The position numbers and the translations under genes were made by a program. From Halobiforma lacisalsi AJ5 (GTDB lineage Archaea; Halobacteriota; Halobacteria; Halobacteriales; Natrialbaceae): 64,000 nucleotides of DNA. Positions 1 through 64,000 of this stretch are shown one piece after another. The DNA lies in assembly GCF_000226975.2 (NCBI RefSeq), contig NZ_CP019285.1:1612001-1676000 (forward strand). Reading direction: 5' to 3'. Numbering within the stretch: position 1 is the first letter of the stretch; the number at the start of each line of letters is the position of its first letter. The notes below the pieces were generated by a model that made no database searches, was not told the DNA's origin, and saw only the letters and a list, made by a program, of their open reading frames with translations.

Positions 1-64
1 GGATTTCCAGCGGGACGAGCGTGCGCGTCCGTCGGTTCGAATCGTCGGTTGGTGAATCTGTCAT
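1..64 (-). CDS. Start of a probable universal stress protein (UspA) gene, cut by window edge
   Basis: Reading leftward from an ATG at 64 gives about 21 residues that run off the window: a short polar N-terminus and then RTLVPLEI. That is how UspA proteins attached to haloarchaeal amino-acid permeases usually begin (a charged stretch followed by a beta strand of type VLVPL). The gene lies 36 bases downstream of the permease stop on the same strand, which fits the common APC permease-UspA operon. Only the first codons are visible, so the family call is an inference from this motif and the context. Confidence 0.5.
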   Translation of the reverse strand, partial: MTDSPTDDSNRRTRTLVPLEI

Positions 65-99
65 GGTAGATCTATCACGGTGGGTGTGAACTCATGGGA

Positions 100-1521
100 T
101 CACAGTTTGCCTTTGAGGTCCACGTCGCGGGCGTAGTAGACGTACCAGCCGGCGGTCAGCAGCATGACTCCGAGGCCGACGATCTGTGAGGCTCGCTGCA
201 TGAATCCGATCAACGCGAAGCTACTGATGGCCCCCAGAACGGGAACGACCGGGTAGCCGGGCACCCGGAACTCGGGGTCGTACCAGTCGGGTTCGTCGCG
301 CCGCAGGGCGATCAGCGCCACGCAGATCAGCCCGTACATGATGAGATGGAGGAAGGAGGCGACCTCCGCGAGCAGTTCGACGCGGCCGGTCGCGGTCAAC
401 ACGAGGATGGGGCCGCCCGCAAGTCCGAGCGCGACGTGGGGCGTCCCGTATCGCAGGTTGATTCGGCTCGCTCCCGCCGGGAGAAGTGCGTCCCTCGAGA
501 CGGCGTAGATCGCACGGGAGGTGCTCAGTACCGAGGCGTTGGCGCTGGACATCGTTGCGAGCAGCCCGCCGAAGACGATGGCGACGGCACCGGCGGTGCC
601 GAGGTAGTGGCGGCCGACCTCGACCATCGCCGTTTCGCCGAGGTCCGCGAGGCGATCGCTGCCGAACGCACTCGTCGCGACGAAGACGGTCACGACGTAG
701 AGGACGCCGACGACCAGCACCGATCCCACCATCGCCAGGGGCAGGTTCCGGCCGGGGGATTTCATCTCGCCGGCGACGGTCGCAACCTGTGCGAAGCCCA
801 GATACGAGGTGAAGACCAGCGCCGCGGTCGAAAACACGGGGACCGCGCCGAAGGGCGCGAACTGCTCGCGGGCAGCCGGATCGCCGATGAGGCCGGCCGC
901 GTCCAGCCCGCCGTACGCCAGGAAGGCCACGAGGATCGAGAGCAACAGCGCGACGACGCCGTTCTGGAGCTTCGCCGCGTTTTCGGTCCCCGTGACGTTC
1001 AGGGCGGTAAACCCCGCGCCGAACAGCAACGCCGTCGGGATGACCAACCCCTCGCCGACCGTGATTCCGAGTTCGGCCAGCGTATCGACCGCGTAGTAGC
1101 CGAACCCGACGAGGTAGAACGCGGTCGCGAACACCAGCCCGAACCACAGCGAGAGCCCGACGACGGTCCCGGCGAGGGTCCCCAGCCCGCGGGAGATGAA
1201 GTAGTAGCCGCCGCCGGATTTCGGCATCGCGGTCGCGAGTTCCGAGGCCGGGAGCGCGACCAGCAGCGCCACGACGGCCCCGATGGCGAACGAGGCCGCG
1301 GCCGCGGGTCCCGCGTTGCCGGCCGCCAGCCCGGGGAAGACGAAGATCCCTGCACCGATCATCGTCCCGATCCCGATCGCGAGCCCGCCGGCCAGTCCCA
1401 GGGTCCGCTCGAGTTCGGCCTCGTCGGTGATCGTCGCCTCCTCGGTCTCGACGGTCGGCTCGATCCGGGGCGTTTCCCCTTCCACGTTGGTTCCGCCTGT
1501 CGGGGGCGACGTGTCGCCCAT
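100..1521 (-). CDS. APC-superfamily amino-acid permease
   Basis: A 473-residue integral membrane transporter, probably taking up an amino acid or related amine across the cell membrane. After a polar N-terminus of about 40 residues there are about twelve hydrophobic helices. Helix 1 carries the APC signature [15 protein letters not shown], whose broken helix binds the substrate alpha-amino and carboxyl groups. Helix 3 has the SGGGYYF motif. The length is that of the bare transporter; the C-terminal UspA domains found in many haloarchaeal relatives are absent, but a separate UspA-like gene appears to follow at the window edge. A TATA-like box (ACATATAGC on the minus strand, about 1543-1550) lies some 25 bases before the ATG, so the transcript is probably leaderless. 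The substrate cannot be told from sequence. Confidence 0.9.
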
Positions 1522-1609
1522 ACTGGCCCCTGTTCCGGCCGGACATATAGCTCTACTGTTGGGTCTAGTCGCGACGACGGCGTCTCATACGGTTTACTGT
1601 AAGTCATTT

Positions 1610-1646
1610 CCGGCGCAACCGTGGCCCGGGGCAGCGGTTGCGCCGG
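1610..1646. repeat. Perfect 11-bp inverted repeat between two genes
   Basis: CCGGCGCAACC (1610-1620) and GGTTGCGCCGG (1636-1646) are exact reverse complements around a 15-base GC-rich loop. The hairpin lies 23 bases past the stop of the tRNA-binding protein gene and upstream of the permease promoter. It could be a 3' processing or termination structure, or a site for a DNA-binding protein. No T-run follows it, so a simple intrinsic terminator is not well supported. Confidence 0.55.
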
Positions 1647-1668
1647 TAAATCGTTATAGCAATCCGTC

Positions 1669-1998
1669 TCAGAAGAGCAGGCCGCCCAGCGGGACCTCCG
1701 CCTCGGGTTCGACCAGCACGGGATACTCGTCCTCGCCGGGGACGCCGACGGTCAGCGCCTCGGATTTGAACCCGGCGATCCGCACCTCGCCGAGGTTCGT
1801 CGCACACAGCACCTGTCGTCCCTCGAGGTCTTCGGGATCGTAGTGGTGATCGAGTTGCGCCGCCGACTGGATCTCGCCGCCCGCCTCGCCGAGGTCGATC
1901 CACAGTTTCGTCATTTTCGGCTTTCTCGCCTCGGTGAACGACTCGGCCTCGAGCACTTCGCCGACGCGAATTTCGACGTCAAACGGGTTCTCGACCAT
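1669..1998 (-). CDS. CsaA-like tRNA-binding domain protein
   Basis: A 109-residue stand-alone OB-fold domain of the EMAPII/MetRS C-terminal/CsaA class. It binds tRNA or acts as a chaperone-like protein in the cytoplasm. Visible family features are the opening FDVEIRVGEV strand, the central KPKMTKLWIDLG segment, the RQVLCATNLGEVRIAGFKSEALTVG core (here split by the usual basic and small residues), and PLGGLLF at the C-terminus. The reading frame extends to a GTG at 2013, but ATG at 1998 gives the normal family N-terminus (MVENPFDVEIRVGEV) and is preferred. It is transcribed alone, upstream of and on the same strand as the permease. Confidence 0.85.
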   Translation of the reverse strand: MVENPFDVEIRVGEVLEAESFTEARKPKMTKLWIDLGEAGGEIQSAAQLDHHYDPEDLEGRQVLCATNLGEVRIAGFKSEALTVGVPGEDEYPVLVEPEAEVPLGGLLF

Positions 1999-2101
1999 GA
2001 CTCGTGGTATCACGCCGCCGGGAATGAGAGTTCGGTTTCCGGCACCGCTCGCGACCGTGCTCGAGTCAGGATCGGTGACCGCCCGGATCTCCTGGAATAG
2101 A

Positions 2102-2136
2102 TTTATGAGGGTGTAAAGTATGCTTTACTGTAAAGC
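2102..2136 (+). promoter_or_regulatory. Promoter with overlapping palindromes, probable autoregulatory operator
   Basis: A TATA-like box (TTTATGA, 2102-2108) stands about 30 bases before the ATG at 2137. Between them are two nested palindromes sharing one half-site: GTAAAG-TATG-CTTTAC (2113-2128) and CTTTAC-T-GTAAAG (2123-2135). The sites run right up to the start codon, so a bound protein would cover the transcription start. The XRE-type regulator encoded second in this operon is the obvious candidate ligand. Confidence 0.6.
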
Positions 2137-2568
2137 ATGTTTGACAGCATACGATCGATCCGCGATCCGTTCGCGGCCGGGAAACGAACGTACGAACGGC
2201 TGGTCTGGGGTCTGGTCCTCGTCGGCTGTCTTGCCCTCGTCGCCGGCATCGTCGTCGACGCACGACTCGCCGGGACCGCGAGCTATCTCGTGACGGTCTG
2301 GGTGGCGATGGCGGTGGCCTTTGGCTATCCCCACGTCTCCGACGTCACGCTGCTGGACGAGCGCGACGCCGAGATCCACGACCGCGCCAGCGGGCTGACG
2401 ATCACCGTCGTCTGCGTGGCGACGCTGTCGGTCGTTCCGGCGCTGTACGTGCTCGATGCCGGCGGCTACGTCACGATCGGGGCGACGCTGTGGGGGGTCA
2501 TCTATGCGGTGTCGGCCCTCGGGCTTCTCTACGGCGCGTGCTATACGGTCGTCAGTCGGCGGCGGTGA
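2137..2568 (+). CDS. DUF2178-type four-helix membrane protein
   Basis: A 143-residue protein with four predicted transmembrane helices (about residues 22-42, 48-66, 85-105 and 114-135) joined by short loops; the second loop holds the acidic segment LLDERDAEIHDRASG. That layout, with the conserved DERD..EIHDRAS stretch between helices 2 and 3, is typical of DUF2178 proteins. They are regularly encoded just ahead of a small XRE regulator, as here with a 4-base gap. No enzymatic residues are apparent. The pair may form a membrane-linked regulatory unit, but its role is unknown. The start codon follows the palindromic promoter directly, with no room for a Shine-Dalgarno site, so translation is likely leaderless. 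Confidence 0.8.
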   Translation: MFDSIRSIRDPFAAGKRTYERLVWGLVLVGCLALVAGIVVDARLAGTASYLVTVWVAMAVAFGYPHVSDVTLLDERDAEIHDRASGLTITVVCVATLSVVPALYVLDAGGYVTIGATLWGVIYAVSALGLLYGACYTVVSRRR

Positions 2569-2572
2569 TCGC

Positions 2573-2788
2573 ATGAAAAACGACGTGCCGAACCGTCGCG
2601 AGGCAGCGGGCCTCAGCCAGGGCGAACTCGCAGAGGAAGTCGGCGTCACCCGCCAGACGATCAACGCCATCGAACGGGAGCGATACGATCCCTCGCTCGA
2701 GTTGGCGTTCGAGCTGGCCGACCACTTCGACTGTCGGATCGAGGACCTGTTCGAGCCGGAACTCGACGGGAACGGATCGGAGCCGTAG
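2573..2788 (+). CDS. Small XRE/Cro-type HTH transcriptional regulator
   Basis: A 71-residue single-domain DNA-binding protein. The helix-turn-helix is explicit: an LSQGELAEEVGVTRQTINAIE segment (about residues 14-33), then YDPSLELAFELADHF and the dimer-side IEDLFEPEL. This matches the YgzD-like compact XRE regulators with no extra sensor domain. Translation from ATG 2573 follows the membrane protein stop by 4 bases, so the two are co-transcribed. It probably represses its own operon through the nested GTAAAG/CTTTAC palindromes at 2113-2135 (inference). What signal it answers is not visible; the partner membrane protein could be involved. Confidence 0.9.
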   Translation: MKNDVPNRREAAGLSQGELAEEVGVTRQTINAIERERYDPSLELAFELADHFDCRIEDLFEPELDGNGSEP

Positions 2789-2808
2789 GGGAGGACCCCG
2801 GTTCGTCG

Positions 2809-4170
2809 CTATGCCTCGAGCGCGCCGGCCAGCGAACGGAGCCGCTCGGCGAGCGTCTCGGCATCGCGGGCGATCAGTTTCGTCATCGGCTCCTTGCCGA
2901 CGTCGCCCCGGTCGACGACGGCGACGGGCGGCTCCTCGCGGTCGGCGAACGCCTGCCGTGCTCCCCAGCCCATCGTCTCGCCTTCCGTCTCCGAGACGTC
3001 TGCGGGCTCGTCCGTGCGGTCGTACTCGGCGACCGTCCAGCCCAGGTCCTCGAGCGCGTCCTCGACGTCCGGGGCGAACCGGCAGTTGGCCGCGAACCGC
3101 AACTCGGGGGTGAACTCCCGGGCCGACAGCAGGAAGCGTGCGACGTGGCTCGAGGCGCCGAACCGGACGCCCCGGTTCGGCTCGATCCCGGAGAGCGTCC
3201 GGGTGATTCGTCCCTCGACGGCCGCCGTCTCCGCGACGGTCTCGGCGTAGGGGGTCGCGCCGACGACGTTCATTCCGACCTCGGGGACGAGCGCCGCCGC
3301 GTCGGCTTCCACGAGATGCTCGACGACGGCTTCGACCTCCTCGGCGGTCGGCTCGCGTGCAGCCCGGTTGCGCAGTTCGACGGCGTGGTTGACCGCACCC
3401 GGCCCCTCGCCGACGTCGTAGTGGTACCGGACTGCGCGGGCCAGAAAGTCGGTCGCGCCGTCAACTGCGGCCTCGAGATCGTCGCCCTGGGCCAGGCGGG
3501 CGGCGATCGCGGCCGCGAGCGCACAGCCGGAGCCGTGGGTCGCCTCGGTGCCGATCCGCGGGTGTTCGTACGTCGTCGTCTCATCGCCGGTGACGAGGAC
3601 GTCCCGGACGGTCTCGCCGGGGACGTGGCCGCCCTTGATGAGCGCCGCGTCGACGCCCAGGTCGAGCAGTTCCTCGCCGGCCTCGCAGGCGCTCTCCTGG
3701 TCCGTGACGGCGACGCCGGTCAGCACTTCGGCCTCGTCGGCGTTGGGCGTGGCGACGGCCGCCTCCGCGAGCAGGTCCTCGTAGGCGCGTTCTGCCTCGG
3801 GCTCGAGCAGGCGGTCCCCGGAGGTGGCGACCATGACGGGGTCGACCACCAGCGGGAACGCGAAGTCGGCGGCCCGCTCGGCGACGGTTTCGACGATCTC
3901 CGTCGTCGCGAGCATGCCTGTCTTCGCGGCCCCGACGGCGAAGTCGTCGGTGACGGCGTCGATCTGGGCCGCGACCTCCTCTCGCGGGAGCGCGTACGAG
4001 GACTCGACGCCGCGGGTGTGCTGGGCGGTGACGGCCGTGATCGCCGACGTGCCGAAGACGCCGTGGGCGGTCATCGTCGCGAGGTCGGCCTGGATCCCGG
4101 CACCGCCGCCGGAGTCGCTGCCCGCGATGGTCAGCGCGACGGGACGGGTGTCCGGTGCTGGCGTTCGCAT
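2809..4170 (-). CDS. thiDN: Bifunctional HMP(-P) kinase / thiamine-phosphate synthase (ThiD-ThiN fusion)
   Basis: A 453-residue cytoplasmic enzyme of thiamine synthesis. Residues 1 to about 265 are the ribokinase-fold ThiD kinase, which phosphorylates hydroxymethylpyrimidine twice; it shows [15 protein letters not shown] at the start, [11 protein letters not shown] in the middle and the [12 protein letters not shown] anion-hole motif. Residues from about 270 to the end form the archaeal ThiN domain, which replaces bacterial ThiE in joining HMP-PP to thiazole phosphate; typical stretches are [25 protein letters not shown] and [13 protein letters not shown]. The fusion order is normal for archaea. 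A TATA-like sequence at 4190-4197 (minus strand) is about 24 bases from the ATG, so the message is probably leaderless. Confidence 0.93.
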
Positions 4171-4279
4171 ACCCGACCCTATTCTCGGGTTATACTAATC
4201 CGTGATGGTCCGCGCGAGTGACAGTCGCGTTCGACGACCGCACCAAACGCTATACGTACGCGTCACGCCAATCTCGACC
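4171..4279. promoter_or_regulatory. Divergent promoter region, thiDN and nosD
   Basis: Two TATA-like boxes face away from each other in 109 bases: TTAGTATAA on the minus strand (4190-4198) for thiDN and GCTATACG on the plus strand (4249-4256) for the nosD operon. Each is 24-28 bases from the chosen start codon, which supports leaderless transcription both ways and supports choosing GTG 4280 for nosD. Confidence 0.55.
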
Positions 4280-6256
4280 GTGCCCAATCGTTCGTGGCGC
4301 GTCGTCGGCGCGGTCGTCCTCCTCCTGGTCGGCTCGGTCGCCGCAATCGGCCCGTTCGTGGTCGAGGTCGAGTCGACGACGCCGGAACCGGCCCCCTTCG
4401 ACGACACCGTCTCCATGGGGCTGCCCCTGTCCGAGGAGTACGGCCTCGAGGAGCGGGTCGCACTGCCGAAGGCGCAGGTCTTCTATTCCCAGTACGAGTA
4501 CGTCGTCGGCTACTACGGGATCGACACCTACGTCGATACGAGCCGGGAAGCCGGTCATTCACAGCAGTTCGGCTACCCGCTCGCGGTGTACGTGACGGAT
4601 TACTCGACGGTCGACGTCGAGCTCACCGAGGAGGGGTATCCCGCGGTCGCCGAGCGCGGGGAACCCGGCTGGGTCGACGCCGAACGCGCGTGGTACGTCC
4701 ACGACAGCGAGGCGGCGACGCCGCGGGGGAACGCGATCCTTCCCTTCTCCGACCGGGTCGACGCCGAGGCGTTCGCCGACGCCCGCGGCGGGACCGTCCT
4801 CGCGTGGACGGATCTGCTCGAGGCCGAGTTCGACCGGGCGGAGGCGACCGTCGTCCGCGACCGGGTCGACGACCACCGCGCGGACGGCGACCGCCGCGTC
4901 GCGGCGGGGGCCGACCTCCGGGACCGGCCCGTCTCGACCGTCGTCGGCGAGGACGCCGACACCATCCAGGGGGCGATCGACGACGCGCCAGCGAACACGA
5001 CCGTCCGGATCCCGGCCGGGGAGTACGAGGAACGTCTCGAGATCGATCGCCCGCTCACGCTCGTCGGCGACGGGAACGTCACCATCGACGGCGGCGGTAA
5101 CGGGTCGGTGATCACGACGACGGCGAACCGGACCGCGCTGATCGACCTCGAGATCACCGATTCCGGGACCGTGCAACAGGGCTCCGGCGAGTTGCCGGGA
5201 TTCGATCCCCAGGAGGACGGCGACGACGAGGAGTGGGACGCGACGTTCGAGCGTAACTACGCCGGCGGCGACGCCGGAATCGCGGCCCACTCCGCGACCG
5301 ACTCGCTGATCGAGAACGTCACGATCGACTCCGAGATCACCGGGATCGTCCTCCGGCGCAGCGGCGAGTCCGTCGTCCGTAACGTGACCGTCCACAGCCC
5401 CGAGATGTGGGAGGACGGCCACGCGGCGATCCTGGCGTTTCGTTCGCCGATCGTCGTCGAGAACTCGACGGTGTACGACGGCCGCGACGCCGTCTACTCC
5501 CACCGGTCGCCGGGGCTGGTCGTCCGGGACAACTACTTCGAGGGGAACCGCCTCGGCGTCCACCTGATGCACACCTCGGACTCGCTGGTCGCGGACAACC
5601 GGCTTCGGAACCAGTCCAACACGGGGATCTACGTCATGACCGGGCCGGAGCGCAACGCCGTCGTCGGCAACGACATCAGCAACGCCGACTACGCGCTGTT
5701 CCCCAGCGGGAGCGACTCCTACATCGCCGACAACGTCCTCACGGACAGTCGCGTCGGTCTGCGGGTCGACGCGACCGGGACGATCTACGAGCGAAACGTC
5801 GTCGCCGGCAACGAGATCGGGGCCCAGACGCGCTCGATGCTCCCGACGAATCGGGTGACGCGAAACGACTTCGTCGAGAACGACGTCCACGCGGACGCGG
5901 GAACCGGCCCGCTGCGGATCTGGACCGACGACGGCGTCGGCAACTACTGGCAGGGCGCGACGGCTCTCGACACGGCCGGCCGGGACGGCTCCGTCATGGA
6001 GCGGTCCTACTCGCCGACCGACCCCGTCGACCGGCGGCTCCACCGGGTCGACGGCGCGGAGACGCTGTCGCGTGCGCCCGCTCTCGATGCACTCGAGGGT
6101 CTACAGGGGACCGTCCCCGGGATGCGGACCGGCAGCGTCGTCGATCTGGCACCGACCTGTGAACCGAACAACCCGGACCTCCTCGAGCGGACCGAGTGGG
6201 CCGATCGAGCGTGGTCCTGCGATCGAACGCAACCGACGAGTTACGGTGAGACATGA
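4280..6256 (+). CDS. nosD: NosD-like beta-helix protein with N-terminal NosL-like domain (copy 1)
   Basis: A 658-residue protein, exported or anchored by one N-terminal hydrophobic helix (about residues 5-27). NosD works with NosF and NosY outside the cell membrane in maturing the copper centre of nitrous oxide reductase. Residues about 60-195 resemble NosL: YVTDYSTVDV, WYVHDSE and DAEAFADARGGTV match the neighbouring NosL at 8152, but the copper-ligand cysteines and methionine are missing. From about residue 220 (VVGEDADTIQGAIDDAP) it is a right-handed parallel beta-helix of the periplasmic copper-binding/CASH type, with repeats such as IENVTIDSEITGIVLR and GVHLMHTSDSLVADN. Two cysteines close the protein (TCEPNNPDLL and SCDRT). 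GTG 4280 is chosen because it lies 27 bases after a TATA box and directly before the signal helix; the frame is open from 4202. nosF follows after one base. Confidence 0.85.
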   Translation: MPNRSWRVVGAVVLLLVGSVAAIGPFVVEVESTTPEPAPFDDTVSMGLPLSEEYGLEERVALPKAQVFYSQYEYVVGYYGIDTYVDTSREAGHSQQFGYPLAVYVTDYSTVDVELTEEGYPAVAERGEPGWVDAERAWYVHDSEAATPRGNAILPFSDRVDAEAFADARGGTVLAWTDLLEAEFDRAEATVVRDRVDDHRADGDRRVAAGADLRDRPVSTVVGEDADTIQGAIDDAPANTTVRIPAGEYEERLEIDRPLTLVGDGNVTIDGGGNGSVITTTANRTALIDLEITDSGTVQQGSGELPGFDPQEDGDDEEWDATFERNYAGGDAGIAAHSATDSLIENVTIDSEITGIVLRRSGESVVRNVTVHSPEMWEDGHAAILAFRSPIVVENSTVYDGRDAVYSHRSPGLVVRDNYFEGNRLGVHLMHTSDSLVADNRLRNQSNTGIYVMTGPERNAVVGNDISNADYALFPSGSDSYIADNVLTDSRVGLRVDATGTIYERNVVAGNEIGAQTRSMLPTNRVTRNDFVENDVHADAGTGPLRIWTDDGVGNYWQGATALDTAGRDGSVMERSYSPTDPVDRRLHRVDGAETLSRAPALDALEGLQGTVPGMRTGSVVDLAPTCEPNNPDLLERTEWADRAWSCDRTQPTSYGET

Positions 6257-6257
6257 T

Positions 6258-7190
6258 ATGACCGACGAGACGGCCAGCCCGAACGCGGCGCCGACCGGCG
6301 ACTCGAGCGCCGCGTCCCGAGCGCGGGAATCGAACGACGACAACGACTCCGAGAGCAATCGCAGGGGACGGGCAAACGCACCCCCGGCCGACGCGAGCGT
6401 TGACCCCGAACCGCGGTCCGGAACCCGGTCCGAGCGGGACTCGACGCCGGAGACGGACCGAGCGCCCGTTCTCGAGGCGACGGACGTCGACCACGCCTAC
6501 GGGGACGTCTCCGTTCTGGAGGACCTCTCGATGGCCGTCGACGCCGGGGCCGTCACCGCCCTGGTCGGGCCGAACGGCTCCGGCAAGACGACCCTGCTGC
6601 GGGTGCTCGCCGGCCTGCTCGAGCCGACGTCGGGCTCGGTCGCCTACGAGGGCCGGGAGGCCGTCCGCCGGATCGGGTATCTTCCACAGCAGCCCGCCTT
6701 CCGCCCGGGGTTCACCGTCCTCGAGACGCTGGAGTTCTACTCGTCGCTCGTCGGCGCCGACGCGGACGACGCGATGGGCCGCCTCGAGACGGTCGGACTG
6801 GCGGATGCGGCCGATCGGCCCGTCGAGGCGCTCTCGGGCGGCATGACACGACTCGCCGGGATCGCACAGGCGACGATCGGCGATCCGCCGGTCGTCGTAC
6901 TGGACGAGCCGGCGAGCGGCCTCGATCCCGGCATGAGCAGACACGTCTTCGAGATCGCTTCGGAGTTCGCCGCGGAGGGGACGGCGGTCCTGCTGAGTTC
7001 CCACGACCTCGGACTGGTCGACCGCGTCGCCGACGAGGTCGCGATACTCGACGAGGGGCGGATCGTCCGCCGGGGACCGCCCGCGGCGCTGCGGGCGGAC
7101 CTCGGCGTCGACTCGTTGCGCGGGGTCTACGAGGAGTCGGTCGCAGCCGAGGCCGGCACCGTGCGGGTGCAGGGGGTGACCGACGAATGA
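6258..7190 (+). CDS. nosF: NosF-type ABC transporter ATPase
   Basis: A 310-residue cytoplasmic ATP-binding subunit that powers the NosY membrane partner. A disordered, acidic N-terminus of about 75 residues precedes the ABC domain. Motifs in order: Walker A GPNGSGKTT, Q-loop region YLPQQPAF, signature LSGGMTRLAG, Walker B VVVLDEPASGLDPG and switch histidine SSHDLGLV. ATG 6258 is chosen (MTDETASPNA); the frame is open further upstream but that would overlap nosD. It starts one base after the nosD stop and overlaps nosY by four bases (ATGA), so the three are translationally coupled. Together NosDFY are thought to move a sulfur species or assist metal-site assembly; the exact cargo cannot be read from sequence. 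Confidence 0.88.
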   Translation: MTDETASPNAAPTGDSSAASRARESNDDNDSESNRRGRANAPPADASVDPEPRSGTRSERDSTPETDRAPVLEATDVDHAYGDVSVLEDLSMAVDAGAVTALVGPNGSGKTTLLRVLAGLLEPTSGSVAYEGREAVRRIGYLPQQPAFRPGFTVLETLEFYSSLVGADADDAMGRLETVGLADAADRPVEALSGGMTRLAGIAQATIGDPPVVVLDEPASGLDPGMSRHVFEIASEFAAEGTAVLLSSHDLGLVDRVADEVAILDEGRIVRRGPPAALRADLGVDSLRGVYEESVAAEAGTVRVQGVTDE

Positions 7191-8065
7191 GCGGCGAATC
7201 CGGCGAGACGCGAGCGGCAACCGCGGCCGAATCCCAGCGCGAGCCGTCGATCCCGAGCACCGGTCACCGCCTGTGGACGATCGTCGACCGCGAACTCCAC
7301 ACCGTGGCCCGAACCCGGACCTTCTACCTCCTCGCCGCCGCGCTCGCGGCCGTCGTCCTCGGGATCACCTGGATCGGCGACGGGTTCACTGCGGGGTATC
7401 TCCCCACGACCGTCGACCTCCTGACGCCGCTCGAGTTGCTCGTCCCGATCGTCGCCGTCGCGTTCGGCTACCGGGCGATCCTGGGCGACGAACTGCGGGG
7501 CGAACTCGACGTCCTCGAGACCTATCCCGTCTCGTCCCGCGAGATCGTCCTTGGGGTCTACGCGGGCCGGGCCGTCGGCGTCGCCGTCGCGATCGCGGTG
7601 CCGCTCGTGCTGGCCGCGGTCGGGATCGCATTGGGGGGCGAAGATCCCGTCGCTATCTACGCGACCCACACGGGTGCGGACTCGCCGATCCTGTTCGCCC
7701 GGTTCCTCGTCCTGACGGTCCTGTTCGGCCTCGTCCTCCTGGCGGTCGCGATCGCCATCTCCGCGCTGGTCGGCGGGACCCGCAGCGCCCTCGCGCTGGC
7801 GGTCGTCGCGCTCGTCGCCCTGCTGATCGGCTTCGACCTGGCGCTGGTCTACGGGCTCGCGGAGGGCGTGATCGGCGAGGCCGACCTGCTGTACTCGCTG
7901 GCGATCAGTCCGCTGAGCGCGTACCGCGGGCTCGTCCTCGAGACGACGGTCGTCGTCGCCTCGGGAACGGGACCGCGCGTGGCCTCGCCGCTGGCCAGTC
8001 TGATCGGGCTTGCCGCCTGGACCGTCGGCTCGCTCGCGGTCGCGATCTGGGGCGTCCGCCGGTAA
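7187..8065 (+). CDS. nosY: NosY-type ABC-2 membrane permease
   Basis: A 292-residue ABC-2 family integral membrane protein with six predicted helices. Hydrophobic segments begin near residues 45, 78, 125, 165, 205 and 265, and an amphipathic stretch between helices 2 and 3 holds DELRGELDVLETYPVSSREIVLGVYAGR. That motif is typical of NosY permeases, which pair with NosF in the membrane and with NosD outside. The start ATG overlaps the nosF stop (ATGA), confirming the operon. A polar N-terminus of about 25 residues precedes the first contact helix. No nosL follows on this strand; the neighbouring nosL is convergent. Confidence 0.87.
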   Translation: MSGESGETRAATAAESQREPSIPSTGHRLWTIVDRELHTVARTRTFYLLAAALAAVVLGITWIGDGFTAGYLPTTVDLLTPLELLVPIVAVAFGYRAILGDELRGELDVLETYPVSSREIVLGVYAGRAVGVAVAIAVPLVLAAVGIALGGEDPVAIYATHTGADSPILFARFLVLTVLFGLVLLAVAIAISALVGGTRSALALAVVALVALLIGFDLALVYGLAEGVIGEADLLYSLAISPLSAYRGLVLETTVVVASGTGPRVASPLASLIGLAAWTVGSLAVAIWGVRR

Positions 8066-8129
8066 CGTAACTCGTGGCTCGAGCGGGAGCCGTCGCTGTG
8101 TCGCTTCATCGACTCGCTGATCCGTCGCG

Positions 8130-8135
8130 AAAAAA
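8130..8135 (-). terminator. T-run downstream of nosL copy 1
   Basis: Six Ts on the minus strand lie 17 bases beyond the nosL stop codon. Archaeal RNA polymerase stops at short U-runs, so this is a likely terminator for the leftward transcript. The rightward nosY transcript has no matching T-run here. Confidence 0.4.
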
Positions 8136-8151
8136 GTCGGTTCGTCCTCGG

Positions 8152-8757
8152 TTATCCGCCGCCCATCAGCGACATGACCAGTTCGCTGGTCACGTCCTCG
8201 TGATCGTACAGTTCGCCGCCGTGGTCGGCCCGGAACTCCTCGGCCTCGTCCCCGTCGGTGAAGCCGATCATCGACGGTCCCATCGCTCCCTGGACTTCGC
8301 TGTCGACGACCAGCGAGAGGTCCTCGACCGCCGCGAACGCCTCGGCCTCGAGGTGGTTGCTGATCTCCTCGATGTCGTCGGCCGTGTCGATGCTGTACTC
8401 GACGCTCGAGTAGTCGGTCAGGTAGGTGGCTTCGGGGTCGTCGCCCGCCTCGGAACGCTCGAAGGTGTAGGTGTACGTACACAGCGAGCTACAGAACTGT
8501 GCGGGCCGGTCCTCGCCGACGACGGCCTCGGCGTCGGCGTAGTGGGCCTGTCCGACGGGGCCGGGGTGCTGGCCGATCACCATCGTACACTGGTCGCAGG
8601 TCTGCTCGCCCTCGATCGTGATGGGATCGGGGGCGTCGCCGTCGCCGCCGAGACAGCCGGCGAGCGACGCGATCCCGACGCCGGCCGCGCCGACCAGCAC
8701 CGCGCGGCGGGGAACGCCGTCGCGGGGCCGACCTTCGTCTCTCGTTTGCTCGTCCAT
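8152..8757 (-). CDS. nosL: NosL-family copper-binding Tat lipoprotein (copy 1)
   Basis: A 201-residue lipoprotein facing the outside of the cell. The N-terminus has a Tat-like basic pair and a lipobox, IASLAGC, with the lipid-attachment cysteine near residue 31. The NosL copper motif CDQCTM follows at about residues 50-55, and a second cysteine pair, FCSSLC, sits near residue 85. YLTDYSSVEY, MGPSMIGF and EFRADHGGEL are family core segments. NosL delivers Cu(I) to nitrous oxide reductase or related copper enzymes. The frame is open to 8904, but ATG 8757 gives the signal peptide and is chosen. It converges on nosDFY and diverges from the SCO gene with a 146-base shared promoter region. Confidence 0.88.
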   Translation of the reverse strand: MDEQTRDEGRPRDGVPRRAVLVGAAGVGIASLAGCLGGDGDAPDPITIEGEQTCDQCTMVIGQHPGPVGQAHYADAEAVVGEDRPAQFCSSLCTYTYTFERSEAGDDPEATYLTDYSSVEYSIDTADDIEEISNHLEAEAFAAVEDLSLVVDSEVQGAMGPSMIGFTDGDEAEEFRADHGGELYDHEDVTSELVMSLMGGG

Positions 8758-8903
8758 ACCGTCCGAGACGTGCTCGACGACTAAGTCCCGTCTGGTTCGG
8801 TTCCCGAACGCCTCGCCCGTAGACGGGCCGTATCGCCGCTCTCCGGGAGTGTTTCGACAAATACACCAGATCGTACTTGGTCGTTCGGTGGCTACTGCCG
8901 ACA
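8758..8903. promoter_or_regulatory. Divergent promoter region between nosL and SCO genes
   Basis: This 146-base interval separates two outward-facing copper-protein genes and must carry both promoters. No strong TATA box or operator palindrome stands out by eye. The base composition is that of the surrounding genome. Confidence 0.3.
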
Positions 8904-9578
8904 ATGAACCGACGCCGCGTGCTCGGTGCCGGAGCGACCGCTGGACTGACCGCCGTCGCGGGCTGTCTGACCGGACTGGTGGCCGAGGAATCGTCCGACG
9001 ACGTCGTCCTCGAGCAGCCAGAAGAGGGGATCGAGGGCGACCCCTCGTACCCGACCTACGGGGATCCGTTCCCGACGTTCGAGGCCGAGGACCCGCTCGC
9101 CGAAACGACCGTCGCCGTCGACGACCTCGGGGACGACGCGTTCGTCGCGACGGCGTTCTTCGCGAGTTGTCCCGCCGAGTGCATCCCGCTGATCGACTCG
9201 CTTACACGTGTCCAGGACAACGCGGCCGACCGTGGTTTAGGCGACGAGAGCCGGTTTCTCGCGATCACGTTCGATCCCGAGCGCGACACTGCCGAGAGCC
9301 TCCGGGAACACGCCGACATGTTCGACGTCGATCTCGAGGCGGGCAACTGGCACTATCTCCGTCCTGACGGCCGTGAGCGGGCGAAGGAGATCGTCCACGA
9401 GGGGTTGGGGATCCCCTTCCAGCGCGAGGAGATGGGCGACGACTACGACTTCATCCACATCACGGTGACGTTCCTCGTCAATCCGGACGGGTACGTCGAG
9501 CGAACCTACCGCGGCGAGAACCCCGACGCCGGTCGAATCACCGACGACCTCGAGCGGGTCGTCGACGGCTGGCAGTAA
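8904..9578 (+). CDS. SCO1/SenC-family copper chaperone, Tat lipoprotein
   Basis: A 224-residue thioredoxin-fold lipoprotein. It begins MNRRRVLGAG, a Tat motif, and has the lipobox AVAGC. The SCO copper site is visible: CPAEC (about residues 91-95, the CxxxC pair) and a downstream histidine in DYDFIHITVTFLVNPDG that supplies the third ligand. SCO proteins insert copper into the CuA centre of cytochrome oxidase, and CuA is also the electron-entry site of nitrous oxide reductase. The segment FLAITFDPERDT is the family core. The safE-like gene follows after 6 bases, so the two form an operon. ATG 8904 gives the signal peptide. Confidence 0.9.
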   Translation: MNRRRVLGAGATAGLTAVAGCLTGLVAEESSDDVVLEQPEEGIEGDPSYPTYGDPFPTFEAEDPLAETTVAVDDLGDDAFVATAFFASCPAECIPLIDSLTRVQDNAADRGLGDESRFLAITFDPERDTAESLREHADMFDVDLEAGNWHYLRPDGRERAKEIVHEGLGIPFQREEMGDDYDFIHITVTFLVNPDGYVERTYRGENPDAGRITDDLERVVDGWQ

Positions 9579-9584
9579 CTCGGG

Positions 9585-10436
9585 ATGGCGTCCGCTATCG
9601 TTCCGGCGCTGGGTCCGCGGATCGTCCTCGAGCAGTGTTACGATCCGGCGCTGGACCCGACCGCCGTCGAACCGGCCGGCGTCGTCGTCTTCGCGTTGAT
9701 CGGGCTCCTGGGCGGGGCCCACTGTCTCGGGATGTGTGGCCCGCTCGTGACGACCTACTCCGACCGGCTTCGTGCCGGCAACGACGGCCCGGCGGCACGG
9801 ACCGAACTCACCCTCGGCATGGTCCGCCAGCACGCGCTGTTCAACCTCGGGCGCGCGGCGAGCTACGCGCTTCTGGGCGGGCTGTTCGGCCTCGCCGGCG
9901 CGGCCGTCTTCGTCTCCCCGCGGACCGTGACCGCGGTCGCGACCGACGTTCACGCCGTCGCCGGCATCGTCGTCGGCACGCTGATCGTCGCGATGGGCCT
10001 CCACTACCTGGCCGGTCGGGGACTCGTCGGCGGGTCCGTCCGGCTCCCGTTCGTCACGCCGCTCCTCGAGCGCGTCCACGCGCGGCTGCTCGCGAACGTC
10101 GACGCCTGGGTCGGCGACGTCCGGATCGCCGGTCTCGGGGCGGCCCACGGCCTGCTCCCGTGTCCGCTGCTCTACCCGGCGTTCCTGTACGCGTTCGTCC
10201 GGGGATCGCCCGTCGAGGGCGTCCTCGCGCTCGCTGCGCTCGGGCTCGGGACCGTGCCGTCGCTGTTCCTCTATGGCACGCTGTTCCAGTCGCTCAGCCT
10301 CGAGACCCGGATGAGGCTGCACCGCGTCCTGGGCGTCGCGTTCGTCGCGCTCGGCTACGTCCCGCTGCAACACGGGCTCGCGACGTTCGGGGTCGGGCTG
10401 CCGGCGGTGCCGCTGCCCTACTACCAGCCGCTGTGA
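9585..10436 (+). CDS. TauE/SafE (UreH-like) membrane protein, probable copper or thiol transport
   Basis: A 283-residue membrane protein with about six helices in two related halves. The first half carries GGAHCLGMCGPLVT (about residues 43-56) and the second GAAHGLLPCPLLYPAF (about 184-199). These paired H/C motifs define the COG2836 group, which is linked to cytochrome-oxidase and copper-enzyme assembly and is related to DsbD transmembrane domains. The gene starts 6 bases after the SCO gene, so a shared job in copper or disulfide handling at the membrane is likely (inference). The transported species is not known for this group. Confidence 0.82.
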   Translation: MASAIVPALGPRIVLEQCYDPALDPTAVEPAGVVVFALIGLLGGAHCLGMCGPLVTTYSDRLRAGNDGPAARTELTLGMVRQHALFNLGRAASYALLGGLFGLAGAAVFVSPRTVTAVATDVHAVAGIVVGTLIVAMGLHYLAGRGLVGGSVRLPFVTPLLERVHARLLANVDAWVGDVRIAGLGAAHGLLPCPLLYPAFLYAFVRGSPVEGVLALAALGLGTVPSLFLYGTLFQSLSLETRMRLHRVLGVAFVALGYVPLQHGLATFGVGLPAVPLPYYQPL

Positions 10437-10461
10437 GCCGTCGGCCCGGCGCGAACCGGGG

Positions 10462-11079
10462 TCACGGCAACCGCGTGCTCCGGTAGATCCGTGCTACGTC
10501 CTCGTCGACTTCCTCGAGACCGATCACGTCGTCCTCGCTCAGGTCGTCGTACTGCCGGACGTACTCGAGGGCGGTCTCCTCGTCGGCGTAGACGCGCGGA
10601 TCGATCTTCATCGGGTCGTCGGCCCGCAGTTCGTCCCGTTCCAGCGCGTAGTAGGCCTCGAAGCCGTCGATCAACTCGCCGGTGTCGAAGTCGGTCACCC
10701 AGACGTTGGCGACCGGGCTGTCCGGTCCGTCGAAGTGGTCCGGGGCGACGTAGTAGGCAAACAGACAGCCGGGGCTACAGAAGGGGATTCCCTCGCCGTT
10801 CTCGTGGGCGAGTTGGGCGTTTCGCTCGGGGTAGTTGACCACACCCATCGTACAGACGCCACAGAGGTGGTCGCTCTCGAAGGAGAGCGGTTCGTCGACG
10901 GGGTGGTCGACGAGGTGTGGAGAGCGGGCGTCCTCGTCCCCGTCGTCGTCGTCGGGATCGACGACGTCGTCGGCGTCCCCGCCGCCGGTACAGCCGGCGA
11001 GCCCGGTGACCGAGCCGACGCCGGCCGCGGCCAGCAGTCGACGTCGGGACCAGGGTCGCAACGGCGAACGGTCTGTCAT
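10462..11079 (-). CDS. nosL: NosL-family copper-binding Tat lipoprotein (copy 2)
   Basis: A 205-residue lipoprotein with a Tat signal (SRRRLLAAAG) and lipobox GLAGC near residue 30. An acidic linker, nearly all D and E, leads to the copper motif CGVCTM (about residues 68-73), followed by FCSPGC near residue 98. It differs clearly from copy 1 after the second cysteine pair: the C-terminal half is acidic and helical (ALEYVRQYDDLSEDDVIGL) in place of the MGPSMIGF type of segment. The frame runs to 11412, but ATG 11079 gives the signal peptide. It converges on safE and diverges from the second nosD, mirroring the first nosL-nosD pair. Confidence 0.85.
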   Translation of the reverse strand: MTDRSPLRPWSRRRLLAAAGVGSVTGLAGCTGGGDADDVVDPDDDDGDEDARSPHLVDHPVDEPLSFESDHLCGVCTMGVVNYPERNAQLAHENGEGIPFCSPGCLFAYYVAPDHFDGPDSPVANVWVTDFDTGELIDGFEAYYALERDELRADDPMKIDPRVYADEETALEYVRQYDDLSEDDVIGLEEVDEDVARIYRSTRLP

Positions 11080-11218
11080 TGCCGGACCAAGGGAACCGCG
11101 GGCTAAAACCGCAACGGTCTCCCGACACGAATCGGGCGGCTCGACCCCTCGAGAAACCCGTCCTTCGATGGTCGTACCAGACGACCTATTGTCGCTGCGC
11201 GCCCAGTCGAGGATACGA
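11080..11218. promoter_or_regulatory. Divergent promoter region between second nosL and second nosD
   Basis: A 139-base interval with two outward-facing genes. A weak AT-rich patch (ACCTATTGTC, about 11184-11193) lies some 30 bases before nosD ATG 11219 and could be its TATA element. No clear operator is seen. Confidence 0.3.
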
Positions 11219-13189
11219 ATGGCCGTTTCGCGTCGCCGTCTCGTCTCGATCGGGCTCCTCCTCCTCGTCGTCTGCGCTGCAGGCCTGTTCGTCGTCGATG
11301 CGGGCTCGGCGGAGCCGGAGCCGGAACCGGTCCCGTTCCACGATACCGTCACCACGGGCGTCGTCCTCGAGAACGAGCCTTCGCCGGACGACCGCGGGAT
11401 CGAGGTGCCCAAGGTTCAGGTCTTTTACTCCCAGTACGAGTACGTCGTCGGCTACCGTGGCGTCGAGCGTTTCGTCGACGACCGGGCCGGCCCCCGCCAC
11501 GAGGAGCGGTTCGGCCACCCGATCGCGGCGTACGTCACGGACTACTCGACGGTCGACGTCAGCCTCACCGAGGAGGGATATCCCGTCGCGGCCGGGCCCC
11601 CGTCGTGGACCGATGCCGAGTCGGCCGCCTACGTCGTCGACAGCGACGCGCGAACGCCGGCCGGTGAGACGGTCGTTCCCTTCGGGAATCGCGACGACGC
11701 AGCGGCGTTCGCGGCGGCTCACGGCGGTACCGTGGTCGGGTGGGAATCCCTCCTCGAGCGCGAGTTCGACGTCGACGACGCGGGGGTCGTCCGCGACCGG
11801 GTCGACCGTCGACACGCGCGGGCCGACGACCGCATCGAGGACGCGAACCGCCTGCGTGAGCGCCCCGTCGAGGTCGTCGTCGGCGAGGACGCTCCGACGC
11901 TCGAGGCGGCCGTGGAGGCGGCCCCGCCGAATTCGACGGTGGTCGTTCCCGGCGGCGTCCACGAGGTGTCGAACGGGGATAGAGAGGAGGACGGGGACGC
12001 CCTCGAGATCGATCGGCCGATCACGCTTGCCGGCCGGAGCGACGGCGACGGTACGGAGAGCCAGCCAGTCCTCCGGGGCGACGGCAACGGTTCCGTCGTC
12101 GTCATCGAGTCGGACCACGCCGCGGTCGTCGACCTCCGGATCGACGGCGTGGGGGATGCGACGGAACCCGAGGCCGACGATGGCGAAGCCGGGGCCAGCG
12201 ACGCCCTCGAGATGGCCTACGGGCGGAGCGATGCCGGAATAGCGGTCGCCGACGCCGGCGGCGTCCTCGTCGAGAACGTGACGATCGAGACGCCGGCTAC
12301 CGGCGTCTTGCTCCGTGACGCCCCGGAGAGCGTCGTCCGGAACGTCTCCGTCCACGGCAGCGACCGCTGGGACGAGGGGTACATGGGCGTCACGGCGGTC
12401 CGCTCGCCCGACGCAGTCGTCGAGGACTCGCGGTTCGTCGACGGTCGCGACGGGATCTACCTCCACCGCTCGGACGGTATCGTGTACCGGAACAACCACC
12501 TCGTGGGCAACCGGATCGGCGTCCACCTGATGTACACCTCGAGCGCGCTGATCGCGGACAACCGGATCGAAGACGCGTCCTCGACGGGGATCGACCTCAT
12601 GACCGACCCCGAGCACAACGCCGTCGTCGGCAACGAGATCCGTGATGCGTCCCAGGGGATCGTCACGTCCGGGTCGCGGTCCTACGTCGCCGGGAACCTC
12701 GTCACCGGGACCGACGTCGGGCTGACCACCGGCGCGGGCCACTCGATCTACGAGGGCAACGCCCTCGTGGCCAACCTCGAGGGGATGCGTGCGAATCACC
12801 TCCTGCCGACAAACGAGGTAACCGGCAACGACTTCGTCGGGAACCACGAGCACGCGACCGCGCGGCTCGGGACGCTTCGCGTCTGGAGCGAGGGCGGGAC
12901 GGGGAACTTCTGGCACGGTGCCGTCGGCGCGCCCGCTGCCGATCGACCCGTCCTCGAGCGGTCACACTCGCCGACCCACCCCGCCGATCGCCGCCTCCAC
13001 CGCGTCGACGGAGCGCCCACGCTCGCCCGTGCGCCCGCCACCGACGCCCTGTCGACGCTCGAGGGCTCGGTCTCGGGCATGCGATCGGAGCGGATCGTCG
13101 ACCCGGACCCGCTGTGTGAACCGGCGAACCCCGAGTTACTCGCGCGCGCCGACTGGGAGTGGGACGAACCGGACCGGGCCTGCGGCTAG
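11219..13189 (+). CDS. nosD: NosD-like beta-helix protein with N-terminal NosL-like domain (copy 2)
   Basis: A 656-residue paralogue of the protein at 4280, with the same build: a signal or anchor helix (about residues 5-26), the segment VPKVQVFYSQYEYVVGY, a cysteine-free NosL-like domain (YVTDYSTVDV, YVVDSDARTP, AAAFAAAHGGTV) and then a parallel beta-helix from about residue 220. The C-terminus again ends with two cysteines (LCEPANPELL and the last residues). It carries an acidic insert (around residues 300-325) not matched in copy 1. Unlike copy 1 it has no nosF or nosY behind it, so it either shares the first transporter or acts alone. ATG 11219 is preferred over the in-frame ATG 11168 because it abuts the signal helix. 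Confidence 0.83.
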   Translation: MAVSRRRLVSIGLLLLVVCAAGLFVVDAGSAEPEPEPVPFHDTVTTGVVLENEPSPDDRGIEVPKVQVFYSQYEYVVGYRGVERFVDDRAGPRHEERFGHPIAAYVTDYSTVDVSLTEEGYPVAAGPPSWTDAESAAYVVDSDARTPAGETVVPFGNRDDAAAFAAAHGGTVVGWESLLEREFDVDDAGVVRDRVDRRHARADDRIEDANRLRERPVEVVVGEDAPTLEAAVEAAPPNSTVVVPGGVHEVSNGDREEDGDALEIDRPITLAGRSDGDGTESQPVLRGDGNGSVVVIESDHAAVVDLRIDGVGDATEPEADDGEAGASDALEMAYGRSDAGIAVADAGGVLVENVTIETPATGVLLRDAPESVVRNVSVHGSDRWDEGYMGVTAVRSPDAVVEDSRFVDGRDGIYLHRSDGIVYRNNHLVGNRIGVHLMYTSSALIADNRIEDASSTGIDLMTDPEHNAVVGNEIRDASQGIVTSGSRSYVAGNLVTGTDVGLTTGAGHSIYEGNALVANLEGMRANHLLPTNEVTGNDFVGNHEHATARLGTLRVWSEGGTGNFWHGAVGAPAADRPVLERSHSPTHPADRRLHRVDGAPTLARAPATDALSTLEGSVSGMRSERIVDPDPLCEPANPELLARADWEWDEPDRACG

Positions 13190-13244
13190 ACGGCAGCACA
13201 CGCCGGCACGGGCGCAAACTGACGAAGCCGTCAGCCGCGGCCGA

Positions 13245-13787
13245 TCACTCGAGAAACCGTTCCGTCCCGGGGATCTCGTCGGCGTCGTCGGGAAGTTCGT
13301 CGAACCAGCCCGCCTCCTCGACCGGGTCGCCGTTCGGGGTGACCGCCTCGAGGTCGTAGTTCCCCGAGACCGGTGTGCCGGCGAAGGTGACGAACCCGCG
13401 CGAGGCCGTTTTCTTCCCGTCCTCTGTCCGGAGATCGACGTCTAAAACGGTCTCGATCGACTCGAGTTCGACGTCGAAGCCGATGGTCTCCCGGACGTGA
13501 TCGACGATCGCCGCCGCGAAGTCCTCGTCGGGGCCGACCGTCGCCACGGGAAGCTTCCACGAGCAGGTGTCGGTGAGTCGCCGACACAGCAGGTCACCGT
13601 CGGGGTTCGTGATTCCGACGGCGGCGAGATCGGCGAGGTCGGCTACCTGATCGACGACCGCTTCGTCGACGACGTCGCTGTCCTCGTGGTATGGAACCCC
13701 GTCGCGGTCGCGAAGCGATTCGTAGTCGGTAATCGGTTCGAATGCAGTCGAGCGGGGATCCTCCCCGGAGTAGTCTGAGTCTGCCAT
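13245..13787 (-). CDS. Nudix-fold-like protein with degenerate Nudix box
   Basis: A 180-residue cytoplasmic protein. After an acidic N-terminus, residues from about 60 form the beta-strand pattern of a Nudix domain (AAVGITNPDGDLLCRRL, then WKLPVATVGP). The helix that should read GxxxxxExxxxxxxREUxEE is only partly kept: VDHVRETIGFDVELES retains the arginine-glutamate and a glycine, but not the two metal-binding glutamates. It may therefore bind rather than cleave nucleotides, or use another substrate. ATG 13787 gives the polar start MADSDYSGED; the frame is open further upstream but not coding-like. It converges on the second nosD with a 55-base gap. Confidence 0.7.
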   Translation of the reverse strand: MADSDYSGEDPRSTAFEPITDYESLRDRDGVPYHEDSDVVDEAVVDQVADLADLAAVGITNPDGDLLCRRLTDTCSWKLPVATVGPDEDFAAAIVDHVRETIGFDVELESIETVLDVDLRTEDGKKTASRGFVTFAGTPVSGNYDLEAVTPNGDPVEEAGWFDELPDDADEIPGTERFLE

Positions 13788-13911
13788 GTGAACTCGCGGT
13801 GGACGCCGATCCTTCCGCGGCGCGTTCCCGTCGGTGGCCGTGTTCGTCGGTCGCAAAGGGTCCGCGGAACGCCGGGACCGGGCGCCGTCGCTACGTCCCT
13901 CGGCCACCGCC

Positions 13912-13917
13912 AAAAAA
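13912..13917 (-). terminator. T-run downstream of the AIR-synthase-like gene
   Basis: Six Ts on the minus strand lie about 44 bases past the stop of the leftward gene ending at 13961 and before the next leftward gene. This is a likely archaeal terminator separating the two. Confidence 0.4.
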
Positions 13918-13960
13918 CTTCGCCCGAGTGATACGTCACCGTCGGACCCGGAGCGCGAAC

Positions 13961-15010
13961 TTACTTCTCGGGCGGATCAGCCGCCGATTCGGCCAGTTCC
14001 GCGTACGCCGCCCACGACGGATCGACGGTCGGGTGCTCGAGTCGCTCGCCGTCGACGCGTACCTCGCCGTCGCCGTCCGCCGACTCCACCCGGCCGATCT
14101 CTGCGACGACCGTCCCCCGGTCCTCGAGCGCCCGGCGGACGTCGTCGACGCCGTCGGGGTCGACCGCGATCACCAGCGCGCCGCAACTGGTCGCCGCCCA
14201 GGGGTCCATCTCGAGCGCCTCGCAGACCTCGGCGACGCCGGGCCGCAGCGGGACGGCCTCCCGGTCGATCGCGAAGCGCGCCCCCGCGCCGGCGGCCATC
14301 TCGTTCAACGCGCCGGCGAGGCCGCCTTCGGTCACGTCGTGCATCGCGGTCACGGGGCCGGCCTCGGCCGCCGCGAGGGCGTCCCGGACGGCGTAGACCT
14401 CCTCGAGGCGCTCCCGTGCGTCCGCGAGGACGTTCTCGGGGAGCTCCAGCTGGTCGCCGTAGAGCGTGCTCAGGAGGCCGACGGACTCGACGGCCGGCCC
14501 GGTCGTCAGCAGGAGCCGGTCCCCGGGGGTCGCCCCGTCGGGGCGGACGATCTCGTCGTGGTCGCCAACGCCCATCGCGGTCGCCGCGCCGATCCAGGGG
14601 TAGGTCGGATCGGAGTAGCGCGCGGTGTGGCCGGTGACGACGGAGATCCCGAGGTCCGTACACTCCTCGTCGAAGGTCTCCCAGACGGTCGCGAACGCCT
14701 CGTCGGTCATCGTTTCCGGGAGGGTGAAACACACCGAGAGGTGGGTGGGCGCGACGCCGCTGACCGCGACGTCCGCGAGGATCAGGTCCAGCGCGAACCG
14801 CGCGGCCCGCTCGAGGCCCAGCGGCGGGAGGATCGAGATGGGGTCCGTCGCAGTCACGAGCGCGCGGCCGTCGACGTCGAGGACTCCGAAATCGACGCCG
14901 TGCTGGGGACCGATGGCGACGTCGTCGCGTTGCGCGCCGAGGTTGGGCGCGACGTGGCGGTCGAAGAAGGATCGATCGATCTTGCCGAGTTCGCTCACGT
15001 CCGAACTCAC
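13961..15010 (-). CDS. AIR synthase-related (HypE/PurM/ThiL superfamily) protein
   Basis: A 349-residue ATP-binding protein of the PurM-like superfamily. The N-terminal half has ATDPISILPPLGLERAAR and the metal/ATP aspartates near DLILADVAVSGVAP; the C-terminal half has VTGHTARYSDPTYPWIG and the glycine-rich AMHDVTEGGLAGALNEMA, the signature that best fits HypE-like members. The C-terminal cysteine that carries the thiocarbamate in true HypE is not seen, and no hydrogenase genes are nearby, so this is more likely an archaeal AIR-synthase homologue of unknown substrate. The frame starts at GTG 15010 (MSSDVSELGK); GTG 14998 is an alternative four codons in. A T-run follows the gene. Confidence 0.8.
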   Translation of the reverse strand: MSSDVSELGKIDRSFFDRHVAPNLGAQRDDVAIGPQHGVDFGVLDVDGRALVTATDPISILPPLGLERAARFALDLILADVAVSGVAPTHLSVCFTLPETMTDEAFATVWETFDEECTDLGISVVTGHTARYSDPTYPWIGAATAMGVGDHDEIVRPDGATPGDRLLLTTGPAVESVGLLSTLYGDQLELPENVLADARERLEEVYAVRDALAAAEAGPVTAMHDVTEGGLAGALNEMAAGAGARFAIDREAVPLRPGVAEVCEALEMDPWAATSCGALVIAVDPDGVDDVRRALEDRGTVVAEIGRVESADGDGEVRVDGERLEHPTVDPSWAAYAELAESAADPPEK

Positions 15011-15158
15011 CGAGCGATCGGTCTTAGGGGTGGTGGTCCGTCGGCACGCTACGGCGGAATGACAGTCGGCGTAAACTATAGTGGTTACTGAAGAGACGAA
15101 TGCAAACCCGGAGAGTTACGCGAAACAGTGAAGAGTCAGTCCGGCATATGGCCGATAG

Positions 15159-16262
15159 ATGTCCTACTCGTTCCGCTCGGACGCTGCCGACGGGCTCGAG
15201 TTCTCGACGTCCGAGCTGACGGGTGCGCTAGGTGATTCGGTTACGGTACTTCCACTCCTGGTCGCACTGGCCGCGACGACGTCCGTCTCCCTCCCGCACG
15301 TCCTCGTCGGGTTCGGCGTCTTCCAGATCGTCTGGGGGCTGTACTACGGGATGCCGCTCTCGGTCGAGCCGATGAAGGCGCTGGTCGGGCTGGCGATCGT
15401 CGGCTCGCTGTCCTACCCCGAGTTGGCCGCCGCCGGACTGCTCGCGGGCGCGGTCCTGCTCACGGTGGGCCAGTTCGGACTCGTGGGCCGGCTCCAGCGG
15501 GTCGTCGGCGAGCCGGTCGTCCGCGGGATCCAGTTCGCCGTCGCCCTGCTGTTGCTCGAGGCCGCGGTCGGGCTCGTGGCCGACGCGCCGGTCGTCGCCG
15601 TCGGTGGGTTCGCCGTCGTCGGCGCCGTCGTGGTGGCCGGCTACCGGCAGACGAGCGTCCTCGTCGTCCTCGGGATCGGCGCAGGCGCGGCGGTTGCGAC
15701 GGTCGGCGTTCCGACACTCCAGGTCCCCGAACTCGCGGTGTTTCCCGCGGGCACGCCCGCCCTCTCCGGTGCCGCCGTCGAGGGCACCGTCGCCCAACTG
15801 GGAATGACGATCGGGAACGCCGCCATCGCGACGGCGCTGCTCTGTGGCGATCTCTACGACCGGGACGTCTCGGCCGACGCGTTGTCGAAGAGCATGGGCG
15901 TGACCTGCCTCGTGGCGGTGCCGTTCGGCGGGATCCCGATGTGTCACGGCAGCGGCGGGCTGGCGGGCAAGTACGCCTTCGGCGCGCGGACCGGCGGCGC
16001 GAACGTCCTGCTTGGGCTTGGCTACCTCGCGCTCGCGCTCGTCGCCGCCGGCGCGATGCTTTCGGCCTTCCCGATGGCCCTGCTTGGGGTGTTGCTCGTC
16101 GTCGTCGCGTTCGAACTCGGCCGGGCGGCGTTCGCACCCGTCTCGGACCGACGGTCGCTCGCGCTCGTGGTCGGCGTCGGCGTCCTCGGACTGGCGATCA
16201 ACGTCGGCGTCGCCTTCGCGGTCGGCGCGGCCGCGTTCTGGCTCCTCGAGCGGGTCGACTGA
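15159..16262 (+). CDS. MOT1-type molybdate/sulfate transporter
   Basis: A 367-residue membrane protein with ten or more helices, belonging to the MOT1 group of the SulP/MFS-like transporters. Two halves carry the expected motifs: ELTGALGDSVTVLPLLVAL near residues 18-36 (the ALGD...PLLVAL consensus) and VPFGGIPMCHGSGGLAGKYAFGARTGG near residues 252-277, split by the family PMCHG-GGLAG motif. MOT1 proteins take up molybdate with high affinity, so this probably feeds molybdopterin enzymes. It has no STAS domain, as usual for MOT1. The gene stands alone; a TATA-like ACTATAG lies near 15074-15080, which would give a short leader. Confidence 0.88.
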   Translation: MSYSFRSDAADGLEFSTSELTGALGDSVTVLPLLVALAATTSVSLPHVLVGFGVFQIVWGLYYGMPLSVEPMKALVGLAIVGSLSYPELAAAGLLAGAVLLTVGQFGLVGRLQRVVGEPVVRGIQFAVALLLLEAAVGLVADAPVVAVGGFAVVGAVVVAGYRQTSVLVVLGIGAGAAVATVGVPTLQVPELAVFPAGTPALSGAAVEGTVAQLGMTIGNAAIATALLCGDLYDRDVSADALSKSMGVTCLVAVPFGGIPMCHGSGGLAGKYAFGARTGGANVLLGLGYLALALVAAGAMLSAFPMALLGVLLVVVAFELGRAAFAPVSDRRSLALVVGVGVLGLAINVGVAFAVGAAAFWLLERVD

Positions 16263-16300
16263 CCCCGTTCCTTTTGAGAGCGCGTTTCCAACAGCCACCG

Positions 16301-16426
16301 ATGACCACCTGGGCGGAACTCTTCGAGCGCGGAGCCGAGTACGACGTGTCCCTCGAACGAATCCGGGAGACGGCAGACGATCTCGAGACGATAAAAGCCG
16401 AAACGGAGGGTGAGGACGGTGACTGA
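16301..16426 (+). CDS. Small acidic protein, possible antitoxin of a PIN-like pair
   Basis: A 41-residue, mostly helical, acidic peptide (WAELFERGAEYDVSLERIRE...). Its stop overlaps the next start by 8 bases, so the two genes are translationally coupled. The size and order (small acidic protein first, PIN-like nuclease second) resemble VapBC modules, but no ribbon-helix-helix or AbrB DNA-binding motif is visible. Calling it an antitoxin is an inference from layout only. Third codon positions are mostly G or C as in its neighbours, supporting that it is a real gene. Confidence 0.6.
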   Translation: MTTWAELFERGAEYDVSLERIRETADDLETIKAETEGEDGD

Positions 16427-16922
16427 CGCCGACCGACCCAACCCCGCACGCGTCGTCGCGGACGCCGACGTCCTCGCCGCCGACCTCCTCGTCGGCGGCG
16501 ACGCCCGCGCGGCGCTCGATCACGTCCGTCGTCACTCCTGGGTCGACCTCGTCGCAAGCGATCACCTGCTCGAGCGGACCGAACGCCTCGTTACGGCCGT
16601 GGCCGACGCCGACCTCGCCGCTGCCCACCGCGAGCGACTCGAGGCCGAACGGGTCGCGGTCGACCACCCGCCCGAGGACCACCCTGCGCTGGCCTCGGCC
16701 TACCGCGGGTCGGCGGCACACCTGCTGTCCTACGACGAGCGACTCGGGTCGGCGAAGGCGGGCCTCTCGATGCAGCCACACGTCTCCGTCAGCGTCCGCC
16801 CGCCGGACGCGTTCGCGCGACTGTTCGATCCCGAAAGCCTCTACGAGGAAGTCGAGGGCGGGGCGTATCCCGGGCCGGATCTGGATCCCCGGAGTCGCGG
16901 AACGCCGGACGAACTCGAGTGA
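16419..16922 (+). CDS. PIN-domain-like protein
   Basis: A 167-residue protein with an alpha/beta layout like PIN nucleases. The N-terminal strand ends in ADADVLAADLL, placing an aspartate where PIN metal sites begin, and LLSYDERLGSAKAG near residues 108-121 gives a second conserved acidic position. The central acidic residues are less clear, so nuclease activity is not assured. GTG 16419 is chosen, overlapping the upstream stop by 8 bases. The C-terminal tail (from about residue 135) is proline- and acid-rich and lies outside the domain. It is coupled to the 41-residue protein upstream, giving a possible toxin-antitoxin-like or RNA-processing pair. Confidence 0.7.
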   Translation: MTDADRPNPARVVADADVLAADLLVGGDARAALDHVRRHSWVDLVASDHLLERTERLVTAVADADLAAAHRERLEAERVAVDHPPEDHPALASAYRGSAAHLLSYDERLGSAKAGLSMQPHVSVSVRPPDAFARLFDPESLYEEVEGGAYPGPDLDPRSRGTPDELE

Positions 16923-17007
16923 GCCACGTCCCGTTCTCGAGAGGAGGCGGCTCGAACCACGCCGATATCCCGGAAAAGTAACCAGTTCCGGCTGCGATAT
17001 CGGGCGT

Positions 17008-17187
17008 ATGAACGAGGGTGGACAACGCCCGATCGCCGTCTGGGCGGTTCTGGTCGTCCCGTTCGTTCCGGTCGCGGTGTCTCTCTGGGCTCGAGACGAC
17101 CTTTCGATCCGCTTCGTGGTCGCGTACAGGTTTCCGGCCGTCGTGTTGACCGCTCTCGGCGTTCTCCCTGCACCCTGGAACGTCTAG
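17008..17187 (+). CDS. Small membrane protein, two predicted helices
   Basis: A 59-residue reading frame with two hydrophobic segments (about residues 9-26 and 36-55) separated by a short polar loop, ARDDLSIRF. The start ATG at 17008 follows an AT-containing patch (GATATCGGGCG). Third positions are mostly G or C. Its stop overlaps the stop of the convergent RdgB gene by four bases, which is unusual but possible. No family is recognised. Confidence 0.5.
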   Translation: MNEGGQRPIAVWAVLVVPFVPVAVSLWARDDLSIRFVVAYRFPAVVLTALGVLPAPWNV

Positions 17188-17732
17188 TGGTGGTCCGCGT
17201 ACCAGTCCGCGAACGTCGCCAGCGCCCGGCCGCGGTGTGAGATCGCGTTCTTCTCCTCGAGGCTCATCTCGGCGAGCGTCTGGCCGTTGTACTCGAAGAT
17301 CGGATCGTAGCCGAACCCGCCCTCGCCACGCGGCGAGACGATCGTCCCCGCGAGTTCGCCCGTGAACGTCTCGGTTCGGTCGCCGTCGGCGTAGCCGAGG
17401 ACGGTCCGGAAGCGGGCCCGCCGGTTCTCCTCCTCGCTGACCAGCCGCCAGAGCCGTTCGACGCCGACCGTGTCCTCGACGTACGCCGAGTACGGGCCGG
17501 GGAAGCCGCCCAGCGCGTCGACGAACAGGCCGGTGTCGCCCACGAGGACCGGTTCGGTCCCCGGGAGTTCCTCGAACGACTCCCGCGCGCCGCGTGTCGC
17601 GATTTCGGCCAGCGAATCGCTCTGGATCTCGGTGTAGTCGTACTCGACCCGATTGACGGCGGTGATGCCGTCCAGGTACGCCTGGGCCTCGCGGGCTTTG
17701 CCTTCGTTTCCGGTGACGAACCGAACGAGCAT
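17184..17732 (-). CDS. XTP/dITP diphosphatase (RdgB/HAM1 family)
   Basis: A 182-residue housekeeping enzyme that hydrolyses non-canonical purine nucleotides (dITP, XTP) to monophosphates and pyrophosphate, keeping them out of DNA and RNA. The substrate loop FVTGNEGKAREA is at the N-terminus. VLVGDTGLFVDALGGFPGPYSAYV (here cited in part: VGDTGLFVDAL) carries the catalytic aspartate, and FGYDPIFEYNG with ISHRGRAL complete the site. Length is normal for archaeal members. It is often encoded next to kae1-bud32; here they are about 5 kb apart. Confidence 0.95.
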   Translation of the reverse strand: MLVRFVTGNEGKAREAQAYLDGITAVNRVEYDYTEIQSDSLAEIATRGARESFEELPGTEPVLVGDTGLFVDALGGFPGPYSAYVEDTVGVERLWRLVSEEENRRARFRTVLGYADGDRTETFTGELAGTIVSPRGEGGFGYDPIFEYNGQTLAEMSLEEKNAISHRGRALATFADWYADHH

Positions 17733-17835
17733 GTGCGTGTGCGAGGGTGGGTGCTCCGGGCGAATATAGCCGTCGGTCGCGGTGCGCTCGATCGATCGTT
17801 CTGGCGTCCGCGTTCTGCTCGTCTCGCTCCCGTCC

Positions 17836-18516
17836 TCAGAACTCGAGCCGTCCCATCACCCGCTCCTGGGCCTTTCGCAGGTGCTCGCTCGCCGTTCCCG
17901 GTGCACACCCAAGTTCGTCGGCAACCGCCTCGATACTCGCCTCGCGGGGCACCGCGAAGTAGCCGAGGTTCCGCGCCGTCCGCAGCGCTTCCCGCTGGCG
18001 CTCGGTCAATCGCTCGAGGCCGGGGCTCCCGCCGCGGTACTCGCCGACGCGTTCGACGGTCGTATCGATCCCCTCCGGCACGACCTCGAGCGCGGCCCGG
18101 ATGTCCTCCCCTTCGCCGACGAGGCCGAACCGCACGGACCAGTCCATTCGGTACTCGAGGGGCGGGATCGGGACCAGACTCCCGCGCGAGAAGGCCTCGA
18201 CGAGCCGTTCGCCGAGGTTGCCGGGTTCCTCGCGGACGTAGACGTAGAACGGCTCCGTGTCCTCGTTCCCCTCCCCCGCTCGAGCCGTGTCCGTCCCGTC
18301 GGTCACGTCGACCGCGATCGGCGTCTCGAGGTCGGCGATCCGCCGTTCGTAGGCTTTCCGGTCGCCGATCACGTGGAAGATCAACGTGTTGTGGTCGTTC
18401 GCGTGGTTCCAGTTGACCAGCCGATACCGGTGGAACGCGTCGTGGTCGGCGACGAATCGGTGCATCGGGTGGACGGTGTCGGGTCCGTGCTGGAGCGTCA
18501 ACCGGACGGACTTCAT
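17836..18516 (-). CDS. Bat-type (bacterio-opsin activator) HTH transcriptional regulator
   Basis: A 226-residue regulator of the haloarchaeal HTH_10 family. Residues about 1-155 form the N-terminal sensory domain, with RLVNWNHANDHNTLIFHVIG. The C-terminal HTH (about 168-226) reads LERLTERQREALRTARNLGYF followed by ASIEAVADELGCAPGTASEHLRKAQ in pieces typical of Bat: a reader helix SIEAVADELG and recognition helix SEHLRKA. ATG 18516 is chosen because a TATA-like ATATAAAG box (about 18538-18546) is some 27 bases upstream. It is divergent from nuoCD, and might control that gene (inference). Confidence 0.88.
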   Translation of the reverse strand: MKSVRLTLQHGPDTVHPMHRFVADHDAFHRYRLVNWNHANDHNTLIFHVIGDRKAYERRIADLETPIAVDVTDGTDTARAGEGNEDTEPFYVYVREEPGNLGERLVEAFSRGSLVPIPPLEYRMDWSVRFGLVGEGEDIRAALEVVPEGIDTTVERVGEYRGGSPGLERLTERQREALRTARNLGYFAVPREASIEAVADELGCAPGTASEHLRKAQERVMGRLEF

Positions 18517-18602
18517 CGGTCGCCGTTCGGACGCCCGATATAAAGACCCTAGCGAGTGGTGCAGAATCGACTCCTCGTCTGCGCCCCGAAGATCCGACAC
18601 CG
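18517..18602. promoter_or_regulatory. Divergent promoter region between Bat-like regulator and nuoCD
   Basis: An 86-base interval between outward-facing genes. GATATAAAG (18537-18545) is the clear TATA element, read on the minus strand as CTTTATATC for the regulator. For nuoCD no equally good box is seen. A regulator bound here could affect both genes. Confidence 0.4.
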
Positions 18603-20273
18603 ATGCCCGCACAGTCGGCACTGGAAACGGAGGAGTCCGCCCCCGATGCGGTCGAGTTCGAGACCGCCCTCGAGCGCGCGTTCGAGCCGTACGCCATCGA
18701 CCGGGACGATCACCTGAACGCGCCGGCGTTCGTGATCCGCCCCGACGACGTACAGGACGCACTCGCCGCCGCCCGCGAAGACGCGGGACTCGACCACTGC
18801 GCCTGCGTCACCGCCCAGCAGTACGAGGACCGGTTCGAGACGATCTATCATCTACGGTCCTACGACGACCCCACGAACGAGGCCAGCGTCGTCGTCCCGA
18901 CTGCGACGGATCGGCCGACGAGCCAGTCCGCGACGCCGGTCTACGAAACGGCGAACTGGCACGAACGCGAGGCCTACGACCTCGTCGGAATCGAGTACGA
19001 GGAGCATCCCGATCTCCGGCGCATTCTCCTGCCCGAGACGTGGCAGGGGCACCCGCTCGGCCTCGAGTACGATCAGGAGCAACCCCAGATCGTCACGCTC
19101 TCCGAACACGCGAACCCGGTCGCCGGCGACGAACGCGACGCCGAGTCGGACACGCTCTTCCTGAACCTCGGCCCGCACCACCCGGCCACCCACGGCGTCA
19201 TGCACGTCGAGGCCGTGCTCGACGGGGAGACGGTCGTCGAAGCCGACCCCGACATCGGCTACATGCACCGCTGCGAGGAGCAAATGTGCCAGCAGGGAAC
19301 CTACCGCCACCAGATCATGCCCTACCCCGACAGGTGGGACTGGGTCTCCTCCGGGCTGCTCAACGAGTGGGCCTACGCTCGCACCGCCGAGGAACTGGCC
19401 GACCTCGAGGTCCCCGAGTACGCACAGGTGATCCGGACGATGGGTGCCGAACTCTCGCGGATGGCCGCCCACCTGATCGCGCTCGGCACCTACGCGCTTG
19501 ACGTCTACGGCGAGTTCACCGCGACCTTCCAGTACGCGATGCGGGACCGGGAACTCGTCCTCGACGTCCTCGAGGACCTGACGGGCCAGCGGATGATGTT
19601 CAACTACCTCCGACTCGGCGGCGTCGCCTGGGACCTGCCCGAACCCCGCCAGGAGTTCATCGAGGAGACCCGCGACGTCCTCGACTCCCTGCCCGCCAAG
19701 ATCGACGAGTACCACGACCTGCTGGTCACGAACGAACTGTTCCGGGCCCGCTGTGTCGACACCGGCGTCCTCGAACCGGAGGTCGCCAAAGAGTACGGTT
19801 GCACAGGCCCGGTCGCCCGCGGGTCGGGGATCGACTACGACCTCCGGCGGGACGACCCTTACGGCTACTACCCGCACCTCGAGTGGGACGTCGTCACCCA
19901 ACCCGACGGGGACAACTACTCGCGGGCGCTCGTCCGGATGGGCGAGATCGAGGAGTCCGCGAAGATCGTCGATCAGTGTCTCGACCTGCTCGAGGAGTGG
20001 CCCGAAGACGACCGCGAGGTACAGGCCAACGTCCCCCGGACCCTGAAACCCGACGCCGGAGCCGAGATCTACCGTGCGGTCGAGGGGGCGAAGGGTGAAC
20101 TCGGCATCTACATCCGCTCGGACGGGTCCGAGACGCCCGCCCGGTTCAAGATCCGGAGTCCCTCGTTCTCGAACCTCTCCGTGCTGCCGGAGATCGCTCG
20201 CGGCGAGTACGTCCCCGACCTGATCGCGTCGATCGGCAGCCTCGACTGCATCATGGGCGAGGTCGATCGATAA
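18603..20273 (+). CDS. nuoCD: Fused NuoC-NuoD subunit of a complex I-type oxidoreductase, encoded alone
   Basis: A 556-residue cytoplasmic-side subunit of NADH-quinone-type (in archaea usually Fpo-type) complex I. Residues about 20-165 are the 30-kDa NuoC domain, with the signature WHEREAYDLVGI. From about residue 185 is the 49-kDa NuoD domain, with NLGPHHPATHGVMHV, DLTGQRMMFNYLRLGG and the C-terminal KIRSPSFSNL. NuoD forms the quinone pocket next to the NuoB cluster. In haloarchaea the fused gene normally sits between nuoB and nuoH; here no other complex I gene is present within the window on either side. All expected motifs are kept, so it looks functional. It is probably a second copy or part of a dispersed set. 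Confidence 0.9.
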   Translation: MPAQSALETEESAPDAVEFETALERAFEPYAIDRDDHLNAPAFVIRPDDVQDALAAAREDAGLDHCACVTAQQYEDRFETIYHLRSYDDPTNEASVVVPTATDRPTSQSATPVYETANWHEREAYDLVGIEYEEHPDLRRILLPETWQGHPLGLEYDQEQPQIVTLSEHANPVAGDERDAESDTLFLNLGPHHPATHGVMHVEAVLDGETVVEADPDIGYMHRCEEQMCQQGTYRHQIMPYPDRWDWVSSGLLNEWAYARTAEELADLEVPEYAQVIRTMGAELSRMAAHLIALGTYALDVYGEFTATFQYAMRDRELVLDVLEDLTGQRMMFNYLRLGGVAWDLPEPRQEFIEETRDVLDSLPAKIDEYHDLLVTNELFRARCVDTGVLEPEVAKEYGCTGPVARGSGIDYDLRRDDPYGYYPHLEWDVVTQPDGDNYSRALVRMGEIEESAKIVDQCLDLLEEWPEDDREVQANVPRTLKPDAGAEIYRAVEGAKGELGIYIRSDGSETPARFKIRSPSFSNLSVLPEIARGEYVPDLIASIGSLDCIMGEVDR

Positions 20274-20327
20274 GCAGTCGCTGCCGCGACGGGCAGCCAT
20301 TTCCGTCTCCAGGTAATTTACTCGATT

Positions 20328-21419
20328 ATGAGTGATTTCGAGACGCCCGTCCGGCTCGGGGTGGTCGGGCTCGGATTCATGGGACGGACCCACGCGACGA
20401 ACGCGGCGGAACTCGGCCACGAGGTCGTCGCCGGCGCCGACCTTTCCGAGGAGGCGCGAGCGGCGTTCGCCGAAACCTTCGACGCGGAGACCTACGAGGG
20501 GTTCGAGGCGATGTACGACGCCGCGGCCCTCGACGCGGTCGCCGTCGCCACGCCCAACGCCGTCCACGAACCCGCGGTCGTAGCCGCCCTCGAGCGCGGC
20601 TACGACGTGCTCTGTGAGAAACCGCTGGCGGACGACCTCGAGGGCGCGGAGCGGATCGCCGCGGCCGCCGCGGAGGCCGACGCCTTCTGTGCAGTCAACT
20701 TCCACAACCGGATCTCGACCGCGGCCGAGGTGTTCACGGACTACCGGCGCGAGGGGTACTTCGGCGAGATCACGCACGTCGAGGCCAACTACGTCCGCCG
20801 TCGGGGCATCCCGGGCGTCGGCTCCTGGTTCACCGAGGCCGATCTCTCCGGCGGCGGCGCGGTCGTCGACATCGGCGTCCACGCGATCGACTTCGCGCTC
20901 TACCTGATGGACTTCCCCGACGTGGAGGAGGTCTTCGCCGTCACCCGGACGGAGTTCGGCGACCGCGACGACTACGTCGATCCCGGCGACTGGTACGACG
21001 AGACCGAAGCGGCCGTCTTCGACGTCGAGGACTCGGCGACGGCGATGATCCGCTGTGCGGACGATCGAACGATCTCGCTCGAGGTGGCCTGGGCGGCGAA
21101 CCAGTCCGAATCCCAGGAGTTCGTCGTTCGCGGCACGGAGGCCGGCGCGACCCTCGAGCTCGGCGGCGAGAAACTGACGCTACACCGGAGCGGCAGGCAG
21201 GGGACGGATCACAACCTCGACGCAACGCTCACGGAGGGGTCGATCGACCGCACCGGCTGGGAAGGGAGCGACGAGCGCTTCCTCGAGGCGGTCGCCGCGG
21301 GCGAGGGCCGCCCGCCCGACGGGAACACCGTCCAGCGGGCGCTGACGGTCCAGCGGGTGATCGACGCGGTCTACCGGTCCGCCGAGCAGGGCCGGTCAGT
21401 TTCGGTCCCGCTCGAGTAA
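20328..21419 (+). CDS. Gfo/Idh/MocA-family NAD(P)-dependent oxidoreductase
   Basis: A 363-residue dehydrogenase, probably acting on a sugar or inositol-like substrate. The N-terminal Rossmann fold shows GVVGLGFMGRTHA and GADLSEEAR; the family signature CEKPLADDLEGAE follows at about residues 94-106 with the catalytic lysine. The C-terminal half carries GGGAVVDIGVHAIDFALYL with the conserved D...H pair. Length is normal. It is transcribed alone, and the neighbours give no hint of substrate. Confidence 0.9.
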   Translation: MSDFETPVRLGVVGLGFMGRTHATNAAELGHEVVAGADLSEEARAAFAETFDAETYEGFEAMYDAAALDAVAVATPNAVHEPAVVAALERGYDVLCEKPLADDLEGAERIAAAAAEADAFCAVNFHNRISTAAEVFTDYRREGYFGEITHVEANYVRRRGIPGVGSWFTEADLSGGGAVVDIGVHAIDFALYLMDFPDVEEVFAVTRTEFGDRDDYVDPGDWYDETEAAVFDVEDSATAMIRCADDRTISLEVAWAANQSESQEFVVRGTEAGATLELGGEKLTLHRSGRQGTDHNLDATLTEGSIDRTGWEGSDERFLEAVAAGEGRPPDGNTVQRALTVQRVIDAVYRSAEQGRSVSVPLE

Positions 21420-21456
21420 CGGACCCCGCGACGGTCGCAAAACAGCGACTGGCCGA

Positions 21457-21744
21457 TCAGTCGTCCGATTCTTCGTCGACGATGACCTCGACGGGTTCGT
21501 CCTCGGTGGTCCCGTCGCCGCTCGAGCCGCTCTGTTCCTGCTGCCAGAGCAGGACGCCGGCGACGGCGACGACGATCCACGAGCGCCAGTTCGCGAGGTT
21601 CAGCGTGTAGCCGATCCCGAACGGCTTCTCGACCAGCATCCCCTCGCCGGGTTGCCAGTACGAGGAGAGCATGCGGCTGATACTCGGCCGCTCGAAGTTG
21701 TACGGTACTCCGAGGATCTCACCGGAGGTCGGTTTCTCTGCCAT
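21457..21744 (-). CDS. Haloarchaeal DUF5808-type small membrane-associated protein
   Basis: A 95-residue protein. The front half is the conserved segment around GEILGVPYNFERPS and YWQPGEGMLVEKPFG; one hydrophobic helix follows (SWIVVAVAGVLLW), and the tail is acidic. This conserved pattern is known from haloarchaeal genomes as DUF5808; no biochemical role is known. ATG 21744 (MAEKPTSGE) is chosen; the frame is open slightly upstream to 21771 but the family start is here. Confidence 0.75.
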   Translation of the reverse strand: MAEKPTSGEILGVPYNFERPSISRMLSSYWQPGEGMLVEKPFGIGYTLNLANWRSWIVVAVAGVLLWQQEQSGSSGDGTTEDEPVEVIVDEESDD

Positions 21745-21835
21745 GCGAGGCGATACGTCCTCCCCTAACAAGAGTATTGTGTGCTGGTTTCGTCGGCCGA
21801 GAGCGGCCGAGAGCGGGCGTTCTCGACTCGTTCGA

Positions 21836-22468
21836 TCACTCGAGACCCGCTACCGCGACTGCCAGCCCCTCGCGGGCGCCGCGGATCATCGCCTCGAGCG
21901 CCATACTCGGCTCGCCCTCGTCGCGCTCGGCCGCGTCGGCGTGGGCGAAGGGGACGTGGACGAACCCGGCACGGAACTCGCGGTCACCCGTCGCCGCACG
22001 GTGGCGGGCCGCATAGAGGAAGTCGTTACAGAGATGCGTGCCGGCGTCGGTCGACAGCGTCGTCGGCACGTCGGCGGCCCGCATCGCGGATTTCATCTCC
22101 CGCAGGGGCAGGGTCGCGAAGTAGGCGTTCGGCCCCTCTCCGTCCACGGGATCGTCCGTCACCTCGCGGTCGTCGTTGTCGGGCACGCCCGCCGTGTCCC
22201 GGAGGTTGATCCCCACGCGCTCGAGCGAGAGGGTCACGCGACCGGCGGCGAGGCCGAGCCCGCAGACGATATCGGGATCGTGTTCCTCGAGGTATCCCTC
22301 GAGTTCGGACTCCATACGGTCGAAGACGACGGGGAGTTCCCGGCCGACGACGGTGGCCGCGTCGCCGACGGTCTCCCCGTCGAGTTCCCACGCGATCCGG
22401 CGGGCGGGATTGGTCTCGAACTCCCCGAACGGTTCGTAGCCGGTGACGAGAACGGTCGTCTCGGTCAT
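21836..22468 (-). CDS. pcp: Pyrrolidone-carboxylate peptidase (peptidase C15)
   Basis: A 210-residue cytoplasmic cysteine peptidase that removes N-terminal pyroglutamate. The start VLVTGYEPFGEFETNPA is the family signature. GINLRDTAGVPDN sits in the middle, and the catalytic cysteine lies in TDAGTHLCNDFLY with the histidine in AGFVHVPFAH. Usual length for family C15. It is transcribed leftward, alone, downstream of kae1-bud32. Confidence 0.9.
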   Translation of the reverse strand: MTETTVLVTGYEPFGEFETNPARRIAWELDGETVGDAATVVGRELPVVFDRMESELEGYLEEHDPDIVCGLGLAAGRVTLSLERVGINLRDTAGVPDNDDREVTDDPVDGEGPNAYFATLPLREMKSAMRAADVPTTLSTDAGTHLCNDFLYAARHRAATGDREFRAGFVHVPFAHADAAERDEGEPSMALEAMIRGAREGLAVAVAGLE

Positions 22469-22544
22469 GACGGCTGATCGAACCGGGGCCGGAAGAACGT
22501 TCGCGATTCGGCAGGCCTCGGTGTCAGGGTCGGGGTCGAGGTCA

Positions 22545-22577
22545 GGTTCGGGTGCGGGTTCGGGTGCGGGTTCGGGG
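22545..22577. repeat. G-rich 12-bp tandem repeat
   Basis: GGTTCGGGTGCG occurs twice in tandem (22545-22556, 22557-22568), followed by a partial third copy, within a wider G-rich patch from about 22524 to 22584. It lies between the end of kae1-bud32 and the start of pcp. The strand bias in G could favour unusual structure, but the repeat may simply be slippage in GC-rich DNA. Confidence 0.6.
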
Positions 22578-22594
22578 TTGGGGTCAAAAGCGGG

Positions 22595-24277
22595 CTACTC
22601 GCCGACGTACCGTCCGCGCCCTTCGACGTCCCGCAGGCGCTCGAGGACGCGCTCGTCGCCGACCTCGCGGTAGCCTTCGCGAACGGCCGCCCGCAGCGGG
22701 TCGGGGTCGTCGGCGGTGCCGACGAGGCTCTGGTCGAAGACGTGCAGGTCCATCGCGTAGTCCTCGACGTGGTCGGTGTGATAGCCGAGGCCGAAGTCGA
22801 TGAGATAGGTCCGATCCGCGTTCACGCGCACGTTTCGCGTCGTCGGATCGCCGTGGACGAACCCGGCCTCGTGGAGCCGCGCGAGGTGTCGCCCGACGTC
22901 CCGCACCCGTTCGGGGGTCAGCGCCTCGCGGAGGTCGTCTTCGCCGACGTACTCGAGTTCGAGTCGCGCCTCGTGCGGATCGACGTCCGACAGCACCGGC
23001 GTCGGAACGCCCTTCCGCCGGGCGAGGCTGGTCAGACGGGCCTCGAGCCGCGTGCGCTCGGTCCGGAGCCGCTCGTCGAGTTCGGGATGGCGGTAGCTCT
23101 TTTTCTCGCGGCGTTTCGTCGCACGTCCCGCGTCGGGCTCGAGGTCGACGGTCGCTTCGGCGCCCTGGACGGTGCCGCGGTCGCGGCCGAGTTCGAGGTC
23201 GGGCTCGTCGGTGCGCCACGTTACGGGAACCTGGTCCGGCCGAAAGTCCGGATCCACCCGTGACTCCTCGAGGGGCAGCGTGTCGCCGGCGTCGTACATT
23301 TTTGCACCCAGGACGGCGATCATCCCCGCGTTGTCCCGCAGGAATCGCGGCTCGGGCGCGTGAAAGTCGGCCCCGCGTTGGTCGCACATCTCCGCGAGCA
23401 TCTCCCGTAGACGGGCGTTCTGTCCGACGCCGCCGCCGAGTACGAGTTCGTCGCTGCCGGTCAGCGACAGCGCACGCTCCGTGACCTCGGTCAGCATACC
23501 GAAGATATTCTCCTGCAGCGAGTAACAGACGTCCTCGACGGGGACGCCGTCGGACCCGTCCGACGAGCCTCCACTCGCGTCGTTCGCGGAGACGCCGTCG
23601 TCGTATGCCGCCTTCGCCGCCGACATGATCCCCGAGAAGGAGAAGTCCATCCCCTTGACGACGTAGGGGAGGTCGACGTACTCGCCCTCCTTCGCCGCCT
23701 CCTCGACCTTCGGGCCGCCGGGGTGGGACCAGCCGACGTGGCGGGTGAACTTGTCGATCGCGTTGCCGACGCCCGTGTCCATCGTCTCGCCGAGCACGCG
23801 GTAGCGGCCGTTCCGGTAGGCCAGCAGGTGGGCGTTCGCGCCGCTTGCGTTGAGACAGACCGGCGAGTCGAACCCCGAGGTGTGCCGACCGATCTCGAGG
23901 TGGGCGACCATGTGGTTGACGCCGACCAGCGGCACGCCGAGCGACTGGCTCAGCGCGCGGGCCGCGGTCCCGACGGTCCGCAGGCAGGGCCCCAGCCCGG
24001 GGCCGCGGGAGAACGCGACGGCGTCGACGGGCGGTTCGCCAGCCGGCCTCTCGTCGCCCTGGGTCTCGCGGGCGTGCTCGAGTGCCCGCTCGACGACCTT
24101 CGGGATCGCGTCGTGCATGTGCTCGGCGGCCTCGCGGGGGTGAATGCCGCCGCTTTCTGGCTGATAGGCGTCGGTTTCGATAAAAACGTCGTCCGTTCCG
24201 GAATCGAACACGGCCGCGCTGGCCGCCCACGCGGTGCCTTCGATCCCGAGTACTCGAGTAGCGGTGCTCACGCTCAC
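22595..24277 (-). CDS. Kae1-Bud32 fusion: tRNA threonylcarbamoyladenosine synthase and KEOPS kinase
   Basis: A 560-residue KEOPS component that makes the t6A modification of ANN-decoding tRNAs. Residues 1 to about 340 are Kae1 (ASKHA fold): GIEGTAWAASA at the start, the metal-binding NHMVAHLEIGRH, SGANAHLLAYRNG and GGVGQNARLREML. After a linker of about 70 residues the Bud32 atypical kinase begins, with the catalytic VHGDPTTRNVRV and IDFGLGYHTDHVEDYAMDLHV. The fusion is standard in many archaea, as is its placement just downstream of S24e and S27ae on the same strand. The start is at MSVSTATRVLGIEG. Confidence 0.96.
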   Translation of the reverse strand: MSVSTATRVLGIEGTAWAASAAVFDSGTDDVFIETDAYQPESGGIHPREAAEHMHDAIPKVVERALEHARETQGDERPAGEPPVDAVAFSRGPGLGPCLRTVGTAARALSQSLGVPLVGVNHMVAHLEIGRHTSGFDSPVCLNASGANAHLLAYRNGRYRVLGETMDTGVGNAIDKFTRHVGWSHPGGPKVEEAAKEGEYVDLPYVVKGMDFSFSGIMSAAKAAYDDGVSANDASGGSSDGSDGVPVEDVCYSLQENIFGMLTEVTERALSLTGSDELVLGGGVGQNARLREMLAEMCDQRGADFHAPEPRFLRDNAGMIAVLGAKMYDAGDTLPLEESRVDPDFRPDQVPVTWRTDEPDLELGRDRGTVQGAEATVDLEPDAGRATKRREKKSYRHPELDERLRTERTRLEARLTSLARRKGVPTPVLSDVDPHEARLELEYVGEDDLREALTPERVRDVGRHLARLHEAGFVHGDPTTRNVRVNADRTYLIDFGLGYHTDHVEDYAMDLHVFDQSLVGTADDPDPLRAAVREGYREVGDERVLERLRDVEGRGRYVGE

Positions 24278-24296
24278 GCTCGCGTCTCGGCGTCAG

Positions 24297-24431
24297 CTAC
24301 TCCCACTCGGTGTAGCTGCACTTCCCGCAGTGCTTGCGGTCGCCGTGGTCGGCGAGGAAGACGTCGCCACAGCGGGGACACTGTTCGCCCTCGGTGCTCC
24401 CGTCGTCGCCGTAGTGGTCGTAGCGTGCCAT
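24297..24431 (-). CDS. rps27ae: 30S ribosomal protein S27ae
   Basis: A 44-residue zinc-finger ribosomal protein. The four zinc cysteines are plain: EQCPRCGD (CxxC) and [10 protein letters not shown] (CxxC), 15 residues apart. It begins [11 protein letters not shown] and ends in TEWE, typical of haloarchaeal S27ae. It abuts S24e directly (the S24e stop ends at 24432) and precedes kae1-bud32 by 19 bases, the conserved archaeal order. This gene is too short for many automated calls. Confidence 0.95.
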
Positions 24432-24752
24432 TTATGCTTCCTCCGCTTCGGCTTCCGCTTCGTCGTCGGTGTCGACGCCGATCTTGTTCCGCTCGAGCAT
24501 ATGGTCCTGTTCGACGTCGCGGGCGGCGTCGGCGCTCTCGTAGACCTTGGCTTCGCCGACGGTCTTTCGCATGCCGAACTTGGTGTTGAGCTCGCGGACG
24601 ACGACCTCGTCGGCGTCCTTGTTGAGCTTCGCGGCGAGGCTGTCACGCACCTGCAGCCGTTCGGGCGTGGCGTCCTCGTGGGTCAGTTCGAAGGTGACGT
24701 CCGTGCGATGCAACATGGGGTTCTCCTCTTCGGAGATGATGTCGACGTCCAT
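24432..24752 (-). CDS. rps24e: 30S ribosomal protein S24e
   Basis: A 106-residue small-subunit ribosomal protein. Family features are the opening MDVDIISEEENPMLHRTDVTF, cited here as the ENPMLHR motif common to S24e, then KLNKDADEVVVREL, and TKFGMRKTVGEAKVY (K-FG motif). The tail is acidic, as usual in haloarchaea. It heads the S24e-S27ae-kae1/bud32 operon. The upstream 240 bases contain AT-rich patches suited to a strong promoter. Confidence 0.96.
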   Translation of the reverse strand: MDVDIISEEENPMLHRTDVTFELTHEDATPERLQVRDSLAAKLNKDADEVVVRELNTKFGMRKTVGEAKVYESADAARDVEQDHMLERNKIGVDTDDEAEAEAEEA

Positions 24753-24992
24753 GATATCACTCAGTTACCCTACTATCCCCGTGTAGCGCCTAAAAGGATT
24801 TCGAACCCGCCACCGTTCCCCGGAATCCACAGAGGGCGCTCGCGTTCCCCTTTCAATCGAATCTTCGGCCGGACGAACCGTTCTCCGGACGAACTATCGC
24901 CGTCTCGCAACCCGGTTTCGCCTCGGCACGGTCACTCGAGTACGTTTCGAACCTGGCGCAATATTTATCAACCACGTGTGGGACGGAATCGT
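24753..24992. promoter_or_regulatory. Divergent promoter region, S24e operon and a membrane-protein gene
   Basis: A 240-base interval. ATATTTATCA (24961-24970) is a strong TATA element 26 bases before ATG 24993 on the plus strand. On the minus strand GGGATAGTAG (about 24770-24779) lies some 25 bases before the S24e start. Between these boxes nothing else is recognised. Confidence 0.5.
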
Positions 24993-25307
24993 ATGGACGT
25001 CAACGTCGAAGACGTTTCACCTGCACAACGACTCGGTATCGGAATCGCTCTCGTCGTCGTCGGTTCGGTGCTCGGCCAGCCGAACCTGGGGCTCGAGACT
25101 CGGATCAGCGCGTTTGCCACCCTCTTTGGGATCGGCTTCCTGGGTGCGGCGTTCGAACCCCCGCTCACGAACGCGCTCGGCGCACGAGGGTGGGCGGACC
25201 TCTCGAGCGTGAAACAGACCGGGGTCCTGTTCGTGCTGGCGATCGTCGCGATCGTGCTCTGGCTCGCCGTCTCCCTGGCCCAGGGCGCGGTCTGGGCGCT
25301 GTTCTGA
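24993..25307 (+). CDS. Small haloarchaeal membrane protein, function unknown
   Basis: A 104-residue protein with three predicted helices (about residues 13-30, 40-58 and 76-98). The start ATG 24993 lies 26 bases past a TTTATCA box, supporting leaderless transcription. The acidic N-terminus MDVNVEDVSPAQRLGIG is cytosol-like. No family motif is recognised. Codon use matches the neighbours. Confidence 0.75.
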   Translation: MDVNVEDVSPAQRLGIGIALVVVGSVLGQPNLGLETRISAFATLFGIGFLGAAFEPPLTNALGARGWADLSSVKQTGVLFVLAIVAIVLWLAVSLAQGAVWALF

Positions 25308-25440
25308 TTTCGTCGCCTCCCGGTCGCGGTCGACCCCAGTACGACGAGCGCTCGAGGCGTCCCCGTCTCGAGTCGCATTCGGTCGGCAGGCCGGCAAATG
25401 ATGAAAGCATTTACACGACCGTTCCGAGAGGATCGAACCG

Positions 25441-26679
25441 ATGCCCTCCAGACGCCGCGTGCTCGCCGGCGGTACCCTCGGACTCGCGGGGGTCGTCGGC
25501 GGCGTTCGATTCCTCGAGCGGCCAGTACCGCTCGACTCCGGAGCCAACTCCGCCTTCGACTGGCCGATGGCCCGATACGATCCCGCGGGGACCGGCTACA
25601 ATCCAGCCGCTTCGGGTCCGAGAGACGACGTCGAGATCGTATGGCAGCAAGATACGGAGACGCCCATGTACGGACAGACGCCGCCGATTCTCGTCGGAGG
25701 GACGCTGTACGTGATCGACCGCCAGTCCCTCGTTGCCTTCGATCGCGACACCGGCGAGATCCGGTTCACGCGGGACGGCCAGTACTGGTCGACGCCGGCT
25801 CGAGCCGCCGCGAGGGCCTACCGAAGCGACACGCTCGTCGTCAGCGGCCGGGCCGGACTGCTCGGATTGAGCGCGGGCGGCGGCTACGAGGTCGGGGATC
25901 GGTCGATCGGCACCGAGCGCTGGCACAGTCACGGCCGAGAGACCCAGCGCTGGTCCAGTTCGACGCCCCGTGAACCGTCGCCCGTCACTGTCGATGAGAC
26001 GGCGTATGCGGTCGTCCCGGACACTGATCGCGTCGTCGCCGTGGACGCGAGCAGCGGCCGCGTCCGGTGGGAGCGAACGATCGGCGACCCGCGGTCGATC
26101 GGCACGAACCGACCGGCGGTCCGCGACGGCACAGTCTACGTCTCGAGTCGCCCCGGTGACGTGGTCGCCGTCGACGCCGAGACGGGCGAAACGCGCTGGA
26201 GCGTCAGGCCCGAACCCCACGCGGACAGCGCGTTGCAATACCGCAACTTCCGCCCACCGACGGTGACAGACGTAGGGATCGTCGTTCCCGAACAGAAGGG
26301 CGTCGTCCTGCTCGATCCGAGCGACGGCCGTCTCCGCTGGGAGTACGTCCACGGAGGGAACGCCACCGACGGCAGCGCCGCCGTCGCCGACGGAACGGTG
26401 TTCGTCACCGACGGCGCGGGGTCGCTGCACGCGATCGACCTCGAGAGCGGCGAACGGGAGTGGACCGCCGACTACGGTCCCGACACGGACCCGGTCGTGG
26501 CCGACGGCGTCGTCTACCTCGGCTACCAGGTCTCCGAACTGGTCGCGATCGACGCCGAGACGGGCGACCGACGGTGGACCTACAAGGGAGCCACGTACTT
26601 CACGCAGCCGATCGTCGGCGACGGCACGCTGTACGTTCTCACCGACGACGGACTGTTGGCGCTCGAGGAGGCGACCTGA
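25441..26679 (+). CDS. PQQ-like beta-propeller repeat protein, exported
   Basis: A 412-residue protein with an N-terminal Tat-like signal (SRRRVLAGGTLGLAG) and no lipobox cysteine. The remainder is a seven- or eight-bladed propeller of PQQ-like repeats: LVAFDRDTGEIRF, VVAVDASSGRVRWE, VVAVDAETGETRWS, VVLLDPSDGRLRWE, LHAIDLESGEREWT and LVAIDAETGDRRWT each end a blade. Such propellers in haloarchaea are generally surface scaffolds rather than PQQ enzymes, and no quinone-binding residues are evident. The downstream membrane gene starts 2 bases after the stop, so the two are an operon. Confidence 0.88.
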   Translation: MPSRRRVLAGGTLGLAGVVGGVRFLERPVPLDSGANSAFDWPMARYDPAGTGYNPAASGPRDDVEIVWQQDTETPMYGQTPPILVGGTLYVIDRQSLVAFDRDTGEIRFTRDGQYWSTPARAAARAYRSDTLVVSGRAGLLGLSAGGGYEVGDRSIGTERWHSHGRETQRWSSSTPREPSPVTVDETAYAVVPDTDRVVAVDASSGRVRWERTIGDPRSIGTNRPAVRDGTVYVSSRPGDVVAVDAETGETRWSVRPEPHADSALQYRNFRPPTVTDVGIVVPEQKGVVLLDPSDGRLRWEYVHGGNATDGSAAVADGTVFVTDGAGSLHAIDLESGEREWTADYGPDTDPVVADGVVYLGYQVSELVAIDAETGDRRWTYKGATYFTQPIVGDGTLYVLTDDGLLALEEAT

Positions 26680-26681
26680 CC

Positions 26682-27461
26682 GTGTCACACTCACACGACC
26701 GAATCGACGGAGGCGACCGGCGAGAGTTGTCCGTCGACGTCGTCCTCTCGATGGCCGTCGGTCGGCTCCGGACGATTCCCGAAGTGTTCGTTCCGTTCGT
26801 CGTCGCGGGAATCGTTCTCACCGTCGTCGACGCGCTCCGACGATACGATCCCGTCCCTACTCTCGAGCGGGACGTTGCCCGGGAGAACGGCCTCTCGATC
26901 GACCTCGCGTACGCTGGCTATCCGACCGGCGTAGCAGGGACGAAGACGCCGCTCGAGTCGCTGGTTGGCCTCCACCCGGAGTATCTCACCTGGGGGCTCG
27001 CGCTGTATCTGCTTTCCCTGCTGGTGGTCGTCCTCGCGGGCGTCGTCACGATGGCCCGTGCGATGGATCGCGACGTAGGACTCGCGACTGTGGGTTCCGT
27101 CTTCGGGTACGTCCTCGCCGTCGACTTCCTCCAGCGGGGGCTCGGATCGATCGACGCGCTCCAGGGAATGGGCCTGTGGGGACTGCCGCTACTGGTGTTG
27201 TATCTCGCCGTCGCCGTCCGGCTCTTCGTCGTTCCGGGCCTGCTCGTTGCGGGCCGCGGTCCGAAGCGAGCGTTGCTAGAGAGTGTCCGCCGAACGCGTG
27301 GCCACGGCTGGACGGTCTTCGGCGTGATCCTCGTCGTCGGCCTCACCGGATGGGCGCTCGGGAGTCTTCCCGGTGGGACGTTCGCGACGACGGCCGTCCT
27401 GGCGCCCGTCCACGCCGTCGCGGTCGTCGTCCTGCTCGAGCACTCGACCGTCGTCGACTGA
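26682..27461 (+). CDS. Multi-helix membrane protein paired with the beta-propeller
   Basis: A 259-residue protein with about six hydrophobic segments (near residues 33-50, 105-125, 135-155, 165-185, 205-225 and 232-250). It begins with GTG 26682, 2 bases after the propeller stop, giving a histidine-containing start MSHSHDRIDGG. The build is like the DUF4013-type or glycerophosphoryl-diesterase-type membrane domains seen in haloarchaea, but no signature is firm. It is probably a membrane partner of the exported propeller. Confidence 0.7.
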   Translation: MSHSHDRIDGGDRRELSVDVVLSMAVGRLRTIPEVFVPFVVAGIVLTVVDALRRYDPVPTLERDVARENGLSIDLAYAGYPTGVAGTKTPLESLVGLHPEYLTWGLALYLLSLLVVVLAGVVTMARAMDRDVGLATVGSVFGYVLAVDFLQRGLGSIDALQGMGLWGLPLLVLYLAVAVRLFVVPGLLVAGRGPKRALLESVRRTRGHGWTVFGVILVVGLTGWALGSLPGGTFATTAVLAPVHAVAVVVLLEHSTVVD

Positions 27462-27503
27462 CGCGATCGCATTGCTCGAGTGACCCGTCTCCGTTCGATC
27501 ACG

Positions 27504-28532
27504 TTACGACCGGAGAGTCACGATCCCGCGCGGCGTCTGTGCCGCGAATTCCTCGTTCCACTCGATCCCCACGCGATCCCATCCGTCGCCGAAGTCGTCG
27601 GTGACGAACAGGCCTCGGTTGGTCACGGCGTAGACGACGCCGGGCCGACCGAGGGTATCGAACACCGCCCGGACGACGCCCTCGCCGGTCGGCAGGCCCC
27701 GATCCTCGAGTCGCTCCCACGGCCCGCCGTCTGCTTTGCGGTAGACGTACGACTCCGCCGACTCGGCAGTGTGCGCGCGTGAAGCGCCGCTCGCGCTCGA
27801 GACGAGGACGCGATCCGGGTCGCCGGGGTCGGGGACGACGCTCCAGCAATAGGTGTGCTCGAGTCCTCGCTCGGGCTGTCTCCAGCGTTCGCCGCCGTCG
27901 TCGCTCTCGGCGTAACCATCACCGGCGGCCGCGTAGATCCGTCCCTCGCGGTCGGGGTGGGTCGCGAGCGAGTGATTGTCCCGGCGCGATCCCTCGGGCC
28001 GTTCGTGCCACGTCTCTCCGCCGTCCTCGGTGTAGACGAACGCGCCGGCCTCAATCCCCGCGTAGAGCCGGTCGGGATCGAACGGGTCCACCTCGAGCCA
28101 GCGGACGTGGTGGGTGTGGGGCCGCGGCGGGAAGTACCACTCCTCGGCGGAGGGAAGGTCGACGATCCCCTCGAGGTGGGTCCAGGAGTCGCCGCCGTCC
28201 GCGCTGCGGTAGACGCGGCTGGGTTCGGTCCCGGCGTAGACGACGTCGGGGTCGTGCGGGCTCACGGCCAGCGACATCACGGCGTCGCTGACGAAATCGG
28301 CCCCAGTCTCGAGGCGTTCGAAGGTGTCGCCGCCGTCCGTGCTCCGGTGGAGGCCGTCGCTGAAGGTACCGACGAAGACCCGCTCCGGTGCGTCCGCCGA
28401 CGCGGCGACACACTCGAGCGTGTGGCCCTCGAGGCGCGTCACGGTCGTCCAGTCGCTCGGAACGGGGTCGTGATCCCCGACGGCACGACAGACGAGCAGG
28501 CGGTCCCGAAGTGCTGCGTACGCTGTCGCCAT
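27504..28532 (-). CDS. BNR/Asp-box repeat beta-propeller protein (sialidase-like fold)
   Basis: A 342-residue protein built from repeated Asp-box units: HRSTDGGDTFERL, YRSADGGDSWTHLEG, VYTEDGGETWHERPEG, AESDDGGERWRQP and YRKADGGPWERL. These form the blades of a propeller as in Ycf48/WD40-YVTN-BNR proteins. No signal peptide is seen, so it is probably cytoplasmic. No sialidase catalytic residues are apparent. ATG 28532 is chosen (MATAYAALRDR); upstream in-frame codons are not coding-like. The role is unknown. Confidence 0.82.
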   Translation of the reverse strand: MATAYAALRDRLLVCRAVGDHDPVPSDWTTVTRLEGHTLECVAASADAPERVFVGTFSDGLHRSTDGGDTFERLETGADFVSDAVMSLAVSPHDPDVVYAGTEPSRVYRSADGGDSWTHLEGIVDLPSAEEWYFPPRPHTHHVRWLEVDPFDPDRLYAGIEAGAFVYTEDGGETWHERPEGSRRDNHSLATHPDREGRIYAAAGDGYAESDDGGERWRQPERGLEHTYCWSVVPDPGDPDRVLVSSASGASRAHTAESAESYVYRKADGGPWERLEDRGLPTGEGVVRAVFDTLGRPGVVYAVTNRGLFVTDDFGDGWDRVGIEWNEEFAAQTPRGIVTLRS

Positions 28533-28712
28533 GGTCGACGTACGTGGCCCTCGTACAAACGAGGTGTGCTGGCGGCGACCCCCCGTGGCTCTCGGCAACC
28601 CGCCGACTCGACAGCCGGCGTGCAGTGCGTGCTAGCCCTGTCACCCTCTGCCGTTCCGGCAGGAGGGAGCTCTCTTATCTCCGAGCGCCTGCTCCCCTCT
28701 GGGGGACCAGCC

Positions 28713-28886
28713 ATGCCACAAGCACACCGACTCGACTGCGAGACGGAAGCCGCCGACTGTCGATTCATCGTCCAATCGGAGGACGAATCCGAGGCCATCG
28801 AACTGGCGAGAAACCACATGAAGGAGGTGCACGGCCAGGAGCTCACCGACGACGACCTCCGACACGAGCACATGGAGACCGTCTGA
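28713..28886 (+). CDS. DUF1059-type small protein
   Basis: A 57-residue protein matching the DUF1059 pattern: a cysteine-containing start (RLDCETEAADCRFIVQSEDE), a helix ending in ARNHMKEVHGQEL, and a short acidic end. The C..C and H..H spacing suggests a small metal-binding fold (inference). It is common in haloarchaea, with no known role. Its start ATG 28713 is preceded by GGAGGGAGC (about 28661-28669), which is too far upstream to be a normal ribosome-binding site. Confidence 0.8.
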   Translation: MPQAHRLDCETEAADCRFIVQSEDESEAIELARNHMKEVHGQELTDDDLRHEHMETV

Positions 28887-28978
28887 TCGGCGGGAACCGA
28901 CCCCAATTCGTTCTTCGCGACGGGACCGTCCGGCTCGAGCGACTGAATAGTTATATCCGCGCTGGGAGTAGTCCCCCT

Positions 28979-29800
28979 ATGTGCCCTGCTATCAAGAGCC
29001 GTGTCTCTACAGGGTCGGCTATCGACGACGTCGCGTACCTCGTCCGTTCGGAGCATCGGGTCCCGATTCTCGTCGCACTCGCGGCCCGGCCGCGGAGTCG
29101 GGCGGACCTGCGCGAACTGACCGGCGCCTCGTCGTCGACGGTCCGGCGCACGCTCCGCGCGTTCGAGGATCGTACCTGGATTCGGAGAACCGGGAACCGC
29201 TACGAGGCGACGCAACTGGGGACGCTCGTCGCGACTGCGATGGAGGAACTGATCGACCGCCTCGAGACGGAACGGGCGCTCCGCGACGTCTGGCATCTGC
29301 TCCCGGACGAGGAACGGGGGTTCACGATCGAGATGTGTGCCGACGCGACGGTAACCGTCGCCGAGCCGACCGATCCCTACGCACCGGTGAACCGGTTCGA
29401 GTCGCTGCTCCAGGAGACGTCGGCGTTCCGGTTCGTCGGCTCCGACCTCGCCCTGTTCGAGCCGTGCAAGGACGTCTTTCGCCGCCGGATCGTCGGCGGG
29501 ATGGAGACGGAGGTCGTCGATCCGCCGGACGTGGCCAGGTACATCCTCGAGACCTACCCCGACTACTGTTCGGCGCTGTTCGAGAGCGGCAACCTCACGC
29601 TGCTGGTCCACGACGAGTTGCCGCCCTATGGCATCGGGATCTTCGACGATCGGATCGCCGTCGGCTGCTACGAGCGGACCAGCGGCACGGTTCGAGTGTT
29701 GCTCGATACCGACGATCCGGCGGCCCGCGAGTGGGCTGAGTCTGTCTACGGGGCCGCCAGGCGCGAGGCGCGGCCGCTGATGGCCGAACCGGCGAAGTAA
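28979..29800 (+). CDS. Winged-HTH transcriptional regulator with C-terminal sensor (FilR1-like)
   Basis: A 273-residue regulator. The winged HTH is at the N-terminus (about residues 15-85): YLVRSEHRVPILVALA, RADLRELTGASSSTVRRTL and WIRRTGNRYEATQLG. The rest is the mixed alpha/beta domain seen behind such HTHs in haloarchaea and in FilR1, which may bind a ligand. ATG 28979 is chosen because TTATAT (28951-28956) lies about 26 bases upstream, the leaderless spacing. It stands alone, so its targets are not known. Confidence 0.85.
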   Translation: MCPAIKSRVSTGSAIDDVAYLVRSEHRVPILVALAARPRSRADLRELTGASSSTVRRTLRAFEDRTWIRRTGNRYEATQLGTLVATAMEELIDRLETERALRDVWHLLPDEERGFTIEMCADATVTVAEPTDPYAPVNRFESLLQETSAFRFVGSDLALFEPCKDVFRRRIVGGMETEVVDPPDVARYILETYPDYCSALFESGNLTLLVHDELPPYGIGIFDDRIAVGCYERTSGTVRVLLDTDDPAAREWAESVYGAARREARPLMAEPAK

Positions 29801-29838
29801 GCCCGTTGCGGCCCGCCGACTGCGAGGGTCCCGTCCGC

Positions 29839-30249
29839 TCACTCCACGACGAACGCTTCTTCGTCCAACCCGACGCCACCCAGTAGACACTCGAGCGCGG
29901 CCAGCGCGAGCAACAGCGCGGCGAACAACGCGAGCGCCGCCTGAGCCAGCCCGAAGATGCTGGAGGCGGTGAACAGTCGCCCGAACCCGAGCGTGCTCGA
30001 GCCGATCGAGAGCATCGCTAGCCCGACCGCCGCGACGCGCGGCCAGCCGACCGTCACGACGCCCAGCGGAAGCTGCTCGAGACGACCGGCCGCGAGCAGC
30101 GCCGCCCCGCTGACGACGAGCCACGCGAACGGGATCACCTCCGTCGGGGCCGTCGGCGTGCCGACCGCGAGGACCAGCAGGCCCGCTATCGCTATCGACA
30201 CCGCACCGCCGCCGGCGAGTCGGCGACGGACGCTCTCCTTGCGAGTCAC
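29839..30249 (-). CDS. Four-helix membrane protein, function unknown
   Basis: A 136-residue protein with four predicted helices (about residues 13-30, 38-55, 67-84 and 95-122) and a short acidic C-terminus. It starts MTRKESVRRRLAGGG, with positive residues expected inside the cell. No family is recognised. It is convergent with the HTH regulator gene. Confidence 0.7.
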   Translation of the reverse strand: MTRKESVRRRLAGGGAVSIAIAGLLVLAVGTPTAPTEVIPFAWLVVSGAALLAAGRLEQLPLGVVTVGWPRVAAVGLAMLSIGSSTLGFGRLFTASSIFGLAQAALALFAALLLALAALECLLGGVGLDEEAFVVE

Positions 30250-30346
30250 GGTGGCTCCGTTTCGCGGCCCGGTGGGTAACGGTTCGGGTTTCCGCGCGAA
30301 AATAGACGATCGGCTCGCCGGAGTATCAGACGGACTGCCGTCCGTC

Positions 30347-33316
<2,970 letters not shown>

Positions 33317-33513
33317 GTTTCGGCGACGAGTGGGGATGGCTCGATCGTCCGACGCGGTGCTCGATTCATCGTCTGCAGTCAGTGGTCGGAGGGACTTAAC
33401 GGGTCTGAAAGCCCAACACCATGCTGTGTGCTAGCAATTTAATGGCGGATAGCTAACCGCTCGAGGGATCGACCGGACCAAAGTGTCTTCGGACGGAAGC
33501 ACCAACGGGACGT
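33317..33513. promoter_or_regulatory. Divergent intergenic region upstream of uvrA
   Basis: 197 bases between uvrA (leftward) and the coiled-coil protein gene (rightward). An AT-rich patch with TAGCAATTTAATGG (about 33431-33444) is the only strong candidate core promoter and is better placed for the rightward gene, though at 70 bases it would give a leader. No LexA-like or other repair operator was recognised. Confidence 0.35.
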
Positions 33514-34137
33514 ATGGACGACGACGGGGACGCAGCTCCCGATCACGATCCCGATTCGGACGCCGACGTCGACGCCGATGCCTCCGACGCTACGAGCGAC
33601 GAGACCGACTCGAACCCCTCGCTCTCGGTCGACGAACTCGTCGACTACTGTCACACCCAGGCCGGCCTCCTCTCCGGACGGGTCGATACGATGGCCACCG
33701 AAGCCGACGCCCTGCTCGACGAGATCGACGAACGGACCGCGGAGATCCGATCCCGCCTCGAGGACCTGCCGGACGACGTCGAGGCGACCGAGCGCCCGCC
33801 GTCGACGACCGCGCCAGCCAGCGGCGAGAGCGACGTCGACCTCGAGGCCATCGAGGCACTCCAGGACGAACTCGAGGAAAAACAGCTGCTCGCCGAGGCC
33901 AAGCACACGCGGATGCAGGCGTTCCAGGAACTGGCGGCCGACTACACCGAACTCGCGGCCGATCTGGCGACAGACGTCGAGTCGGGCCGGGATGCGATCC
34001 GGCGCGTCGTCGAGTTCGAGGCCGACAACGACGCGCCCGCGTACTTCGAGGAGCAGGACCGGACGACGCTGCTCGAGATGGCGGCCGAGGCGGACGATAC
34101 GGACGGCGACGCCTCGACCGACGACGGAACCGAGTAA
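33514..34137 (+). CDS. Acidic coiled-coil protein of haloarchaea, function unknown
   Basis: A 207-residue, highly acidic protein with no signal or membrane segment. The first 35 residues are nearly all Asp, Ala and Ser. Then come two long helical stretches with coiled-coil character: about 36-85 (ELVDYCHTQAGLLSGRVDTM) and 110-185 (EALQDELEEKQLLAEAKHTRM). The tail is acidic again. It may be a structural or adaptor protein. It ends 7 bases before the stop of the broken aminotransferase on the other strand. Confidence 0.7.
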   Translation: MDDDGDAAPDHDPDSDADVDADASDATSDETDSNPSLSVDELVDYCHTQAGLLSGRVDTMATEADALLDEIDERTAEIRSRLEDLPDDVEATERPPSTTAPASGESDVDLEAIEALQDELEEKQLLAEAKHTRMQAFQELAADYTELAADLATDVESGRDAIRRVVEFEADNDAPAYFEEQDRTTLLEMAAEADDTDGDASTDDGTE

Positions 34138-34143
34138 CCGCCG

Positions 34144-34457
34144 CTACCACGCCGGCGACAGCGCCTCGAGGACCCGGTCGACCTCCTCGCGGGTGTTGAA
34201 CGCGTGCAGCGAGACCCGGATCGCCTCGGGGGTCGGGAGCGACCGGACGACCACGTCCGACTCGGCGACCCGATCGACGGTCCGCTCGGGTTCGTCGACC
34301 GCGACGGTGACCAGTCCCGACTCGAACTCCCGCGGACTCGCCAGGTTCTCGGCCGGCGCTCGGAACTCGTGGTCCTCGAGCGCCTCCCGTGCGGCGTTGA
34401 CGACAGGACGGGGACTCGGTCCGCCCGCACCCCAGTTGCAGTAGGTTGTCGACTCGA
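34144..34457 (-). pseudogene. Class V aminotransferase remnant (front and tail joined, middle deleted, 5' end cut off by the island)
   Basis: Read leftward, the open frame gives two pieces of one PLP-dependent class V aminotransferase. The piece nearest the island (about 34354-34449) is TTYCNWGAGGPSPRPVV plus EALEDHEF, which is the N-terminal substrate region (residues about 16-45 of such enzymes). It joins directly, at about 34342-34353, to LASPREFESGLVTVAVDEPE and ends in AFNTREEVDRVLEALSP, the C-terminal end. The roughly 290-residue core with the PLP lysine is gone. The first 15 codons lie 5.2 kb away at 39646-39690 (MDPIEIRETIPALE). So the gene has suffered an internal deletion and an insertion and cannot make an active enzyme. 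Confidence 0.82.
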
Positions 34458-35343
34458 AACGCTATCGGCTCGGCACCTACGTCCGGCTGTACGACGACGT
34501 CCACGCGACCGGCACGATCGTCGACCGCGTGATGGCCGAGGCCAACCAGTACGACGTACTCCGGCGGGTCGAAGCCGTCTGTGACGAACTCGAGCACGAC
34601 CTCGAGAGCTACCAGTCGATGCTGCGGTACCTCAGCGACGTCCGCCAGTTCTACGACCATCTCGTCACCCGCCACGGCGCGGCGTTCAACCCGGCCGAGA
34701 ACGTCGACCATGCGGAAATCTGGGACCCGACGAACCGGACAACCCGATACTCACCAGCGAGCAAGTCAGCGAGCTGTACGCGCCCGCCGAGACGCCAGCC
34801 GAACGCGTACTCGTCCTCGCGGTGTGTGCATGGGACCTGCGGCGCAACGAGGTCGCGTCGTTGCACGACTCACCGTTCGAACGCGACGGCGACGATCCAC
34901 ATATCACGTTCGACGAGCGCAAGAACGGGCCGGGCACGGTCGCGCTGATTTATAGGGGAGAGGCGTTGTCGGAGCGGATCGATCAACTCGAGCGTCGCGA
35001 GGAGTGGTCGGGCTATCTGTTCCCCTCGCGGCAGTCCACAACCGGCCATATCACGGGTGGCACCGTCCAGGCGCGGTTCAAACGACTGGCCGAACAGGTA
35101 AACGTCCGGGTATACGGGGAGGAACCGACCTCGAAGATGGGCCGGCGGTTCTGGTACACGATGTACAACCAGGCGATGAACGACCTGCTCAAGAATCTCG
35201 ACGTGATCGCTGCTGAACGGGGGAGTAGCGATCCGTCTGTGGTCCTGAAAAACTACCTCTCGGAGTACGAACGCCGAGAGTATCGACGCGAGTTCATGCG
35301 GAAACGGCTTGTAGAGGTGTTCGCATGGACTGATCGAATTTAA
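34458..35343 (+). pseudogene. Haloarchaeal tyrosine recombinase/integrase, frameshifted and 5' truncated
   Basis: Two frames together give one integrase-like protein. The first (to about 34730) contains VEAVCDELEHDLESYQS and FYDHLVTRHGAAFNP, the core-binding region. A shift near 34725-34735 leads into the second, which reads DNPILTSEQVSELY, then CAWDLRRNEVASLH with the first catalytic arginine, ERKNGPGTVALIY, and MGRRFWYTMYNQAMNDLL. The latter stretch replaces the usual HxxR box of haloarchaeal relatives, and a tyrosine occurs in VVLKNYLSEYERREYRREFM. The frame has no good start codon: it begins at the island edge. The shift and the missing N-terminus make it a pseudogene, barring a sequencing error at the shift. 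Confidence 0.75.
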
Positions 35344-35756
35344 CACTCAGAATAGGTATGTGAATCAGAAAACATTGTACTCTCTGGTTCAATCCGAAAT
35401 ATCGGACTGATACAGGGTTCTTCTTCTGAAATATGCTCGGAAATATTCATTTCCCGTGTAGTGGTTAACTCTTCAATAGTAACCTCCACAGTGTACGTTC
35501 CTGGTTCGTGAGGCGGAATCTCTACGCCTTCTCTAATATTTGGAGGAATGTGTGTCTCTTCATTATATACTGTTTCATCGTTGTGGATCCGTACAGTTGC
35601 AGTGTACTCCTCGTTAGTATTATTATCAATATCGACCTGATCCACTATACCAAGGGTGTCTTGGTTTGAAAATTCAGTACAACCAGCAAGTCCTCCTATC
35701 AAAACTACTGCAACGGATATCACCTGACGCCTGAAGGGCATATATGGATTACTCAT
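35340..35756 (-). CDS. Small lipoprotein in the AT-rich island, function unknown
   Basis: A 138-residue protein with an N-terminal signal and lipobox GGLAGC (lipid cysteine near residue 26). The mature part has Ig- or beta-sandwich-like stretches: EYTATVRIHNDETVY, IPPNIREGVEIPPHEPG and YTVEVTIEEL. This pattern is common in haloarchaeal surface lipoproteins. The start ATG 35756 lies about 30 bases after an AT-rich TTTAATAAAT element; ATG 35741 is an alternative. Codons are AT-rich compared with the neighbourhood, a sign of transfer. Its stop overlaps that of the integrase remnant. Confidence 0.7.
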   Translation of the reverse strand: MSNPYMPFRRQVISVAVVLIGGLAGCTEFSNQDTLGIVDQVDIDNNTNEEYTATVRIHNDETVYNEETHIPPNIREGVEIPPHEPGTYTVEVTIEELTTTREMNISEHISEEEPCISPIFRIEPESTMFSDSHTYSEC

Positions 35757-35823
35757 CTAAATCTATGTGTTACTCCACATCAATTTATTAAATTCCTGGA
35801 GTGAAATACCCTTGGATACTCAA

Positions 35824-37041
35824 TTAGTTACCAGACAACAGTTCATGAGCATCCTGGGCAAGTTCCATAAGGGCTTGGGCAGTTCGGTAGTGCACGTATG
35901 ACCTCTTACGATAGTGATCTGTCCCGTAAATATCAAAATCACGAAGGCATTGGTTCCCTTCGCCCAATTCCATCTTCGCAACATTCAGAATTGGTAGAGC
36001 AATCAGTGACTCTGCACTACTTGCCATTTGATTGAATTCATCCGTAGTGAGTTCCTGCTCTACAGTTAGTGTATCTCGATCTTTTGCGTTCAGATCGTCT
36101 GAAGCCACTAGCGCCGAGGCGTCAATATAGGTCCGTGCATAAAGCAAGTCCAGCAATGCTAAACCGATGTATTCCTGCTCGTATCTCTCCCTTGCTCGCT
36201 CGAAATATACTTCAGCGTTTTCAAGCACATAGCTGGCGTGATCACCGTCATGAGAGACACCACTCAGCCTCGTCGAGATGGCCTTAGAGAAGCGTTCATA
36301 CTGATCTCGAATGTTGGACTCATAGTCAGATCCATTGTGGTCAGCAGAGTCAACCGCTTCCTGGAAGATTTTCGCGTCATGCAGGTTGCCACGGGCGAAT
36401 TCAAGTCCCGATTCAGCATACATCGCTCGTGTTTCGTTATCCAAATTATTATTTTCTAATATTTTTGGGACTTGGTTGGACCACGTCTGGGAAGAAATTA
36501 AACTCCGCTCAATCTCTGAAGCTTTTGCAAGCGCTTCAGGAAGCGATTCTCCAGTATAAGCGAGTCGGGATTGATGTGAATCAATCTTATCTTTTAGTGA
36601 TTCTGTATGTTGGGGGAGTCGTTCTCTGTCTAGTTCATCGGCGCGAGCTCTCTGCTGTGCGATACTTCCTGCAGCAAGCGCTGCAGCCGAACGATATGCA
36701 ACTAGGCGCCTAAATGGATCATCTAACTTTTCAGCAATATCAACATTTGCTTTGGCTTGCTCACCAAACTCACTCGATTCAACTGTAGATATTTCTGCTG
36801 CTTGAGATTGGGCATGTTCGATGTGAGAATCTGTAATATCGATTGCAAGATCTAGTGCATCAACTTCACAGCATTGGCTCTCTTCAGGTGTAATTCCTCC
36901 CGGTGGTTCATCAAACTCACAATCGCTGGAATCTGAGCGGTAGTAACAAAAAGCAGATATCATTCGGAGTTGGTGTTCTGACTCATTTTCGAACGTCGTT
37001 TGACCGCTTGATAAGTAGTAGTACCCGCGTTCGACTTCTCT
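35824..37041 (-). pseudogene. C-terminal two thirds of a Tat-exported protein, split by an IS element
   Basis: Read leftward from the IS edge, the frame continues directly from the part at 38693-39373: after the shared 10-bp duplication it reads REVERGYYYLSSGQTT and then MISAFCYYRSDSS. From ATG 36963 a 379-residue fragment could still be made on its own. It is rich in alpha helices with coiled-coil character (SSEFGEQAKANVDIAEKL, EIERSLISSQTW), has a cysteine pair QCCEVDAL near its front, and has no membrane helix. No family is recognised. Codon use is AT-rich. Without the IS, both parts make one protein of about 632 residues. Confidence 0.78.
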
Positions 37042-37051
37042 ATTAGCACCC

Positions 37052-37087
37052 CATTCGTTCTAGTTTAGCCATTCGTTCTAGTTTAGC
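37052..37087. repeat. Tandem duplication of the IS left terminal repeat
   Basis: CATTCGTTCTAGTTTAGC occurs twice back to back without change (37052-37069 and 37070-37087). Only the outer copy touches the 10-bp target duplication. A doubled end may come from slippage or from aberrant transposition, and could offer two cutting positions for transposase. Confidence 0.85.
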
Positions 37088-37118
37088 AGAGTGTAGCGCC
37101 GTCTGACTAGATATCGTT

Positions 37119-38476
37119 GTGACTACCAGTCAGAGAAATCCGGTGGATAGTGTGACCTACTCCCCACCGGATTCAGTGATTGTTGATCGGATTCAAAGAG
37201 CGTTTCCCTCCGATGAGTTGCGCGAGCGCGCTCGCGCAACGAATCTCGTAGAGCGTGAACGGAAATTCGACGCTGTTGCGCTGTTCTACACGCTTTCACT
37301 CGGCTTCGCTGCTGGATCAGACCGATCTATTCAGGCCTTTCTCGAACGATTCGTCGAGATGGCTGACTGTGACGAACTCTCCTATGCAACCTTCCACGGG
37401 TGGTTCTCTCCACCGTTCGTTGCACTCCTTCGAGAGATTCTCGATGACGCCATCGAGAATCTCGATACCAGAAGTGCCGACCTTAGCGGACGTCTCGAAC
37501 GGTTTCGAGACGTCCTCATCGTCGATGGGAGCATTGTGTCTCTCTATCAAGATGCTGCAGATGTGTACGCTGCAACCGGTGACGATCAGGCTGGTCTGAA
37601 ACTTCACCTAACAGAATCACTCTCAACTGGCCTTCCGGCACGGTACCAGACAACTGACGCTAAAACCCAAGAACGGAGCCAGCTACCCACCGGCGAGTGG
37701 GTAGCTGGCGCACTTATCCTGCTTGATCTCGGCTTCTACGACTTCTGGTTGTTCGACCGCATTGACCAGAATAACGGCTGGTTCGTCTCCCGTGTGAAGG
37801 ACGACGCAAACTTCGAGATCGTCGAAGAGCTCCGGACGTGGCGGGGCAACAGTATCCCGCTCGAAGGAGAGTCGCTGCAGGACGTCCTTGACGACCTGCA
37901 GCGACAGGAAATCGATGTTCGCATTACCCTCTCGTTCGAGCGAAAGCGAGGGTCGTCCACCAGCCCGCCCCGAACGTTCCGGTTGGTTGGTGTTTGGAAC
38001 GAGGACACTGAGGAGTACCACCTCTATCTGACGAATCTCTCGAAAGACGACTATAGCGCGCCCGATATCGCACAGCTCTATCGGGCGCGCTGGGAGATCG
38101 AATTGCTATTCAAGGAACTGAAATCGCGCTTCGGACTTGACGAGATCAACACGACCGATCCGTACATCATCGAGGCGCTGGTCATCATGGCCGCGATCTC
38201 ACTGCTGATGAGCCGTGTTATCGTCGATGAACTCCAGAAACTAGACAGAAACAACAGGAAAGCGCCGACGACGCCGCAGCGTCGTCGCCGCAACTCCCTC
38301 GTCGGCGATGTTCTCACGCTGTCGAACGCCACGCACACCTGATCCAGTTGTATGTGATGCTCGATTTAGGGTACGAACTCCCGGATTTAGATGAGTTGTT
38401 GTTATGGGCGTCACGTGATCCAAATCCGCATCGTCCGAGATTACGTGATCAGGTTAAGTCAGGCGAGTTCTGGTAA
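37119..38476 (+). pseudogene. IS4-family (ISH8-like) transposase with a frameshift near its end
   Basis: From GTG 37119 a 407-residue frame runs to a stop at 38342. It has the DDE motifs of IS4 transposases: first aspartate in RDVLIVDGSIVSLYQ, second in the SRVKDDANFE region, and the glutamate in YRARWEIELLFKELKSRFGL (Y-R-E-K signature). The true C-terminus lies in another frame: from about 38260 that frame reads ESADDAAASSPQLPRRRCSH, then HAHLIQLYVMLDLGYELPDL, and ends SGEFW at TAA 38476, as ISH8 transposases do. A single-base shift near 38250-38262 therefore separates the last 70 residues or so. The catalytic residues lie before the shift, so partial activity cannot be excluded. Confidence 0.82.
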
Positions 38477-38680
38477 CGAACTCGCCTGACGACCGGGGAA
38501 CCCCCTGTCTCAATAGCGGCAGCTCTGGAACGGCGACGCACTCACAGCCGTGAGTGCGCCGCCTCAAAGGTATCACACGACGAATCCGTGACTGCCTGTT
38601 CCAGCGACCCACTCTCCTGAGCCAGTCCACTCCAATTTGGTATAGTCTCTGCTGAGATCCTGCTTCACCCCGTCGCTAAA

Positions 38681-39373
38681 CTAGAACAGATGATTAGCAC
38701 CCACATGGTGCCATCCTGACTCTGGAGTACCCATTACATCCCATTTCCAGTCAACAGATCGCGTCGTACTAGATTCGTCATCAATTGCTGGTGTCGGATC
38801 GTCAAATGAGATATCGACTGTTGTTCGGTCAATCTTAGTCTTTTTGTCGTCCTCATCCTCAACCCCCATAAGACCTGTTGGGGATGGAATTGGGAATGGA
38901 GCACTATCGGTAGCAATAGCCCAGACTGCATCAAATGCCCATTCTGCATATTCGGAGGGGAAGTCGTCGTCATCTTCATCACCTTTGTACAGATGCACTG
39001 TTTCAAGAACGAGCTCTGACGGCGCACTACCCGTTTGCTCAATGGTTACTCGACTATTGTCACACCCTGAAAACCAGACATCACCCGTCCACGTATTGCT
39101 ATCACTACTATCATCAGATGCATTAACCCATGACCCAGCTTGCCAGGTTGAGGGTGACGTAGCAGGATTCTCTAAGTCTCTCTGCTCTACATAGTCAATG
39201 GCACCACTATTTGTTATTGTTTTCTCATCGAATTCATCACTGTGGTGATCGACACTGTAGTCCATTTCGTTTCGCTCATCACTAGCAGTAACTGGAGTAC
39301 TCGCAAATGGAGTGAGTAATCCTGCAGCTGCAAGCAGCTTCATCGTCCTCCGTCGGGAAAGGTTAGTTCCCAT
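38681..39373 (-). pseudogene. N-terminal third of a Tat-exported protein, cut by an IS element
   Basis: From ATG 39373 the protein starts with a twin-arginine signal (SRRRTMKLLAAAGLL...ASTPVTAS, with a likely cleavage site after residue 30) and continues with serine- and acid-rich beta-type sequence such as WTGDVWFSGCDNSRVTIEQ. At 38702 it meets the 10-bp target duplication; the last few codons and the stop (CTA at 38681-38683) come from the IS end. Without the IS the frame joins exactly to the part at 35824-37041. AT-rich codon use. Family unknown. This fragment could still be exported by the Tat system. Confidence 0.78.
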
Positions 39374-39447
39374 AGTCCGAATGTCACACCGATAAAAATA
39401 TATTTTTCTTATAATTTCTAGTAGTTTCTAATGACTATTATTATTGG
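39374..39447. other. AT-rich spacer at the right end of the island
   Basis: Very A+T-rich (ATATATTTTTCTTATAATTT and following). It probably contains the promoter of the leftward Tat-protein gene; the nearest TATA-like box (TATATTTTT) lies about 26 bases above ATG 39373. No other feature is seen. Confidence 0.4.
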
Positions 39448-39690
39448 TTATGTGTTATAGATGCTGTGGATTAGGAATGTAACCTTTAGCACGGGTAGGG
39501 GGACGGACTCGAGGCGGTCCCAACCGGTCCCGCGCAAGTCGGCGAGCGAGTCGTACTCGCGGGCGATCGCCTTCGAGGTCGCCGGCCCGACGCCGGAGAC
39601 ATCCTCGATGACGGCCCGAATCCGGTCGTTGCGGTCGTCCAGGTGGAACTCGAGCGCGGGAATCGTCTCACGGATCTCGATCGGATCCAT
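39448..39690 (-). pseudogene. Chimeric frame: aminotransferase start fused to a helix-hairpin-helix fragment
   Basis: The first 15 codons (MDPIEIRETIPALEF) are the N-terminus of the class V aminotransferase whose remainder lies at 34144-34457. At the ACTCGA repeat (39648-39653) the frame passes into island DNA that encodes a helix-hairpin-helix DNA-binding fragment: EDVSGVGPATSKAIAREYDSLADL with GVGPATSKAIA as the hairpin. It then runs into AT-rich sequence and stops. The HhH part has GC-rich haloarchaeal codons, unlike the rest of the island. An 80-residue protein could be made, but it is best seen as two broken genes joined by the insertion. Confidence 0.7.
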
Positions 39691-39802
39691 ACCACGGGGT
39701 ACGCTCGAGACCGTAGTGTTCGTTTGGGTCGCGGAGTCGACGCAATTGCGCCCCCGAGCTATATGCCCTCCCGGAGCGACGGTACGCCCGAGGAGAACGC
39801 CC

Positions 39803-39952
39803 ATGATAAACACGCTCGAGATCGACGACGACCTCATGGACCGTATCGAAAGCCACCGCGACGAGGGCCAGTCCCCCGAGGAGTTCGTCGCCGAACTGGT
39901 CGCGATGTACGAGACGGAAGGAACCTTCCTCCAGGAGGGCTACTCCGAGTAG
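39803..39952 (+). CDS. Small ribbon-helix-helix-like acidic protein
   Basis: A 49-residue protein: a short beta strand (MINTLEIDDDL) followed by two helices (MDRIESHRDEG, PEEFVAELVAMYETEG), the outline of an RHH or antitoxin-type fold common in haloarchaea. Its ATG 39803 is divergent from the broken aminotransferase, and it ends 6 bases before the TIM-like gene, so those two are co-transcribed. A TATA-like GCTATATG (about 39758-39765) lies some 40 bases upstream of the ATG. No toxin partner is adjacent. Confidence 0.7.
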   Translation: MINTLEIDDDLMDRIESHRDEGQSPEEFVAELVAMYETEGTFLQEGYSE

Positions 39953-39958
39953 CGCCGC

Positions 39959-40660
39959 ATGGGGCTGTCGTATCCGCTCTTTCTCGTCAACCTCAAGACC
40001 GCCGAGGGGACCGCCGGCGACGACGGCCTCGCGGTCGCCGAAACCATAGACCGGGTCGCGTCCGAGACCGGTCGCCGGTTCGCCCTCGCACCCCAGCTCC
40101 CCGACCTCGCGCGGGTCGCCGAGCGGACCGACCTGCCGGTCGTCGCCCAGCGCGCCGTCCGGCGGGAGGAAGCGGGGATCGGCGAGGTCACCTGTGAGGC
40201 CGTCGCCGCAGCGGGGGCCGACGGCGTCTTCGTCACCCACCCCGGCAACCGGCTTCCCTTCTCCGCCGTGGGTCCGACCCTCGAGCGCTGTGCGGAACTG
40301 AACCTCGAGTCGATCGTCTGGGTCGAGAGTCTCGAGGCGGCCCGCGCTGCGCTCGCGCTCGAGCCGGGGCCCGACTGTCTGCTCTTCGAGCAGCCCGACG
40401 ACATCGCCGCCGAGGAGGGAACGGTCCGGAGCCGTCCCGAGCGAATCGCGGCGTTCGTCGAAGCGGTCGACGGGATCGCCCCGGAGACGGCAGTGTTCGT
40501 CGGCGGCGGGGTCAGGACGGCCGACGACGTGGCTCGGGCGTTCGACTGTGGCGTCGACGCAACCGGTGCGGCTTCGGCCGCAGTCGAGGCGCTCGAGTCC
40601 GGCGACCTGGGGCCGTGGCTGCGGTCGATCGCGGAGGCCGTCCCTGCTCGGCTCGAGTGA
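39959..40660 (+). CDS. Divergent triosephosphate isomerase-like TIM-barrel protein
   Basis: A 233-residue protein with the archaeal triosephosphate isomerase outline. The substrate lysine is in FLVNLKTAEG, a histidine is kept in VFVTHPGNRLPF, a glutamate in LLFEQPDDIAAEEG stands where the catalytic base should be, and the phosphate loop is FVGGGVRTADDV. However, the segment that should read NHSEKR is THPGNR, losing the conserved Ser and Glu next to the histidine. It is also somewhat longer than the usual archaeal enzyme. It may be a paralogue with another substrate or low activity. ATG 39959 follows the small upstream gene by 6 bases. Confidence 0.72.
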   Translation: MGLSYPLFLVNLKTAEGTAGDDGLAVAETIDRVASETGRRFALAPQLPDLARVAERTDLPVVAQRAVRREEAGIGEVTCEAVAAAGADGVFVTHPGNRLPFSAVGPTLERCAELNLESIVWVESLEAARAALALEPGPDCLLFEQPDDIAAEEGTVRSRPERIAAFVEAVDGIAPETAVFVGGGVRTADDVARAFDCGVDATGAASAAVEALESGDLGPWLRSIAEAVPARLE

Positions 40661-40666
40661 GCGCGC

Positions 40667-40671
40667 AAAAA
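40667..40671 (-). terminator. Short T-run downstream of the NrfD gene
   Basis: Five Ts on the minus strand lie 15 bases past the NrfD stop, in the 25-base gap between two converging genes. They may end the leftward transcript. Confidence 0.3.
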
Positions 40672-40685
40672 GCGGTGGAAAGACC

Positions 40686-42020
40686 TCAGTCGTGGCTTCC
40701 TTCCTCGCTCCGTTCGGCCCGCAGGTGCTCGATCGCGTGGAGTTCGACCACCGGCACGACCTTCGCGATCGAGAGGAAAAACAGCGCGACCATCCCGATC
40801 GTTCCCGTGATCGACGAGAGTTCGATCAGGCTCGGCACGTACGTCCCCGGGGTCGCGCCGTAGATCTCGAAGGCCGGGTGGAGGAAGCCCTCGACGACGA
40901 ACAGTACCTTCTCGGTGAGCGTCGCGGACAGGATCGCGACTGCACAGAGGAGGGCGCGACCCTTGGTGAATAGCGTCGGACGGATCGTTTGCGCGAAGAT
41001 GTACCCCAGGACGACCAGTACCAGACTCATCGAAATGAGATAGCCGATTTCCTCGAGGGTCGCGTGCCAGGCGGCCTCGAGTTCGACGGGCGGGAAGAAC
41101 GTGCCCGTGGTGACCTGCTGGAGTTGCAGCCAGAGGAACAGCAGGGAGAAGAAGCCGAGCCACAGCGTCAGCCCACGGAAGATGTCGTCGGTGATGATGT
41201 GCTCCCAGTCGTACGCACGCCGGAAGCCGTACGAGAGGATGATCACGCCGCTGATCGCGGAGGTGAGCGCGATAGTGAGGAACTGCGGCCCCTGGACGCC
41301 GCCGAACCAGCGCGGATAGGTCGGCAGCACGGCGAACAGCCACGGAATGACGCCGCCGTGGAGCAACAGGGGAGCCATGATGATGATCGCGAGTGCGAGC
41401 CACCAGACCATCCGCTGAACGATCTCGTCTTCCTTCTCGGTGTAGCCGATCGTCATGATGCTGTAGATCGGGCCGAAGTGATCCGGCAACTCGTCGCGCA
41501 ACCGTGTGACGTCGTACCGCAGCGTCAACCCGAGGTACGTCGCGGTAAGCACGAAGTAGGCGGTGATGACCGTCACGTCCCACACCAGCGGCGAGTTGTG
41601 GACCGTGATGTGGTAGTGTCCGAGGACGCTGGTGACCATCCGGTCGGGCCGGCCCATGTGGACGATAATGTAGAAGCCAGCCGCGGACAGGCCGGCGAGC
41701 GTCAGCATCTCGGCCAGCCGAGCGACGGGCATGTACCGCTCCATTCCGAGCAGGCGCACCGCCGCTGAAAGGATGATCCCCCCGTGGGCGATGCCGACCC
41801 ACCAGATGAACGCGCCGATGTAGATCCCCCAGGTGACGCCGCCGCCGGTCCCCCAGTCGGCCAGTCCGGTCACGACCAGCCCCTCCCAGAGCTGATAGGC
41901 CCATCCGACGAGGAAGACGAGCAAGGCGAGTCCGGCGATCGCGACCGCCGCGTAGTATTTCGTCGACGTGGTCTGGATCGGCCGTAGGATGTCCGCTTCT
42001 CGCGGCTCTTTGGTGCTCAT
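40686..42020 (-). CDS. NrfD/PsrC-family quinone-interacting membrane subunit, encoded alone
   Basis: A 444-residue membrane protein with about ten helices of the NrfD/polysulfide-reductase type. Family features are GGGVTWGIYIGAFIWWVGIAHGG near residues 60-82, FGPIYSIMTIGYTEKEDE in a loop, and repeated amphipathic helices with paired histidines. In complexes such as Psr, Nrf or ActABC this subunit exchanges electrons with the quinone pool. The iron-sulfur and molybdopterin subunits normally encoded beside it are missing here, so its partner lies elsewhere. ATG 42020 (MSTKEPREAD) is chosen because the longer open frame upstream has no membrane or coding character. Confidence 0.85.
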   Translation of the reverse strand: MSTKEPREADILRPIQTTSTKYYAAVAIAGLALLVFLVGWAYQLWEGLVVTGLADWGTGGGVTWGIYIGAFIWWVGIAHGGIILSAAVRLLGMERYMPVARLAEMLTLAGLSAAGFYIIVHMGRPDRMVTSVLGHYHITVHNSPLVWDVTVITAYFVLTATYLGLTLRYDVTRLRDELPDHFGPIYSIMTIGYTEKEDEIVQRMVWWLALAIIIMAPLLLHGGVIPWLFAVLPTYPRWFGGVQGPQFLTIALTSAISGVIILSYGFRRAYDWEHIITDDIFRGLTLWLGFFSLLFLWLQLQQVTTGTFFPPVELEAAWHATLEEIGYLISMSLVLVVLGYIFAQTIRPTLFTKGRALLCAVAILSATLTEKVLFVVEGFLHPAFEIYGATPGTYVPSLIELSSITGTIGMVALFFLSIAKVVPVVELHAIEHLRAERSEEGSHD

Positions 42021-42189
42021 GAGACGCGTTCGCAAACATACGTATCCGACCCCCATCGTTCCGGAGGTTGGCTTTGCAAGGCGTATTCCCTTCGGCGTCC
42101 GTCCGGCCCGATCGGGTCCCCGTTTCGTCCGGAAACCGTCGGCTGCGATCGTGCTCACACTCAAGTGTTGGCTCGCCGTACAGTCGCGT

Positions 42190-42612
42190 ATGGACCTGCT
42201 CGTCGCGCTCGACGACTCCGAACCCGGCTGGGCCGCACTCGAGTACGCGCTCGAGGAACACCCGGAGGCCGACATCACGGTAACCCACGTCGTCGACCTC
42301 TCGGAGAGCGGCTACGGCGAGTTCGCACACCTCGGGTCGGACGCCATGGCGGAGAGACGTCGCGAGCGGGCCGAAGAGCTGTTCGAGGAGGCCCGAGAGC
42401 GGGCGACCGAGCGGGAGCCACCGGCCGAGATCGAAACGGAACTGCTCGAGGGGCCGCCGGCGACGGAGATCATCGAGGTGGCCGCGGAGCGCGGGGTCGA
42501 CCGCGTCTTCGTGGGGAGCCACGGTCGGACGGGCGTCTCCCGGATCCTGCTCGGGAGCGTGGCCGAGCGGATCGCGCGGCGTGCGCCGGTGCCGGTGACG
42601 ATCGTCCGTTGA
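42190..42612 (+). CDS. Universal stress protein (UspA family)
   Basis: A 140-residue single-domain protein of the UspA fold. The ATP-binding pattern is complete: an N-terminal MDLLVALDDSE strand with the aspartate, and GSHGRTGVSRILLGSVAERI near the end (the G2xG9xG(S/T) motif). UspA proteins bind ATP and act in stress adaptation in the cytoplasm. Alone in its transcript; a T-run follows. ATG 42190 gives the normal start. Confidence 0.92.
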   Translation: MDLLVALDDSEPGWAALEYALEEHPEADITVTHVVDLSESGYGEFAHLGSDAMAERRRERAEELFEEARERATEREPPAEIETELLEGPPATEIIEVAAERGVDRVFVGSHGRTGVSRILLGSVAERIARRAPVPVTIVR

Positions 42613-42678
42613 GAGCGGTATCGGAGGCCAGGAAGACTCGTGAGAGGCAGGGAGCTGACGGAAGCCGGTCGGATGGGG

Positions 42679-42684
42679 TTTTTT
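42679..42684 (+). terminator. T-run downstream of uspA
   Basis: Six Ts after GGGG, 67 bases past the uspA stop and before the next gene. It fits a U-run type archaeal terminator. Confidence 0.4.
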
Positions 42685-42709
42685 CGGAACGACACGCCTC
42701 GGTGGGGCT

Positions 42710-43039
42710 ATGTCACACCTCGCAGTCAGTATCGGCGTTCCGGACGAGTCGGACGCTAACGAACTGTCGCGGTTACTCGTCGAAAACCGGCTCGCCGCGG
42801 GAACCCGGATCACGTCGGGCACGAGTCACTACCGGTGGGACGGAGAAGTCACCGAACGAACGTACTGGACGGTGACCGCGTTCACCCACTCGGCACAACT
42901 CTCCGCGCTGTACGAGTTCGTCGAAAATCGCCACGACGACGACCTGCCCGGGATCACCCGCACCGAAATCGACGCGGATGACGAGTATCTCCGCTGGATC
43001 CGAGAATCGGTTGGTTCTAGCGAGTCGCCCTCCGGGTAA
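42710..43039 (+). CDS. CutA1-like divalent-ion tolerance protein, divergent
   Basis: A 109-residue protein with the CutA1 outline: a front helix in NELSRLLVENRLAAGTRI, the strand SHYRWDGEVTERTYW (CutA proteins have YxWxGxxxxxxE here), and a C-terminal RTEIDADDEYLRWIRESVG (consensus Y..W). The usual cysteine in the RLAAC motif is replaced by glycine, and residues for metal binding are unclear. CutA1 trimers are widespread; their role in metal tolerance is not settled. Confidence 0.75.
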   Translation: MSHLAVSIGVPDESDANELSRLLVENRLAAGTRITSGTSHYRWDGEVTERTYWTVTAFTHSAQLSALYEFVENRHDDDLPGITRTEIDADDEYLRWIRESVGSSESPSG

Positions 43040-43209
43040 TCGAGATCGCCGATAGTCCTCCGTTTCCTCCGTCCGAGGATCCGAAAAACGATGCGCTCGA
43101 GGGAGACGGCCGACGGTAACGAGTGCCGAGAAGAAGGCCAATGCCTCGGATCGAAACAGGAGAATCGACGGGAAACGGACGGTGACGGACGATCCCGGGC
43201 CAGGACGGC

Positions 43210-44445
43210 TTACTGCTGGGCGGGTGCCAGTTCGTCCAGATCGACGGACTGCTCGAGCAGCACTTCGGCCTGGTCGGCGACCTCGCGCTGTTCGCGCATC
43301 AGCTGTTTGAACTTGCTCTGGGGCGAGAGGTCGCCGATGAGGACGCCGCCGACGATCTTGCCGTCCTTGAACGCGATGCGACGCCACTCGGTGTCGCTGT
43401 ACTTGCGCTCGGCGTGTTCCTCGCCCAGCGTCGGGTGGCCGAACGAGAGGAACGGGAAGTCGAAGTGGGTGATCGAGTACGAGGAGACCCACTCGAAGAC
43501 CTCTTCCTCGTCGTCTGCGGCCATGTTGACTGCGGCGACGCGACCCTGCTCCTTGGCCGAGCCCCAGGAGCCGTTCTGGGCGCGCTCGCCGAGCAGCACG
43601 TCGTGGAACCGGGTGATGTCGCCGGCCGCGTAGACGTCCTCGAGGTTGGTCTGCATGTACTCGTCGACGATGATCCCGCCGTCGCGCTCGATGCCGGTCC
43701 CGCGGAGGAACTCGGTGTTGAAGGTCAGACCGATCGCGACGCCGGCGAAGTCACACTCGTAGCGGTCGCCGTTCGGGTCGACGGCCGCAGTTACGTGGCC
43801 ATCGTCGTCCGTTTCGAAGTGGTCGACGCCGCTGTCGAACACCGGCTCGACCCCCTTCTCGCGCAGCCCGTCGTGGATGATGTCCGCGCCGTCGCTCGTG
43901 AGCGCGTAGCGCCACCAGCGGTCGCCACGCATCAGGTACTTGCCCTCGACGCCCTGTGCGCCACAGACCGCCGCGAAGTCGATGCCCAGCAGGCCGGCAC
44001 CGACGACGACGCCCTTGTCGGCTTTCTCGGCGCTTTCCTTGATCGCTCGAGCGTCCTGGAAGGTCCAGAAGTGGTGGATGCCCTCGGCGTCGCTGTTGTC
44101 GACGGGGAGCTGGGTCGGGGTGCCGCCGGTCGCGACCAGCAGCTTGTCGTAGTCGAACTCCTCGCCCTCGTGGGTGTGGACGACCTTCTCGTCGGTGTCG
44201 ACCGAAGTGACGTAGGTGTTCAGCGAGAGGTCGATGTCCCGCTCTGCGTACCAGTCTTCCTCGTGAATCGAGATGGGGGCTTCGGGGAGTTTCCCTTTCG
44301 CGTGTTCTTTGATCAGAATCCGATTGTACAGTGCCTCCCCCTCATCGGTGATGACGGTAATCTCCGAATCCGGGTCTTCCTCCCGGAGGGTCTCGGCAGC
44401 CGAACTGCCCGAGATCCCGTCACCGATGATGACGTACTCTGTCAT
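43210..44445 (-). CDS. FAD/NAD(P)-dependent pyridine nucleotide-disulfide-type oxidoreductase
   Basis: A 411-residue cytoplasmic flavoprotein. The FAD-binding GDGISGSSAAETLRE opens the protein, LLVATGGTPTQLP is the middle signature, GVVVGAGLLGIDFAAV is the NAD(P)H-binding glycine motif, and VYAAGDITRF closes the FAD site. This arrangement fits the NADH oxidase/ferredoxin- or rubredoxin-reductase group. No redox-active CxxC is present, so it is not a disulfide reductase. Its electron acceptor cannot be told. Confidence 0.88.
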   Translation of the reverse strand: MTEYVIIGDGISGSSAAETLREEDPDSEITVITDEGEALYNRILIKEHAKGKLPEAPISIHEEDWYAERDIDLSLNTYVTSVDTDEKVVHTHEGEEFDYDKLLVATGGTPTQLPVDNSDAEGIHHFWTFQDARAIKESAEKADKGVVVGAGLLGIDFAAVCGAQGVEGKYLMRGDRWWRYALTSDGADIIHDGLREKGVEPVFDSGVDHFETDDDGHVTAAVDPNGDRYECDFAGVAIGLTFNTEFLRGTGIERDGGIIVDEYMQTNLEDVYAAGDITRFHDVLLGERAQNGSWGSAKEQGRVAAVNMAADDEEEVFEWVSSYSITHFDFPFLSFGHPTLGEEHAERKYSDTEWRRIAFKDGKIVGGVLIGDLSPQSKFKQLMREQREVADQAEVLLEQSVDLDELAPAQQ

Positions 44446-44620
44446 ATCCGGACCGTTCGTAATGCGGGTTAAAGTGGGTTGCTATCTCGTTCATTTTGCT
44501 CGTTCAGCTGAACCGTCCGGACGTTTGTCGCGTAATACCCGAATATATTCCCACCATCATCCCCCGTTTACGGGGTCCGGGTCCGAACCGCTCTTTAGCG
44601 CCCCATCCATAGGACGGTGT
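44446..44620. promoter_or_regulatory. Divergent promoter region
   Basis: 175 bases between a leftward flavoprotein gene and a rightward DUF6149-like gene. An AATATATTCC stretch (about 44542-44551) is the best core promoter candidate. Near-inverted sequences TCCGGACCGTTCG and GAACCGTCCGGA (44449-44461, 44508-44519) could form a weak operator but contain a central mismatch. Confidence 0.3.
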
Positions 44621-45223
44621 ATGAAACTCCAGCAGAACGTCCGTCACTTCGCGTCCCGCAAGGCCCTCGAGACGCCGGTCGTTCGCTCGGCAGCCAAGTC
44701 AGGGCTCGTTCGACTCCACACGCGAGTCTTCCTGGGGAAGGCCGATCCGGAGCGTGCCGACGAGCGGAAGGACCACCTCGACGGCCTGTTCGACGCGACG
44801 GTCGACACCTACCTCCGGGCGCTCCAGGACGGCTACTCCGAGGCCGAGGCCCGCGAGATTACCCACATTCAGGCCAATTTCGACTTCTACAACCACGGCT
44901 GGACCGAGATGATGGAGTTCCCGGTCGACGAACTCGAGGCCCACTACGACCGGTACCGGGACTTCTTCGAGACGTGGGACGTCACGATCGACGACCCGCT
45001 TGGCCAGTTCGCGCCGCGGGACGGGCTGCCGCCGGCCCCGTCGACGCCGGAGAAACTCGAGGATCCCGAACACCCCCACGCGGAGGGCGGGTTCGCGGAC
45101 GACGCCTACGTCGAGACCGAGGACGGCGAGCTCGTGGTCGGCGGCCGCGACGAACCCGACGAGGTGGACGTCTCGAAAGCGGTCGGCGTCGAGGACTCGT
45201 CGGAGAACGCTGCCGAAAACTAG
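44621..45223 (+). CDS. Conserved haloarchaeal protein (DUF6149-like)
   Basis: A 200-residue soluble protein. A basic front helix (MKLQQNVRHFASRKALE) leads to helical segments containing LVRLHTRVFLGKADPE and ITHIQANFDFYNHGWTEM. The tail from about residue 145 is acidic and disordered. The conserved core, particularly the NFDFYNHGWTEM stretch, is familiar from haloarchaeal genomes; I believe it is DUF6149, but the number is from memory. The function is unknown. It overlaps the convergent binding-protein gene by four bases at the stop codons. Confidence 0.7.
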   Translation: MKLQQNVRHFASRKALETPVVRSAAKSGLVRLHTRVFLGKADPERADERKDHLDGLFDATVDTYLRALQDGYSEAEAREITHIQANFDFYNHGWTEMMEFPVDELEAHYDRYRDFFETWDVTIDDPLGQFAPRDGLPPAPSTPEKLEDPEHPHAEGGFADDAYVETEDGELVVGGRDEPDEVDVSKAVGVEDSSENAAEN

Positions 45224-46587
45224 GACCGCGCCTCCCGCAACCACGGCGGCGCCTCGTACTCCGCCGTCGCCAACTCCTCCGGCCAGATGACCTCCTGGAC
45301 GCCAACCCCGGCGGCGTTCTCCTGCCACTGGAAGAACGGGAACTGTTCGGAGCCGTACTCGAGGTCGTGGGTGAACTCGTCGTCGGGGCCGTAGAACTCG
45401 AGGGTCCCGACGGTGCCGGTAAACGAGATGGACTCGAGTTCGTCGACCAGTTCCCCGTCGTCGAAGGTCCCGGCGTTTTCGACGGCCTCGGCGTATAGCA
45501 TCACCGCGTCGTAGGTGTGATAGCCGGTGTAGACCGGGTTCGACTCGTACTCCTCCTGATAGCTATCGACGAACGGCTGGGTCTTCTCGGTGTTCCGGCT
45601 GCGGGCCGTCGCGCTGGTGTGGCCGATCCCGTACCGACAGGCGCCGTTGGTCTGTCGGTAGTAACTGGGCAACTGCATCGGGACGTGGATGCCGCCGAAG
45701 TCGAACGGTCGCGGTTCGGGCACCGTCCAGTCGAGCAGCGCGTCGGTTCCCGTGTGGGCGGTCGTGATCAATGCGACGTCCGCACCCGACTCCTGGACCT
45801 CGTCGTACAGTCCCGAGAAGTCGTCGGTCGCGGGCGGGTATCGCCGCTCTAGCGGAACCTCGACCCCGGTGTCCTCGAGGCGCTCCTTGTAGACGTCCCA
45901 CGGCCCTTCGGTCCAGTCGTAGTCCTCGGCGAGGACGGCGACCGACTCCCAGCCGATCTCCGGGGCCATGTCCGCCAGGAAGTCGACGACGCCGCGCCCG
46001 AGGTCGCGGTCGTTGGTTGGTCCGACGCGGAAGTGGTACCTGTAGTCCTCGTACTGCCGACTGACCAGCCTGCTCGCGGCGGAGGTCGCCGCACCGGTCG
46101 TGAGGTGAAGCGTTTCCTGTTCGGCGACGTCGTCGAGGACGTTCAACAGCGCGGGGCTGTCGAAGATTCCGACCGTCACGTCCGCGTCGTCCTCGAGGAC
46201 GAGTCGCTGGTACTGGCGGCGGGCCTCGAGCGGACTCGCGTTCGTGTCGCGAACGGCGAGTTCGACCTTGTGGCCGGCGATCCCGCCGGCGTCGTTGAGT
46301 TCGTCGACCGCGATCCGCGCCGAGCGGGCCATCGACCGGCCGACGAAGTCGCCGTCCGGGTCCGGCGCGAGCAGTCCGATCGTCACCCCGTCGTCTGCCG
46401 TCTCGCTGCCGACCACGGCGCTGTACGCTTCCGTACCCGCGTCGTCCAGACACCCTGCGGACGCGACCGCGAGCGCTCCCGCTGCGCCCTCGAGGAACCG
46501 ACGCCGACGCCGGCCGGTCGCCGTGTCGTTTCGCTCCCCGTGCTTTCCGGTTGCCCCCTCTTCGAACCCGTGCTCCGATCCGGTCAT
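45220..46587 (-). CDS. Branched-chain-type solute-binding Tat lipoprotein (Peripla_BP_6)
   Basis: A 455-residue lipoprotein. The N-terminus has a strong Tat motif (RRRRRFLEGAAG) and lipobox VASAGC with the cysteine near residue 46. The mature part is a two-lobed binding protein of the Leu/Ile/Val class: TIGLLAPDPDGDFVG, NDAGGIAGHKVELAVRDTN, and VTVGIFDSPALLNVLD. No transporter permease or ATPase is nearby; instead a chemotaxis transducer gene is divergent 248 bases away. This resembles BasB of Halobacterium, which presents ligand to its transducer BasT. The ligand could be an amino acid or amide, but is not fixed by sequence. Confidence 0.88.
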   Translation of the reverse strand: MTGSEHGFEEGATGKHGERNDTATGRRRRRFLEGAAGALAVASAGCLDDAGTEAYSAVVGSETADDGVTIGLLAPDPDGDFVGRSMARSARIAVDELNDAGGIAGHKVELAVRDTNASPLEARRQYQRLVLEDDADVTVGIFDSPALLNVLDDVAEQETLHLTTGAATSAASRLVSRQYEDYRYHFRVGPTNDRDLGRGVVDFLADMAPEIGWESVAVLAEDYDWTEGPWDVYKERLEDTGVEVPLERRYPPATDDFSGLYDEVQESGADVALITTAHTGTDALLDWTVPEPRPFDFGGIHVPMQLPSYYRQTNGACRYGIGHTSATARSRNTEKTQPFVDSYQEEYESNPVYTGYHTYDAVMLYAEAVENAGTFDDGELVDELESISFTGTVGTLEFYGPDDEFTHDLEYGSEQFPFFQWQENAAGVGVQEVIWPEELATAEYEAPPWLREARS

Positions 46588-46835
46588 CTCGACCAGTATT
46601 TCTGTTTATAATTCTTAATAGTTGCGGGAGTGACGTGATGATGTGGATTCACTTTCGTGGAGTCGGCCAGGAAATTGTGAAAGATAGTAACGATATATCG
46701 CCGATTCAAACAACGATATTTGTCCATTGACTGCGTCCAGTTTCCGATCGAAGGCCGATCGCGATGCCACCGGTTATCGGATCTGATAATAATACATCAT
46801 AATTTATATGTCGTTGTACTCATGTGTCCGGTGGC
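46588..46835. promoter_or_regulatory. Divergent promoter region, binding protein and transducer 1
   Basis: 248 bases, richer in A+T than average. TTTATATG (46803-46810) is a good TATA box 29 bases before the transducer ATG 46836. On the other strand AATTATAAAC (about 46608-46617) is some 25 bases before the binding-protein ATG. Shared control of both genes is plausible. No repeat long enough to call an operator is seen. Confidence 0.5.
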
Positions 46836-49487
46836 ATGGACTTCCCTCGAGGATTGGTACCGGCAGCCATCCGACGCAGGTACGCGGTCAAGTTCGGGAT
46901 CGCGTTACTCGTACTCGGGCTGTCGGTGGGATTGATCGGGTTCGTGGCGACGGCCGGAATCACGCACGAGGTCGAAGAGCGGGTGCAGGACGACCACGCT
47001 GAGTTCGCCGGCCAGGAGGCACAGGGGCTGCAGATGTGGAACGAGCAGAACGAGCACACGATCGGGGTGATCGCCTGGTCCGGCGTCGTCGCCGCCGACG
47101 ATCCGGCGGCGATCCAGGAACGGTTCCTCGACTGGGAGGAACACCTGGACGCCGATACCTTCGCGATCAGTTACGTCGACACCGACGAGGGAACCGTTCT
47201 CGCGAGCACCGACGACGACCTCCGCGAGGCGTCCGCCGACGAGATCGAGAACGTACCGGAGGTGGCCTACGAGAGCGCCACCGAACAGGTGCCCTGGGTC
47301 TCGAGTCCGTACGTGCTCGAGGGCGAACTCGGCGAAGAGACTGCGGTCATCACGTACGTCCTCTCGGTACCGGGACAGGACGACAGGGCGATCGTCTACA
47401 CCGCCGACCTCGAGGCCTACGGGAGCCAGTTCCAGGACGACGAACGGACGACGACGGTCGTCGTCGACGGCGCGGATCGGATCATCCTCGACGACGCCGG
47501 CTATGGCGACGAGTACGAGACCCTCAACAGCGCCTACGACGGCGACGCCGGCCTCCTCGAGGCTGCACGGACGGAGGGGGCGAGCACGCAGGAGCTCGAA
47601 ACCGCTCCGAGCGTCCTCGAGAGCTACGGATTCGAGGCCGACGAGTACGTCGCCAGCGCGGCCCGCGTCTCGGGCACGGACTGGGTCGTCGTCACCCACG
47701 AGCCGATCGAGGAGACCTACGGCTTCGTCGCAGCAGTCAACGAGTGGGGACTGATCGCGACCGCCGTCGGGGTCCTCCTGATCGGCGCGGTCGGGGCCGT
47801 CGTCGGACGGAACACGGCCTCGTCGATCGACAAACTGACCCGGAAAGCAGAACGGATGGAGGAAGGCGACCTCGACGTCGATCTCGAGACGAAACGGATC
47901 GACAACATCGGTCGGCTCTACGACGGGTTCGATTCGATGCGGGTCGCTCTGCGCGACCAGATCGAGGAGGCCGAGGCTGCCCGCGAGGAGGCAGAACGCG
48001 AACGCGAACGCGTCGAGCAGATCAACGCACGGCTCGAGGAGAAGGCCGACGAGTACAGCGACGTGATGGAGGCCGCCGCCGCCGGTGACCTGACCGCGCG
48101 GATGGACGTCGACGACGGCAACGCGGACGACGAGGCCATGGCCGAGATCGCGGCCGAGTTCAACGAGATGCTCGCCGAGATCGAGACCACGGTGGCCGAG
48201 GCCGAGCGGTTCGCCACCGCCGTCGCGACCGCCTCCGAGCAGGTCACGGCCTCGAGCGAGGAGGTCCGCTCGGCCTCCCGGCAGGTGACCGAGTCGATCC
48301 AGGAGATCTCCGACGGTGCGGAACGCCAGAACGAGGCGCTCCAGTCGGTCAACCAGGAAATGAGCGCCCTCTCGACGACGACCGAGGAGATCGCCGCCTC
48401 CTCGAACGAGGTCGCGGATCTCGCCGAACGGACCGCCGAAACGGGGGAAAGCGGACGCGAGGCGGCCCGAGACGCGGTCACGGCGATGGACGAGATCGAG
48501 GACGACGCCAAGGGAGCCGTGACGGAGATCCGTCGCCTCGAGGAGGAGGTCCAGCAGATCGACGAACTGATCGCAACCATCTCCGAGATCGCCCGGCAGA
48601 CGAACATGCTGGCGCTGAACGCGAACATCGAAGCCTCCAGGTCGGCGTCCGGCGAGGACGACGAAGGGTTCGCGGCGGTCGCCCAGGAGGTCAAAGCGCT
48701 GTCCGAAAACGTCGCCGAGGCGGCCGACGAGGCCGAGAAACGCCTCGAGGCGATTCGTGACCGGACCGAACGCTCGGCCGCGGAGATCGAGGGGACGAGC
48801 GCGGAGATCGAAGACGCTAGCCGACGAGTCTCCGAGGCCGTCGAAGCACTCGAGGCGATCGCGAAGTTGGCCGACGAGACGAACGTCGGCGTCCAGGAGA
48901 TCTCGGCGGCGACCCAGCAGCAGGCCGCGTCGACTCAGGAGGTCGTCGCGATGGTCGACGACGCGGCGACGATCTCCGAGGAGACGACTGCCGAGGCCGA
49001 AACCGTCGCGGCGGCGGCCGAGGAACAGACCTCCGCGCTGACCGAGGTTACCGAATCGGCCTCGAGTCTCTCGGAGCAAGCGGGGCGGCTCTCGGAGGCG
49101 CTCGACCGGTTCGAGACCGACGCCGAACCCGACGGTTCGGTCGCCGGTTCCACAGCGGGAGCTGACAACGGCGACGGATCGGTCGGTCTCGAGGGCATCG
49201 AAGATCCGGAGTCGGTGCGGGAACGTGAGGACGAACGGGTACAGGTGAACGACGCGGAGGACGGCGTCGGTTCCGATCCCCTCGAGGTCGTCGATGGGGC
49301 CGACGGCCGCATCGAGGACGATCCGGCAGGCGACGGCGCGGGTGTAGACGCGACCCAGGAGTCGACCGACGGCGGTGATGCCGACGCTGACACCGTCGAC
49401 CGAGACGCCGACACGACCGAGCAATCGGACGACGATTCAACCGACGGCGAGGACGTGTTCACGTTCGGCGACGGATCGGACGGATGA
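46836..49487 (+). CDS. Methyl-accepting chemotaxis transducer 1 (Htr type)
   Basis: An 883-residue transducer. TM1 (about residues 17-38) and TM2 (about 304-324) enclose an extracellular Cache-like sensor domain. A HAMP domain follows (about 325-378, TRKAERMEEGDLDVDLET), then a second HAMP-like segment (AAAGDLTARMDVDD) and the long signalling hairpin, with its tip EIARQTNMLALNANIEASRSASG. Adaptation helices with Glu/Gln pairs surround it (STQEVVAMVDDAATISEE). The last 120 residues or so are an acidic linker ending in DVFTFGDGSDG. ATG 46836 is preferred over GTG 46824 by its spacing to the TATA box. It probably works with the divergent binding lipoprotein. Confidence 0.92.
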   Translation: MDFPRGLVPAAIRRRYAVKFGIALLVLGLSVGLIGFVATAGITHEVEERVQDDHAEFAGQEAQGLQMWNEQNEHTIGVIAWSGVVAADDPAAIQERFLDWEEHLDADTFAISYVDTDEGTVLASTDDDLREASADEIENVPEVAYESATEQVPWVSSPYVLEGELGEETAVITYVLSVPGQDDRAIVYTADLEAYGSQFQDDERTTTVVVDGADRIILDDAGYGDEYETLNSAYDGDAGLLEAARTEGASTQELETAPSVLESYGFEADEYVASAARVSGTDWVVVTHEPIEETYGFVAAVNEWGLIATAVGVLLIGAVGAVVGRNTASSIDKLTRKAERMEEGDLDVDLETKRIDNIGRLYDGFDSMRVALRDQIEEAEAAREEAERERERVEQINARLEEKADEYSDVMEAAAAGDLTARMDVDDGNADDEAMAEIAAEFNEMLAEIETTVAEAERFATAVATASEQVTASSEEVRSASRQVTESIQEISDGAERQNEALQSVNQEMSALSTTTEEIAASSNEVADLAERTAETGESGREAARDAVTAMDEIEDDAKGAVTEIRRLEEEVQQIDELIATISEIARQTNMLALNANIEASRSASGEDDEGFAAVAQEVKALSENVAEAADEAEKRLEAIRDRTERSAAEIEGTSAEIEDASRRVSEAVEALEAIAKLADETNVGVQEISAATQQQAASTQEVVAMVDDAATISEETTAEAETVAAAAEEQTSALTEVTESASSLSEQAGRLSEALDRFETDAEPDGSVAGSTAGADNGDGSVGLEGIEDPESVREREDERVQVNDAEDGVGSDPLEVVDGADGRIEDDPAGDGAGVDATQESTDGGDADADTVDRDADTTEQSDDDSTDGEDVFTFGDGSDG

Positions 49488-49873
49488 TACCTGCGAGCCG
49501 GTCGGAACCGGAACCGGAACCGGAACTGGGCGAGCGGGGCCGCCCGTTGACTTTCGTCGCCGGCCGCAGTTCGTGGGGATGCGTTCGCGGGGCGTGACGT
49601 CGCTGTCATCCGCGAACGACCTTCGTCGGTAGCGTTTCGCTTCCGACGGCGAAAACGACGCTCGGACTGCCGTCGAACACGTTTCTCGAAACGGCTGGCC
49701 TCGTATATCGTCCGCAAGTCGTTTTGGATCGGTTTCCCTTCTCCCGTCGAACGTTACCTGCTGTGTATATTGGTACAATATATCAACCGAATCATGGAGG
49801 GCTATTTTAACAACTCCAGAGTAGTCATATGAGATTCCATTAATATAATATATTGTTGGTGGGATCTGCAAAC
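49488..49873. promoter_or_regulatory. Intergenic region before binding protein 2, no gene seen
   Basis: 386 bases without a convincing gene. The first part holds a short GGAACC tandem run (49505-49524). The second part is A+T-rich, with TGTATATTGGTACAATATAT (49762-49781) and ATTAATATAATATATTG (49837-49853), the latter a strong TATA-like element 21-37 bases before ATG 49874. Confidence 0.45.
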
Positions 49874-51142
49874 ATGAACAGGGATTCAACCCGGCGGCGA
49901 CTGCTCGCGGGGCTTGCCGGCCCCGCCGTCGCCGGCCTCGCAGGTTGTAACGATGTCGTCTCCGATGGCTCCGATGGCCTCGCTTCCTCCGGCACCGATC
50001 GATCCAGTACCGATCGAACGATCAAACTCGGCACCATGCTCCCCCTGAGCGGCCCACGAAGCGCCGTCGGGGAGGGAATCCGTGACGCCGCCGTTTTGCC
50101 GATCGAACAGGCTCGCGACGGCCTCGAGATTCCCCTCGAGATCGAGCACACGGCTGCCGACACGGAAAGCGACCCGGCGGCCGCGGCTCAGGCGGCCGCC
50201 TCGCTCGTGGACGACGGGTATCCGATGGTGACCGGTCCGCTGGACTCCGACATCGTCCTGCAGGCCACCCAGCAGGTGTTGATCCCCTACCAGACGGTCT
50301 GTTGTTCGCCCGGAGCGACTACTCCCACGCTCACTACGCTCAACGACGGCGGGTTCGTCTTCCGTACCGCTCTCTCGGACAACGTCCAGGGGACTGTCAT
50401 GGCCGAGATCGCTACCGCCGAACTCGGCCACGACACCGCTGCCACCCTCTATGTCAACAACGACTACGGGTGGCAACTCAGCCAGGCGTTTAGCCGTGCC
50501 TTCCGCGACCGTGGAGGCACCGTCACCGACCAGATTCCCGTCGACGTCACCGCCGACTCCTACGCCGACGCGCTCGAACGCGCAGGCGAAGCCGACCTGG
50601 CGATTCCGGCGATCTACCCCGAGATGGCCCAGACGCTGTTTACCGACCTCGGGCCCTCTCCCGACCTCGACGTTCTCTGTACCGACGCCCTGCGGGAGCC
50701 CGACCTCTCCGATCAGGTCGACCACTCGCTGAACGGCATCAAAGGCACCGCACCGTTGATCGACGGGCCCGGAACCGAGACGTTCGTCGACCGCTACATT
50801 GCCGAGTACGACACCAAGCCCGGGCTGTTCGCGTACTACGCCTACGATGCCACCGCGGTGTTGCTGCTGGCCAACGCGTACGCCGGCCAGAACGACGGCC
50901 AGGCGATCCAGAGCGCGATCCACTCGGTGACCAGCCCCGGCGGCGAAACGATCACGCCGGAGACGATCGCCGACGGCATCACCCTCGCCGCACAGGGGTC
51001 GGCCGTCGAATACCGCGGCGTGGCCAACGATACCGGCTTCGACGACAACGGCGACCCGACCGAGACCACCTTCGAGTACTGGGAGTTCGACGACAGCGCC
51101 GACGGCGGCATCGCCGAACTCGACCGCATCGACCCCTATTAA
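49874..51142 (+). CDS. Branched-chain-type solute-binding Tat lipoprotein 2 (Peripla_BP_6)
   Basis: A 422-residue lipoprotein with Tat signal (STRRRLLAGLAG) and lipobox GLAGC near residue 23. The mature part is a LivJ-type binding protein: TIKLGTMLPLSGPRSAVGEG at the front, YPMVTGPLDSDIVLQATQQV, a hinge CCSPGATTPTLTTL, and GLFAYYAYDATAVLLLANAYA. The conserved SGP and SPGAT ligand-site segments suggest binding of an amino acid-type carboxylate and amine. It ends 6 bases before transducer 2, so the two are one operon, the arrangement of BasB/BasT-type chemoreception. No permease or ATPase lies nearby. Confidence 0.9.
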   Translation: MNRDSTRRRLLAGLAGPAVAGLAGCNDVVSDGSDGLASSGTDRSSTDRTIKLGTMLPLSGPRSAVGEGIRDAAVLPIEQARDGLEIPLEIEHTAADTESDPAAAAQAAASLVDDGYPMVTGPLDSDIVLQATQQVLIPYQTVCCSPGATTPTLTTLNDGGFVFRTALSDNVQGTVMAEIATAELGHDTAATLYVNNDYGWQLSQAFSRAFRDRGGTVTDQIPVDVTADSYADALERAGEADLAIPAIYPEMAQTLFTDLGPSPDLDVLCTDALREPDLSDQVDHSLNGIKGTAPLIDGPGTETFVDRYIAEYDTKPGLFAYYAYDATAVLLLANAYAGQNDGQAIQSAIHSVTSPGGETITPETIADGITLAAQGSAVEYRGVANDTGFDDNGDPTETTFEYWEFDDSADGGIAELDRIDPY

Positions 51143-51148
51143 CAGACA

Positions 51149-53719
51149 ATGTCACTCGCAACAACACTCGTCCCGTCGTTCATCCGGCGCAGTTACCTCG
51201 CCAAGTTCGTGCTCGCCATCCTGACTATCGTCCTCGTCATCGGCGTCGTCGGCGCTGGCAGCTACGTCGCCATCGACGATACCGTCCGGGCCGACGCCAA
51301 CGCCCAACTCGAGACGACGGCGGAGATGCAAGCAGACGAAATCAGCACCTGGATGGAATCGATGTCCGTCCAGACACGCACCGCTTCGGCCTCACCCGTT
51401 CTTCAGGAGGGTAATCCCCAGGAGGTTCAGGGCCACCTCGTCGAAGAACAGGCCCGCATGGGCGTCAACGTTCGTGCGATCCACTACGTCGACACCGACG
51501 CAGACGAAATCGTCACCAGCACGACCGCCTCCTACCGCGACCGATCGCTCGCGGACCTCGAGGAGCCGTGGCGTGACCACGACTTCGACGCCGAGTTCGA
51601 GTTAGACGAGGAGGTCTGGTACACGGAGTCGGCCTACGAGTCGCCGACGTTGAACGACCAGGTGATGGCGTTCGCCAGCCCGGTGCCGGACCGCGACGAC
51701 CGGGTCGTCGTCGTCATCGGTACCCTCGAGTACCAGATCGAACAGCTCCATCTGGAGAACACGTCCGAATCGACGTCCATCCTCGATGCGGACGGCAACG
51801 ACGTCTTCCGGGCCGACGAGGCATCGTCCGACGTCGACGACGACGCCCTCGAGGCGGCGCTTGGAGGCCGAGTGGGCCTGGTAACCGACGAGGAGACGGT
51901 CCAGGCGTACGTCCCGGTCAGCGACACGCGGTGGGTGGCGGTCTCGAGCGTCCCGACCGACGAGGCCTACGGCGTGGCCGCAAGCGTCCGGAACAACGTG
52001 TTGACGATGCTGCTGGTGAGCCTGGGCGGACTGAGCCTGGTCGGGGTCGTCCTCGGTCGACAGACGGTCGGACCGCTACGGACGCTGCAGGACCGGGCTG
52101 CGAAGATGGAATCCGGTGATCTCGAGGTCGACCTCGAGACGACTCGGATCGACGAGATCGGCCAGTTGTTCGACGGCTTCGATTCGATGCGGGTCGCCCT
52201 GCGCGACCAGATCGAGGAGGCCGAGGCCGCCCGCGAGGAGGCCGAACGCGAGCGTGAACGCGTCGAGCAGATCAACGTTCATCTCGAGGAAAAAGCCGAC
52301 GAGTACAGCGACGTGATGGGAGCGGCCGCCGCCGGTGACCTGACTGCACGGATGGATACCGACAGCACCAACGAGGCGATGGCCGAGATCGCGGCCGAGT
52401 TCAACGAGATGCTCGCCGAGATCGAAGCCACGGTCGCGGGGCTGAACCGGTTCGCGACGGAGGTCGCGACCGCATCCGAGCAGGTGACCAGTTCCAGCGA
52501 GGAGGTCCGCTCGGCCTCCCGGCAGGTCTCCGAGTCGATCCAGGAGATTTCCGACGGCGCCGAGCGCCAGAACGAGTCCTTGCAGTCGGCCAACCAAGAG
52601 ATGAGCGCCCTCTCGACGACGACCGAGGAGATCGCCGCCTCCTCGAACGAGGTCGCCGATCTCGCGGAGCGTACGGCCAACACCGGCGAGGACGGACAAG
52701 AACCGGCCCGCGAAGCGATCGCGGCGATGGACGAGATCGAGGTCGAGGCGGGCGACGCGGTCGCGGAGATGCGCCGCCTCGAGGAGGAGGTCCAACAGAT
52801 CGACGAACTGATCGCGACGATCTCCGAGATCGCTCGCCAGACGAACATGCTGGCGCTGAACGCGAACATCGAGGCTTCGCGGTCGGCATCCGGCGAGGAC
52901 GACGAAGGGTTCACGGCGGTCGCCCAGGAGGTCAAGACCCTCTCCGAGGACGTCGCCGAGGCGGCCGACGAGGCCGAGGAACGCCTCGAGGCGATCCGCG
53001 ACCGGACCGAACGCTCCGCGGCGGAGGTCGAAGAGACCACGGCCGAAATCGAAGACGCCGGTCGGAAGGTTCAGGAAGCGGTCGACGCGCTCGAGGAGAT
53101 CGCGGACCTGGCCGGTGAGACGAACGTCGGCGTGCAAGAGATTTCGGCGGCCACGGAAGAACAGGCCGCGTCGACCGAGGAAGTCGTCGCGATGGTCGAC
53201 GACGCGGCGACGATCTCCGAGGAGACGACTGCCGAAGCGGAGAACGTCGCGGCGGCGGCCGAGGAGCAGACCTCCGCGCTGACCGAGGTTACCGAATCGG
53301 CCTCGAGCCTCTCGGAGCAGGCGGTCCAGCTTTCCGAGGCGCTCGACCGGTTCGACACCGAGGCCGAACCCGCCGACCTCGAGACGGCGGCCGGAGTCGA
53401 GGCGAGCGCCGACACCGCTTCCGGGGACGACGAGACGTCGTCCGCGACGGCAGGGTCCGGGGACGATGGCGCGGCAGTCCTCGGAGCTATCGAGGAGTCG
53501 GAGCCGGAGTCGGACCGGGAGTCGAGTCCGGCGGACGACGGCGACGCCGATCCGCTCGATCCCGTCGGCGAGTCCGCAGATCGACGCACCGACGGTGACG
53601 ACGAGGCCGAAACCGGATCCCGAAGCGAAGGCCGGGCCGGAAACGGACTCGAGGACGCTGACGCCGACGGAGAAACTGACGGGGACGTGTTCACGTTCGA
53701 GGGCGACCCCGAGGAGTAA
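51149..53719 (+). CDS. Methyl-accepting chemotaxis transducer 2, partner of binding protein 2
   Basis: An 856-residue transducer. TM1 lies at about residues 15-38; the extracellular sensor (about 40-285) contains MSVQTRTASASPVLQEG and FASPVPDRDDRVVVVIG, a Cache-like double sensor. TM2 is near 287-307, then HAMP (TVGPLRTLQDRAAKMESGDL), a second HAMP-like stretch and the conserved signalling hairpin (ARQTNMLALNANIEASR). The C-terminal 110 residues are an acidic linker ending DVFTFEGDPEE. From 52199 to 53070 its DNA is identical to the next transducer gene. ATG 51149 is 6 bases after the binding-protein stop. Confidence 0.93.
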   Translation: MSLATTLVPSFIRRSYLAKFVLAILTIVLVIGVVGAGSYVAIDDTVRADANAQLETTAEMQADEISTWMESMSVQTRTASASPVLQEGNPQEVQGHLVEEQARMGVNVRAIHYVDTDADEIVTSTTASYRDRSLADLEEPWRDHDFDAEFELDEEVWYTESAYESPTLNDQVMAFASPVPDRDDRVVVVIGTLEYQIEQLHLENTSESTSILDADGNDVFRADEASSDVDDDALEAALGGRVGLVTDEETVQAYVPVSDTRWVAVSSVPTDEAYGVAASVRNNVLTMLLVSLGGLSLVGVVLGRQTVGPLRTLQDRAAKMESGDLEVDLETTRIDEIGQLFDGFDSMRVALRDQIEEAEAAREEAERERERVEQINVHLEEKADEYSDVMGAAAAGDLTARMDTDSTNEAMAEIAAEFNEMLAEIEATVAGLNRFATEVATASEQVTSSSEEVRSASRQVSESIQEISDGAERQNESLQSANQEMSALSTTTEEIAASSNEVADLAERTANTGEDGQEPAREAIAAMDEIEVEAGDAVAEMRRLEEEVQQIDELIATISEIARQTNMLALNANIEASRSASGEDDEGFTAVAQEVKTLSEDVAEAADEAEERLEAIRDRTERSAAEVEETTAEIEDAGRKVQEAVDALEEIADLAGETNVGVQEISAATEEQAASTEEVVAMVDDAATISEETTAEAENVAAAAEEQTSALTEVTESASSLSEQAVQLSEALDRFDTEAEPADLETAAGVEASADTASGDDETSSATAGSGDDGAAVLGAIEESEPESDRESSPADDGDADPLDPVGESADRRTDGDDEAETGSRSEGRAGNGLEDADADGETDGDVFTFEGDPEE
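52199..53070 (+). repeat. 872-bp perfect duplicate shared with transducer 3 (copy A)
   Basis: Every base from 52199 to 53070 equals 54949 to 55820 (offset 2750), silent positions included. The flanking bases at 52198 and 53071 differ. The block spans the second HAMP-like part and most of the signalling hairpin. Such exact identity points to recent gene conversion or duplication. Confidence 0.93.
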
Positions 53720-53835
53720 CACGGCGTCGGACCCTCGGATCGTCGGCGACGGTCCGGTTTCCGCCACCGGGTAGCTATCAGCTTCGATAACTGCGTACCA
53801 TAAGTTATGTAGTGACGAGACTGTCCGTGGCTATT
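53720..53835. promoter_or_regulatory. Promoter region of transducer 3
   Basis: A 116-base gap between two transducers on the same strand. ATAAGTTATGTAG (53801-53813) is a TATA-like stretch about 28 bases before ATG 53836, so transducer 3 probably has its own promoter. Confidence 0.45.
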
Positions 53836-56562
53836 ATGAGTCTCGTCCGACGGCTAGTACCCGCAGTTATCCGCCGACGGTACGCGGTCAAGTTCGCGAT
53901 CGCGTTGCTCGTTCTCGGCGTCACTGTCGGGATGATCGGGTTCGTCGCCACGGCGACGATCACCGACGAAGTCGAAGAGAGCGTCCAGGACGACCATCGA
54001 ACGGCCGTCCAGCAGGAAGCACAGAGTCTACAGATGTGGCACGAACAGAACGAGCGAACGGCGTCGCTGATCGCGACCTCCGACGTGGTCGCGTCCGACG
54101 ACGCCGCGGCGATCGAGAGCAGCCTCGGCGACTGGCGGCTGGAACACCGGAGCGAGGTATTCGAAATCTCGTACGTCGACACCGAGGAGCGCGAGGTCCT
54201 CGCGAGTACGGCGGATCGGTTCCGCGGCGAGTCGACCGACGCCATCGAGAGCGTCGACGACGGGGCCTACGACTCGGTCGGTGAGGACGGTACGTGGGTC
54301 TCCGAGCCGGCGCTCGTCACCGACCACAACGACGAGGTGACGCCGGTCGTCTCCTACGTCGTGGCCTCGGACGACGACCGTGCGATCGTCTATTCCGCGG
54401 ACCTGGTGTCGTACATGCACAGCGTCCACGTCGACGACCACGTCACCATGATGGCGCTCTCCGGCGACGGCGCGGTGATGGCCGACAGCGAGAACCTCGG
54501 CGAGAACTACGCCACGTTCGGCCTCGAGTACGGCGACCGGTCGGTGCTCTCGCTAGCCGACGGCGAGGGCGGCGGCGCGGACGTCGTCGAGGGAACCGCC
54601 TCGGGTGCGCTCGCGGACGGCACGTACGGGTTCGACGCCGACGAGTACGTCGTCAGCGCCGCGTCGGTCGAGGGCACCGACTGGACTATCGTCTACCACG
54701 AACCGACCGAGCACGCCTATGGGTTCGTCAACGACGTCAACGAATGGGGGATGATCGCGACCGCGGTCAGCGTCCTCACGATCGGCCTGATCGGGGCCGT
54801 GCTGGGACGGAACACCTCCCGCTCGATCGACAAACTGACCCGGAAAGCAGAACGGATGGAGGAAGGCGACCTCGACGTCGATCTCGAGACGAAACGGATC
54901 GACAACATCGGCCGGCTCTACGAGGGCTTCGACTCGATGCGGGTCGCTCTGCGCGACCAGATCGAGGAGGCCGAGGCCGCCCGCGAGGAGGCCGAACGCG
55001 AGCGTGAACGCGTCGAGCAGATCAACGTTCATCTCGAGGAAAAAGCCGACGAGTACAGCGACGTGATGGGAGCGGCCGCCGCCGGTGACCTGACTGCACG
55101 GATGGATACCGACAGCACCAACGAGGCGATGGCCGAGATCGCGGCCGAGTTCAACGAGATGCTCGCCGAGATCGAAGCCACGGTCGCGGGGCTGAACCGG
55201 TTCGCGACGGAGGTCGCGACCGCATCCGAGCAGGTGACCAGTTCCAGCGAGGAGGTCCGCTCGGCCTCCCGGCAGGTCTCCGAGTCGATCCAGGAGATTT
55301 CCGACGGCGCCGAGCGCCAGAACGAGTCCTTGCAGTCGGCCAACCAAGAGATGAGCGCCCTCTCGACGACGACCGAGGAGATCGCCGCCTCCTCGAACGA
55401 GGTCGCCGATCTCGCGGAGCGTACGGCCAACACCGGCGAGGACGGACAAGAACCGGCCCGCGAAGCGATCGCGGCGATGGACGAGATCGAGGTCGAGGCG
55501 GGCGACGCGGTCGCGGAGATGCGCCGCCTCGAGGAGGAGGTCCAACAGATCGACGAACTGATCGCGACGATCTCCGAGATCGCTCGCCAGACGAACATGC
55601 TGGCGCTGAACGCGAACATCGAGGCTTCGCGGTCGGCATCCGGCGAGGACGACGAAGGGTTCACGGCGGTCGCCCAGGAGGTCAAGACCCTCTCCGAGGA
55701 CGTCGCCGAGGCGGCCGACGAGGCCGAGGAACGCCTCGAGGCGATCCGCGACCGGACCGAACGCTCCGCGGCGGAGGTCGAAGAGACCACGGCCGAAATC
55801 GAAGACGCCGGTCGGAAGGTCCAGGAAGCGGTCGACGCGCTCGAGGAAATCACGGATCTGGCCGGCGACACGAACGTCGGCGTCCAGGAAATCTCGGCGG
55901 CGACCCAGCAGCAGGCCGCGTCGACTCAGGAGGTCGTCGCGATGGTCGACGACGCGGCGACGATCTCCGAGGAGACGACTGCCGAAGCGGAGAACGTCGC
56001 GGCGGCGGCCGAGGAACAGACCTCCGCGCTGACCGAGGTTACCCAGTCGGCCTCGAGCCTCTCGGAGCAGGCGGTCCAGCTTTCCGAGGCGCTCGACCGG
56101 TTCGACACCGAGGCCGAACCGGAGGACCTCGCCTCGGACGTCGCCGTCGACGTCGGCGAGTTCGCGACGAACGTGGTCGTCGAGGCCGAAGGTGAGGACG
56201 CGGCAGAGACCGAGGTCGACGACACGCCGGCCGAGATCAGCGCCGACGAGATCCTCGGCCTCGAGACGGAGGGTGACGCGGAAGCAGACGTCGAAACCGA
56301 CGACGGGACGGAGCCGATCGCGTTCGACGACGAGGCGCCGTCCGACGCCGCAGATCCGCTCTCCCCGGTCGACGAGGAGGCGAGCGACTCCGCGGCCGTG
56401 ACGGACGCCGGCGGCGCGGACCCACTCGCGCCGACCGGTTCCGACGGCGAGGCCGACGACGAGAGCGAAACCGAACACGACGACGTATTCACGTTCGGTG
56501 AAGGCGAGGACGAAAGCGAGGGCGAAAGTAAGGACGAGGACCCAACCGACGACTCCGAGTAA
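53836..56562 (+). CDS. Methyl-accepting chemotaxis transducer 3 (mosaic of transducers 1 and 2)
   Basis: A 908-residue transducer. The N-terminus, TM1 and Cache-like sensor (FEISYVDTEEREVLAST) are like those of transducer 1. The HAMP region shares 89 bp exactly with transducer 1 (47823-47911), the signalling hairpin shares 872 bp exactly with transducer 2, and the following adaptation segment shares 95 bp exactly with transducer 1 (48900-48994). The acidic linker is the longest of the three and ends with DDVFTFGEGEDE and a further 19-residue acidic tail. No binding-protein gene is adjacent, so it may sense ligand directly. ATG 53836 is chosen for its distance to the TATA-like element; GTG 53812 is in frame. 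Confidence 0.92.
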   Translation: MSLVRRLVPAVIRRRYAVKFAIALLVLGVTVGMIGFVATATITDEVEESVQDDHRTAVQQEAQSLQMWHEQNERTASLIATSDVVASDDAAAIESSLGDWRLEHRSEVFEISYVDTEEREVLASTADRFRGESTDAIESVDDGAYDSVGEDGTWVSEPALVTDHNDEVTPVVSYVVASDDDRAIVYSADLVSYMHSVHVDDHVTMMALSGDGAVMADSENLGENYATFGLEYGDRSVLSLADGEGGGADVVEGTASGALADGTYGFDADEYVVSAASVEGTDWTIVYHEPTEHAYGFVNDVNEWGMIATAVSVLTIGLIGAVLGRNTSRSIDKLTRKAERMEEGDLDVDLETKRIDNIGRLYEGFDSMRVALRDQIEEAEAAREEAERERERVEQINVHLEEKADEYSDVMGAAAAGDLTARMDTDSTNEAMAEIAAEFNEMLAEIEATVAGLNRFATEVATASEQVTSSSEEVRSASRQVSESIQEISDGAERQNESLQSANQEMSALSTTTEEIAASSNEVADLAERTANTGEDGQEPAREAIAAMDEIEVEAGDAVAEMRRLEEEVQQIDELIATISEIARQTNMLALNANIEASRSASGEDDEGFTAVAQEVKTLSEDVAEAADEAEERLEAIRDRTERSAAEVEETTAEIEDAGRKVQEAVDALEEITDLAGDTNVGVQEISAATQQQAASTQEVVAMVDDAATISEETTAEAENVAAAAEEQTSALTEVTQSASSLSEQAVQLSEALDRFDTEAEPEDLASDVAVDVGEFATNVVVEAEGEDAAETEVDDTPAEISADEILGLETEGDAEADVETDDGTEPIAFDDEAPSDAADPLSPVDEEASDSAAVTDAGGADPLAPTGSDGEADDESETEHDDVFTFGEGEDESEGESKDEDPTDDSE
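54949..55820 (+). repeat. 872-bp perfect duplicate shared with transducer 2 (copy B)
   Basis: Identical to 52199-53070. On both sides the sequence resembles transducer 1 instead, which marks the edges of a conversion tract. Confidence 0.93.
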
Positions 56563-56703
56563 CGCCAGCCGATTTCTCGTTCCCCTCTGCGGTTTTCCCG
56601 ATGAGCCGTGCTACCGGCGTCACAGTCGACATCGTGTCGACGCGGTCGACTCGAGTGCCACTCGTTCGCTACCTTTTTCCCTGCCGTCTGGAAAGGAATC
56701 CGC

Positions 56704-57585
56704 ATGCTCACCGTGCGGGCCCCGGCGACGAGCGCGAACCTCGGGAGCGGTTTCGACGTCTTCGGCGTCGCGCTCGGGAGGCCCGCCGACGTGGTTCGGG
56801 TCGAACGCGCCCCGGAGACGGCGATCACCGTTACCGGAGCCGGCAGTCAGTACATCCCGGAAGACCCGGCGAAGAACACCGTCGGTGCGGTCGCCGACGC
56901 GCTCGACGCTCCGGCGCGCATTCGGATCGACAAGGGGGTCAGACCCTCGTCGGGGCTCGGCTCCTCCGCCTCGAGCGCCGCCGCCGCGGCCGTGGCCCTC
57001 AACGAACTCTACGATCGCGGCCTCTCCCGGAGGGAACTGGTTCCGATCGCCGCCGAGGGCGAGGCGCTGGTCTCCGGCGAGGCCCACGCGGACAACGTGG
57101 CGCCGTCGCTGCTGGGCGGCTTCACGGTCGTCACCGACGATGGCGTTACCCAGATCGACGCCTCGATCCCGGTCGTCGCCTGTCTCCCCGACATGGCCGT
57201 CTCTACGCGTGACGCCCGCGAAGTCGTCCCCGAACGCGCCCATATGAGCGACGTCGTCGACACCGTCGGCAGCGCGGCGACCCTGACGATCGGGATGGCC
57301 CGGAACGATCCCGAACTCGTCGGGCGCGGGATGGAAGACGAGATCGTTACGCCCGAACGCAGCGCACTCATCGACGGCTACGACCGCGTCCGCGAGGCCG
57401 CCTTCGAGGCCGGCGCGACCGGCGTCACGGTAAGCGGCGCGGGGCCGGGCGTGCTCGCGACCTGTTACCGGTCGGATCGACGGGCGGTCGCCGCGGCGAT
57501 GGTCGAGGCCTTCGACGCGGTCGGCGTCGACAGCCGGGCATACCAGACCGTCGTCGGGGACGGCGCGCGGCTCTACACGGAGTAA
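56704..57585 (+). CDS. thrB: Homoserine kinase
   Basis: A 293-residue GHMP-family kinase that phosphorylates homoserine in threonine synthesis. The front VRAPATSANLGSGFDVFG is the homoserine-kinase signature, and the ATP loop is PSSGLGSSASSAAAAAVALN (the GLGSSAAS type). The third GHMP motif is GVTVSGAGPGVLATCY. ATG 56704 gives the family start; the frame is open upstream. No other thr genes are adjacent. Confidence 0.94.
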   Translation: MLTVRAPATSANLGSGFDVFGVALGRPADVVRVERAPETAITVTGAGSQYIPEDPAKNTVGAVADALDAPARIRIDKGVRPSSGLGSSASSAAAAAVALNELYDRGLSRRELVPIAAEGEALVSGEAHADNVAPSLLGGFTVVTDDGVTQIDASIPVVACLPDMAVSTRDAREVVPERAHMSDVVDTVGSAATLTIGMARNDPELVGRGMEDEIVTPERSALIDGYDRVREAAFEAGATGVTVSGAGPGVLATCYRSDRRAVAAAMVEAFDAVGVDSRAYQTVVGDGARLYTE

Positions 57586-57621
57586 CCCGTTACTGTTACT
57601 GTTCCTGGTCGTATTACTGCG

Positions 57622-57972
57622 ATGGGACGGCGTACCGACGGACTCCTCGCTGCGGTCGTACTCCTCGTGCTTTCGAGTGCGTTCGTCGCCAGCGACGCGC
57701 AGGTCTCGATCCCGGCGTTCGTCGCCGGTTGTCTCGTCGTGCTCGTGCTCGAGGCCGCGATGGCTCCGCACGCGGATACGGTTCGCCGGTGGTGGGCTCG
57801 GCCCGCAGTCAGGCTCGTCTCGCTCGCCGTCGCGATAGTGCTCGTGATCGGCGGGGCGCTCGTCTCGCCGACCCCGTTCCTTTCGGCCGGGATCGGCGCG
57901 ACGGCCGCGTATCTCCTTCTGCTCGGACTGATCGCGGCTGGCGTCGTTCAGCCGGTCGCCGAGTGGTTCTGA
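57622..57972 (+). CDS. Small membrane protein, function unknown
   Basis: A 116-residue protein with about four hydrophobic helices (residues 7-22, 29-44, 58-78 and 84-112) and short loops. It starts 36 bases after thrB and may share its transcript. No family is recognised. The helices are separated by an arginine-rich loop, VRRWWARPAVR. Confidence 0.7.
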   Translation: MGRRTDGLLAAVVLLVLSSAFVASDAQVSIPAFVAGCLVVLVLEAAMAPHADTVRRWWARPAVRLVSLAVAIVLVIGGALVSPTPFLSAGIGATAAYLLLLGLIAAGVVQPVAEWF

Positions 57973-58011
57973 CGCTACCCTACCCTCCCCGCTTCGGGCC
58001 GGTTCGGACGG

Positions 58012-59148
58012 CTACAGCGACTCGAGTGCTCCGGGTTTGGATTCCCCCGCGACCTCGAACTCGAACTCGTACTCGTACTCGTACTCGTGTTCCGTCGCCG
58101 CCCACGGACAGAGCGGGTCGCTTTCGGTCGGGTCGCCGGTCGCCGCGTAGGCACGGGAGCGGGAGCCGCCACAGGTTTCGACCGCCGGGCACTCGCCGCA
58201 GGGCCCGGTGAACGACGATCGGTCCCGTAACCGTTGCATGAGGTCTGACTCGCGGTAGATCGACACCAGGGGCTCCTCGCGGACGTTGCCCGCGGATAGC
58301 GGCATGAACCCCGACGGGTAGACCTCCCCCGTCGCGCTGACGAAGACGAATCCGTTGCCCGCACCCGTCGTGCCGACGGCGGCGTCTTCACCGCGTAATT
58401 CGTTCGCGACGCGTCTGTAGAACGGTGCTTCGACGGTGATGATCCGATAGGGACGCATCTCGTTCTGTCGGTACAACCAGCCCGCGACCGCCCCGGCCCG
58501 CTCGGGCTCGAGTTGGGCCAGTTCGATGCCGCGGCCGACCGGCACGAGGAAGAACACCTCCCACATCACCGCACCCAGGTCCGCCACGAGGTCGGCGATC
58601 TCGGGTAGTTCGGCCACCGTATCGGCCGTGACGGTCGTGTTGACCTGAATCGAGAGTCCCAGTTCTCGAGCCCGCTTTGCCGCCCGGATCGCCGTCTCGA
58701 AGGTTCCCGACTCGCCGCGGAAGGCGTCGTGGCTCTCGGCCGAAGCGCCGTCGAGGCTCACCGCGATCCGGCTCACACCCGCATCTGCGAGTCGCTCGAG
58801 CGTCCCGTCCTCGAGATTCGGCGTGGTCGCGGGCGTTACGGCCGGCGTGATGCCTGCCTCTCGCGCACCCTCGATGAGGTCGTACAGGTCGGGTCGCTCG
58901 AGCGGGTCGCCCCCCGAGAGGACCACTATCGGGGTTCGCTCGCCGAAGTCGGCGATCCCTTCGAACAGTGCGATCCCTTCCTCGGTGTCGAGTTCGTTCG
59001 GATCGCGATCCGGCGTCGCGTCGGCCCGGCAGTGGTCGCAGGCGAGTTCGCAGGCCTGTGTGAGTTCCCAGGTGACCACGAGCGGGGTCCGATCGTACTG
59101 CCGTCCGGGACCGCTGGTGGCGTGACCGCTAGTGGCGTGATCAGTCAT
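58012..59148 (-). CDS. Radical SAM/SPASM protein
   Basis: A 378-residue iron-sulfur enzyme. The SAM-binding cluster motif is CELACDHC (CxxxCxxC, about residues 33-40), followed by VVLSGGDPLERPDL (the GGE-like motif) and RIAVSLDGASAESHDAF. The C-terminal SPASM-type cysteines are in GPCGECPAVETCGGSRSRAY and in SDPLCPW. The protein resembles the TIGR04053-like group and heme-pathway proteins such as AhbC/NirJ, but no heme genes are adjacent. A tail of alternating Glu with Tyr or Phe (EYEYEYEFEFE), from a GAGTAC/GAGTTC repeat, is odd and probably disordered. Confidence 0.87.
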   Translation of the reverse strand: MTDHATSGHATSGPGRQYDRTPLVVTWELTQACELACDHCRADATPDRDPNELDTEEGIALFEGIADFGERTPIVVLSGGDPLERPDLYDLIEGAREAGITPAVTPATTPNLEDGTLERLADAGVSRIAVSLDGASAESHDAFRGESGTFETAIRAAKRARELGLSIQVNTTVTADTVAELPEIADLVADLGAVMWEVFFLVPVGRGIELAQLEPERAGAVAGWLYRQNEMRPYRIITVEAPFYRRVANELRGEDAAVGTTGAGNGFVFVSATGEVYPSGFMPLSAGNVREEPLVSIYRESDLMQRLRDRSSFTGPCGECPAVETCGGSRSRAYAATGDPTESDPLCPWAATEHEYEYEYEFEFEVAGESKPGALESL

Positions 59149-59282
59149 ACCGACCGGTTGTCAGCACGGCAGGGAAACGGGGACGGTGTATTATTCAGCC
59201 GCTTTTAGGAGCGAGCGGCGGACCGGTCGATGTCCGCTTTCGGCTCGGCTATCGATTTCGGTTGGAACGGGAGAGATCTCGT

Positions 59283-60191
59283 TCAGACGCCGCGATCCTG
59301 CATCTGCTCTTCTTCGGGCAGGTCGACGTTCGCGTCGCCTTTCATCCCCTTGCCGAGGTTCTTCGAGATTTCGGCGAGCGCCTCGGGGTCGTCCCAGTTG
59401 TTGACGGCCTCGACGATCGCTTCGCCCATCGCGGGCGGGTTCTCCGCGCCGAAGATGCCGCTGCCGACGAAGATGCCGTCGCACTCGTGGTGCATCATGA
59501 GCGCGGCGTCGGCGGGCGTCGCGATGCCGCCGGCGGCGAAGTTCACAACGGGGAGTCGTCCCATCTCGGCGGTTTCGTGGACCAGTTCCGCGGGGGCCTC
59601 GATCTCGCGGGCGTAGGCCTCGCGCTCCTCGTGGGTCATCCCCTCGATCTTGCGGATCGCGCTCTTGATCGAACGCTGGTGGTGGACGGCCTGGTTGACG
59701 TCACCGGTGCCGGCCTCGCCCTTGGTGCGGATCATCGCCGCGCCCTCGTCGATCCGGCGCAGCGCTTCGCCGAGGTTGCGAGCGCCACAGACGAACGGCG
59801 CGGTAAAGTCGCGCTTGTCGATGTGGTAGGCGTCGTCCGCCGGGGTGAGCACCTCGGACTCGTCGATCATATCGACGCCGACCGCCTCGAGGATCTGGGC
59901 CTCCTTCGTGTGGCCGATACGGGCCTTCCCCATTACCGGGATCGAGACGGAGTTGACGATCTCCGCGACGTCCGCGGGGTCGGCCATCCGTGCGACGCCG
60001 CCACGCTTGCGGATGTCCGCCGGGACTGCCTCGAGGGCCATCACTGCGACCGCGCCGGCCTCCTCGGCGATGCGAGCCTGTTCGGGGTTGACGACGTCCA
60101 TGATGACGCCGCCTTTCTGCATCCGGGCGAACCCCCGCTTGACGAGGTCGGTCCCGCGTCGTAGCTCCTCGAGATCGGTGGTATCTGCCAT
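59283..60191 (-). CDS. pdxS: Pyridoxal 5'-phosphate synthase lyase subunit PdxS
   Basis: A 302-residue TIM-barrel enzyme that makes PLP from ribose 5-phosphate, glyceraldehyde 3-phosphate and ammonia supplied by PdxT. Nearly every family motif is present: [72 protein letters not shown], and the C-terminal [20 protein letters not shown] in pieces. The two catalytic lysines lie in RKRGG and GKARIG regions. pdxT is not next to it, as often in haloarchaea. Confidence 0.97.
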
Positions 60192-60394
60192 ACTGCGCGG
60201 TTAGGAGCCATCGCACTTACGCGTGTCCTTTACGGATAATAGGCCATATGGTCGGCTGTTAGTATTCTCTTCGATCTTGTCTATAATACAGTGGGGGAAT
60301 CTAACGATAGTTAGGGACGGAAACTAATTGCAGAAGGTAATAGCAGAAGACCATAATTTAAATTTGCGGTTGAATAATAAGTTGATGAAATAAT
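60192..60394. promoter_or_regulatory. AT-rich divergent promoter region
   Basis: 203 bases, notably A+T-rich in the second half (AATTTAAATTTGCGGTTGAATAATAAG from about 60355). This likely holds the promoter of the rightward beta-propeller gene. The pdxS promoter is less clear. Confidence 0.4.
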
Positions 60395-61480
60395 ATGTCT
60401 GCGGGAAACGATACGCGACGTGCGTTTCTTTCGTCCAGTGGCGCTATTTTGTTCAGTGGGTGTAGCGTATTAGACTATCGGACCGATTCAGGGTCGTCGT
60501 ACACAGAACTAGCCGAAAAATGGTCGGCCGACCAAGAGCTCGGCATCACGACTTCGCCGTGCGTATCGAATGACCGTATTTACGTTTCTACCAGAGGGCG
60601 TCTGAAATCCATACCGATAGGATCGGACAGCTACCCGGAAACGGTGTTCGAGACGGGGATAACGGCAACTCCGGCAATAGCTGGCGACACGATCGTCCTT
60701 CCCACGTTCGAAGGCAATGGGATGCTGTACGCGGTTGGTTCGGATGGAGACATCGATTGGCAATGCGATCTCCCGGGTGGTCGACCGTTCGCTCCGGTAC
60801 TCTCCGATGACGACCTATTCATCAAATCGAGATCGGCAGTAACAGCACTATCGTATCAGCAGCAAACCGTCGAATGGTCGGTCGACACACCGCGGTATCC
60901 AGCCACTAGCGGTGGTCGCTGGGCCGATCTGTCACCTGCCGTAACCGAGGATCACGTCTATGTTCCCCGCAAAGACGGACTGCAGTGTCTCGAGCGAGCG
61001 ACCGGCGACGAGATCTGGCACGAGCGAACGGACCCGGTCGCGACGACGCCAGCCGTTGCTGACGGGAAGGTCTACGCTCCGACGATAGGGGACGGGGTCG
61101 TCGCAATGGACGCCGACACCGGTACCATCGAATGGACGACTGAGACGTTCGAGTGTTGGACGACGCCCGTCGTCGACGACGGCGTGGTCTACACACCGGC
61201 CCGGTTCGATCTCGTCGCGCTCGACGCCGACAGCGGTGACGAGCAGTGGCGGTATACCGATCCTGGACTCGGCGGGCGGAGTTACACGAACCTCACACTG
61301 GTCGACGATCTGCTCGTTGCTGGTTCGACCGGCTACGCGGTGGTCACCGTCTCGACCGACGGGACTGTTCAGGCGATTGCTGACGGTTCGTCGACGGAGT
61401 TCTCACACGTCATCGAAGACGGCACAGTCTACGTCGCAACGTGTGACGGAATCAGTGCCTACAGCCTCGAAAGCGAGTGA
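60395..61480 (+). CDS. PQQ-like beta-propeller lipoprotein
   Basis: A 361-residue exported protein with a Tat-type start (DTRRAFLSSSGAILFSGC; lipid cysteine near residue 22). The remainder is built of PQQ-like repeats, e.g. LQCLERATGDEIWHE, VVAMDADTGTIEWT, LVALDADSGDEQWRY and TALSYQQQTVEWSV, forming a propeller on the outer membrane face. It is a distant relative of the protein at 25441 but carries a lipid anchor. Its codons are somewhat less GC-biased than neighbours at the 5' end. No quinoprotein active site is apparent. Confidence 0.85.
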   Translation: MSAGNDTRRAFLSSSGAILFSGCSVLDYRTDSGSSYTELAEKWSADQELGITTSPCVSNDRIYVSTRGRLKSIPIGSDSYPETVFETGITATPAIAGDTIVLPTFEGNGMLYAVGSDGDIDWQCDLPGGRPFAPVLSDDDLFIKSRSAVTALSYQQQTVEWSVDTPRYPATSGGRWADLSPAVTEDHVYVPRKDGLQCLERATGDEIWHERTDPVATTPAVADGKVYAPTIGDGVVAMDADTGTIEWTTETFECWTTPVVDDGVVYTPARFDLVALDADSGDEQWRYTDPGLGGRSYTNLTLVDDLLVAGSTGYAVVTVSTDGTVQAIADGSSTEFSHVIEDGTVYVATCDGISAYSLESE

Positions 61481-61725
61481 TCCAGTTGGACCACACTCCG
61501 ACCTCGAGAACCGCTGTGTCTACTGGTCTATCGATCCCGGCGGGTCGTCTCACTGTCTCGTCGACGGCCGTCGCTTGAGTGGGTCGCGGACGGCGGGAAC
61601 GGTGACAGCGAACGAGAACGAGAACGACAACGGGAACGAAAGTGCGTGCGCAAGCGACATCTGGAACGGGAACAGGAGCCGCCAACCGCTACTGTTTTGC
61701 GACTGTCGTCCGTTCCGACGGGTAG
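61481..61725. other. Intergenic region, no gene seen
   Basis: 245 bases. It contains an irregular GAACGA/GAACGG hexamer run (about 61609-61640) reminiscent of other GC-rich slippage repeats in this window. No convincing TATA box or gene is seen. Confidence 0.4.
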
Positions 61726-62433
61726 ATGGTGTTGACCACGTCGCTTCCCGATCGTGACCCCCTGCCGACGTATCTGGCACCGGTACCGAAGGTCCTCGAG
61801 GATCTCGGACTCCGCTTTGCCTGGCTCGTCGTCGCGATCAACCTCGGGGGGACGGCCTTCGGCTTCTGGTACTACTCCGGGCAGCTGGCCGACACCGCCC
61901 TCGTCATGTGGCCGTGGGTGCCCGATAGCCCGCTGGCGACGCTGTTTATCGCCCTTGCGATCGCCGCCTGGAAACTCGGCCACGAACAGCCCTGGCTCAC
62001 GTCGCTTGCCTTCTTCGGGAACGTCATCCTGGGGCTGTGGACGCCGTACACGTTGCTCGCCTTCTCCGACGCTTACGGCTACCTCCATCCGCTGATGTTC
62101 CAGTTTCTCTTCTGGAGCCACCTCGCGATGGTCGTCCAGGCCTACGTCCTCCATCGGATCTCCGACTTCCCCGTCTGGGGGATCGCGGTCGCACTCGTCT
62201 GGTACGGCAGCAACCTGATCGTCGACTACTTCGTCCCGGTCGTCGGCGAGCCACACCACACGTTCATCCCCGTTCCCCGCGACGCGCCGATGTTCCTCGG
62301 TGCCGACGCGCTCGGGGTCGTCGCCGCCGGCGAGGTGACGTTCGCGATGCTCGCGCTCTTTCTCGCGCTCGCGACCCGGATCAAGAAGTGCGAACTCGGA
62401 CGGGTTCGGTCGGACGGCACGGCCACGCAGTGA
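61726..62433 (+). CDS. DUF1405-family membrane protein
   Basis: A 235-residue protein with about six helices. Typical DUF1405 features are NLGGTAFGFWYYSGQL near residues 39-54, WVPDSPLATLFIALA, and a loop FVPVVGEPHHTFIPVPRD with paired histidines near residues 170-188. The family occurs in haloarchaea and Bacillus; its role is unknown. The first ATG at 61726 gives a polar start, but ATG usage further in is not favoured. Confidence 0.85.
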   Translation: MVLTTSLPDRDPLPTYLAPVPKVLEDLGLRFAWLVVAINLGGTAFGFWYYSGQLADTALVMWPWVPDSPLATLFIALAIAAWKLGHEQPWLTSLAFFGNVILGLWTPYTLLAFSDAYGYLHPLMFQFLFWSHLAMVVQAYVLHRISDFPVWGIAVALVWYGSNLIVDYFVPVVGEPHHTFIPVPRDAPMFLGADALGVVAAGEVTFAMLALFLALATRIKKCELGRVRSDGTATQ

Positions 62434-62527
62434 CCTCCCTCGAGTGGACATCTCACTCGCAGTGGTAGTTACCGATCTTGCGGGTTGGGATATGGTTTAT
62501 ATGACTCGCCGCTCACGAGCACGCAAG

Positions 62528-63253
62528 ATGCGACTCGATGCACGGCGCGAAAACGGACAACGGGTGATCGAGGGCTGGAACCGCGTCTTCGAGGCGCTCG
62601 CCGCCGAACCGCGGCGCCAACTCGTCGTTTCGCTGCTCGACGCGTCGCCGGACGCGACGGTTCCGCTGCCGGAAAGCGCGGTCAATCCGAACGTACCCAC
62701 CGACCCCGAGGTCCTTCGGCGGGAGTTGCACCACCAGCACCTCCCGATGCTCGCCGACGGCGGGTTCGTCGAGTGGGACGCGGACCCGCTGGTCGCCGCC
62801 CGCGGCCCGAACTTCGACCAGGTCGCCGCCGTCATCGAGTCGCTACAGGCCTCGGCGACGTCCGTCCCCGACTCGCTGGTGATCGGCTGCCAGCGCCTCG
62901 AGGCGGAGCGCCAGGAGGTGTTCGCCGATCGGACGCCGGGTGTCGAGGGTGAGAGGCGGCGGGACGGGCGGTCAGCCCCGGTGGGCGACGGACCTGGGGA
63001 TCGGAGTCGGGCGCGGGACCGCCGCATCGGCATCGGCCACCGAACTGGTTCAGGCGTCGGGCTGTGGGTCCGACCGTCACTTACGCCCCGCCCGCGGAAC
63101 GAGCAGTCTTCCCCTCGACGCGAACCGGCCGACAGAGCGGGATCACAAGCCAGCGCCGGCGGCCGCGCTCGGGACGACTCGAGTCCGTGCTGCCCGTCGG
63201 TTTCGATGCGGCGGCCGTCGACCGCCGGTCGCTACGTCGAGTCCGATGAATAG
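62528..63253 (+). CDS. HTH-like (DUF7344-type) regulator with unusual arginine-rich tail
   Basis: A 241-residue protein. Residues about 8-115 resemble haloarchaeal winged-HTH domains: VFEALAAEPRRQLVVSLLD, then LRRELHHQHLPMLADGGFVEWD and VAARGPNFDQVAAVIESLQ. After about residue 135 the sequence becomes arginine-, glycine- and serine-rich (GERRRDGRSAPVGDGPGDRS) and unlike normal haloarchaeal protein, which suggests a frameshift or a read-through tail. ATG 62528 lies 28 bases after TTTATATG (62496-62503), a good leaderless promoter; in-frame ATGs at 62492 and 62501 fall within that box and are not favoured. Confidence 0.65.
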   Translation: MRLDARRENGQRVIEGWNRVFEALAAEPRRQLVVSLLDASPDATVPLPESAVNPNVPTDPEVLRRELHHQHLPMLADGGFVEWDADPLVAARGPNFDQVAAVIESLQASATSVPDSLVIGCQRLEAERQEVFADRTPGVEGERRRDGRSAPVGDGPGDRSRARDRRIGIGHRTGSGVGLWVRPSLTPRPRNEQSSPRREPADRAGSQASAGGRARDDSSPCCPSVSMRRPSTAGRYVESDE

Positions 63254-63469
63254 CGGACCGAATCGGACCGTTCGGTCCTCGAGTTCGGACGTCCGGACCC
63301 TGTAGTGGTCCTTCGTAGGCGTAGACCCAATCGCTTTCGTGGCCGAGAATTTGGTGCGTCGCGTCACATTCCTCGAGGAGCCGTCGACGCGGTCGCCGTC
63401 GTCGATTCCGGCGTTGTCGGCGGTGACGGTCCAGGTGTGGCTCCCGCCGGGGTCGACGTTCTCGTTCAC
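63143..63469 (-). pseudogene. Possible decayed gene, exported-protein-like fragment
   Basis: On the minus strand a GTG-started frame gives VNENVDPGGSHTWTVTADN and RTKFSATKAIGSTPTKDHYRVR with strongly GC-rich third positions, as in real haloarchaeal genes. Coding-like sequence continues upstream of the GTG (HELDPPGSSHRPSF) without a start. The last part of the frame (below about 63240) is not coding-like and overlaps the tail of the HTH-like gene. This looks like a piece of a beta-sandwich surface protein gene that lost both ends. The rest of the 63254-63732 gap holds nothing else I can support. Confidence 0.35.
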
Positions 63470-63732
63470 CGTGCCTCTCTCCGAGAACGACGGTCGGTGG
63501 CTCGAGCCCGGTGGATCGAGTTCGTGTCCGCCCGCTACTCCGGCTACCCCGTTGCGGGTGATTTTGCGGTCGACCCGGGACAGTCTGCTAATCCAGCCAT
63601 CATTTTATGATCCGTCGCGGCGTCCGTAGAGTCACTGATCGCTGCGGGCGGCTGTGAGTGTGAGTCACCGTTCCCGGCCATCGATCCGACTCGAGTTCAC
63701 AGTCCGACCGGAAACCCGGAGGCACCCGATCC

Positions 63733-64000
63733 ATGCGTCCCCAGACCGACGCCGACGATCCTGCGGCCGAGACCGGCTCCGCGACCGAATCCGACCCGGA
63801 GAGCGCTCGAGAGGCCCCCGTCATCAGCATCGACGATCTCACGAAGCGGTACGGCGACGTCACCGCCAACGACGGCGTCACCTTCGACGTCGGAGCGGGC
63901 GAGATATTCGGCTACCTCGGCCCGAACGGGGCGGGAAAGACGACGACGATTCGGTTACTCCTCGGACTCATCAAACCGACCGCCGGAACGGCGACCGTTC
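63733..64000 (+). CDS. ABC transporter ATP-binding protein, cut by window end
   Basis: The first 89 codons are visible. An acidic N-terminal extension of about 30 residues precedes the ABC domain start [19 protein letters not shown], and Walker A is [20 protein letters not shown]. The spacing and the [11 protein letters not shown] form fit the ABC-2/drug-export or DrrA-like group, whose permease gene would follow. The start ATG 63733 is the first in frame. Confidence 0.88.

Follow-up and report, generated by a model that had tools for sequence, protein, structure and literature searches.

Both NosD proteins encoded in the window (64,000 nucleotides of the Halobiforma lacisalsi AJ5 genome) begin with a domain that is a genuine relative of the copper chaperone NosL and that has lost the copper ligands of NosL. 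These fused proteins belong to a NosD-F-Y paralogue distinct from the one linked to nitrous oxide reductase (NosZ), and among haloarchaeal genomes their presence is associated with that of ba3-type heme-copper oxidase. The first of them, NosD1 (4202-6256, forward strand), is an open reading frame of 684 aa with an uncertain start codon, comprising an N-terminal hydrophobic anchor or signal, the NosL-like domain and a beta-helix. It is followed on the same strand by a NosF-like ABC ATPase (6072-7190, the true start probably lying downstream of the start of this reading frame) and a NosY-like ABC permease (7187-8065). Then come, in this order, a NosL lipoprotein with CDQCTM and GAMG motifs (8152-8757, reverse strand), an SCO1/SenC copper chaperone (8877-9578, forward strand; Pfam PF02630), a DsbD_2 (SafE-type) membrane protein (9585-10436, forward strand; Pfam PF13386), NosLb, a second NosL-type lipoprotein with the pattern CGVCTM...FCSPGC (10462-11076, reverse strand), and the second fused protein, NosD2 (11219-13189, forward strand), whose reading frame opens at 10835, with the ATG at 11219 as the likely start.

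The sequence-only reading had placed a NosL-like domain at 4450-4870 on the basis of three segments paired by eye. The Pfam NosL profile (PF05573) matches NosD1 at 4466-4822 with 63-67 bits and NosD2 at 11408-11749 with 61-65 bits, both on the forward strand and against a cut-off of 24 bits. The match spans only positions 23-128 of the 131 profile positions, and the part left unmatched is thus the CxxCxM segment. NosD1 alone retrieves NosL structures by phmmer (2hpu, E 7e-5), a profile of 80 relatives of the fused domain matches solved NosL structures with E-values from 2e-10 to 5e-8, and all 80 relatives, taken singly, match Pfam NosL. In a profile-profile comparison, the fused domain matched 40 haloarchaeal NosL proteins with a probability of 98.9% (E 1.1e-17). 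The segments YVTDYSTVDV, WYVHDSE and DAEAFADARGGTV were paired in this alignment with the same NosL segments as by eye. The negative control, a profile-profile comparison with NosZ-linked NosD, gave a probability of 0.2%, which rules out chance similarity of the front domain to NosL. Moreover, the AlphaFold model of the front domain (4370-4936, forward strand; 189 aa including the long helix that follows) has a pLDDT of 92.6, and the coordinates proposed by eye fit this region. All six PDB matches of this model at E <0.001 are NosL (7og7, E 4e-7; 7znq, 7osf, 7osg, 7osj and 2hpu), and they include crystal, cryo-EM and NMR structures. The predicted fold of the domain is thus that of NosL.

Another important question is whether the domain has retained the means to bind copper. 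In NosL, Cu(I) is likely held by the Cys and Met conserved in CxM, and one further Met is invariant (PMC6530538). Cys is absent from 90 of 96 fused NosL-like domains and CxM from all 96, in agreement with the missing CxxCTM ligands noted in the sequence-only reading; in almost every domain, Ala, Ser, Gly or Thr stands in place of the GAMG Met. In the alignment of 80 fused domains, no column contains Cys, Met or His at a frequency of 60% or more, His 63 being present in 47 of the 80. The Pfam-matched part of the domain opens with a conserved sequence, P-[RK]-x-[QE]-V-F-Y-S-Q-Y-x-Y-V-V-G-Y, and strong conservation is seen at Q/E36, Y39, S40, Y42, Y44 and Y48. Two registers are conceivable for the lost ligands: by topology, CxM would lie opposite [RK]x[QE] (residues 34 and 36), while hhalign and MAFFT pair P33xxQ36 with PxGQ of NosL, so that CxxCxM faces a variable stretch. 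Under either register the fused domain keeps no NosL ligand, and it thus lacks both the CxM/CxxCxM motif and the second invariant Met of a NosL chaperone. It also lacks a lipobox Cys and is fused to NosD instead of standing alone as a lipoprotein. The beta-helix of NosD1 carries an H-x-M...M set (5561-5638, forward strand) consisting of His 398, Met 400 and Met 423 in the numbering of the 628-aa modelled chain. These residues are kept in 76 of 80 fused NosD proteins, their equivalents are invariant in 21 of 21 NosZ-linked NosD proteins, and the set is also seen in the phmmer alignment with Pseudomonas stutzeri NosD. Thus, it is the beta-helix and stand-alone NosL that hold the copper-capable residues, and not the fused domain.

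Fused NosD belongs to a NosD-F-Y paralogue of its own, distinct from the NosZ-linked one. The full NosD1 chain (AlphaFold pLDDT 92.5, pTM 0.92) has as its best PDB match 7osf_A, the NosD of the NosDFYL complex, and the fused proteins of the window score 89-91 bits against the NosD beta-helix profile PF05048 (cut-off 23.6), which together with the adjoining NosF and NosY identifies them as NosD. Against NCBIfam TIGR04247, they reach 200 and 160 bits, below the curated cut-off of 300 bits (the best of the 80 fused relatives has E 1.2e-67), and the NosZ-linked NosD of the same genome scores 390 bits (E 8e-117). In the beta-helix and NosF trees, fused and NosZ-linked proteins fall into two groups (SH-aLRT 100 and 98), and relative to NosL the fused NosL-like domains group together (99.6). 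In a plasmid collection, the 22 records with a query coverage of 80% or more all come from haloarchaea, and the bacterial NosD proteins among the matches listed align no earlier than query residue 188. The matches listed from a phylum-level sample include none from outside the class Halobacteria.

The surroundings of the fused genes were surveyed at 81 loci, in which neighbours were counted by searches with named query proteins. NosF and NosY are present in all 81. NosL is encoded within ~7 kb of fused NosD in 69, nearly always with its CxxCxM, and 12 loci have no NosL within that distance. SCO was found in 30 loci, DsbD_2 in 24, an HVO_0163-type regulator in 31 and DUF7471 in 23. The DUF7471 membrane protein and the HVO_0163-type winged-helix regulator are thus frequent neighbours of fused NosDFY (for example, L085:12163-12630 and L184:9731-10255, and ~30 other loci) and are candidates for regulating the module.

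Two further groups of NosL-type proteins were observed. Stand-alone haloarchaeal proteins without Cys have DDxGGM or DDHGM in place of CxxCxM, with this Met and the later Met of GGMG kept; their reading frames start at L146:3780, L147:4374, L148:10219, L154:702, L160:12959 and L071:7923, and those linked to NosZ at L124:14053 and L137:4423. A second NosL subfamily, with CxxCxM and mostly without GAMG, has three copies in the H. lacisalsi genome; it was seen in NosLb of the window and in loci L087 and L088, the L087 copy showing weak similarity to TRASH-type metal-binding domains.

These data raise a key question: which enzyme is served by the fused module? Among 391 genomes, the fused domain occurs in 240 and ba3 oxidase subunit I in 262; 214 genomes have both, 26 the fusion only, 48 ba3 only and 103 neither (OR 17.7, p 2e-32). 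Stratified by genus, the association persists (OR 18.2, p 2.7e-12, 23 informative genera), although it is a correlation to which shared lifestyle may contribute, an effect reduced but not removed by the genus strata. In 13 genomes from four families, by plain count, ba3 genes lie within ~30 kb of fused NosD, and in locus L178 the genes for a Cu-ATPase, DsbD_2, ba3 II, ba3 I, fused NosD, NosF, NosY and NosL stand in one row. Co-occurrence and gene linkage thus agree with a ba3 assembly module, the linkage in a minority of genomes only: in most genomes the genes are not adjacent, and in H. lacisalsi they are ~960 kb apart. The aa3 oxidase, considered as an alternative client, cannot discriminate; since it is near universal (384 of 391 genomes), it fails to explain which genomes carry the fusion. 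Beside the ba3 genes of several genomes, we also observed heavy-metal P-type ATPases with an N-terminal Cys-rich CTLC...CCRGCL pattern (L178:1757-4249, L180:3669-6080, L184:2896-5298 and L185:6546-8969), similar to the copper ATPases found in oxidase clusters of bacteria.

The best explanation of the whole, which we hold with about as much belief as doubt, is that the module delivers copper to ba3 oxidase as a machine of the NosDFYL type, in which the inert NosL domain would act as a docking platform. The domain is a NosL paralogue that would have been fused to the front of NosD in haloarchaea, probably once, and that has lost all its copper ligands. Fused NosD, NosF and NosY would work as an ABC machine on the outer side of the membrane, taking Cu(I) from a separate, Cys-bearing NosL. 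The ligand-free domain would most likely serve as a built-in dock, holding NosL beside the beta-helix through a contact of the NosL-NosL type; copper would move from the docked NosL to the H-x-M...M residues, and motion driven by NosFY would pass it on, with SCO, to the oxidase. The most likely client is not nitrous oxide reductase but a ba3-type heme-copper oxidase; SCO and DsbD_2 would be partners in filling its CuA or CuB site. Such a docking role, already proposed in the sequence-only reading, would need a NosL, and one with CxxCxM is indeed encoded nearby in most loci. Counting against the explanation are the 26 fused genomes without detected ba3 and the 48 with the reverse, the 12 loci without a nearby NosL, and the mostly non-adjacent ba3 genes. 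That haloarchaea turned the NosDFYL machine into a dedicated ba3 copper loader, with the copper-blind NosL copy in NosD as a permanent receptor for the real NosL, is a plausible extension towards which we do not quite lean.

The setting implied by the sequence-only reading was that of nitrous oxide reductase, so that the fused NosD would serve this enzyme and its domain would offer NosL an additional docking site during CuZ assembly. NosZ is encoded in the H. lacisalsi genome, the crude association of fusion and NosZ across the 391 genomes has an OR of 3.1, and in H. mediterranei the NosD of the NosZ region (HFX_RS15875, near nosZ by locus tag) is tabulated as a NosL family member, with NosFY reported absent (PMC9240420, Table 3). 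However, the nosZ cluster of H. lacisalsi (nosZ, D, F, Y and L; C1:580-587 kb) encodes a NosD without the domain, and the same is true of 20 other haloarchaeal loci, giving 21 of 21. The H. mediterranei entry conflicts with this pattern, as does the nosZ-D-F-Y cluster of Haloferax larsenii with that entry, its NosD being a 461-aa product without the domain. The 81 fused loci yielded no NosZ; of the 113 genomes with NosZ, 24 lack the fusion, and of the 240 with the fusion, 151 lack NosZ. Among ba3-bearing genomes the association vanishes (OR 1.06, p 1.0), and stratified by genus it has an OR of 1.9 (p 0.09). Fused NosD thus tracks ba3 oxidase, and nitrous oxide reductase is a very unlikely client.

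The module could also be a general copper loader for exported cuproteins (halocyanins, NirK, multicopper oxidases and several oxidases), with ba3 as one client among others. SCO and NosL are broad copper chaperones, an aa3-type subunit II adjoins fused NosD in loci L077 and L079, and the genomes with the fusion but without ba3 fit such a role; the near universality of aa3 cannot account for the distribution of the fusion, and the ba3 link persists within genera, which makes this reading rather unlikely. Alternatively, the domain may be a fixed stand-in that permanently occupies the place of docked NosL and contributes to the structure or gating of NosDFY, with free NosL acting elsewhere (e.g., with SCO). 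Its defined place in the full-chain model, the strong conservation of the Tyr-rich stretch in spite of the missing ligands and the loci without a nearby NosL are consistent with this, but 69 of the 81 loci do encode NosL alongside, which speaks more for cooperation than for replacement; we regard the stand-in as rather unlikely. It is extremely unlikely that Tyr, Gln, Glu or His 63 still allow the domain to bind copper or some other ligand: the conserved positions 36-48 and the frequent His 63 would suit such binding, but no Cys, Met or His column is well conserved, and Tyr and Gln bind Cu(I) poorly.

The fused domain shares with NosL (PF05573), the Cu(I) chaperone of nitrous oxide reductase (PMC6530538), the same profile, two beta-beta-alpha-beta repeats and a conserved second repeat, but it is the Cys-free front part of a larger protein, with CxxCxM and the GAMG Met replaced. 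With the NosDFYL ABC complex (PDB 7osf-7osj and 7znq; NosDFY, 7o0y), the fused system has in common the NosD beta-helix, the NosF and NosY partners, H-x-M...M and a nearby NosL; in contrast, the solved NosD has no NosL-like domain, and the client of that complex is nitrous oxide reductase. In Bacillus azotoformans, NosDYF clusters without nosZ likewise combine NosDFY and NosL away from NosZ, and SCO paralogues of that genome are tied to other enzymes, but neither a NosL-NosD fusion nor a client was described for these clusters (PMC3475470). The fusion as such is not new, since it is already present in Pfam-based annotation, both in the table of PMC9240420 and as the GenBank product "nitrous oxide reductase accessory protein NosL/NosD" (CP031304, QCC61054.1), an annotation that is silent on the lost ligands, the separate paralogue and the ba3 association. 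In the open-licence literature, we found no paper noting any of these three features.

Going by the literature searched, the copper route to archaeal ba3 oxidases is an open question, and NosDFY is viewed as a factor for nitrous oxide reductase. A tractable species for tests is Haloferax volcanii, whose NosD, HVO_0892, is among the N-glycoproteins detected (PMC8241124) and whose cbaA is HVO_0945 (PMC8305020); NosZ was not found in the control genomes, which include this species. The pseudo-chaperone domain offers a direct test case for how NosL meets NosD. If the NosDFY paralogue does track ba3 oxidase, this class of ABC machine would serve more than one cuproenzyme, and a "NosD" or "NosL" in a haloarchaeal genome would be no sign of N2O reduction.

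Follow-up and report, generated by a model that had tools for sequence, protein, structure and literature searches.

The 64-kb stretch of DNA analyzed here, hereafter the window, comes from Halobiforma lacisalsi AJ5 and contains an insertion sequence (IS) which interrupts a host gene and whose left tip is doubled (Table 1). The 18-bp tip sequence, CATTCGTTCTAGTTTAGC, is present twice in tandem, the two copies being identical at 18/18 positions, and the right tip is complementary to it at 16/18. The element is bracketed by a 10-bp target duplication, ATTAGCACCC, which is adjoined by the outer tip copy only. The exact tandem repeat and the position of its outer copy had both been pointed out in an earlier note on this DNA, and both are borne out. 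Taken alone, the repeat could be read one base leftward, the preceding base also being C; its boundary is fixed by the target duplication. For repeat units of 15-30 bp, the doubled tip (37052-37087) is the only sequence duplicated exactly in tandem anywhere in the window.

Table 1. Features of the doubled-tip element and of the interrupted host gene (window positions).
Feature	Positions	Strand	Remark
ORF with C-terminal part of interrupted host gene	35824..36963	-	
Left target duplication copy ATTAGCACCC	37042..37051	no strand	single copy at uninterrupted site of sibling G002
Outer left tip, 18 bp, end at insertion boundary	37052..37069	+	adjoins target duplication; same layout in 5/6 copies
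Inner left tip, exact copy	37070..37087	+	counterpart of sole left tip in relatives and copy L005
IS4-family transposase ORF, 407 aa, shortened by 1-bp frameshift	37119..38342	+	
Hairpin h0, short, 8-bp arms, near transposase ORF start	37139..37171	+	
Palindrome hP, perfect, 24 bp, in transposase gene	37217..37240	+	
Hairpin h1, 13-bp arms	37434..37463	+	
Hairpin h2, 14-bp arms, 1 mismatch	37486..37517	+	
Hairpin h3, 15-bp arms, 1 mismatch	37676..37711	+	
Hairpin h4, 16-bp arms, 1 mismatch	37871..37905	+	
Hairpin h5, 13-bp arms	38055..38091	+	right arm overlaps YRARWEIELLFKELK codons
A run, one base shorter than in four other undeleted copies	38249..38251	+	shifts frame late in transposase; alignment column 1198
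Hairpin h6, 13-bp arms, 1 mismatch	38262..38291	+	
Hairpin h7, 13-bp arms	38458..38490	+	around stop codon of unshifted frame
Hairpin h8, 14-bp arms, 1 mismatch	38532..38563	+	3' of transposase gene
Right tip, CATCTGTTCTAGTTTAGC on minus strand	38675..38692	-	
ORF with N-terminal part of interrupted host gene	38681..39373	-	last codons inside IS; flanks continuous in G002
Right target duplication copy	38693..38702	no strand	

The label "ISH8-like", given to the element in the earlier note, holds. The transposase matches the NCBIfam IS4 family NF033592 (transpos_IS4_1; 277.6 bits, cut-off 115) and Pfam DDE_Tnp_1 (PF01609; 87.6 bits, cut-off 23). Read by eye, the ORF translation contains the YREK motif in the form YRARWEIELLFKELK. 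The ends start with CATTCG on the left and CATCTG on the right, direct repeats of 10 bp flank 6/6 copies in the genome, and the length is 1641-1642 bp in the doubled-tip copies and 1624 bp in the single-tip copy, with one deletion copy of 1123 bp. The element thereby shows the CAT ends, 10-bp duplications, length of 1400-1800 bp and YREK motif that Table 1 of PMC2266710 gives for this subgroup.

The closest named full-length relative is ISH32, an IS4-family element of the ISH8 subgroup found on plasmids of Halobacterium salinarum and Natrinema pellirubrum. It shares the 10-bp duplications, the transposase type and the same eight hairpins, and its best full-length plasmid records show 93.4% DNA identity over query positions 18-1641, that is, from the inner tip through the right tip. 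Two copies are assigned to the same IS in ISfinder above a DNA identity of about 95%; by this sequence measure, we regard the window element as a close relative of ISH32 and not as ISH32 itself. In addition, ISH32 has one left tip (CATCCG...), whereas the window element has two (CATTCG...).

The window copy is unable to make a normal transposase any more. Its frame is open over 411 codons from stop to stop, versus 456 in the four copies L002-L005, and the unshifted frame would end at 38476. The host gene that it splits (minus strand, 35824-37051 and 38693-39373) is uninterrupted in the sibling genome G002, where it forms a 650-aa frame from stop to stop, and its C-terminal 379 aa match that form at 100%. 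Pfam searches with both halves gave nothing above cut-off. The N-terminal part starts with MGTNLSRRRTMKLLAAAGLLTPFA, which resembles a Tat signal.

Copies, relatives and insertion sites

Searching the own genome returned 19 match rows. Twelve are self-matches of inverted repeats within the element; the other seven represent pieces of it, including two that make up a single internally deleted copy. The genome thus holds six copies, five with the doubled tip and one with a single tip. The five doubled copies occupy distinct targets, and immediately outside the outer tip of each lies a separate 10-bp duplication: ATTAGCACCC for the window copy, GATCGTATCC for L002, GTAGTCGGTC for L003 and, in element orientation, ATTACAATGG for L004 and GTTGCTCGTC for L006. 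The remaining copy, L005, is single-tipped, with GTTCCGAAAC as its duplication; it is identical to L002 and L003 over 1624 bp but starts exactly at the position of their inner tip. Differences among the copies are few: three bases are changed in L004, a single A is missing from the window copy, and L006 is shorter by 519 bp net. All tips found in the own genome with up to three mismatches (11 left and 6 right) lie within the six elements; at this threshold, neither stray tips nor an emptied donor, which would be traces of inner-end use or of nesting, were found.

The deleted copy (rows L006 and L007; C1:3263942-3265064) measures 1123 bp and has kept both ends intact, with the doubled left tip and its own 10-bp duplication. 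It is possibly the start of a MITE-like derivative.

Among ten duplications of the element and its relatives, a weak target preference of the form G T T ... C can be seen, the first base being G in 7/10 and the last C in 8/10. ISH8 elements, by contrast, are reported to have no apparent target specificity (PMC2266710).

In the relatives whose left ends were read, the tip is single. Among the ISH32 plasmid copies, L091, L092 and L093 were read at both ends and L094 only at the left one; those three, like the relative L049, possess a single left tip and a 10-bp duplication each. In the sibling genomes G001 (five) and G003 (six), all 11 left tips are single; G003 is in 210 contigs whose ends cut elements, and the 1500 bases upstream of each left tip were inspected. 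In G002 and G004, no tip was found at up to two mismatches, and G002, a draft of 30 contigs where repeats can be missing, also had no match to the IS. Pattern scans, which demand a conserved core and could miss a diverged doubled tip, found the doubling in 1/125 genomes of the family and 1/392 of the order, the own genome both times, and in none of the IMG/VR contigs.

Several insertion sites are uninterrupted in G002. Over 290 bases, the site of the window copy matches at 290/290 (100%), that of L005 at 97% and that of L006 at 96%, while the site of L003 has a partial match (169/290 bases across the site, 93%). The two insertion sites on contig C2 have no counterpart in the four genus genomes searched. 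Given these uninterrupted sites, the insertions appear to postdate the divergence from G002, and the tips arrived as part of the element. Judging from these comparisons, the single tip is the outgroup state, and the doubled tip is a derived, heritable and mobile variant.

Origin of the doubled tip

Very probably, the doubled tip belongs to a mobile variant of an ISH32-type element and is inherited with it, the outer 18 bp serving as the left end. In one founder copy, the tip would have been duplicated once, strand slippage in the course of replication or repair being the simplest mechanism, and the doubled variant would then have moved at least four times, each time with the outer 18 bp as left end. 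The inner tip would most likely be a passenger or a spare. The ends of the window copy look intact, and it could be moved by the transposase of the four copies with an unbroken frame. The duplicated unit has the same length as the tip-to-tip match of the window element (18 bp), a coincidence that random slippage would not necessarily produce; it is weakened by ISH32, in which the tip-to-tip match is 17 bp. Gene conversion between copies, instead of transposition of doubled copies, could also have spread the doubling and is kept as a residual alternative.

Two readings have practically no weight left. The earlier note had suggested that the doubling may record an aberrant transposition, which for an event specific to the window copy is unsupported and refuted by the data: the same doubled tip is present in 5/6 copies at five targets, four of them elsewhere in the genome. 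Conversely, the doubling could be the normal state of this ISH32-like IS type, and a doubling carried by all copies was what the earlier note had named as evidence against its view. Within this genome this is nearly so, 5/6 copies being doubled, but it fails for the IS type in general, as the tip is single in the ISH32 copies that were read and in G001 and G003 and the doubled pattern was absent from the other family and order genomes scanned. We consider this reading refuted as well.

The earlier note had also raised the possibility that the element has alternative ends, and this part of it can be retained as a tentative option. The transposase would sometimes cut at the inner tip, with L005 as such a product. 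The tips being identical, the inner one should be recognized, and L005 does start exactly at it, with a proper duplication (GTTCCGAAAC) and 0 base changes compared with L002 and L003 over 1624 bp. However, the outgroups are single-tipped, so that L005 may simply be the ancestral form, which explains its start equally well. Moreover, the outer tip lies at the boundary in 5/5 doubled copies, and inner use amounts to one event at most. If both tips were used equally, the probability of 4/4 outer uses would be 1/16 and that of at most one inner use out of five 6/32, which argues weakly against such use. It is rather unlikely, in turn, that the doubling arose by nesting, that is, by the insertion of one copy 18 bp inside the left tip of another, the outer tip then moving along with the inner copy. 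Such an event would yield exactly a tip followed by a complete element, and a cassette made of ISH2 and a partial ISH8A, bounded by one 10-bp duplication, is reported in Halobacterium (PMC10264941). In that cassette, as in the doubled tip, two ISH8-type ends are directly adjacent and have moved as one unit with a single outer duplication, but it combines a whole MITE with part of an element, whereas here an 18-bp tip is duplicated (PMC10264941). Nesting requires CTAGTTTAGC as target, whose last base C fits 8/10 observed duplications but whose first base C fits only 1/10; furthermore, no broken remnant of a host copy is present in the genome, where each of the 17 tips is accounted for by one of the six elements. 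Selection for the doubling, through two adjacent transposase sites raising the rate of moving, seems somewhat less likely still: 5/6 copies are doubled although the single-tip form is older, but six nearly identical copies cannot separate advantage from chance.

With an inherited mobile variant as the preferred reading, the outer 18 bp appear to be sufficient as the left end of the element. They would be complete in this respect because they are followed by a second tip and not by the usual inner sequence. The doubled tip can be seen as a natural experiment suggesting that an ISH8-type transposase needs no more than 18 bp as left end, even when the usual inner sequence is not at its usual distance. 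The doubled element also lends itself to studying which one a transposase chooses when offered two equal ends. In the titles and abstract openings of openly licensed PMC papers, no description of duplicated IS ends was found.

Hairpins in transposase genes

The same element carries a second feature, which matters more than the doubled tip and is more surprising. A repeat search of the window first disclosed inverted repeats inside the IS, many of them perfect, which correspond to about nine near-perfect hairpins in and just 3' of the transposase gene (37139-38563). When arms of 11 bp or longer, loops of 3-15 and no more than one mismatch are required, the element contains 8 hairpins, compared with 0.13 in first-order Markov sequences (maximum 1, n=100). 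By the same count, the 77 overlapping tiles of the window have a mean of 0.87. If the arms must reach 12 bp and loops of 0-15 are allowed, 9 of the 18 hairpins of the whole window are in the 1.64-kb element. Shuffling synonymous codons left 0.2-0.3 hairpins, versus 6 in the unbroken ORFs (0/500 shuffles reach 6; two ORFs), and the first 800 nt of the transposase ORF, folded as RNA, give a z of -9.5 (20 shuffles). The RNA fold of the doubled-tip region showed no unusual structure (z -0.1), and a hairpin role for the doubled tip was dropped on this ground.

Counting against specificity, 5 hairpins with arms of 11 or longer were found in one host tile (5741-7381, 1641 bases), although this tile holds just one hairpin whose arms reach 12. 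The ORFs of this tile include, by eye, one for an ABC-transporter-like protein.

The hairpins are conserved among relatives. Three ISH32 copies have the same eight, as do, in slightly altered form, three copies from the sibling genome G001; 22 further relatives that were scanned have 4-9 hairpins each, some at other positions. In an alignment of 24 elements, eight stems tested together show compensatory changes, with 15 pairs and 45 cells altered on both sides, a cell not being an event, as 20 of the 45 come from two changes each common to ten rows. The shuffles gave 6.0 pairs and 13.9 cells, 0/500 reaching either 15 or 45, and slid structures at most 6 pairs and 9 cells. This count kept the truncated or recombinant rows L051 and L054 and left out h7 and h8, which are lacking or broken in 13/24 rows. 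Silent third positions coding for the same amino acid differ at 52/1062 (4.9%) in the hairpin arms and at 1918/5104 (37.6%) in the rest of the ORF, a 7.7-fold lower divergence in the arms; this test compares the window with 21 relatives (L051 and L054 left out) over six hairpins and the ORF to about 38200, and its comparisons are not independent. The lower silent divergence speaks against a purely mutational origin of the arms by template switching between them.

In two relatives, L048 and L058, hairpin segments are repeated inside the element, the same stem being listed twice, which suggests that they carry internal tandem duplications.

An excess of hairpins was also found in other transposase genes. 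From the 127 coding sequences of three 50-kb plasmid stretches (pNRC200 twice, pNATPE01), 47 were picked by hand, a small sample made up of longer host genes and of transposase types, most of which are represented by one gene. Among the 17 transposase genes, 16 (ISH3, IS4/ISH8, IS5, IS66 and one plain "transposase") have 3-8 hairpins with loops of 0-15, the exception being ISH7A (ISNCY) with 1; the 30 other genes have none in 19 cases, one in 7, two in 2 and three in 2. In the own genome, six distinct ORFs with PF01609, two of them close relatives, include five with 4-7 hairpins and one with none; truncated and deleted copies have 3 and 6, and 2/19 loci had no ORF. A phylum-wide draw, limited to best-match loci with the longest ORF across the locus center (2/29 gave no ORF), returned 3-5 hairpins in 4/4 PF01609 ORFs from other genomes of the order of the window. 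The 23 ORFs from outside this order, taken as non-haloarchaeal and mostly poorer in G+C, have none in 18 cases, 1 in 4 and 2 in 1. In Escherichia coli, IS30, IS5, IS1 and an IS911 fragment have no hairpins and 10 other genes have 0-1. Only in the ISH32 type do the data show that the stems are under selection; what they show in the other families is the hairpin excess.

A common spacing rule was considered and rejected: the hairpins of ISH32 are mostly 184-207 bp apart, a spacing which is not common to other families.

With moderate confidence, we lean toward a general haloarchaeal IS device, in which transposase genes of unrelated families (IS4/ISH8, ISH3, IS5, IS66) carry a selected in-frame row of near-perfect hairpins and the resulting strong mRNA structures would repress or gate transposase synthesis, perhaps being opened by RNA-binding proteins of the host such as SmAP1. 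Structures that throttle translation or mark the mRNA for processing are our favored reading, and a role at the DNA level, as cruciform or single-strand hairpin, may also exist. Stem mismatches do not separate action as RNA from action as DNA, 27 G-T versus 19 A-C cells being counted in 96 mostly paired positions. In Halobacterium, 4/33 mobilome proteins were detected, deletion of SmAP1 lowers IS4 and ISH3 transposition, and SmAP1 is credited with a hairpin-melting potential, according to passages of PMC10134880. The hairpin row would offer a physical handle on both the few detected transposase proteins and the effect of SmAP1 loss that these passages report (PMC10134880).

In the titles, abstract openings and passages of openly licensed PMC papers, no description of a hairpin row in DDE transposase genes was found. 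Many antisense RNAs on transposase genes are mentioned in excerpts of PMC6523106 and PMC5892119. Structured sense RNAs (sotRNAs) in IS1341-type genes are described in PMC8303175, which also reports, for four other genes, a stem-loop signature at sites of putative RNase-dependent processing. Like the hairpin row, the sotRNAs of haloarchaeal IS1341/IS605-type tnpB genes represent strong RNA structure overlapping an IS gene, but each is a single RNA located toward the 3' end of tnpB elements, whereas the row runs through DDE transposase genes (PMC8303175). Palindromes are also present near the ends of the IS605-type elements and PATEs of Haloquadratum, in an arrangement which differs from the hairpin row (PMC3119063).
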